The notes under the pieces are model-generated. The model had not been told where the DNA came from, did not search any database, and saw only the letters and a program-made list of their open reading frames with translations. A DNA stretch of 26,711 nucleotides from a virus: positions 1 to 26,711 of IMG/VR virus record IMGVR_UViG_3300046009_004011; one strand, written 5' to 3'. The position numbers and the translations under genes are program-made. Shown here piece after piece: positions 1 through 26,711 of the stretch (position 1 is its first letter; each line of letters begins with the position of its first letter).

Positions 1-151
1 GGAGGGAGGTGACGACATCTGGGGATTCTGTGCCGCCCGAGAATTGCTGGCCTCTGCGGGCTGTGACTGAGATGCCTGCGGCGGCCATGGATTCCACCCA
101 CGCCTGGGCGGCTTCCCTTTCTCCTCTGGCGCCCTTGGCACGGCTGTTCAT
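1..151 (-). CDS. Holliday-junction-resolvase-like PD-(D/E)xK nuclease, partial
   Basis: Only the first 50 codons are present; the gene runs off the left edge. The start is the ATG at 151, overlapping the stop of the upstream gene as ATGA. The protein begins MNSRAKGARGEREAA and carries RRGQQFSGGTESPDVV at about residues 33-48. This is the N-terminal signature of a phage family annotated as putative Holliday junction resolvase: a basic start, a conserved Glu, then RGQQFSGG..SPDV holding the first catalytic Asp. The E-x-K half of the active site would lie outside the window. Expected role: cutting branched DNA during recombination or packaging. Endonuclease VII lies a few genes upstream in the same string, so the phage may carry two resolvases. 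The family call rests on motif recognition alone. Confidence 0.75.
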   Translation of the reverse strand, partial: MNSRAKGARGEREAAQAWVESMAAAGISVTARRGQQFSGGTESPDVVTSL

Positions 152-384
152 ACCTTCGCCCACCGGAGTTGAACGTGCTTTGCCGTTATGTCGGTCAGTT
201 CCGGGAACTGCTCCCGCACCAGCTTCACCACCTCGGTGGCTGTTTTCTTGTCTAGGACGCGGCCGTTCTGACTAATCCACGTTCCGACCTTGCCGTACTG
301 GCGGAGATCAAAACCAGCGCCACCAGACTCCCACCAGAATTCGATGGTGTAGTTGCTGGTCTTCACGGCGTCACCAGATTTCAT
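148..384 (-). CDS. Small hypothetical phage protein, 78 aa
   Basis: I do not recognise this protein. The start at 384 is well supported by GGAGG six bases upstream. The first half is rich in Trp, Phe and Gly, and the second half has an amphipathic helix around TATEVVKLVREQF. The first 14 bases overlap the end of the SNase-like gene, and its stop overlaps the start of the resolvase-like gene (ATGA), so it is translated as part of the nuclease string. It could be a small accessory protein to one of those enzymes, but nothing in the sequence proves it. Confidence 0.65.
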   Translation of the reverse strand: MKSGDAVKTSNYTIEFWWESGGAGFDLRQYGKVGTWISQNGRVLDKKTATEVVKLVREQFPELTDITAKHVQLRWAKV

Positions 385-754
385 CGGGCTCCTCCGCGTT
401 CATCATTTCTCTGAGGGTGTCGATCAAATGGTTGTCGTAGGCGTCTGCCGCGCCCTGCTGCAACAGGTAAGCGGTCAGGCAGTCGCCCGTCTGCGGGTCT
501 GCGAGGTCGGCCAGAACTCGCCCGTACGCATCCCTGTACCAGTCGTAGCAGAGGAGACGCAGCCGGCCGAAGTCGGCGTGTATTTCGATCCAGTCAATGA
601 TGTGCTGCTTGGCGCTTTCATCGCACTTCACTCCGACCAGGGCGATGTACATCGTCACCGACGCCTGCAACTGTGGTACGTGTGTGCGAATCATCAGGGT
701 GTCCGGCCGCGTGACGCGGATGACGGTACAGGTCAGGGAGTGCGGTACATCCAT
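371..754 (-). CDS. Staphylococcal-nuclease-fold protein, probably catalytically degenerate
   Basis: The 127-residue protein has the layout of the thermonuclease (SNase) fold: an early strand TVIRVTRPDTLMI (about residues 10-22), a second strand YIALVGVKCDES (about 36-47), a helix with AKQHIIDWIE, then DAYGRVLADL and a C-terminal AYLLQQGAADAYD helix. Active family members usually read VRLxGIDAPE at the second strand. Here the catalytic Arg position appears as Ala and the metal-binding Asp as Lys, while the later YGR is kept. I infer a nucleic-acid-binding or inactive SNase relative. It overlaps the HNH gene by 22 bases. The start at 754 has AAAAGG directly before it with no clear spacer, so the exact start is less sure. 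Confidence 0.55.
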   Translation of the reverse strand: MDVPHSLTCTVIRVTRPDTLMIRTHVPQLQASVTMYIALVGVKCDESAKQHIIDWIEIHADFGRLRLLCYDWYRDAYGRVLADLADPQTGDCLTAYLLQQGAADAYDNHLIDTLREMMNAEEPDEIW

Positions 755-1137
755 CCTTTTACATTGCGTTCCCGTTGCGCAGCGTACTCAGCGGGAAGCG
801 ACTCCGGTTCGTAGCCCAGGTGTTTCTTCCTCTTCAAAGAGGCAAGGTAAGAGGGGTCGTAGTTCTCTGGATCTGACTCCTGCTTGCAGCCCAGCAACAC
901 GCCCTTGGTGATGTCGGGAAGGTTGGTCACCTTGCTGCCTGAATGGTGGACGGTGTGACAGTTGGAACAGAGGGTCAACAGGCAACGCCTGTCATGCACA
1001 CGGCCGGCACCCTGCACCAGATGATGTATCTCCATACGCCTTCTCATATCTGACTCAGGCCACCAACACACCGAGCAAGATCGAAACTGGGCTGCGAACT
1101 CCTGGAGCGTGAGCTTGTCTTTCTTGGTCAGAGGCAC
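733..1137 (-). CDS. HNH endonuclease
   Basis: This 134-residue protein carries a zinc-type HNH module: CSVC near residues 21-24, MEIHHLVQG near 35-43, and LLTLCSNCHTVHHSG near 53-67. The pairs of cysteines suggest a structural zinc, and the HH and CH..H segments are the metal-dependent nicking or cleaving site. The usual Asn before the LC..CH segment appears as Cys (RRCLLTLC), so activity should not be assumed. The start is GTG at 1137, with GGAG eight bases upstream. It overlaps the endonuclease VII gene by 10 bases. A free-standing homing-type HNH and a packaging-associated HNH are both possible; the tight operon position favours a phage-integral role. Confidence 0.75.
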   Translation of the reverse strand: MPLTKKDKLTLQEFAAQFRSCSVCWWPESDMRRRMEIHHLVQGAGRVHDRRCLLTLCSNCHTVHHSGSKVTNLPDITKGVLLGCKQESDPENYDPSYLASLKRKKHLGYEPESLPAEYAAQRERNVKGWMYRTP

Positions 1138-1511
1138 GCATGCTGCTCCGCGTGAAAGTCACGGTATGCGATGGCCCTGGCCAACCATTCTTTGTCATCG
1201 ATGCCGCCCATGCGGTTGTTGCATGTGACACACAGGATGTCTCTGAACTTTCCGGTCGAAGGCGCGTGGTCAAACTGTTTCTCGCTGCTCCGATTCAGTG
1301 GCCGTGGGCAGAGATAGCACTTGTCCTTCTGCAAGTGGAACAGCACCTCTTCCAGCGTGAGCTTGTACTTGCTGCAACGGAACTTCAGCCGGTTGTAAGG
1401 CCGAGCGCACGGCTTGCACCAACCGTGCAGCTTGCCCTTGCTCCGATAGAACATCGACACAGACAGCGTCTTCTTGCACTTACTGCAAGTCTTTAGCAGT
1501 TCTGCAATCAC
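1128..1511 (-). CDS. Recombination endonuclease VII family protein
   Basis: The 127-residue protein starts with a zinc-ribbon-like CSKC...WCKPC (about residues 9-34). The endonuclease VII core follows: CYLCPRPLN, FDHAPSTGKFRDILC and CVTCNNRMGGIDD. The C-x2-C pair, the D-H before a TGK.R..LC segment, and the C-x2-C-N ending match the T4 gp49 fold, in which Asp-His and the Asn after the last cysteine form the active site. Such enzymes resolve four-way junctions and mismatched DNA before packaging. The start is GTG at 1511 behind AGGTGAG with short spacing, and it is the first gene after the promoter described here. Confidence 0.8.
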   Translation of the reverse strand: MIAELLKTCSKCKKTLSVSMFYRSKGKLHGWCKPCARPYNRLKFRCSKYKLTLEEVLFHLQKDKCYLCPRPLNRSSEKQFDHAPSTGKFRDILCVTCNNRMGGIDDKEWLARAIAYRDFHAEQHACL

Positions 1512-1518
1512 AACTCAC

Positions 1519-1538
1519 CTACCGTTGTCCCCCGGTAG
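1519..1538 (-). promoter_or_regulatory. Inverted repeat in leader of the nuclease operon
   Basis: CTACCG at 1519-1524 pairs with CGGTAG at 1533-1538 around an 8-base loop. On the minus strand the second arm runs into the AGGTGAG ribosome site of the endonuclease VII gene. The repeat could act as a leader hairpin that masks translation, or as an operator. Only the symmetry is seen; the role is inferred. Confidence 0.35.
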
Positions 1539-1546
1539 ATGCGATC

Positions 1547-1576
1547 AGTGTAACAGAATACGTGGACGTTTGTCCA
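1547..1576 (-). promoter_or_regulatory. Sigma70-like promoter with overlapping palindrome
   Basis: On the minus strand TGGACA (complement of 1571-1576) is followed by an 18-base spacer and TACACT (complement of 1547-1552), with TG in the extended -10 position. A palindrome TGGAC-N4-GTCCA at 1563-1576 covers the -35 box, as an operator would. It lies immediately after the stop of the secreted-protein gene and before the endonuclease VII gene, one of the few real gaps on the minus strand. It would drive the nuclease string leftward. Confidence 0.45.
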
Positions 1577-1579
1577 GCG

Positions 1580-2203
1580 TCAGTCAAAGCGCGCCGATGT
1601 CAACCGATCCCACTCGGGGATGGTGGCGCGGCAGTCGTTTGCAATTCCTCGGCAGAAGCCGACAAGTACCGAGGAATCGTAGTTGGGCACTTGCTTTGCC
1701 ATGTCGCACAAAACTTGTGAGTAGTCGGCCATGGTGGCGCAGTACACGTTCGTCTCCCGCCTCCGATCCCAACCAAGTTCTTTTCTGATCTGCGATCCGC
1801 GGAGGTAGGCGACCCACTCATCGCAGAGCATCAGTGGCTGCGCTTGCCAGTACGGGTCTGCACCTTGCGTGCGATATGTCTCATAGATTTTCCCGCGCTT
1901 GTTGATCGGTATGCGCCGGAAGACCTGTTCTGTGAGAATGGGTGGAGTGGGGATGTATTCCATCCGCCCGCCGAGCATGTAGATGCCGTGGTAGCCGGGC
2001 CTGCCGCGGGCCAGGAAGTGCGATCCCTCATGCCCCCAGGTGATGGGGCAGTCGTCTCGGGCATCGGAGTCCCGCGGCAGTCGGGAAATGATGTCTCGGA
2101 GGGTGGCCGGCAGTTCCGGCGGGGCATTCCACAGGACGGGCCTCTCGTCGGCCCAGGCGACCAGGGATGACGCGGCAAGTAAGAAAGGCCAGATTCCCCG
2201 CAC
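1580..2203 (-). CDS. Predicted secreted HExxH zinc-metallopeptidase-like protein
   Basis: The 207-residue protein opens with a likely signal peptide (MRGIWPFLLAASSLVAWA, cleavage before DERPV). Near residue 57 it has ITWGHEGSHFL, an HExxH zinc-binding motif, and about 70 residues later LMLCDEWVAYLRG, whose Glu could be the third zinc ligand. Six cysteines in the mature part could form disulfides in an exported protein. I recall planctomycete and phage proteins of similar layout (T-W-x-H-E-x-T-H, then a G-R segment, then D-E-W-x-A-Y); this is memory, not a search. Substrate and role are unknown: lysis, entry or host-surface modification are all possible. The start is GTG at 2203, the first start after an in-frame TAG, without a clear ribosome site. 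Confidence 0.6.
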   Translation of the reverse strand: MRGIWPFLLAASSLVAWADERPVLWNAPPELPATLRDIISRLPRDSDARDDCPITWGHEGSHFLARGRPGYHGIYMLGGRMEYIPTPPILTEQVFRRIPINKRGKIYETYRTQGADPYWQAQPLMLCDEWVAYLRGSQIRKELGWDRRRETNVYCATMADYSQVLCDMAKQVPNYDSSVLVGFCRGIANDCRATIPEWDRLTSARFD

Positions 2204-2254
2204 ACTGAACTAGTGTCCATCTGAGGCCCCTGGCGTGCGTTTACAGGCCAGCCG

Positions 2255-2896
2255 TCACCGCGGGCTATCCCCACCCGTCCCGGCACCTGAACGGCCGTCC
2301 ACGGGGCTGTAAAAAAGCCTGGAGTCATTTGACACATCCCAGGAGGAATCCTCTGCCTGCCAGACCTCCTCCTGCACCCGGTAGCCCTGGCCCCGCGGGT
2401 CGGGGTTTGAGCCGATGAAGTAGGCGTCCCGCCACGCCACCCGGTTGGTCGGCAGGGCGCACAGGTTCCCGTCCTCCAAGGCCAGGACATGGGCGCACTT
2501 GTTCTGCTCGGGCCGCTGGGTCCAGCCGGGGTGGGCTGGAGAGTCCGGCAGCCAGTCCACGGTGAACAGGTACACACCGTTGCGCGGCGCGGATCGCAAG
2601 TAGCAGATCGCCTCATGCTCCTGGAGGTAGCGAAAGACATGGACCATGGGCGTGAAGGAGAAGCAATCCCACAACTGGCAATCGCCCAGCGCAATCTCCG
2701 GCGCTTCCGGCTCTAGGCAGATCGCATGGATCGGCACGTTGCGATAGTGCGCGCCGCTCTTCAGCATCACATGGAAGCCCAGGCAGCGGCCGGGTGTGGA
2801 TTGGATGGCAAAGGCGTAGCCTTCCTCCACACCGGTGCGTTCGGAGATGAACGCCCGGCGAACCCAGCATCGCAAGTATGGGATGTCACTGTTCAT
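2255..2896 (-). CDS. Conserved phage protein of unknown function, 213 aa
   Basis: Residues 1-160 form a compact aromatic and cysteine-rich domain with DIPYLRCWVRRAF at the start, LGFHVMLKSGAHYRNVPIHA near 38-57, QLWDCFSF near 74-81, and VYLFTVDWL followed by KCAHVLALEDGNLCALPTNR. I recognise this pattern as a protein recurrent in phage genomes, but no function is known to me. It has no signal peptide or membrane segment. Its first 11 bases overlap the upstream coiled-coil gene. A 51-base gap without visible signals separates its stop from the secreted HExxH gene. Confidence 0.65.
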   Translation of the reverse strand: MNSDIPYLRCWVRRAFISERTGVEEGYAFAIQSTPGRCLGFHVMLKSGAHYRNVPIHAICLEPEAPEIALGDCQLWDCFSFTPMVHVFRYLQEHEAICYLRSAPRNGVYLFTVDWLPDSPAHPGWTQRPEQNKCAHVLALEDGNLCALPTNRVAWRDAYFIGSNPDPRGQGYRVQEEVWQAEDSSWDVSNDSRLFYSPVDGRSGAGTGGDSPR

Positions 2897-3134
2897 CGGG
2901 GACCGTCACCGGCATCCCGTGGCGGAGGTTGTAGATTTCGTCGCTGCTCGCCTTGGCGATGTACACGTAGTCGTCTATGAGCTTGCGAAGGCGTCGGATC
3001 TCCAGCCGCATCGCCTCCACATCTGCCGCAGCGTCCTTCATCAACGCCACCGCAGGCTCGGGCTCCGGCAGTTCGTCTTCGATGCTTCTCGTCCACGCAT
3101 CCAAACGTGCGACGATGTCAGTAGGGGTATCCAT
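2886..3134 (-). CDS. Small coiled-coil protein, 82 aa
   Basis: The start at 3134 has GGAGG nine bases upstream. The middle of the protein (about residues 32-65, including AADVEAMRLEIRRLRKLIDD) is strongly helical with heptad spacing of Leu, Ile and Val, typical of a short coiled coil. The N-terminus is acidic. No known family is recognised. It overlaps the following 213-residue gene by 11 bases and belongs to the string of very small genes. Confidence 0.6.
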   Translation of the reverse strand: MDTPTDIVARLDAWTRSIEDELPEPEPAVALMKDAAADVEAMRLEIRRLRKLIDDYVYIAKASSDEIYNLRHGMPVTVPDEQ

Positions 3135-3204
3135 GTTCCGGGTCCTCCGAGTATTCGCCGTCCGATTCGTCGCTAAACCATGGCGGAACGTCAGGGAGTG
3201 TCAC
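3118..3204 (-). CDS. Possible 28-aa acidic peptide
   Basis: A GTG start at 3204 lies eight bases after GGAG and gives a 28-residue acidic peptide beginning VTLPDVPPW and rich in Asp, Glu, Ser and Tyr. Its stop overlaps the start of the 82-residue gene by 17 bases. It fills the only real gap between the neighbouring small genes. The LPDVPP stretch also occurs at the start of the 53-residue gene at 3573-3734, which argues that it is read. No function can be given. Confidence 0.4.
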   Translation of the reverse strand: MTLPDVPPWFSDESDGEYSEDPEHGYPY

Positions 3205-3243
3205 TTCGTCCGCTCCAGCAGCCCCCGCTGATCCTTGGCGTTC

Positions 3244-3576
3244 TCACTCAAATCTGGCGAGCAGTGCCGCCATAACGTCCGACCGAATCCGGTCTGCCTT
3301 TTTCCCCGAAAGCCGCACAATTGCCGCAGCGTAGCCAATCGCCTCGCGCTCCTCAGCCGTCAACGCTCCATCGCGTTTGCCGCCAAGCGAGTCCGGCTCT
3401 GGCGCTATGTCCGCCTCCCATGCTATTCCAGCCTTGTTTAGTGCGTCCCTGTGCTGACGGCAGCATTGGTTCCATTTGATCCCCGCGAAGTTGCCCGGAA
3501 GGATTTGACCCGGAACGATGACAGCGCCGCGAGAACCAAGCGATGCAACGGACGGCCCTGCTATGTCATGTGTCAT
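3244..3576 (-). CDS. Hypothetical protein, 110 aa
   Basis: The ATG at 3576 overlaps the upstream stop as ATGA. The N-terminal half is Gly- and Pro-rich with ILPGNFAGIKWNQCCRQH. The C-terminal half is helical, with LTAEEREAIGYAAAIVRLSGKKADRI. There is no signal peptide and no motif I recognise. It could be a small DNA-metabolism or structural accessory protein. It is well supported as a coding gene by its coupling to its neighbours. Confidence 0.6.
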   Translation of the reverse strand: MTHDIAGPSVASLGSRGAVIVPGQILPGNFAGIKWNQCCRQHRDALNKAGIAWEADIAPEPDSLGGKRDGALTAEEREAIGYAAAIVRLSGKKADRIRSDVMAALLARFE

Positions 3577-3734
3577 GGTTGAGTCCTCCGGTGGCCGCCG
3601 TTGATCTTCCGTGTTCTTTGTGTCTCACTTTTTGCCCAAAAGTGATCGACAACGTCGGTTGATGCTAACAGGTGCAACCCTGCCTCCAGATCGCAGCCCA
3701 CGCATGGTGGAACGTCGGGGAGTTGCTCGTTCAT
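3573..3734 (-). CDS. Hypothetical protein, 53 aa
   Basis: The frame is open up to 3815, but the ATG at 3734 is preferred because it overlaps the stop of the membrane-protein gene as ATGA, the standard junction in this region. The protein begins MNEQLPDVPPCVGCDLEAG, with a CxxC pair, and ends in a basic tail. The LPDVPP motif and about 21 bases of DNA around it recur at 3179-3199. No family is recognised. Confidence 0.5.
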   Translation of the reverse strand: MNEQLPDVPPCVGCDLEAGLHLLASTDVVDHFWAKSETQRTRKINGGHRRTQP

Positions 3735-3874
3735 TTCACAGCCATCCACAGTCCGATGTTTGCCAGCGCGTAGCCGAAGTAGGTCCATGCCATTGGCAAG
3801 TTTCCACGCCCCCACTGCTCGCCGGAAACGTAGGCGTAGATGATTCCAGTGAGGATGATCAGCGGTCCTGACAT
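3731..3874 (-). CDS. Small membrane protein, 47 aa
   Basis: The start at 3874 has a clear GGAGG seven bases upstream. The peptide has two hydrophobic stretches: PLIILTGIIYAYV near residues 4-16, and MAWTYFGYALANIGLWMAV near 28-46, separated by a short polar loop with GEQWGRGNLP. This would make a two-helix hairpin in the inner membrane. Such peptides are common in phages, and some are holin-like or superinfection-related, but that is not shown here. It overlaps the upstream coiled-coil gene by 16 bases and the next gene as ATGA. Confidence 0.65.
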   Translation of the reverse strand: MSGPLIILTGIIYAYVSGEQWGRGNLPMAWTYFGYALANIGLWMAVK

Positions 3875-3993
3875 TTCATTTCCTCCAATAACTTGGTCAG
3901 CACTTTGTGCAGATGCTCCAGGTCACGCTGGAGTCTGGTCACCGTGTCCTTCAGCGAATCGAACTCATAGGTGTCGGGAACTTTTACGGTCAT
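3859..3993 (-). CDS. Small coiled-coil protein, 44 aa
   Basis: The ATG at 3993 follows GGGGTGATGC, which lies inside the 20-bp repeat and can serve as the ribosome site. After MTVKVPDTYEFDSL the protein is one amphipathic helix (TVTRLQRDLEHLHKVLTKLL) with heptad hydrophobics. It resembles in design the 46-residue coiled-coil ORF at 4082-4222, though the sequences are not clearly related. Its 3' end contains the GGAGG of the membrane-protein gene, so translation of the two is probably coupled. Confidence 0.55.
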   Translation of the reverse strand: MTVKVPDTYEFDSLKDTVTRLQRDLEHLHKVLTKLLEEMKCQDR

Positions 3994-4008
3994 GCATCAC
4001 CCCATGTG
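3989..4008. repeat. 20-bp direct repeat, copy 1
   Basis: This exact copy of CACATGGGGTGATGCATGAC (minus-strand reading) is shared with 4081-4100. It spans the stop of the 30-residue membrane peptide, a GGGGTG ribosome-site-like stretch and the start codon of the 44-residue gene. Both copies encode the end Q-H-M-G-stop in one frame and the start M-T-V in another. Confidence 0.8.
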
Positions 4009-4089
4009 CTGCCTTGCGCCCCCCGGGGCGTATTGAAAAACAAACAAAAAACCAGTGATTGCAAATATGAACAGGGCACCGTCATGCAT
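3997..4089 (-). CDS. Possible 30-aa single-span membrane peptide
   Basis: The ATG at 4089 overlaps the stop of the upstream frame as TGATG. The peptide has one hydrophobic stretch, ALFIFAITGFLFVF, followed by a polar tail ending ARQHMG. A second start at 4085, in another frame, would give a different 31-residue hydrophobic peptide ending in the same region (MTVPCSYLQ...). I prefer the first frame for its cleaner membrane segment. Either way a short hydrophobic peptide is encoded between two coiled-coil ORFs. Confidence 0.4.
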   Translation of the reverse strand: MHDGALFIFAITGFLFVFQYAPGGARQHMG

Positions 4090-4100
4090 CACCCCATGTG
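4081..4100. repeat. 20-bp direct repeat, copy 2
   Basis: Identical to 3989-4008 and in the same context: a stop codon, GGGGTGATG, and overlapping starts. The bases just beyond the repeat differ between copies only at third positions of the M-T-V codons (ACG/ACC, GTG/GTA), which suggests that frame was once under protein-level selection. Confidence 0.8.
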
Positions 4101-4222
4101 TTGACAAGTCTTTCCCGCAAGCGGGCTATCTCCGACTCCAGGGAGCGGACAAGCGCGCGGAGCGTACGTATCTCGTCTCTCAGTTTCGCCTCCTCCTCCG
4201 CACAGGAATCCGGTGTCTCCAT
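4082..4222 (-). CDS. Overlapping coiled-coil ORF, 46 aa
   Basis: In a different frame from the nuclease, an ATG at 4222 opens a 46-residue frame with strong coiled-coil character: EEEAKLRDEIRTLRALVRSL followed by ESEIARLRERL. It ends at 4082 with an 8-base overlap of the membrane-peptide start (ATGCATGA). The nuclease frame over the same bases gives a Gly-, Cys- and Pro-rich tail that looks unselected. This makes the coiled-coil frame the better coding candidate here. No strong ribosome site is visible before it, so coupling to the nuclease gene is likely. Confidence 0.5.
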   Translation of the reverse strand: METPDSCAEEEAKLRDEIRTLRALVRSLESEIARLRERLVNTWGDA

Positions 4223-4706
4223 CGACGAGGTCCAAGAAGCTCTGAGGGAAGATCAGGTTGGTGAGTTGCGTTGCCGGTCGCAGGAATTTCTTTGGGCAAG
4301 CCAGGACTTTGACCTCATGGTTGCGACCGCGGTCGAAGGTCGTCGCCTCCTGCCACTCGTCCGTTCTGTCCAGCGTGGTGAGCCAACACCACTGGCCCGT
4401 GGGCCTAGACATGTACACGTAGATGAGGTGCTTGTAGGGCTCGCGCTCCATCCCGCGGATGTCATCGATGAACACCGTGTCGTACGGGTAATCTTTTGGC
4501 GATGTGAACGACAGCGACCGCTCTTTGATTTCCACGCTGAACAGGCAAACCGCATCGGGCGTCTCAACGTGGATGGTTTTCGGATTAGCCTTGGCGACGA
4601 CAATCTTCTTGCCGTGACCGACGCACAGACCTTGTGTCCGTAGCGATTCGACCCAGCGGCGCTCGGCCGCGTGGCCCTCACGCAACGAATGGCTGAAGGA
4701 CCGCAT
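4089..4706 (-). CDS. PD-(D/E)xK nuclease-like protein with an odd C-terminal tail
   Basis: Residues (from the ATG at 4706) include an early helix REGHAAERRWVESLRTQG, then HVETPDAVCLF and FSVEIKERSLSF. The order E...PD...ExK fits the PD-(D/E)xK nuclease core. The middle part, with YDTVFIDDIRGM and LIYVYMSRPTGQWCWL, resembles a compact restriction-like nuclease domain. The frame is open to a GTG at 4754, but the ATG at 4706 lies 11 bases after GGAG and is preferred. The last 45 or so residues (after SFLDLVDGD) run over the coiled-coil ORF in another frame and look like read-through. A lost stop or a frameshift near 4220 is possible. Confidence 0.6.
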   Translation of the reverse strand: MRSFSHSLREGHAAERRWVESLRTQGLCVGHGKKIVVAKANPKTIHVETPDAVCLFSVEIKERSLSFTSPKDYPYDTVFIDDIRGMEREPYKHLIYVYMSRPTGQWCWLTTLDRTDEWQEATTFDRGRNHEVKVLACPKKFLRPATQLTNLIFPQSFLDLVDGDTGFLCGGGGETERRDTYAPRACPLPGVGDSPLAGKTCQHMG

Positions 4707-5247
4707 GCTTTGGATCGCTCCATCGGTACGCCCGTATCCCAGAACGCGGCCCACCGCGGTCTGTTACGCGCGTGCTTACCGCACGCAGCTCCGCTGCGCG
4801 CTTTGCAATCTGCCTGGGAGTGGGGTCCTCGGGCTGGCAGTCCGGGTCCGGCCATTCCAAGCAAGACGGTAGGTATTCCTCGGCGCGGATTTCATCTCGC
4901 TGCGCGCGGACGATTGACGCCCACCTCAGCGACCGGCCGAAAATCTCTGCGATGTCACAGTCCTCCATGCCGGGGTCCCACATCACGCAGGCCGCAAGCC
5001 GCTCAGGACTCACACCGAATCGGTAACGAAGGATCTTGCACACGCCGTTGACCTGACCCCACTCCAAGGACAAGTCGTCAGCGACCTTCCGACTGCTCTC
5101 GCCGTTGATCAGCACTCGCCTTCGCAGATCGTCTGCGAAACCACATGCGTGGATTAAGCGCGGCGAGAAGCCATCGGAGAGCGCGGCGAAGGCGCCCAGG
5201 CTTCTGTGGAGTGCGGGCGAAGCGTTGGGGAAAAGCGTGCGGGACAT
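4678..5247 (-). CDS. Predicted helix-turn-helix DNA-binding protein
   Basis: The ATG at 5247 follows GGAGG closely, and the gene starts 44 bases after the replication gene. Residues about 40-70 (DLRRRVLINGESSRKVADDL) read like a helix-turn-helix, and a second such unit may follow at DCDIAEIFGRSLRWASIVR (about 96-114). The C-terminus (TPRQIAKRAAELRA) could be a third helix with the turn. It may be a regulator of the early genes or a small-terminase-like protein; position beside replication genes favours a regulator. I do not recognise the family. Confidence 0.5.
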   Translation of the reverse strand: MSRTLFPNASPALHRSLGAFAALSDGFSPRLIHACGFADDLRRRVLINGESSRKVADDLSLEWGQVNGVCKILRYRFGVSPERLAACVMWDPGMEDCDIAEIFGRSLRWASIVRAQRDEIRAEEYLPSCLEWPDPDCQPEDPTPRQIAKRAAELRAVSTRVTDRGGPRSGIRAYRWSDPKHAVLQPFVA

Positions 5248-5291
5248 CGAAAACCTCCGTGATGACTTGTGTGGTCTCTGGCAGCAGCAGA

Positions 5292-6158
5292 TCAGTCCGT
5301 TCGTCCATCGATTGCATCTCCTAGCGAGGTGAGGCCGCTGCGCTTGCGCGCCTTGGCCGACAGGTATTCCTGCGTGTCTCGGCGGCGCTTCCAGTCCGCG
5401 TACTCTTCCGCCGTGAGTTCACGGTTGGCGTCGGGCCGGAAGGTCTTCAGGACGGGCTTTGAGCCGCCTACGGTTCCGCCCTTGTCCTGAACTCTGGAGA
5501 ACCAGCGGTTGAGGAAAGCGCCCCAGTTCCGCTTGCCCGCCTTGGTGGGGTTGTCCACCAACCACGCATGGGCTCGGGCGGTCTCCAGGGTCAGGTCAAC
5601 ACCGGGGTAGGCGGCCTTCCACCGAGCGATGTCGGCGTCGGTGACTCCTCGGAATCCTTGCCCAGAATCCCAAGTCACCCGGTAGGAGCGACGAGGCTTT
5701 TGCCGAGTCGGTCCTAACTTCTCCGAAGGAGAAGTATTAAGAATATCTGATTCTGATTCTGATTCTGATTCTGATTCTCCCCTGATAACAGGGCTGTTTT
5801 CATCCTTGTTATCAATGTTGTGAACTAGGCGGGCGGCCCGAGCCTTGGCCATGGCCTCCACCTTGTTCTTGTGCTTGGTCGCCTGGGTGGCCCTCTCGGC
5901 CTCCAGGCGGGCCTGAGACAGCCGCTCTTGGCTGGTGCCCTCATCCAAGACGATTAAACGCTTCCTAACGACCGACCAGTCCGCAGGAGTACAGCCACCG
6001 GCTATCCGGCAACATGCCTCCATATCGTTCGGTAGGCCGCCTGAGTGCCATGCGTAGCAAAGCAGCCGCATGTACGCTCCAAACTGGGCAGGAGACATGT
6101 CGGCGCAACTCGCCAGAATGTCGCCCGTGTACAGGGGCATCCACACTTCGATTCCCAT
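5292..6158 (-). CDS. DUF1376-type phage replication protein
   Basis: The frame is open to 6482, but the ATG at 6158 has GGAGG eight bases upstream and starts the recognisable domain, so the protein is 288 residues. The N-terminal domain, with WMPLYTGDILASCADMSPAQ, GAYMRLLCYAWHSGGLPND and the RIAGG segment, is the DUF1376 signature of phage replication-initiation proteins. A linker with five Glu-Ser repeats follows (about residues 135-146). The C-terminal part, with DLTLETARAHAWLVDNP and NWGAFLNRWFSRVQD, is typical of replication accessory proteins that load helicase. SSB lies directly upstream. Confidence 0.75.
   Translation of the reverse strand: MGIEVWMPLYTGDILASCADMSPAQFGAYMRLLCYAWHSGGLPNDMEACCRIAGGCTPADWSVVRKRLIVLDEGTSQERLSQARLEAERATQATKHKNKVEAMAKARAARLVHNIDNKDENSPVIRGESESESESESDILNTSPSEKLGPTRQKPRRSYRVTWDSGQGFRGVTDADIARWKAAYPGVDLTLETARAHAWLVDNPTKAGKRNWGAFLNRWFSRVQDKGGTVGGSKPVLKTFRPDANRELTAEEYADWKRRRDTQEYLSAKARKRSGLTSLGDAIDGRTD
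5746..5778. repeat. TCTGAT hexanucleotide tract inside the replication gene
   Basis: Five perfect TCTGAT units plus TCT. In the minus-strand gene they encode a Glu-Ser repeat that links the two domains. Because the unit is six bases, slippage would lengthen or shorten the linker by Glu-Ser without breaking the frame. Confidence 0.85.
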
Positions 6159-6182
6159 GTCGTCTTCCTCCGTGAAAAGGTC

Positions 6183-6234
6183 CCCCGGGGGCGCGCCCGA
6201 GCCGGGGGCAAACTCAGGCGCGCCACCCCCGGGG
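6183..6234 (-). promoter_or_regulatory. Very stable GC hairpin between SSB and the replication gene
   Basis: CCCC-GGGGG-CGCGCC at 6183-6197 pairs with GGCGCG at 6217-6222, CCCCC at 6226-6230 and GGGG at 6231-6234, with a three-base bulge. That is 15 mostly G-C pairs around a 19-base loop. It starts five bases after the SSB stop. On the minus strand it is followed by GACCTTTTC, a weak T run, so it may be a leaky terminator or an RNA-stabilising 3' end that lowers expression of the replication gene. Confidence 0.5.
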
Positions 6235-6238
6235 TTGA

Positions 6239-6628
6239 TCAGAAAGGGGTCTGGTCGTTGTCCTCCCACTTCGGCCGCCGGCCGGCGCCTTGCACCACGC
6301 TCGGTGGCCGCTCGGCTGGCTGCTCCTTCGGGCCGATCAGGTTCAGGCTGTAGACGCGCACAACCATCGCTGTGCGCGGCTTGCCGTCTGCGCCGACCCA
6401 CCCATGCTCCTCCAGCTTGCCGGAGACAGCGACCTTCTTGCCCTTGGTCAGCAATGGAAGAAGGTTTTGGTGCGGCCCCCAATGCTCACATGTGACCCAT
6501 GTGGTTTCGTCTTTGCCGCGCCCGCTGATGCCGACGCGGTAGCGTGCCTTCAACTCGCCGTTTATGTCCTTGGTCTCGGCATCGCCGCCAAGGTTCCCTG
6601 TGAAGTTGATGCTGTTCAGGTCAGACAT
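6239..6628 (-). CDS. ssb: Single-stranded DNA-binding protein
   Basis: The ATG at 6628 with AGGAGG six bases upstream gives 129 residues. The OB-fold is recognisable: INFTGNLGGDAETKDING at the start, YRVGISGRGK, TTWVTCEHWG, then LTKGKKVAVSGKLEEHGW and a last strand RVYSLNLIG. After a Pro- and Arg-rich linker the protein ends WEDNDQTPF, an acidic tip with Pro-Phe that matches the SSB C-terminal docking peptide for partner proteins. It coats ssDNA in replication and annealing. It overlaps the ERF gene by 8 bases, so SSB, annealing protein and exonuclease form one recombination operon. Confidence 0.9.
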   Translation of the reverse strand: MSDLNSINFTGNLGGDAETKDINGELKARYRVGISGRGKDETTWVTCEHWGPHQNLLPLLTKGKKVAVSGKLEEHGWVGADGKPRTAMVVRVYSLNLIGPKEQPAERPPSVVQGAGRRPKWEDNDQTPF

Positions 6629-7253
6629 TGATCGCCTCCTTGTCAAACGCCCTGTCGAATGCGTCCTGCGCACGCTGCGCAAGCCCCGCATCGATCTCCT
6701 TCCGCTTGGCTCGCAGTTGCACCTTGGCCAACGCCTTGGTTGCAGCCGCCTCATCACCAGAGTCAATCGCCTTCCGCAGTTCAGCCTCGGCAGTCATCCC
6801 GGCTGCAATCTGGCGGGAGCGATCCTGCACCTTCTCCTGCTTCTGATCCACGGCAGAGTTGCCATCGTCATCGGCCTCACCGCTGACGCATCCCGTGAGC
6901 ATCACGGTGACAATGCGCGTGGCGTAGGTGATCGCACCCTTCAGCGACTGCATGTCCTGCTTGGCGAACAGGAGCGGCACCGTCGCCGTCTTTGCACTGC
7001 CGTCCTTGTGGGCCAGCGTCCCCTCAAACATCAGTCCATGCTCAGTGGTGACGATGTCGCACTGCACCGGAGAAAATCCCTCCGATGTGAGTGCGGCAGA
7101 GGTCGCCTCATCGATGTCTTGGAGCGTGCTGTAAGGACTCCCCTGCGGATGCAGTTGGCTTTTGAAGAAAGGATTCTTCCCAGACTGCTTAACGACTTTG
7201 AACTTGGCCTTGGCCCTCGCAAGAGCCTCGGCATAGGAATTTGCGGCACTCAT
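6621..7253 (-). CDS. ERF-family single-strand annealing protein
   Basis: The ATG at 7253 has GGAGG seven bases upstream and overlaps the exonuclease stop as TGATG, giving 210 residues. The N-terminal domain has ALARAKAKFKVVKQSGKNPF, then YSTLQDIDEATSAALTSEG, a strand with HKDGSAKTATVPLLFAKQD, and SLKGAITYATRIVTVMLTGC. These follow the order of the ERF superfamily (P22 Erf and relatives), ring-forming proteins that anneal complementary strands. The C-terminal half is helical and charged (DEAAATKALAKVQLRAKRKE) and is likely an oligomerisation or partner-binding part. It works with the exonuclease and SSB next to it. Confidence 0.85.
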   Translation of the reverse strand: MSAANSYAEALARAKAKFKVVKQSGKNPFFKSQLHPQGSPYSTLQDIDEATSAALTSEGFSPVQCDIVTTEHGLMFEGTLAHKDGSAKTATVPLLFAKQDMQSLKGAITYATRIVTVMLTGCVSGEADDDGNSAVDQKQEKVQDRSRQIAAGMTAEAELRKAIDSGDEAAATKALAKVQLRAKRKEIDAGLAQRAQDAFDRAFDKEAINV

Positions 7254-8098
7254 CAGAACACCTCCGTTGTCTTGCGAACCCACTCTGGAATCTCCAGTTC
7301 CTTCACGCTGCCGTGATCTAGGGGCAGATACTCCCCGGTCTCACGGCGAAGACGAATCAGATCCATGGCGTTCCGCATCCGCTCGCCGCACTCAGCGACA
7401 TAGTCCTGCGGCAGCAGATAGACCTCGCACCAGAACGGCGGCACGGTGCTGACGAACAAGAACGGCATGCGAAACTGCTGCATGCCGAACTCACGGGCGA
7501 CCGCGCAGTACAGCCACTCTTGCTCCCCGTAATGGAAGCTCTTCACGCTCTTGGCGATCTGAGACTTGGGGGCGCTGGTGGTTTTCAAATCCCACCACAA
7601 CGTCTCCGTTTCGCCGTCAGGCCGGACCTTCACCGCGTGGCCAGAGACTGTGGCGAAGTAGGAGTTCTGCGTGGCGACCGTGTCTTCGATAAGCGACCAC
7701 CCGTAGGTGTGCTTGCGAAGCGAGTCCAGCATGCGCTGGAACTTCCAGTACTCCTCCTCAGAGCAAGGGATCTTGTCGGTCTGCTTGGCGAGCCATTCCT
7801 TGTAGTCCTTGGTGGATCTGGCGCCGTTCTTGCCCAGCACCTCCGGCGGCGGAATGGCCACCTGTTCGCCCAGCCCCTTGCCGGCGATCACGCCCATCAC
7901 TAGGGCGTCAAACTGTGACCCCAGCGTGGTGGCGGAACTGCCGGGGAAGATGGACAGACCTTCGTCCAAATACTCCTGCACTTCGCCGCCCCCGTCACCG
8001 CAGGAGCAAATAAAAGACCGGCTCAGCTCCGGCCGGGACAGGTAGTCCCGCATCGACATGCCCGAGACCTTCTCAGGCAGAGTAGCAACAGTGGTCAT
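7253..8098 (-). CDS. RecE-like exonuclease, PD-(D/E)xK fold (DUF3799 type)
   Basis: The ATG at 8098 lies seven bases after GGGAGG, giving 281 residues; the longer open frame upstream crosses a terminator and is not used. Typical features are MSMRDYLSRPELS at the start, LGSQFDALVMG (about residues 60-70), KVRPDGETETLWWDLKTTS with the D-x-K active-site strand, and the helix KSFHYGEQEWLYCAVA with the conserved Tyr and Gln. These match the putative exodeoxyribonuclease VIII family that resects duplex DNA to feed an annealing protein. The His usual in the F-H-A-L segment appears as Asp. Next in the operon is the ERF protein. Confidence 0.8.
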   Translation of the reverse strand: MTTVATLPEKVSGMSMRDYLSRPELSRSFICSCGDGGGEVQEYLDEGLSIFPGSSATTLGSQFDALVMGVIAGKGLGEQVAIPPPEVLGKNGARSTKDYKEWLAKQTDKIPCSEEEYWKFQRMLDSLRKHTYGWSLIEDTVATQNSYFATVSGHAVKVRPDGETETLWWDLKTTSAPKSQIAKSVKSFHYGEQEWLYCAVAREFGMQQFRMPFLFVSTVPPFWCEVYLLPQDYVAECGERMRNAMDLIRLRRETGEYLPLDHGSVKELEIPEWVRKTTEVF

Positions 8099-8114
8099 CC
8101 GTATACCTCCCGTG

Positions 8115-8136
8115 AAAAAAGCCCCGTCCTTGGGGC
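8115..8136 (-). terminator. Rho-independent terminator in front of the exonuclease operon
   Basis: On the minus strand GCCCC (complement of 8132-8136), a six-base loop, GGGGC (complement of 8121-8125) and then six T residues (complement of 8115-8120). It ends about 16 bases before the exonuclease start and right before its ribosome site. It would stop RNA made leftward from the attP/integrase area, so expression of the recombination operon may need antitermination or attenuation control. No separate promoter is obvious between it and the gene. Confidence 0.7.
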
Positions 8137-8279
8137 GAAGCGATCCATCAGCCCGTCCGTGGGCGGAACACTTCCTGTGCGAGGACGCGGAACTGTCCAA
8201 CGGCGAGAAGGCCGAGGACGAGTTCCGCCTGAAAGAGAAAGAGGCAGACGGCAAGAAGTACCGGCTGGGCAATCCGTAG
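8130..8279 (+). CDS. Possible small charged plus-strand ORF
   Basis: A plus-strand frame from TTG at 8130 (or GTG at 8112) to TAG at 8279 reads as a charged protein with RPWAEHFLCEDAELSNGEKA and then EDEFRLKEKEADGKKYRLG. The high Glu and Lys content and GC-ending codons look like a real gene. No ribosome site fits either start, and the 5' part lies over the terminator of the opposite strand. The stop falls in a 7-bp hairpin (GCAATCC at 8269-8275 with GGATTGC at 8279-8285). It would be a small gene ahead of the integrase; held as tentative. Confidence 0.25.
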   Translation: MGRSDPSARPWAEHFLCEDAELSNGEKAEDEFRLKEKEADGKKYRLGNP

Positions 8280-8290
8280 GATTGCAGCGA

Positions 8291-8398
8291 CCACCGAGAG
8301 GGCGGTCAGAAAAGCCGGTCGCCTAGTCAACTGAGCTAGCTGCCCGGATGGCAAAATGTAGCGATTTTGCCGGGCACTTGCACCCTCTCTTTCGGTGG
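8291..8398. other. Candidate phage attachment site (attP) with half tRNA
   Basis: On the minus strand, from 8345 to 8310, the sequence reads like a tRNA 5' half: acceptor GGGCAGC, TA, D-arm GCTCAGTTGACTAGGC, then ACCGGCTTTT, as in a tRNA-Lys with anticodon TTT. Similarity stops in the anticodon loop, and one base is missing in the D-stem. Beside it is a hairpin: GGCAAAAT at 8350-8357 pairs with ATTTTGCC at 8364-8371, extended by TGCCC at 8341-8345 and GGGCA at 8372-8376. Flanking these is an inverted repeat, CCACCGAGAGGG at 8291-8302 against CCCTCT(CTTT)CGGTGG at 8383-8398, a candidate for integrase arm sites. The integrase starts 29 bases later. The tRNA match is by eye. Between the small ORF and the integrase nothing else is seen. 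Confidence 0.5.
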
Positions 8399-8426
8399 AG
8401 AAACTCCCTTCCGACGGAGCCCCACC

Positions 8427-9251
8427 ATGACGCTCACCGAACTGGCCACCACATACTGCAACCGCGTCGGCGGCAGCGCCGGCTACCTGGAGCAGCTCAC
8501 CGTTTTGACCAAGCGGTTGCCCTGGGATGTGTCGGACCTTACGCCCGACCTCATCGACCAGTACCTCACCGAGGCGCTGAAGCATCTTGCTCCCTCCACA
8601 GTCGCCAACCACCGCCGCATGCTCTGGACTTTGCTGCGTTTTGCAGCCGCCGAGCGATTGGTGGCCGCAAGTATAGTAAGACCCCCTCGCCGTGTCAAGC
8701 GACCCCCTCCAGCGCCTCGCGCGTGGAGCCACGCGGAAATTCTCCACCTTCTCAGGGCGTGCGAGAAGTTGACCGGCGGGATGAAGTGCCCGCACGCCGT
8801 GCTGATGCGCGCTTGGGTGCTGACTGCCTACTCCACCGGGCTGCGCCTGTGCGATCTTTTGGAGATCAAATGGGACCAGCTCCGCGGCCAACGCATCCTG
8901 GTACGCCAGCACAAGACTGGCCAGCCACATGTGGTCTACGTGGACGACAACGCCATGCGAGCGCTGACGACATTGCCCAAGCGAGGGCCGCGCATCTTCG
9001 GTGACCTAATCTGCCGGGACAAGCTCCTGGCACAGATGAGGAGGCTGGTCAGGATTGCGGATTTGCCTGGGTCAACGAAGTTTCTGAGGCGTAGCGGGGC
9101 CACCTACAGCGAGGTGATTGGCCACTGCGCCTCGGCACACCTCGGGCACAAGACCCCAACGATGAAGGCCCACTATGTGGACAGGCTCCTGTTAGCAGAG
9201 GAGCGGGGCGACGGTCCGAGCGTGCCGCCGCTGAAGATGGCTAGCGGATAG
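8427..9251 (+). CDS. Tyrosine recombinase (phage integrase)
   Basis: The ATG at 8427 with CGGAG upstream gives 274 residues, a short integrase of the simple two-domain type. The N-terminal SAM-like core-binding domain covers about residues 1-90. The catalytic domain holds STGLRLCDLLEIKWDQL (first Arg), VRQHKTGQPH (Lys), TKFLRRSGATY (second Arg, with Lys in place of the usual His), SAHLGHKTP (His) and AHYVDRL (nucleophilic Tyr). All key positions are filled, so it should be active in integrating the phage. It is the only confident plus-strand gene and overlaps the end of the 1223-residue gene tail-to-tail by 11 bases, with no terminator between them. The candidate attP lies directly upstream. 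Confidence 0.9.
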   Translation: MTLTELATTYCNRVGGSAGYLEQLTVLTKRLPWDVSDLTPDLIDQYLTEALKHLAPSTVANHRRMLWTLLRFAAAERLVAASIVRPPRRVKRPPPAPRAWSHAEILHLLRACEKLTGGMKCPHAVLMRAWVLTAYSTGLRLCDLLEIKWDQLRGQRILVRQHKTGQPHVVYVDDNAMRALTTLPKRGPRIFGDLICRDKLLAQMRRLVRIADLPGSTKFLRRSGATYSEVIGHCASAHLGHKTPTMKAHYVDRLLLAEERGDGPSVPPLKMASG

Positions 9252-12200
9252 CGCCCAAGAGTTCCAGCGGGTCTAGCGCGGTCTGCTGCTTCTTCTTGTC
9301 CCGCGCCCGCTTGGCGGCTTCGCTTTGGATGATCTTGTACAGGAGGTACAAATCACGCTGATTGCGCGGCATGGTCTCCAACACATCTTGTGGGACCGTG
9401 ATGTTTTCGTAGGTGCGAACGCCGGGCGTTGTTTCCAAGATGCTGTTCAGCATGTCACGGGCCGCCTGCCGCTTGGCCCGATCCTGGTCAACGTCGGTGG
9501 CCTTCACGCCAGCCAGGAGATTGAACGCCGCCTTGGAATAGCGGTCTGCGGGATCTAGCCGATCATCTGTGAGCTGGCGATAGATGCCCAGTCCGCGCGC
9601 GCCAAACGGAGCGAGGTTCACAATCGCCTGCTCCAGCGGGCGGCCGATGGAACCCATGTCACGCTCCAACACGGAGTACAGGTCCGTAAGGTCACGGCCC
9701 GTGTACAACTGGCGATTTGTGGCGAACTCCACGGGCCACTTCAGGGCCGGAGTTGCCATGCCCAATACATTGGATGCCGTCTTCTGAATTGTGTCCGAAA
9801 TGCGGGACGGCAGCGTGGCGCCCACGCCTGGGGTGAATAGTTGGAAGGTGCTTTCCCACGGCAAGTCGATGTTCGTCAGATACCGTTGGAGTTCGGGGTT
9901 GCCCGATCCAAACTCTTCTGGGAGCGGGATGGCGGCAGACTGACGCAGATACTCCGGGACGAAGTTGTCTTCCGTTGGTTGGGTGCTTCGGTTGACGCCG
10001 CGGATGGACTGCCCCATTAGGCCGCCAGGACGGTACAGAAGGTTGTCTGCAATGCTGGGAAGGATGCCTTTTTGAAAGCTGTAGAACGGCAGCAACCGTT
10101 TCAGGCCACGCTCAAAGGATGTGAATGCCTGCGGTGAGTAGTCCACCTGACTGAGCCGCACCAAGTCGGCAGCTTCGCCTGAGTCAACACCCTTTCGGAT
10201 CTGATTCAGGAACGTCCCGCCCCGCAACGCATCTTCGGAGGCAGATCCGATGGCATCGTTCATAACCAAGAACGGGTTGCGATTGCGCGCCGCAGGGTTC
10301 CGCGTAATGCCGACGCCGCGGACGGTGAAGAAGTCGTTCAGCGCATCAGCCCAAGATCGGCCGGGGCGATAGAATCCGCTGAGTGGCCCGCCCTCATTCC
10401 CGGCCCCAAGCCACGGCGCACGGATTTCCTGCTCCGGCAGGCCACTGATGTCGTCAAAGATCGTCCCGCCGCCGATGCGGTTGGCGCCGGTGAGGTCTTG
10501 GAAGCGGGCGACCCGCTCGGCATCGGTGAGGTTTTCAAAGCCGGGCGCCCTGCGAAGCCGCCGCGCCAGAGCGTTGGTGTTGCCCATGGACGCACGCAAC
10601 GCAGCCCACCAATCCAGTGGATTGAACGCGCCCATGGTGGCGGCGTTTAGCTGGCCAGAGTAGGTGTTGCGTGTGTGGAATGCCGGGCTTGCGAGTGCCC
10701 CAACCTTCCAAAAGTTCAGATACTGGTCGTAGGCATTCAGAAGTTGGTTATCCACATCGCCGGGCTGCGTGGACCGAACGACAGTCCGAAGCGAATCGAC
10801 AAGCTGCTGCGGCACGGACTGATTGGCTATGTCCTGCCCGTACCGGCCGAGCCACATTTGGCCGAAGTTCTCTGGGTCGAAGCCGAGCGTGCGTGCGGCA
10901 TCGCCCAGCGAAACCATGCCGTCCGCTAGGCCGCGCGGACCAGTGGTCTGCACTGCTTCCGCTAGCCGCGGCGTAATCCTCCCCGCGTTGGCCAGCACAC
11001 GGCTCTGCCCGCGCTCATAACGCATCAGGTTCGACCAGCCCGGCGTATCAAAGATGCCGGTGTTGTTCTGGGCAAACTGCTGGTCCGAGCCTCGGAGGAG
11101 GTTGACCAGATCGTCCATGCGGGCGTTTCGCTCCGCAATCGCAGGGTCCAACAGCGCCTGCCGCTGCGCCGCCGTGATGCCCGGCGCGTTGTAGGCCGGC
11201 GAGGCCATCACATCGCTGACCTGATTATTGAACGGGCGGGATACGTTGAGCGTGTCGAAGGCTTGGTCTAAGAGGTTGCGTGCGTCAACTTGGTCAGCGC
11301 CAATGAGCGACTGCTGGAGCGCCGCAGAGTCCAGCACCGGCAGTCCGGTAGCGGGGTCAATCGGGCCAGCGTTGCCGGTCAGCATGCGGAACGTGCGCTG
11401 CCCGCCCGGGATGTCGGTATATGCCTTCCGGTTGCGGCCGAAGTTGTCGGCAGTATCCAGCAGGACCTGACTGCGCCCCCACGGCCGTTCACGCCGCGCA
11501 GTGGCGTTCGGCCGAACGGGGTCTAGGATGCGCTCCCACCACTTAATTTGGCGAGGGAAAAACTCAGTGCCAGATTCGCCAACCCAGTCCCTGTCCGGCA
11601 GGCCGGATGCAACCGCATTGGCCCGCGCCTGCTGAACCGAGTCGGTGTACAGGTCTCTTACAGAACGAAACTCCGGCACGTTTTCCAGCACCCAGTCGGC
11701 AACATCGTCGCCGCTGCTCTTCGGCATCGGGCCGAAAACGCCAGGGGCGGTCGGGACGCCGGACGATTCTGCATAGTCCACCAATGCGCGCTGAACGTCG
11801 GACCCTTGGAATCGCTGCATTTCTGGCGGGATAGTCGGGGCGGTGCCGCCAGAGGCTCGCACGGCATCGGCCACTGCGCCGGCGTCTGCCCCCATGGCCT
11901 CGCGCAGCGTGCGGGATCGTAAAAGCATCCGCGCCTCTTCGGCACGGTCGAAGTCCATCTTCCCAAGGCGAGCGTCCCACTGCACATCTGGGTCTAGCGT
12001 GCCGCCGGCCGGCGCGCGGAAGCCGGCGTTCAGCGTGTTGACGATTGGTCCGGTGTAGGGGTTGCGCTTGGATTGTTCGCCCAGCCAATCCAACCCGCCG
12101 GCCACTGCGTCACCAAAGCCTTCTCCGAAAACGTCCGTGTTGAAACCGATGTTGGTTCCCGGCACGCGGACATCCATCAGGCTGGCCGCAGACTGGGCAA

Positions 12201-12912
12201 GATCGTTGGGATCAACTCCGTAGCGAGCCGCCTGCTGCTGCCAGCGCGCGGTGGCAGCAGCGCGCTCTGCGGGATCTGCAATCTCGGCCAATGCTTGCTG
12301 GGGAGTGAGGTTGCGGAGGTACGACCGCGCGCCCTGTTCTGCGTCACGGGTGACGGCACCGCGGGCTTGCGCGGCAGCGTCCGCGGCGTACCCCTGCCAT
12401 GCCTGTTCTGGCGCGTAGCGCAGAAGTCCAGCGCCCTTCAGTGCCTTGCCTGATTGCGTCAGGGCGCCGCGTCCCAGGATCGCCAGCGGGTTGACCCAAG
12501 TCAAAGGATCTAACGCAATCTCGGCCGCCAGACTGCCGCCGAAATTGCCCCACGTATCCTCATCGCCAATCATCCCGTACTGGCGGAGAAGCTCTCTGCC
12601 GGTTACGCGGTCATCGGAAGAACCCAGAACGGACAGCGGCTTGCCCGCCAGAACGCCACGCACAAGCGCCCCTGGCGTGTCCAGCAAGTAGCCGATGGCC
12701 GAGAGCCCGGATGAGCCCATCTCAGCCAGCCGGCCAAGCATGGAACTCTGCTCCTCTTCCGGCATCAAATCCGAGATGCGCGGCTTGCGGCGCACCGGCA
12801 GAACGCCGGTTACATCCATCTCCTCATCGTCCTCCGGCAGCATGCCCAGGTGGGCTTGCTGGGTCAGGAGGTCGTATGGGTCATAAATGTTGAAGAGGGG
12901 GGAGCGGGCCAT
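9241..12912 (-). CDS. Very large virion-type protein, probable internal/ejection protein
   Basis: The 1223-residue protein has no catalytic motif I can name. It is mostly helical and rich in Ala, Arg, Gln and Asn. Notable blocks are GYLLDTPGALVRGVLAG near residues 73-89, EIALDPLTWVNPLAILGRG near 130-148, and, near 880-960, NPFLVMNDAIGSASEDAL and RLLPFYSFQKGILPSIADNL. The last resembles segments in large internal or ejection proteins of short-tailed phages; its C-terminus is basic (AAKRARDKKKQQ). Length, position at the end of the structural block and composition support an internal virion protein that enters the host with the DNA. The ATG at 12912 lies three bases after the previous stop. Confidence 0.55.
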   Translation of the reverse strand: MARSPLFNIYDPYDLLTQQAHLGMLPEDDEEMDVTGVLPVRRKPRISDLMPEEEQSSMLGRLAEMGSSGLSAIGYLLDTPGALVRGVLAGKPLSVLGSSDDRVTGRELLRQYGMIGDEDTWGNFGGSLAAEIALDPLTWVNPLAILGRGALTQSGKALKGAGLLRYAPEQAWQGYAADAAAQARGAVTRDAEQGARSYLRNLTPQQALAEIADPAERAAATARWQQQAARYGVDPNDLAQSAASLMDVRVPGTNIGFNTDVFGEGFGDAVAGGLDWLGEQSKRNPYTGPIVNTLNAGFRAPAGGTLDPDVQWDARLGKMDFDRAEEARMLLRSRTLREAMGADAGAVADAVRASGGTAPTIPPEMQRFQGSDVQRALVDYAESSGVPTAPGVFGPMPKSSGDDVADWVLENVPEFRSVRDLYTDSVQQARANAVASGLPDRDWVGESGTEFFPRQIKWWERILDPVRPNATARRERPWGRSQVLLDTADNFGRNRKAYTDIPGGQRTFRMLTGNAGPIDPATGLPVLDSAALQQSLIGADQVDARNLLDQAFDTLNVSRPFNNQVSDVMASPAYNAPGITAAQRQALLDPAIAERNARMDDLVNLLRGSDQQFAQNNTGIFDTPGWSNLMRYERGQSRVLANAGRITPRLAEAVQTTGPRGLADGMVSLGDAARTLGFDPENFGQMWLGRYGQDIANQSVPQQLVDSLRTVVRSTQPGDVDNQLLNAYDQYLNFWKVGALASPAFHTRNTYSGQLNAATMGAFNPLDWWAALRASMGNTNALARRLRRAPGFENLTDAERVARFQDLTGANRIGGGTIFDDISGLPEQEIRAPWLGAGNEGGPLSGFYRPGRSWADALNDFFTVRGVGITRNPAARNRNPFLVMNDAIGSASEDALRGGTFLNQIRKGVDSGEAADLVRLSQVDYSPQAFTSFERGLKRLLPFYSFQKGILPSIADNLLYRPGGLMGQSIRGVNRSTQPTEDNFVPEYLRQSAAIPLPEEFGSGNPELQRYLTNIDLPWESTFQLFTPGVGATLPSRISDTIQKTASNVLGMATPALKWPVEFATNRQLYTGRDLTDLYSVLERDMGSIGRPLEQAIVNLAPFGARGLGIYRQLTDDRLDPADRYSKAAFNLLAGVKATDVDQDRAKRQAARDMLNSILETTPGVRTYENITVPQDVLETMPRNQRDLYLLYKIIQSEAAKRARDKKKQQTALDPLELLGAIR

Positions 12913-12915
12913 GTT

Positions 12916-14541
12916 TTAGCCGCCGCCGCCTACGGGCGCAGCCGAACCGGGACGCGGGCGTCTTTCGGTGGCGCGCCGCTCAGTAGCTATCCGGTCAACG
13001 GCATCCTGCGCTTCGGCCAGCGTGTACTTATGCACATTAACCAAGGTGTCAATCATTTGCTGTTGTTCAGCCAGAGTAAATTCGTCGTAGCCAAACCACC
13101 CTTCCTTGGCGTACCGCTCCGCAAGATCGTCTTCCACGGCCCTGCGCTGCTCTGCGCGCTTGGCGGCATTGGCGATCTGAAGGCTCTCGGCCTGCGCGTC
13201 CGAAAGTGGCCCAGCCGCAGTGCCGGCCAGCGCCCCCGTGACGGCCTGCTGTGCAAGACGCGCCGCAGTATCCAACTGACGAGCATCCACCTGCGCCCGA
13301 AGCTCTCCGCCGGGCAGTGCATACTGCAACTGGCGAATCTGCTCCTCGGGCGACATCATGGCAAGCTGGTTGAACATCGCCGCGTTTCCGCTGTTGATGT
13401 TGTGCGATCCGCCGGCCAGCATGTTCCTGTTTGCCAAGAACGACCGGCGCGCTTGCCGGTCATTTTCGTAATCCCGGCTGGAGGCAAGGCCACGCGCCGT
13501 TGGGTCCAACAACTCTTTGGCGTTGATACCAGTGCGAGCGGCAACGCGGTCGGCCGCGGCGCGGTTGCGGCGATCCGCTTGGGCCTGCCGCGCTTCGTCG
13601 GTCAGGCGCAGGACAGCCCGGGGGCCAAACGGAGTGTTGACCTGCACGTTCTCCCAAGCAGTTCTTTGCGGCGTTCCCTTCAGGGGGTCGTAGATCGGGC
13701 GATTGTCTGCGCCGATTCGCACGCCATTCGGACCCTCATACGCACTCGCTTGGCGCCTCGCGGCGGGCGACATCTGGTCAGCGATACCCCCTGGACCGTC
13801 GTAGTCGGCGGCCAAGCTGTAGGAGATGCCGCCGTCCGGCGTGTACACCGGAACGAAACCGCGCGCCATCATTGCTTGGTCTGCTGGCGACGGCGTCATT
13901 ACGCCCGTCTTGGGGTCTACCGGGCGCGTGTAATAGGCATCGGCCTCATCTTGCGTTTGGAAGTTCGGCGCCGGCATCGGGTCTCGTCCATCGTCGGTGC
14001 GGGGACCAACGACGCCCCGAGACATTCCGGGCCTGATCGGCGGGGCGGGCGGGTTGAATTGCGTCAGGTCCGGCGGCCCGGACGGGTCTGGCGTGGTCCC
14101 GTACGCCAGATCCAACTCCCTCTCAAACGCGCCCTCTCTGCGGTCTTGGTCACGCATGTATGCGGCACCGGCCCGCAAGGTTTCGTCGTTGCTGAACGCG
14201 GGGTTAAAGGCTCCGACTTGGCGAGACTCATATTCGGCGCCGATGCGAGCCTCGTCCGGCGTGTAGCCCGCGGCCACCATCCGGGCCGCATGCGCCGACT
14301 GAGGGTCCGGGGCGGGCGCCGCCTTCGGCTTCAGGCTCGGGTCTGGAGTAACCGGAGTGGCAGCGGCCTCCAGGTTGGCGTCCACATTGGTGGGTGCCGG
14401 CTTGGGCTTGCGGCGACGAAAGTACTCAGCGACAAACGCCTGCCTCTCGGCAACATTTGGAATGAAGTCCGGGCTGTTCTCCAAGAGACCAAAGATGTGT
14501 TCCATCTGCTCGTCGGAGACTTGCGAGAAATCAGTCGTCAT
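12916..14541 (-). CDS. Probable virion structural protein, 541 aa
   Basis: The start overlaps the upstream stop as TGATG. Residues about 45-80 and 150-175 are Pro- and Ala-rich linkers; between and after them are helical, Gln- and Ala-rich segments such as RQLDTAARLAQQAVTGALAG. The C-terminus ends in a basic stretch and PVGGGG. No enzyme motif is seen. The stretch IRPGMSRG recurs in the 137-residue protein at 16357-16770. It is likely part of the internal or ejection complex with the 522- and 1223-residue proteins beside it, inferred from order and composition only. Confidence 0.5.
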   Translation of the reverse strand: MTTDFSQVSDEQMEHIFGLLENSPDFIPNVAERQAFVAEYFRRRKPKPAPTNVDANLEAAATPVTPDPSLKPKAAPAPDPQSAHAARMVAAGYTPDEARIGAEYESRQVGAFNPAFSNDETLRAGAAYMRDQDRREGAFERELDLAYGTTPDPSGPPDLTQFNPPAPPIRPGMSRGVVGPRTDDGRDPMPAPNFQTQDEADAYYTRPVDPKTGVMTPSPADQAMMARGFVPVYTPDGGISYSLAADYDGPGGIADQMSPAARRQASAYEGPNGVRIGADNRPIYDPLKGTPQRTAWENVQVNTPFGPRAVLRLTDEARQAQADRRNRAAADRVAARTGINAKELLDPTARGLASSRDYENDRQARRSFLANRNMLAGGSHNINSGNAAMFNQLAMMSPEEQIRQLQYALPGGELRAQVDARQLDTAARLAQQAVTGALAGTAAGPLSDAQAESLQIANAAKRAEQRRAVEDDLAERYAKEGWFGYDEFTLAEQQQMIDTLVNVHKYTLAEAQDAVDRIATERRATERRPRPGSAAPVGGGG

Positions 14542-16109
14542 CAGCCGGCTCTCCTATTTCGCATCGCATCGCCCTCGGACTGAAGCTGCCGCACTTGCCG
14601 CATCACTGCCTGCACTTGCGGACTGTTCGGCGTCATGCCCTGGCGATACATGGCATTAACTTGGTTGATCAGCTCTTGCGCCTGTTTGAACTTGGCGCTG
14701 GCGTCGTCGCCCGGAACGAACGCCGGCTGGCGGCGCTGCTCATTGCCCATGGCGATCAGACGGTTGACCTCGGCCATAATCGACTGGGCCTCCGGCACTT
14801 CGCCTCCGGCGGCGCGGCGCATGTCGTTCAGCCGGTTGATGAGCGCGCGTGCCTGGAGGCTGTAGTCCTGCGGACCTTGCTTCACCGTGGGCTGGGGAGT
14901 CTCTGCCGTGGCGGCCACCTTCGGTGCGGGGCGGGTCTCTTCGACAAGGTCCGCTTCGCCGCCGGAGGTGAAGGCGGGATCGTCCGCGGTAGCCGGAGCC
15001 TGTGCAGTGCGATCCCCAGGCATGGTTGCGATGATTCCGGCGCCTGTGGCGGCAGCGGCGGCGGCTGCAAGTTTGCGGCCGTTGCCAGAACGCACCGGGG
15101 CCTGCGGCACTTCGCCCCGCATAAACGGCGCCTGCTGGAGCAGCGCGTCGTCAACATCAATGTTGCGATGCTCCAGACGCAGGGGAGAGGTGGTGCGGTC
15201 GAACTGCGCCGCAATGCTCTCTGCGGCCCGCTGGTCTGGCGGAACGGAAAGCACGCGTGAGCCAGGAACGGACATGGCTCGCGTCTCACCGGGAATGCCA
15301 CGCGGCGGCGCGGGGATCAGTCCGGTGGGGCTTGGGACAACGCGGCCTGGGCCAGAGAGCCTGCCGGGAACGCCAGGGCCACGCGGGTAGCTGTCGATGA
15401 GCGCCTGCCGAGCGGCCAAGAGTTCTGGGGACATCTCCCAACGGGATGGAGCATCGCCATACGCGAGACCAGCGCTGGCCGCTTGGGATGGATAATCAAA
15501 CCCCATCCAGTCGTCGGCTTGCAGCGCCCGCATGTACCGCTGTTGCGCGGGCGAAAGCTCATTGATTGCAGACAAAAACTCCTCTTCGTCTGCGTCAAAC
15601 GGGGCGGGCCAATCCTTGCGCAACGCGCTGTGCGCCCCAGCCCGGTCGCCAGTCATCCCATCACCAAGCGGCAACTCCATCTGCCGCGTCGGACGAACGC
15701 CATCCGCAGCCGCGGCCTGACGATAGGCGTCCAGGATGACATCAGAGTCGGCGCCACGCACCCGTCCGGCAAGCTCTGGGTCGTACCCTTCGATGCTTCG
15801 CATAATCTCCGGGTCGGAGGCAATGCGCTCTTCCATCGTCTTCGGCGCAGGCCCAGCCTCAGACGGGCGCACGGGCGGTACGAACTCCCTGGCCGGGCCG
15901 GGGAGGTCCAGCGGCTCACCCAATCGCAGGGCGGTGTGAATGCGGTACACCTCCTCTGGCGTGGCCGTAGCGGCGTCTAGCCCGCCTTCCTGAAGGGCGC
16001 GCATCAGGTTCGGGGTGGTGATTCCGGTGGCGCCCTGAAGCCGCTCCAGGTTGGCGACATCACCAGCAAGCGAGGCAATGATACGGCCGGCGCTGTCGAT
16101 GCGACCCAT
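14541..16109 (-). CDS. Probable virion structural protein with central hydrophobic segment, 522 aa
   Basis: The ATG at 16109 is coupled to the upstream stop (TAATG). The N-terminal half is helical and acidic; the middle is Pro- and Gly-rich. An alanine-rich hydrophobic stretch, KLAAAAAAATGAGIIATM, lies near residues 340-357 and could cross or enter a membrane, as expected for an ejection protein. The C-terminus has two similar helical units, ALINRLNDMRRA...EVNRLIAMG and ELINQVNAMYRQG...VMRQVRQL, which look like an internal duplication. Function is unknown; grouped with the neighbouring internal-protein candidates. Confidence 0.5.
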   Translation of the reverse strand: MGRIDSAGRIIASLAGDVANLERLQGATGITTPNLMRALQEGGLDAATATPEEVYRIHTALRLGEPLDLPGPAREFVPPVRPSEAGPAPKTMEERIASDPEIMRSIEGYDPELAGRVRGADSDVILDAYRQAAAADGVRPTRQMELPLGDGMTGDRAGAHSALRKDWPAPFDADEEEFLSAINELSPAQQRYMRALQADDWMGFDYPSQAASAGLAYGDAPSRWEMSPELLAARQALIDSYPRGPGVPGRLSGPGRVVPSPTGLIPAPPRGIPGETRAMSVPGSRVLSVPPDQRAAESIAAQFDRTTSPLRLEHRNIDVDDALLQQAPFMRGEVPQAPVRSGNGRKLAAAAAAATGAGIIATMPGDRTAQAPATADDPAFTSGGEADLVEETRPAPKVAATAETPQPTVKQGPQDYSLQARALINRLNDMRRAAGGEVPEAQSIMAEVNRLIAMGNEQRRQPAFVPGDDASAKFKQAQELINQVNAMYRQGMTPNSPQVQAVMRQVRQLQSEGDAMRNRRAG

Positions 16110-16357
16110 TACTTGCGGCCCTTCTTCTTCGGCGCCGCATCGTCAAAGGCTTCGTCGTCTTCGACCTCTGGCGTGTTGGGCTTGCCGTGCATCTCCTCAT
16201 CCAAGTCTGCCAGTTCGTTCTTCTCTGGCTGCTTGGACCGCTTGGAGAGCTTTTCCATAATCTCCTTCTCCTCATCATCGCTCGCCGTGAGGAGTTGTTT
16301 GACCAGTCGCTTCAGCGCGCTGTTGGTCAGATCGTCCAGGTCAAAGTCGATTCGCAT
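16109..16357 (-). CDS. Small charged protein, 82 aa
   Basis: It begins MRIDFDLDDLTNSALKRLVK and is followed by an acidic helix (DDEEKEIMEKLSKRSK), an acidic linker and a basic end KKKGRK. Starts and stops are coupled on both sides (TAATG). Strong charge alternation and small size suggest a chaperone-like or minor virion protein. The major capsid gene is not nearby, so a scaffold role is unlikely. No family is recognised. Confidence 0.55.
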   Translation of the reverse strand: MRIDFDLDDLTNSALKRLVKQLLTASDDEEKEIMEKLSKRSKQPEKNELADLDEEMHGKPNTPEVEDDEAFDDAAPKKKGRK

Positions 16358-16770
16358 TAGCTGAGTAACTCCCCAAGAATGCCGCCCATAAAATTCAGGC
16401 CGGTCTGCTGCCGCTGAAGCGCTGCCATCTGCTGGGCGTAGGCGTTCTGCTGATTCAACCCACCAAGCGCTTGTGCGTATTGCTCTTGGGCCTGATTGGC
16501 CTGGAGCGATTGGTTGGCGTTGTACTGCTGGCTTTCGATGGCGTTGGAGTAGGCTTGGGCAATTCCCTGCGCCATCTTTTGCGCGGAATCGATGCCCGCC
16601 TGATTCATCTGCGCGCCGCCGCGGGACATCCCCGGGCGGTCGTATTGCTTGGCGTTGAACCGCGGGTCACCGGCCGCCAGCGCCATGGCGATCTGGTTGC
16701 TGAATGCGGGGCTGCGGAAGTTGTCGTTGCGCTGGACCGGAACGGCCCGATTCAGATTGACTGAGTTCAT
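16357..16770 (-). CDS. Gln-rich virion-type protein, 137 aa
   Basis: Residues about 60-125 are an alanine- and glutamine-rich helix (AQGIAQAYSNAIESQQYNAN, EQYAQALGGLNQQNAYAQQM) ending in a hydrophobic NFMGGILGELL. The N-terminus is polar with DRPGMSRGGAQMNQ. It overlaps the 115-residue gene by ATGA and shares its composition and plan. The two may be paralogous or assemble together. Similar low-complexity helices occur in phage tail or internal proteins, but no specific function can be given. Confidence 0.5.
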   Translation of the reverse strand: MNSVNLNRAVPVQRNDNFRSPAFSNQIAMALAAGDPRFNAKQYDRPGMSRGGAQMNQAGIDSAQKMAQGIAQAYSNAIESQQYNANQSLQANQAQEQYAQALGGLNQQNAYAQQMAALQRQQTGLNFMGGILGELLS

Positions 16771-17114
16771 TGAAAAAGGCTGCGGAGTACGGGACTTGCG
16801 AAGCCGACCATGGCGCTGAGGCGGCTATTGGCAAGGTCGCTCTGGTTCTGCTGGGCGGCGTTCATCTGCTGCAAGCCTTGGAGCGCCAGATTGCGCTGCG
16901 CCTGCTGTTGGGCCATGGCGTATTCCGTGTTTGCGCGGCTGGCCTGACTCTCCAAGTTGGCGGTCTCGGAATCTGCAAGCGCACGCAGAACGTCGCCGTG
17001 GTTGCGGCCGTATGCCGCATAGGGGGAGCCCTGCGACAGGGTCTTGGCCATGTCGGCCTGCATGGCGCGGCTGACGGGCGGCTGGCTGGGGAGCGTGGTG
17101 TTGTAGTTCAGCAT
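16767..17114 (-). CDS. Gln-rich virion-type protein, 115 aa
   Basis: The ATG at 17114 is chosen over an in-frame GTG at 17129 because it overlaps the upstream stop as TGATG. The protein begins MLNYNTTLPSQPPVSRAM, then has a helical section with EYAMAQQQAQRNLALQGLQQ and a hydrophobic C-terminus (SAMVGFASPVLRSLFQ). Its layout (polar start, Gln-rich helix, hydrophobic end) repeats that of the 137-residue gene after it, so the pair may have arisen by duplication. No family is recognised. Confidence 0.5.
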   Translation of the reverse strand: MLNYNTTLPSQPPVSRAMQADMAKTLSQGSPYAAYGRNHGDVLRALADSETANLESQASRANTEYAMAQQQAQRNLALQGLQQMNAAQQNQSDLANSRLSAMVGFASPVLRSLFQ

Positions 17115-18379
17115 CACGCTTTCCACCACGGCGTGCCCGTGCGCCGACGCTCCGCGCGCCGCGCGCGGGAATCAGCCAGCGACTGACGCCGGGCCGCGTC
17201 TTGCTGTTGGCGAGCTAAGGTAGCGCGCCGAGCAACCTCGGCCGGATCTTGGAACATCGGCAAGTTGCCAAGCGACTTGTCCCACATGCCGCCGATCAGG
17301 TTGTTGGCGGTGCCGTACCCTGTCCGCAGGTCGCCCTGCACGCCCCGCAGTTGGCCTCCGACCGTGCCGAAGCCGTCCTTCATCTGCCCGGCCAGCCGGT
17401 CGAACATGGAGAAGTCGGCCTGATTGTTGTCGTAGAACTGATTCATTCCACGGTCCAGCCCGGCGTACGCCGGAGTGCCAAGCTGCGTTAGACCGGCCAG
17501 CACATCGTTCATCATCTGGGACGGCATGCCGCGTGAGGAGTAATGCTGCGCATCCAACTGCGCGCGGCTGCTCGCATCGCCGGCCGCCAGACGGTCCAGG
17601 GCGCTGCCAGAAGTGATCCCCATTCGCAGGGCGTCCAGCCCGGCGTATGCCTCCGGCATGCCGGAGTTGGCCGAAGACCTGTTTGCGGTGAGGGACATGT
17701 TGAGCCCACCGCTTCCGCCGCCTCCGCCGTAACTGCCCGAAGCGATGCCGCCTTCAGGCCCAGAGGCAGCAAACCCTCCGCCATCACCGCCGCCGACTCC
17801 GCCGCCCGACATGCTCATGTTCAGATTGGAGAGAGCAGAGGCCCTGCCCAATGAACCGTACGCACCACCAAGGCCGCCGAGGGCGGCGTTCTGGGATACG
17901 CCGACATTGGCCATTCCCTGCTGGTTTGCGTTCTGCATCGACGCCAGGGACTGGTTGTAGGCTTGCTGGTTTGCTGCCCAGGCGGCGAGTGCGCTATTGG
18001 CCGCGCTGCCGTAGGCGCCCAATTGAGCCGTGCCGACATTTGACAGTGCCGCCTGACGGGCAGCCTCGGCCATGGCGTTGGCGCCGTACCGCGCGCCGGC
18101 CTCATTAGCCTTGGCCGTGGCGATGTTGCCCAGGCCCAGGTTGTAGGCGCCAAAAGCGTCTGCGTAGCTCTTGCCCACCCCGGTCAGGCCGCCCGCCATC
18201 GCCCCAAAGTTGTTGCCAAAGGCATTGGCAAACACGCCGGGCTGCTGGGCTAAGGCCGCCTGGACCGTGTATGGATTGTCGCCTCCACCACCTCCACCGC
18301 CGAATGGCCCATGTGTGATACTGCCGCCGCGGAATGCCGTGGTGCGGCCACCGGCTGGATTCGCATACTGCTGTGCCAT
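17114..18379 (-). CDS. Gly/Ala-rich virion-type protein, 421 aa
   Basis: The ATG at 18379 follows GGGAG. Residues about 25-35 and 195-235 are glycine-rich loops. The segment at about 60-165 is a long Ala-, Asn- and Gln-rich helical region with repeated ANQQ, SNVG and YGSAA-like pieces. The C-terminus is basic (RRATLARQQQDAARRQSL, then ARRAERRRTG). The composition resembles structural proteins that form extended assemblies, perhaps a tail-tip or internal protein. No enzymatic motif is found. Confidence 0.5.
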   Translation of the reverse strand: MAQQYANPAGGRTTAFRGGSITHGPFGGGGGGGDNPYTVQAALAQQPGVFANAFGNNFGAMAGGLTGVGKSYADAFGAYNLGLGNIATAKANEAGARYGANAMAEAARQAALSNVGTAQLGAYGSAANSALAAWAANQQAYNQSLASMQNANQQGMANVGVSQNAALGGLGGAYGSLGRASALSNLNMSMSGGGVGGGDGGGFAASGPEGGIASGSYGGGGGSGGLNMSLTANRSSANSGMPEAYAGLDALRMGITSGSALDRLAAGDASSRAQLDAQHYSSRGMPSQMMNDVLAGLTQLGTPAYAGLDRGMNQFYDNNQADFSMFDRLAGQMKDGFGTVGGQLRGVQGDLRTGYGTANNLIGGMWDKSLGNLPMFQDPAEVARRATLARQQQDAARRQSLADSRARRAERRRTGTPWWKA

Positions 18380-18423
18380 GAAAGTCTCCCTACCAGTTAT
18401 TGCCCGTCAGGCGGCGTATCCGG

Positions 18424-19206
18424 TCATGGATAAGTGTCTTTTGCGGCCAGCGTGTAGGTTGGCACCGCAACGGTGACGCTGATTGAAATCGTTTCGTTTG
18501 TCGTACTGGGCACAAACTCCCCATCTACGCACGCATAAGTGGTCACCGGAATTGTGGTAGACCCGGTGCCCGTCACGTTCTTTGTGCCGGAGTTAAGTTG
18601 GTAACCGCCCCCGCCGCCGCCACCTCCGCCGAACGGCGGCTGTGGCACTGGGAACGGTATTGGCACAGGAACTGGGAATCCCGACGCTTCCCCGGCCGCA
18701 CCGGCGCGGCCCTGCGGCCCGGCGGGGCCGGCTACGGGGCGGCCGTTGATATTTGTCACATTGATGTTGGTGGTGTTGACGTTATTCGTATTCACCGTGT
18801 TGGAATACGAATTCTGGGTGATGAAGTCGCCCCCGTTGAAGACGTTAGGGCCACCCTGATACGTGTTGACGGTCTGCTGCGGGTTGAACGGGAAACTAAA
18901 AGAATCCCCGCCGTAGTTGTTGGTAGTGAATCCGCCAGGGCCGCCCCAACCAGGAAGGACGACCTGTCCGGCGCCCAAGCCTTCCAGGTAGGGCAGGATG
19001 TTGTAGTACTCGGTTGGGTTCCACTGGCCGCCGCCAAAGTATCCCGGGCCTGACTGACGCGGCGGCGGCGGAGAGAAGTTCACCATGCCGCGGTGGGTCA
19101 GCGGTTGATTGCAATTGCCGAGAGCCTGAACAAGCGCCCGCGTGGCCTGTTCTGGCAGAACTCCTTGTAGTGCGTTGACAAGGGACGGTATCGTCTGCGT
19201 AAGCAC
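18424..19206 (-). CDS. Collagen-like, Gly/Asn-rich tail fibre candidate
   Basis: The GTG at 19206 overlaps the hub stop as TAGTG, with GGAGG ten bases before. Three kinds of low-complexity parts follow a helical start: an Asn-rich stretch (SYSNTVNTNNVNTTNINVTN, about residues 133-152), a short collagen-like GPAGPQGRAGAAGEASG (about 161-177), then Pro- and Val-rich PVPVPIPFPVPQPP and a run of nine or more glycines. The C-terminal part is beta-rich (SGTKNVTGTGSTTIPVTTYA). Such collagen-like plus beta-strand designs are common in trimeric phage fibres and decoration proteins. Coupling to the hub gene suggests it attaches to the tail. Confidence 0.5.
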   Translation of the reverse strand: MLTQTIPSLVNALQGVLPEQATRALVQALGNCNQPLTHRGMVNFSPPPPRQSGPGYFGGGQWNPTEYYNILPYLEGLGAGQVVLPGWGGPGGFTTNNYGGDSFSFPFNPQQTVNTYQGGPNVFNGGDFITQNSYSNTVNTNNVNTTNINVTNINGRPVAGPAGPQGRAGAAGEASGFPVPVPIPFPVPQPPFGGGGGGGGGYQLNSGTKNVTGTGSTTIPVTTYACVDGEFVPSTTNETISISVTVAVPTYTLAAKDTYP

Positions 19207-21809
19207 TACCCGGCGCCCTCCACTCTCACGGAGTACAGGGTCACCGGATCGGTCGTTTGCGTGCCAGCAACCTCAATTGCCACCTCGCGGTCTCCGCCAG
19301 CAGATCCCTCATCAACCCTGCCCGCAAGGCTGGCCGTGGCCGTGCCGGTGGCGTCTCCTAGCGGAGACCGAGTCGCCGCCATGTTCAGCGTGGACTCCGT
19401 GGACCCGGTGTCTGTGACGAACCCTGTTCCTCGGTTTGTAGCGGCGGCGTTCTTGCGAGGGGCAGCCGCATTGTTGTAGTAGACCCGCAGCCGCAACGTG
19501 GAATCGGACGCGGTGGGGTTGTATCCAAAAGTCACAGACCGGCTGCCGCGCTCCGTGGACATTTCGTAGTTGCCAGTGCGCAGGCGATACTCCACTCCAG
19601 TGGTGCCGTCTTGCGTGCCCGAGAACCGGGCGAAGGATGCGTTGTTGAGCGCCGAGAGTTCTAGCCGCCGCCCCGACACAACCACGGGGCATGTGGCAGT
19701 AACTGCGTTTGCATAGGACTCCTGCCACCACGCCTTCGTCGCCACGCAATAGCACAGGGCCTTGGTGGGCTCCGTGTCATTTGGCCCGCAGTAATAGAAG
19801 CGCACGGTTTTGGTGCTGTATTCGGCGCGCACATGGCACTTGGCGGATTGGGCAAAGTTGATGGTCCCGTCACGCCAGAGGTTGTCCACGGCGACAGAGA
19901 TAGATTCCTCGCCCTGCCCGTCGAACGCATACATGCCGGTCCCGTCTGCAATGAAGGCCACGCCGTCCATTACATCCCAGCAGCGGCTGTTCAGAATGCC
20001 CCTGTACGCCACCAGAATGATCGACGCATCGATCACCGGCTGGGCCACGTAGGTGAGCTTGTACAGGTGGAAGTTCTGCGCCAGGATCAAATATCCCCCC
20101 AACGGGATGAGGGCCACCAGCTTGTCGGGGTCGCCAGTGTTTTCTTGGATGACAAGTTCGTTGGCGAGCGGCACCGACTCTGGCTCATCAACCTCTGAGT
20201 AGTACAGCGAATTGGGCTTCTGCCCCGTGGAGTCCACGGCGTACCACGCGCGGTCCTGGAACATGCAGCCGACGCTCATCTCGCCGGGAGGTATTTCAAA
20301 TCGACGCGCATTGATCTGACCGGACGGCAGCGTGATCGGCATCAGGCCGTAGCCATCTCGGCTGGAGTCAATGAGCTGCGAGTCCGATAGGTTGTCGGCG
20401 TAGTCTGTTGGGTAATTTCCGCCTGCCTTGTACAGGGTAGTCACGCGGAACAGCACCACCGACTGGTCGGCGGTCGTTCGCCACAACTCAACGGCGTGCG
20501 CTCTGGCGTCTAGGTTGGGGTGCGAGAAGTTCCACCGAAGAGACCCCGAGCCACCAGGGATCTCAAGCTCCGCCAGTTCCGAGATGGAGGAGGCAAGCGG
20601 CCCGCCATTGGATGCCGGAGTGTTGTCCACGTAACGAATGGCGCACAAATATTTGCCGCGCAGGGGCTGGGTCAGCTCCGCCTCCACAATCGCCCGCGTG
20701 TCCTCAATGGCCGCGGTGGGAGGGAGCCTGTACTGACCGCCGTTGATCACGGTCACGCCAGAGACGTTGCCCGTGGAGTTGACCGTGGAGGAAACGACAG
20801 CGCCGGTCCCAAACGGGTCCGAAGTGTGAGCCCGAATGTTGATGATGGGAGGCGAGAAATATCCAGTCCCACTGGTGGCGACGTTCACGGACGCCACCTC
20901 AAACAGCATGCCCAATGTCACCACCGCCCCGCTGCCGCCGCCGCCCGTCACGGCCAATGTGGTTCCGGTCGTTGTGGCTCCCGTTCCGGCGGCAGTGATG
21001 ACTACGCCGCTGAGTTTGCCATCTACTCCAACATTAAAGTACGCGTATGCGTCTGTGAGCCCCTTGTTTGTGCCGAACACAGCGTATGGGGCCGTAGTGG
21101 CGTTGGCGGTGTATCCGGTGCCTGGATTCAGGATTTGGATAGTGCCGGCGCGTCCGGTAACGCTCACCGTGAACGCTGCGGTCTCGCCCATGCCGCCAGA
21201 GAGGGATACCGTTGGTGTCGCCTGATACCCGGAGCCGCGGTCGATGAGCTTTATGGCCGACACTCGCCCATTAACGACTTCGGCCCGCGCTACCGCAGTG
21301 CGGCCGGCGGTTGGCGTGCCGCCAGAAATAACAACCGTTGGCTCGCGGGCGTACCCATTGCCCGCGGTCAGAATGTGGATGGTTTTGATTTCCGTGGCGC
21401 CACCCGTGGCGCTGGCCGTGAGCGATATGGTGCCAGCGTGCTTGGCCACCCCAATCGGATGGGCGGTTGTCGAAGAGGCGTCCCACCGGATTCCTCTCCC
21501 CATGCCGTCCACTCCGTAGACGACGCTCTGCCGCCCTTTGAAGAACGACATCGGGGCAATCGAACCCGTATACGGATATGCCGTTGCGGCAGCGCCAGTC
21601 CCACCGCCGCCAGCAAACGTCACGCCCACGGAGGCCGTAAGCCCGGTGCCGGCGTTCTGCACCGCCACAGAATCCACCGCCGTTCCGGCCATGCTGACAA
21701 TGAGAACGGCATTGCCTGCCGTAGCGGTGGGGGCCTGGGTGTATCCGGTGCCACCGCTGGTGACCAAGACCTTCGCCACTCCACCTGTCGTCCGCGCGGA
21801 GAGTGTCAT
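19206..21809 (-). CDS. Tail hub / stabilisation-type protein, main part, with GTGY repeats
   Basis: The 867-residue protein contains a podoviral tail-hub-like body from about residue 375: GKYLCAIRYVDNTPAS, then HAVELWRTTADQSVVLFRVT, NSLYYSEVDEPESVPL, YLILAQNFHLYKLTYV and MDGVAFIADGTGMYAF. This resembles P22 gp10-type hub or needle-stabilising proteins. A further hub-like piece, KGRQSVVYGVDGMGRGIRWD, lies near residues 91-110. Between these are modules of the type GTGYTQAP (21), NGYAREPTVVISGG (151), GSGYQATPTVSLSGG (192), GTGYTANAT (230) and GTGYFSPP (314), which look like inserted beta-strand repeats. The missing N-terminus is probably the 85-residue gene just upstream, joined by TGATG. Confidence 0.6.
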   Translation of the reverse strand: MTLSARTTGGVAKVLVTSGGTGYTQAPTATAGNAVLIVSMAGTAVDSVAVQNAGTGLTASVGVTFAGGGGTGAAATAYPYTGSIAPMSFFKGRQSVVYGVDGMGRGIRWDASSTTAHPIGVAKHAGTISLTASATGGATEIKTIHILTAGNGYAREPTVVISGGTPTAGRTAVARAEVVNGRVSAIKLIDRGSGYQATPTVSLSGGMGETAAFTVSVTGRAGTIQILNPGTGYTANATTAPYAVFGTNKGLTDAYAYFNVGVDGKLSGVVITAAGTGATTTGTTLAVTGGGGSGAVVTLGMLFEVASVNVATSGTGYFSPPIINIRAHTSDPFGTGAVVSSTVNSTGNVSGVTVINGGQYRLPPTAAIEDTRAIVEAELTQPLRGKYLCAIRYVDNTPASNGGPLASSISELAELEIPGGSGSLRWNFSHPNLDARAHAVELWRTTADQSVVLFRVTTLYKAGGNYPTDYADNLSDSQLIDSSRDGYGLMPITLPSGQINARRFEIPPGEMSVGCMFQDRAWYAVDSTGQKPNSLYYSEVDEPESVPLANELVIQENTGDPDKLVALIPLGGYLILAQNFHLYKLTYVAQPVIDASIILVAYRGILNSRCWDVMDGVAFIADGTGMYAFDGQGEESISVAVDNLWRDGTINFAQSAKCHVRAEYSTKTVRFYYCGPNDTEPTKALCYCVATKAWWQESYANAVTATCPVVVSGRRLELSALNNASFARFSGTQDGTTGVEYRLRTGNYEMSTERGSRSVTFGYNPTASDSTLRLRVYYNNAAAPRKNAAATNRGTGFVTDTGSTESTLNMAATRSPLGDATGTATASLAGRVDEGSAGGDREVAIEVAGTQTTDPVTLYSVRVEGAG

Positions 21810-22066
21810 CAGGTCACACCATTAGACACACGCACCACGCCATCGGCCGTTTGGAAGATGACGCGGTCCTGTGTGCCGGGGACACGCATGGCGGATCGGA
21901 CGGTCCCGCCAACGGTGCCGAGCGTTACGGCCGCCAGACCGGGCCTGACAGTTATCTGCCCGGGAGAGATGATCTGAAGATTGACCTGGGTGACCGCAGC
22001 CCCAGGAGGGAGCGAGTACGGAGACGCATTGGTCACCAGCCCCGCCCACTTGTCGATGGTGATCAT
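21809..22066 (-). CDS. Tail hub N-terminal segment encoded separately, 85 aa
   Basis: The ATG at 22066 overlaps the adaptor stop as ATGA. The sequence DKWAGLVTNASPYSLPPGAA followed by TQVNLQIISPGQITVRPG matches the usual N-terminus of the podoviral hub family, where it is joined to the beta-propeller body. Here a stop codon ends it after RVSNGVT, and the next gene starts in TGATG. It may work as a separate chain that packs with the 867-residue protein, or be fused to it by frameshifting. The family link is from motif recall. Confidence 0.6.
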   Translation of the reverse strand: MITIDKWAGLVTNASPYSLPPGAAVTQVNLQIISPGQITVRPGLAAVTLGTVGGTVRSAMRVPGTQDRVIFQTADGVVRVSNGVT

Positions 22067-23205
22067 ATTCCGCCGTCCACCTTCAGCGGGCTGCGCCACC
22101 CGCCGTCTGTGTAGATGTGCCGCGTACGGCCGGAGAGCGGAGCCATCTGATCACGCTCCAGGGCGAGACGAAGGTCACGCTGGTACAGTTGGAACTTCTT
22201 GTCTTCGTCCTTGCCCCTGATCCGCGCAAGGTAATACTGGCACGCGGAGTCCATCACACGCTCCATGTGTGGGGCAACGTCGATGGGGTCGGTGAGAAGA
22301 ACGGCGCGGGTGCCAGAAACGGATGCGGACATTCGGTGTGTGGTCAGGCCACGGTCGCCGTTGCGCGTCAACACCACGCCTTCCGCGTCGTAAGGCGTCA
22401 GCGATTCAATGGAACCAGGAAACACGGAAGCCGCCGATCCAAACCGCACCACGGAGCCGACGCAGTCGGAAGGGGCAGCAGGGATCGGGGCAACCCAGCC
22501 CAGGTCGGCGCCTTCGTCCTGAACGGTCACGGATGAGAAACGCGCTGCCGACTCATGCCCGGAGTATTTGATCGGCCGCGCACTGCGGCGGTACATAAAA
22601 TCCACCGTCTCCACACGGGTCGGGTAGCCGATGAGCTTCAGCACCCACCCGCTGCCGTCAGGGTCGGGCAGGACCGTCCAGTGGTATGGGAGACCAGTTG
22701 ACCGGGCGACCCGTTCGATCTTTAGCGCTTCGTCTGGGGACACGTACAGGCCGGACGACCAGTTGTATTCGCTGGTGGGTTCGTCCAGATTGCGGAAATC
22801 ACTGGGGAGCGGATACAGGATGCGGTAGATGACATAGGGCTGGGCGGTCAGCGTCTCGGGGAAGGTGACGCCGGACTTCAGCGTCAGAACGGTGCCAGAC
22901 ACGCGCGTCTGCACGGAGGCGATCCGCGTGCCGACCCGAACGTGGCCGTACTCCGCCCAGGCAGGCCATGTTCCACCGGACAGCGTGAGCGCGCGGGTGG
23001 AAGTGTTGTAGGACACCGTGCCAGTCTGGTACGGCGCATCGGTTATCACCCGGCCGTGGGTCTGGTAGTAGTTCCAGTCACGGAGGGTCGTCAACTCATC
23101 GTACGCACGGTGGATCGCCGTGCGGATGTCCCGCTGCTCGGCGTCCTGGGCGCCGCCGTAGGAGGAGACGATGAGGGATTCTACGGCGTCAAAGTACGTG
23201 TACAT
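22063..23205 (-). CDS. Head-tail adaptor / tail tubular A-like protein
   Basis: The 380-residue protein has an N-terminal helix pair with RTAIHRAYDELTTLRDWNYY and a beta-rich domain with TGTVSYNTSTRALTLSGGTW. Then come ILYPLPSDFRNLDEPTSEYN and LYVSPDEALKIERVARSTG, followed by VETVDFMYRRSARPI. The C-terminal helix includes RVMDSACQYYLARIRGKDED. This order is that of short-tailed phage connector proteins that sit between portal and hub. Its place directly before the hub gene agrees. The start ATG at 23205 has no strong ribosome site. A 50-base gap separates it from the next gene upstream. Confidence 0.65.
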   Translation of the reverse strand: MYTYFDAVESLIVSSYGGAQDAEQRDIRTAIHRAYDELTTLRDWNYYQTHGRVITDAPYQTGTVSYNTSTRALTLSGGTWPAWAEYGHVRVGTRIASVQTRVSGTVLTLKSGVTFPETLTAQPYVIYRILYPLPSDFRNLDEPTSEYNWSSGLYVSPDEALKIERVARSTGLPYHWTVLPDPDGSGWVLKLIGYPTRVETVDFMYRRSARPIKYSGHESAARFSSVTVQDEGADLGWVAPIPAAPSDCVGSVVRFGSAASVFPGSIESLTPYDAEGVVLTRNGDRGLTTHRMSASVSGTRAVLLTDPIDVAPHMERVMDSACQYYLARIRGKDEDKKFQLYQRDLRLALERDQMAPLSGRTRHIYTDGGWRSPLKVDGGI

Positions 23206-23255
23206 AAGAATCTATTGGCCGTCCTGCCCGGTGATGCCGGTGATGAGGGCGCGGG

Positions 23256-23603
23256 TCACGGGATCGTCGGCTCCGGCGGCAGCAACGCCACCGCATCGGC
23301 AAACTGGATCACCTCCACGCTGGCGTTCAGCACCGTCTTGTCCGCAGCCTCCCACATGGCGTGGAGCATTCCTCCGGGTTGCACTTCCGTGAGAACGTCG
23401 GCGCACAGCATCAGCCTGCCGTCGGTCAGCGCCACAGGTACAGGTTTGCACTTGTTGCTGCCGTGAAGTTGCCACAGTTCGCCCAGCCGCGCCGCCAGTT
23501 GCGGCGTGAATACCAGCGCCAGTACGCGAGACTCATCGTAGGTGATGGGGCGCGGATTGCCGTCCTCGTCGGTCAGGCTGGAGAGCAGTTGCCCTAGTGT
23601 CAT
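23256..23603 (-). CDS. Hypothetical protein, 115 aa
   Basis: The ATG at 23603 overlaps the fibre stop as ATGA. The protein starts MTLGQLLSSLTDEDGNPRPI and has a beta-rich middle with VPVALTDGRLMLCADVL and a helical segment MLHAMWEAADKTVLNASV. No family is recognised. Its position between the fibre and the adaptor suggests a small tail or neck protein or a fibre chaperone. Directly after it, a GTG-started 15-codon frame (23259-23212) lies in a GTGA overlap and fills the gap before the adaptor; whether it is read is unknown. Confidence 0.55.
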   Translation of the reverse strand: MTLGQLLSSLTDEDGNPRPITYDESRVLALVFTPQLAARLGELWQLHGSNKCKPVPVALTDGRLMLCADVLTEVQPGGMLHAMWEAADKTVLNASVEVIQFADAVALLPPEPTIP

Positions 23604-25213
23604 GGAATTGCGGCTCCAATGGCGGTGTAGAGCGCCGATACGCGGCTATCAAGCGTGGCGAGCGGCAGAGACTCGCCAATGCTATAAAAAGCGACTCGCC
23701 CGTTAGAAAAACTGACATTATTGGGTATGCCAAGAACAAACTGGTTGGTGCTAGTCGGAGTCAGCGAAGCGACTGGCTGGTTGGCGGATGTCGCGCCGGC
23801 AATTCGATACACAAAATTAGCCGACTCGCTTCTGTTGATTCCTATAAAACCAGTGCTGTCTGCGGAGTTGGATAGTTGGGCGACGTTTTGGCTGCGACTC
23901 CGAAAGTATGTGATGCTGGACTGAACGCCGCCAGATGAGATGTTTCGCACAATCCCAGTCATGCCGTCAGACCCGTGGGCAGAACCGATGTAAATGGGAT
24001 ACTGGCCCGCCGTGGGGTTGCCCGTGCTGGTATGCGCGGTTGTCACATAAACAGCAACGTGCTGGCTGTCTTTCAGGTCTGCTGCGTCACTGCGGTTCGT
24101 ATTCAGCGACTTGTTTGTGGCGTTACCAACCAACCCAGTTTTTCGGCTGTAGTCGCCGCTAACGAAATTGTTGTTCACATTCGTCGGCCCACTGCCGACC
24201 AGCGGCGTCAACGCACCAGGCAACGTGCGCGCGCCCATCAGGATGCAAGAGGCTTTGATAGACGACCAGATGCCGTCTGCCTTGCAGCCGGTGACGAAGT
24301 TGTTGATGGCGTTCGCCACCCCCACTTCGACGCCAGTGCCGCCATCTGCGGTTGCGACCGCGCTGAGGTAAGCCAGCGCGTCGGCGTCGGTCGGCAAGGT
24401 CTGCGAGCCGAAGCCGGGAAAACTCGCCGCGTATGGGTGGGTGTAGGGGAGGGCCGACTGAGACCCCCAAGTCCACGCTAGGTAGCCTTCGACTGCGGCG
24501 AGTTCCGTATCATTTAGCGCCCTGTTGTAGATCAACAGCGAACCAAATGGGCCATTGAAACTTTGCCCAGTAGGAGCGCAAAAGCCAAGCGTCAGGACGT
24601 TTATGCTGTTTGAGCCAGAGTTGCCCGTGGCAACTTGCTGACCATTCGCCCGCAATCTGGCGGAAGCGCCGTTGTAGACGCCAGTCACCACAGACCATGC
24701 CGTATTGGCCGCGACGTTGTTTTGACCGACTGCTGGGCCGGTCATAAAAAGTTCGCCGTTGTATGACGCTGCGCCTCCAGAGTTCCAGCCGAGGAGAATC
24801 CGATTGGACGCCGTGTTGCCGCCCGTTCCGCTTGGCCCGTCAATGATCCAAGCCGTGCGGGATGGCGATACGCCGGAAGCAGGATTGTTTTCGTATGAAC
24901 CAGCAAACAAGATTGTGAATGGTTGCGACAAACTTATTGCGTCAGTCACTAGGATGTCATTTGTGCTGTCAAAGGTCACAACATTCTTCCCATTTCTCCC
25001 GGCGGCTGTGTACGCTGGACGAAATGTGCTGTTTGTTTGAGATGCCTTCAGTGACGAGCCAGACACCTTGCTTATCCACTCACTGACTGAACCGCTCACT
25101 GTCGTTATTGTGTTGGAGTCGCTAGCGTCCAGCCACAACTGAAGCCCAGCGATGCTGCGCGGATCGAATCCGACCTTCGCTCGGGGCCGCAGCAAACGTG
25201 GTGACATTGGCAT
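23600..25213 (-). CDS. LamG/concanavalin-like tail fibre or receptor-binding protein
   Basis: The ATG at 25213 follows AGGA by nine bases; the frame open upstream to 25360 overlaps other genes and is not used. The protein has 537 residues. After a basic start, SIAGLQLWLDASDSNTITT opens a lectin-like jelly-roll domain typical of phage adhesins, with GKNVVTFDSTNDILV, a central WSVVTGVYNGASARLRANGQ, LGFCAPTGQSFNGPFGSLLI and YNRALNDTELAAVEGYL. A second similar domain may follow from about residue 330. The DNA looks less GC-rich than its neighbours, as expected for an exchanged receptor-binding gene. Confidence 0.65.
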   Translation of the reverse strand: MPMSPRLLRPRAKVGFDPRSIAGLQLWLDASDSNTITTVSGSVSEWISKVSGSSLKASQTNSTFRPAYTAAGRNGKNVVTFDSTNDILVTDAISLSQPFTILFAGSYENNPASGVSPSRTAWIIDGPSGTGGNTASNRILLGWNSGGAASYNGELFMTGPAVGQNNVAANTAWSVVTGVYNGASARLRANGQQVATGNSGSNSINVLTLGFCAPTGQSFNGPFGSLLIYNRALNDTELAAVEGYLAWTWGSQSALPYTHPYAASFPGFGSQTLPTDADALAYLSAVATADGGTGVEVGVANAINNFVTGCKADGIWSSIKASCILMGARTLPGALTPLVGSGPTNVNNNFVSGDYSRKTGLVGNATNKSLNTNRSDAADLKDSQHVAVYVTTAHTSTGNPTAGQYPIYIGSAHGSDGMTGIVRNISSGGVQSSITYFRSRSQNVAQLSNSADSTGFIGINRSESANFVYRIAGATSANQPVASLTPTSTNQFVLGIPNNVSFSNGRVAFYSIGESLPLATLDSRVSALYTAIGAAIP

Positions 25214-25244
25214 GGTCAGGATTCCTGCTAGATCACTTCGACCG

Positions 25245-25370
25245 TCACCGGCTCGCTGTACGGCCCAGCGCCAGCTCGCCCTCTTCCAGCTCATTGGTGG
25301 ATGGCGTGTCGGCCGAGGTGGTGGATGTGCGGACGCGGACGATTCCGCGCTCGGGGACAAGGAATGCCAC
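25245..25370 (-). CDS. Small virion-type protein, possibly frameshifted, 41 aa
   Basis: The GTG at 25370 lies seven bases after AAGGG and follows the stop of the 108-residue gene. The protein starts VAFLVPERGIVRVRTSTTSA and has NELEEGELALG, close to the E-G-E-L-A-(I/L)-N motif found near the start of many phage structural and fibre proteins. The frame ends at 25245. In the -1 frame, from the same point, the reading GPYSEPVTVEVI continues to a stop at 25228, directly before the fibre ribosome site. That looks like the original C-terminus. A one-base deletion or -1 frameshift near CTGGGCC is possible. Confidence 0.45.
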   Translation of the reverse strand: MAFLVPERGIVRVRTSTTSADTPSTNELEEGELALGRTASR

Positions 25371-25373
25371 GGA

Positions 25374-25700
25374 TCAACCCTTCAGAAGTGCGGTCATGGC
25401 ACAAGTGGTGCCACCGACCAACACGGGAACGACGAACGGAACGGCAAAGCAGGCGTCGGGGATGTTGATGCACCCCACTGTCAGCGAAGAGGTGACGGCG
25501 CTACCGTCAGCGTAAATCTGCCTTGGGGTGACAGACATAGACGGCGTGCCGTGCCAGTTGATCTGTGTTGCAGATCCGGTGCTGGCGATCACCACCACCC
25601 CGCCGGCAAACGGGCCAAAGGGGATGTTGCCAGAGGTCGTAGCGGCCGAACTGTTGGCCGTAATGACGCAGGAAGAGAAATGGCGGGCAATGTCGTTCAC
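25374..25700 (-). CDS. Small beta-rich virion-type protein, 108 aa
   Basis: The GTG at 25700 overlaps the upstream stop as GTGA, with AAAGGTAG just before. The sequence is small and hydrophobic-polar alternating, rich in Thr, Ser, Val and Gly (VVVIASTGSATQINWHGTPS), without charged helices, and ends CAMTALLKG. It looks like a beta-sandwich decoration or fibre-associated protein. It lies between the 176-residue protein and the fibre. I do not recognise the family. Confidence 0.5.
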   Translation of the reverse strand: MNDIARHFSSCVITANSSAATTSGNIPFGPFAGGVVVIASTGSATQINWHGTPSMSVTPRQIYADGSAVTSSLTVGCINIPDACFAVPFVVPVLVGGTTCAMTALLKG

Positions 25701-26227
25701 GTTCTACCTTTCAGCTTGTAGGCATGCTTTTCGATGATCTTCTCCCGCAGTTCGCCCTTCTTGGCCCTGGGGTTCTTGCGGAGTTCCTTCTTCATCTCAT
25801 CTTTGATGATGGACTCCGAGAGGACGACTGTCTTCCTGGGGGCGGGGCCGGGGTCATAGTTGACCGTGCCTGAGACTGCGAGGCGGCGCTTGTGCGCCAC
25901 GCGGAGAACGTCGTCGTTGGACGACACCCACGCGGCCGGGTCTCGCCAGCCTCTGTGATCCGCCAGTCCCGCCACGTAATGCTTGCCAGAGATGCTGATG
26001 CCGGCGCGGCGGGCTTCTTTGACCATGTACTGGGCTTGGCGCTTGGGCAGTTCGTCTAGCTGCTGGTTGTTCTGCCGGCCTTCCAAGAACGCGCGGTCTG
26101 TTCCCTTGGTTCCCGGCGGCTGCTGGAGAGCGCACATTTCCGCAAACCGCTCACCGTATGGCAGGGCCTTGTTGTACGTTTTTACGGCCTCTGGGCCGGC
26201 GTTCAGGACTGACTGAGGGATGTCCAT
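25697..26227 (-). CDS. Conserved phage protein of unknown function, 176 aa
   Basis: The protein has a helical N-terminus (PYGERFAEMCALQQPPGTKG), then AFLEGRQNNQQLDELPKRQ and YMVKEARRAGISISGKHYVA. A central GLADHRGWRDPAAWVSS follows, and a basic C-terminus (RKNPRAKKGELREKIIEKHA). The GKHYVAGLADHRGWRDP block looks conserved and may form a small DNA- or protein-binding fold. It sits between the portal C-terminus and the small virion genes, so a packaging or neck role is possible. No function is known to me. Confidence 0.55.
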   Translation of the reverse strand: MDIPQSVLNAGPEAVKTYNKALPYGERFAEMCALQQPPGTKGTDRAFLEGRQNNQQLDELPKRQAQYMVKEARRAGISISGKHYVAGLADHRGWRDPAAWVSSNDDVLRVAHKRRLAVSGTVNYDPGPAPRKTVVLSESIIKDEMKKELRKNPRAKKGELREKIIEKHAYKLKGRT

Positions 26228-26235
26228 CTATAGGG

Positions 26236-26711
26236 CTATTGGGCTGGAGGGGGTGGCGGGGCTTCCGCAGGGGCTTCTTGGGGCGGTGCCTGCGGCGGCG
26301 GGGCAGGGGGCGGAGGCGGCGGAACGGCAAAGTCCGCAACGTCCATCTGGTTGATCTTCCCCCACATTTCCATCATCGCATTGAACAGTTGCGGCTGACC
26401 GGCCTGCATCAGACCCTGCGCCACCGGGGCAAATATCTGCATAAACTGGTTCAGGTTCTCAGTCTTCGTTGCAATGTTTGGTTTCCTGGCTGACCCGGCT
26501 TCGACGCGGTAGGAATACTCCCGCACCACGGAATCCGGGTCCTCCTGCTGAACGTGCATCTGCCACGCCTGCGCTGCCATCGGACCAAGCAGCGGCGCAA
26601 CGTCCTGCGGATAGATCGCCCACCGCGCCAAGAGCGCTTCCTTCCTGGCAACCTCAGACAGGGCGTCCTCCAACGTGTTGGCGTAATCGTCGGGACGAAC
26701 GCTGATCTGTT
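26236..26711 (-). CDS. Portal protein, C-terminal part (partial)
   Basis: The frame is open to the right edge, so the start lies outside. Visible are DYANTLEDALSEVARKEALL, PLLGPMAAQAWQMHVQQ and REYSYRVEAGSARKPNIATK, then a helix ENLNQFMQIFAPVAQGLMQA and NAMMEMWGKINQMDV. The Y-R-(I/V)-E-A-G-S-x-(R/K)-K-P-N motif followed by a helix is the C-terminal signature of portal proteins in several short-tailed phages. A Pro- and Ala-rich tail of about 30 residues ends the protein. It would be the dodecameric ring at the capsid vertex. It lies upstream of the adaptor and hub genes, as expected. Confidence 0.65.
   Translation of the reverse strand, partial: QISVRPDDYANTLEDALSEVARKEALLARWAIYPQDVAPLLGPMAAQAWQMHVQQEDPDSVVREYSYRVEAGSARKPNIATKTENLNQFMQIFAPVAQGLMQAGQPQLFNAMMEMWGKINQMDVADFAVPPPPPPAPPPQAPPQEAPAEAPPPPPAQ

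Follow-up and report, generated by a model that had tools for sequence, protein, structure and literature searches.

A probable two-chain tail nozzle with GTGY and Fn3 modules at the break in a family of uncultured short-tailed phages

The gene pair and its surroundings

The window (the whole stretch of DNA analysed, 26,711 nt) is a 26.7-kb virus record; many related contigs are 57–62 kb. On its minus strand a short gene (chain A) is followed by a long one (chain B), with an overlap of one base (TGATG), in which the last base of the TGA of A opens the ATG of B, placing B in the -1 frame relative to A. The features of the locus, in order of transcription, are:

22063..23205, minus strand: 380-aa gene before A, putative adaptor by position and look only
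21809..22066, minus strand: chain A, putative 85-aa N-terminal nozzle chain plus stop (ORF reading; conserved in relatives)
21807..21811, minus strand: TGATG, stop of A overlapping start of B (frame relation common to 67 of 68 distinct junctions)
19206..21809, minus strand: chain B, predicted 867-aa nozzle body plus stop (AF2, Foldseek, phrog_3287)
21573..21788, minus strand: first GTGY module, B residues ~8–79 (GxGY motif; absent from module-free split relatives)
21441..21554, minus strand: blade piece between the insertions, B residues ~86–123, SFFKGR..YGVDGMGRGIRW (conserved; modelled strands)
20670..21431, minus strand: second insertion with GTGY repeats, B residues ~127–380 (four GxGY motifs)
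19209..20660, minus strand: rest of the predicted hub, B residues ~384–867 (Fn3-like stretch, further blades, C-terminal part)

Chain A carries a hub motif (KWAGLVTNASPY..PPGAAVTQVN..PGQ..VRPG) followed by three strands. Overlaps of 1–4 bases join most neighbouring genes of the operon, including the 380-aa gene, which ends inside the start of A and is conserved next to A in relatives; the A/B junction therefore resembles the gene junctions usual in this phage. Profile searches with the 380-aa protein gave no significant match to solved adaptors in the PDB, and weak matches to PHROG tail families. Directly after B, and overlapping its stop, lies a gene (18424–19206, minus strand) whose 260-aa product contains runs of glycine and, over a short distance, collagen-like sequence (GPAGPQGRAGAAG); this product matched no family. 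A sequence-only reading had described the two genes as a tail hub split into an 85- and an 867-residue part, and both genes do lie at the place it gave.

Within B residues 1–380 there are five exact G-x-G-Y motifs, at position 20 in the first module and at 150, 192, 230 and 314 in the second insertion, against an expectation of 0.53 in composition shuffles (five reached in 0 of 5,000), as anticipated by the earlier count of at least five GTGY-type repeats. The repeat region matches cyanophage structural proteins in public records (27–42% identity) as well as PHROG families of tail, baseplate, neck and fibre proteins, so the GTGY repeats are of a known type. The cyanophage proteins that share them (neck, baseplate wedge and other structural proteins) place them in myovirus necks and baseplates, whereas here they are inserted in what appears to be a podophage nozzle. 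An AF2 model of B, built on 43 aligned relatives (mean pLDDT 86, pTM 0.69), has strands in the blade piece at residues 88–91, 97–100 and 107–109 and a strand-rich body from ~383, matching the hub-like pieces previously proposed at ~85–120 and from 375. Homologues also confirm the proposed expansion of the hub at two places; the hub motifs flanking the second insertion lie ~280–455 residues apart in relatives. Five relatives (L019, L028, L038, L073 and L084) have a different insert of ~65 residues in the first module (B ~70–150), lacking GTGY motifs, and in two of these (L019 and L028) the following blade contains an additional loop insert.

Chain B and known podophage nozzles

In short-tailed phages the nozzle is a hexamer below the adaptor that closes the DNA channel and gates DNA. 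When the model of B was compared with the PDB (Foldseek), ranks 1–20 were all podophage tail entries, with SU10 at the top (E 8.9e-15), Pa223 fifth, the T7 gp12 and P22 gp10 nozzles/hubs at ranks 9–20, and cyanophage A4, crAss001, VP1, Sf6, Pam1, GP4 and others also present, pointing to the beta-propeller nozzle fold. In BFVD a fold search found 237 matches with E no greater than 0.001, several of them named P22 Gp10. Whole-chain TM-scores to nozzles are low (0.2–0.3 by query length), as expected from a multi-domain chain with two insertions, and assignment of this fold is thus based on the ranking jointly with a profile match: phrog_3287, the single-ORF nozzle family of LUZ24, SU10, Vp_R1, IME234, LAh_6, GAP52 and Ss1, matches B of the window (E 3e-7) and all 40 of the B cores scanned. 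A search (hmmsearch) with the Pa223 nozzle (9nwi_Y) gave E 0.0023. No match to the hub core of B was obtained among cultured phages by tblastn at E up to 10, and sequence searches detected no similarity to T7 gp12 or P22 gp10. Taken together, these results support a tail nozzle (hub) fold of short-tailed phages for B. The earlier identification of the 867-residue gene as the hub body is upheld by the Foldseek ranking, and homologues without hub similarity were looked for and none was found. Sequence homology to the nozzle family (phrog_3287) holds for B and not for A.

All solved nozzle structures met in this analysis consist of one chain each, and the pair described here departs from them. 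SU10 gp17 (Kuravirus) and the LUZ24/Pa223-type nozzles have the same fold (Foldseek) and belong to the same phrog_3287 as B, but are single chains where two genes are present here; T7 gp12 and P22 gp10, which match B in fold, are likewise single chains, unlike the pair. When a profile of single-chain nozzles built without SU10 was aligned to SU10 gp17, residues 1–104 matched profile positions 1–98 and the alignment resumed at residue 519, which puts the beginning of the large SU10 insertion at about residue 104, close to where the 85-residue A ends. In SU10 a string of four Ig-like nozzle domains, inserted near the same place as the A/B break, opens the propeller between its second and third blades; the first two of these domains form the tail tip (PMC9509320). 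Compared with SU10, LUZ24 and Pa223, the new ends bear GTGY or Fn3 modules in place of Ig-like domains, and a second GTGY insertion lies downstream. In T7 gp12 a 45-residue N-terminus gives three strands that complete the platform, and an opening of the propeller leads to the nozzle tip (PMC6702177).

Conservation of the break and the single-frame relative

Relatives were gathered by scans of viral contigs, including an additional scan with the LUZ24 nozzle, and by a genome scan, and 68 distinct junctions were classified by a motif script. Some loci were left unassigned by the motif of the script; many of these read as split with a looser motif, and others carry part of the pair only. In 67 of the 68 distinct junctions B is in the same frame relative to A, with stop and start overlapping (TAATG, 24; ATGA, 18; TGATG, 10; GTGA, 8; TTGA, 7). 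In the remaining one (L069; TGACATG) B is in another frame, one base after the stop. Two genes are present in every junction read except that of L257 (below). In most relatives the final codons of A contain a Shine-Dalgarno-like sequence serving B, with a median of -5.7 versus -2.4 kcal/mol; the window has no such sequence there (-2.8 kcal/mol). As in translationally coupled gene pairs, the stop overlaps the start, in the window as elsewhere, and translational coupling is the simplest reading of the junction.

Inserting one base before the stop would join the two frames in the window, as expected if the break were a sequencing or assembly error or a mark of a decaying gene. This reading is scarcely credible and was rejected: the same break is found in dozens of contigs whose proteins are 40–60% identical, an identical junction is present in another contig (L033), and omega of chain A is 0–0.12 in 14 close pairs, a range that indicates purifying selection on A. 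The near-constant -1 relation (67 of 68 junctions) could also be taken to mean that a programmed -1 frameshift shortly before A ends yields a full-length A-B nozzle, the short A being a termination product. We consider this very improbable and rejected it because no conserved slippery heptamer was found at the junctions, because the frame of B is open for only 1–4 codons ahead of its start in several relatives, including the window, and because the frame relation in L069 argues against frameshifting. Ribosome sites precede the start of B, overlaps of 1–4 bases are usual in this operon, and in L093 and other relatives long A proteins intervene with the junction kept; all three speak against frameshifting as well.

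The exception, L257, has one 818-aa frame between the same neighbours that matches both A and B. Over its residues 1–57 it shares 61% identity with chain A of L150 (1e-16), and over residues 24–815 it shares 47% with B of the window (45–47% with B over the remainder); neither the final ~30 residues of A nor the first repeat module are present. The frame of L257 thus carries parts of both chains, implying that A and B belong to one nozzle protein. The sequence-only reading had called for comparison with unsplit relatives, and its proposal of a hub divided in two is confirmed by the homologues, L257 uniting both regions in a single ORF. The tree nests L257 within the split family, with L061, itself split, as its sister (99/97), and L257 is therefore best read as a secondary fusion; since it is a single contig it may also be an assembly artefact.

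In an AF2 model of A alone (pLDDT 61) residues 1–45 have no structure, and strands are found at 56–62, 68–73 and 78–82, as expected for a strand donor; this arrangement fits the T7 gp12/SU10 nozzle plan. A profile comparison of A with the N-termini of single-chain nozzles was not better than column shuffles, so its placement is based on L257, gene order and shape. Hits of A in the PDB (aspartokinase, E 0.06) were considered to be chance matches. The lack of a significant profile match would also suit an A that has become a separate small tail protein, descended from a nozzle N-terminus but leaving the subunit of B without its contribution, e.g. forming its own ring or acting as a chaperone; large Fn3 additions in some relatives indicate that A can carry functions of its own, and L257 does without its last ~30 residues. 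However, the N-terminal half of A is covalently part of the nozzle in L257, residues 1–45 do not fold alone in AF2, and within the pair conservation is highest in the core of A, which always adjoins B. A separate protein of this kind seems unlikely to us, and A as the N-terminal part of the nozzle is preferred.

No earlier report of a split nozzle was found in a non-exhaustive check of open-access papers. The sole match of the genome scan, L193, comes from a Pirellulaceae MAG contig and is also split; it contains frameshifts throughout, and served for this observation alone. Its location is a possible but weak hint of the host.

Modules on the new ends and a proposed two-chain nozzle

The first GTGY module of B is present in most relatives, but absent from several that are nevertheless split (L020, L095, L150, L164, L170, L173, L177 and the L209–L217 group). 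Under midpoint rooting these module-free lineages are the outer branches of the tree, so the split probably preceded the module, subject to the root. Some relatives without repeats or Fn3 domains are still split, making the split independent of the repeats, and the idea that repeat insertion caused it was dropped, as the split is also found where the first repeat is missing. The hub had earlier been described as invaded by repeats: the insertion is real, but it is an event separate from the split and not its cause.

On the other side of the break, six distinct junctions (L069, L093, L187, L188, L189 and L191) have a long chain A (~1,190–1,320 aa), consisting of the hub motif and ~1,100 aa of Fn3 domains, with 6–7 Pfam Fn3 matches in each of the three scanned (L069, L093 and L191). 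Arrays of Fn3 domains are likewise found in other phage tail proteins, from which those described here differ in being joined to an 85–100-residue nozzle piece. At its end, chain A of L191 has a weak match, below the Pfam cut-off, to the lectin-like Laminin_G_3.

These observations point to a two-chain tail nozzle of a short-tailed phage, made by tandem translation and joining of the chains, with modules carried at the break, and we regard this as the probable identity of the pair. After translating A and terminating at its TGA, ribosomes would reinitiate on the same message at the ATG that overlaps it and so produce B, a restart that we infer from the overlap and the ribosome sites. The two chains would then join into one nozzle subunit, presumably assembling as a hexamer, in which the first ~45 residues of A would give N-terminal strands to a platform completed by B, and residues ~50–85 would give strands to the propeller. 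The break would lie near the propeller opening through which other podophages extend cell-facing nozzle domains, leaving two free ends: the N-terminus of B, which usually bears the GTGY module, and the C-terminus of A, bearing the string of Fn3 domains in some relatives. The decorated break probably faces the host cell at the tail end, and the GTGY and Fn3 modules would probably lie around the tail tip, acting as spacers or in contact with the cell. The sequence-only reading had proposed that the repeats could add receptor-binding surface to the tail axis, a role that they may have.

The split itself might be functional, the strand-donating A serving the nozzle both as a removable latch and as a plug-in anchor, its C-terminus accepting large adhesin-like Fn3 arrays, so that host contact at the tail tip might pull on or free the strands keeping propeller and platform closed and thereby trigger ejection; as an extension of the two-chain nozzle this is speculative and, in our estimate, improbable. 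If a two-chain nozzle is present throughout the family, for which the single-chain relative provides a natural control, it would indicate that a nozzle tolerates a cut close to its distal opening, and that ends created in this way may serve as sites of domain gain. If A does donate strands to B, it would offer a separable handle on how nozzles stay shut. For annotation, a small gene before such a body would be a candidate for the missing nozzle N-terminus.

Elsewhere in the window (all genes on the minus strand), a 586-aa protein encoded two genes upstream of A (23600–25360) has a Laminin_G_3 domain (Pfam E 6e-9), and its second half strongly matches phrog_17104, a family of unknown function (E 4e-71). 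Further genes encode an Exonuclease VIII-like protein (7253–8272; phrog_412, E 3e-30), a primosomal/DUF1376 protein (5292–6482; phrog_3992, E 2e-11) and a 213-aa protein (2255–2896) matching phrog_3704, annotated as ferredoxin, auxiliary metabolic (E 1e-33). A perfect tandem repeat of TCTGAT (5.5 copies) is present at 5746–5778.
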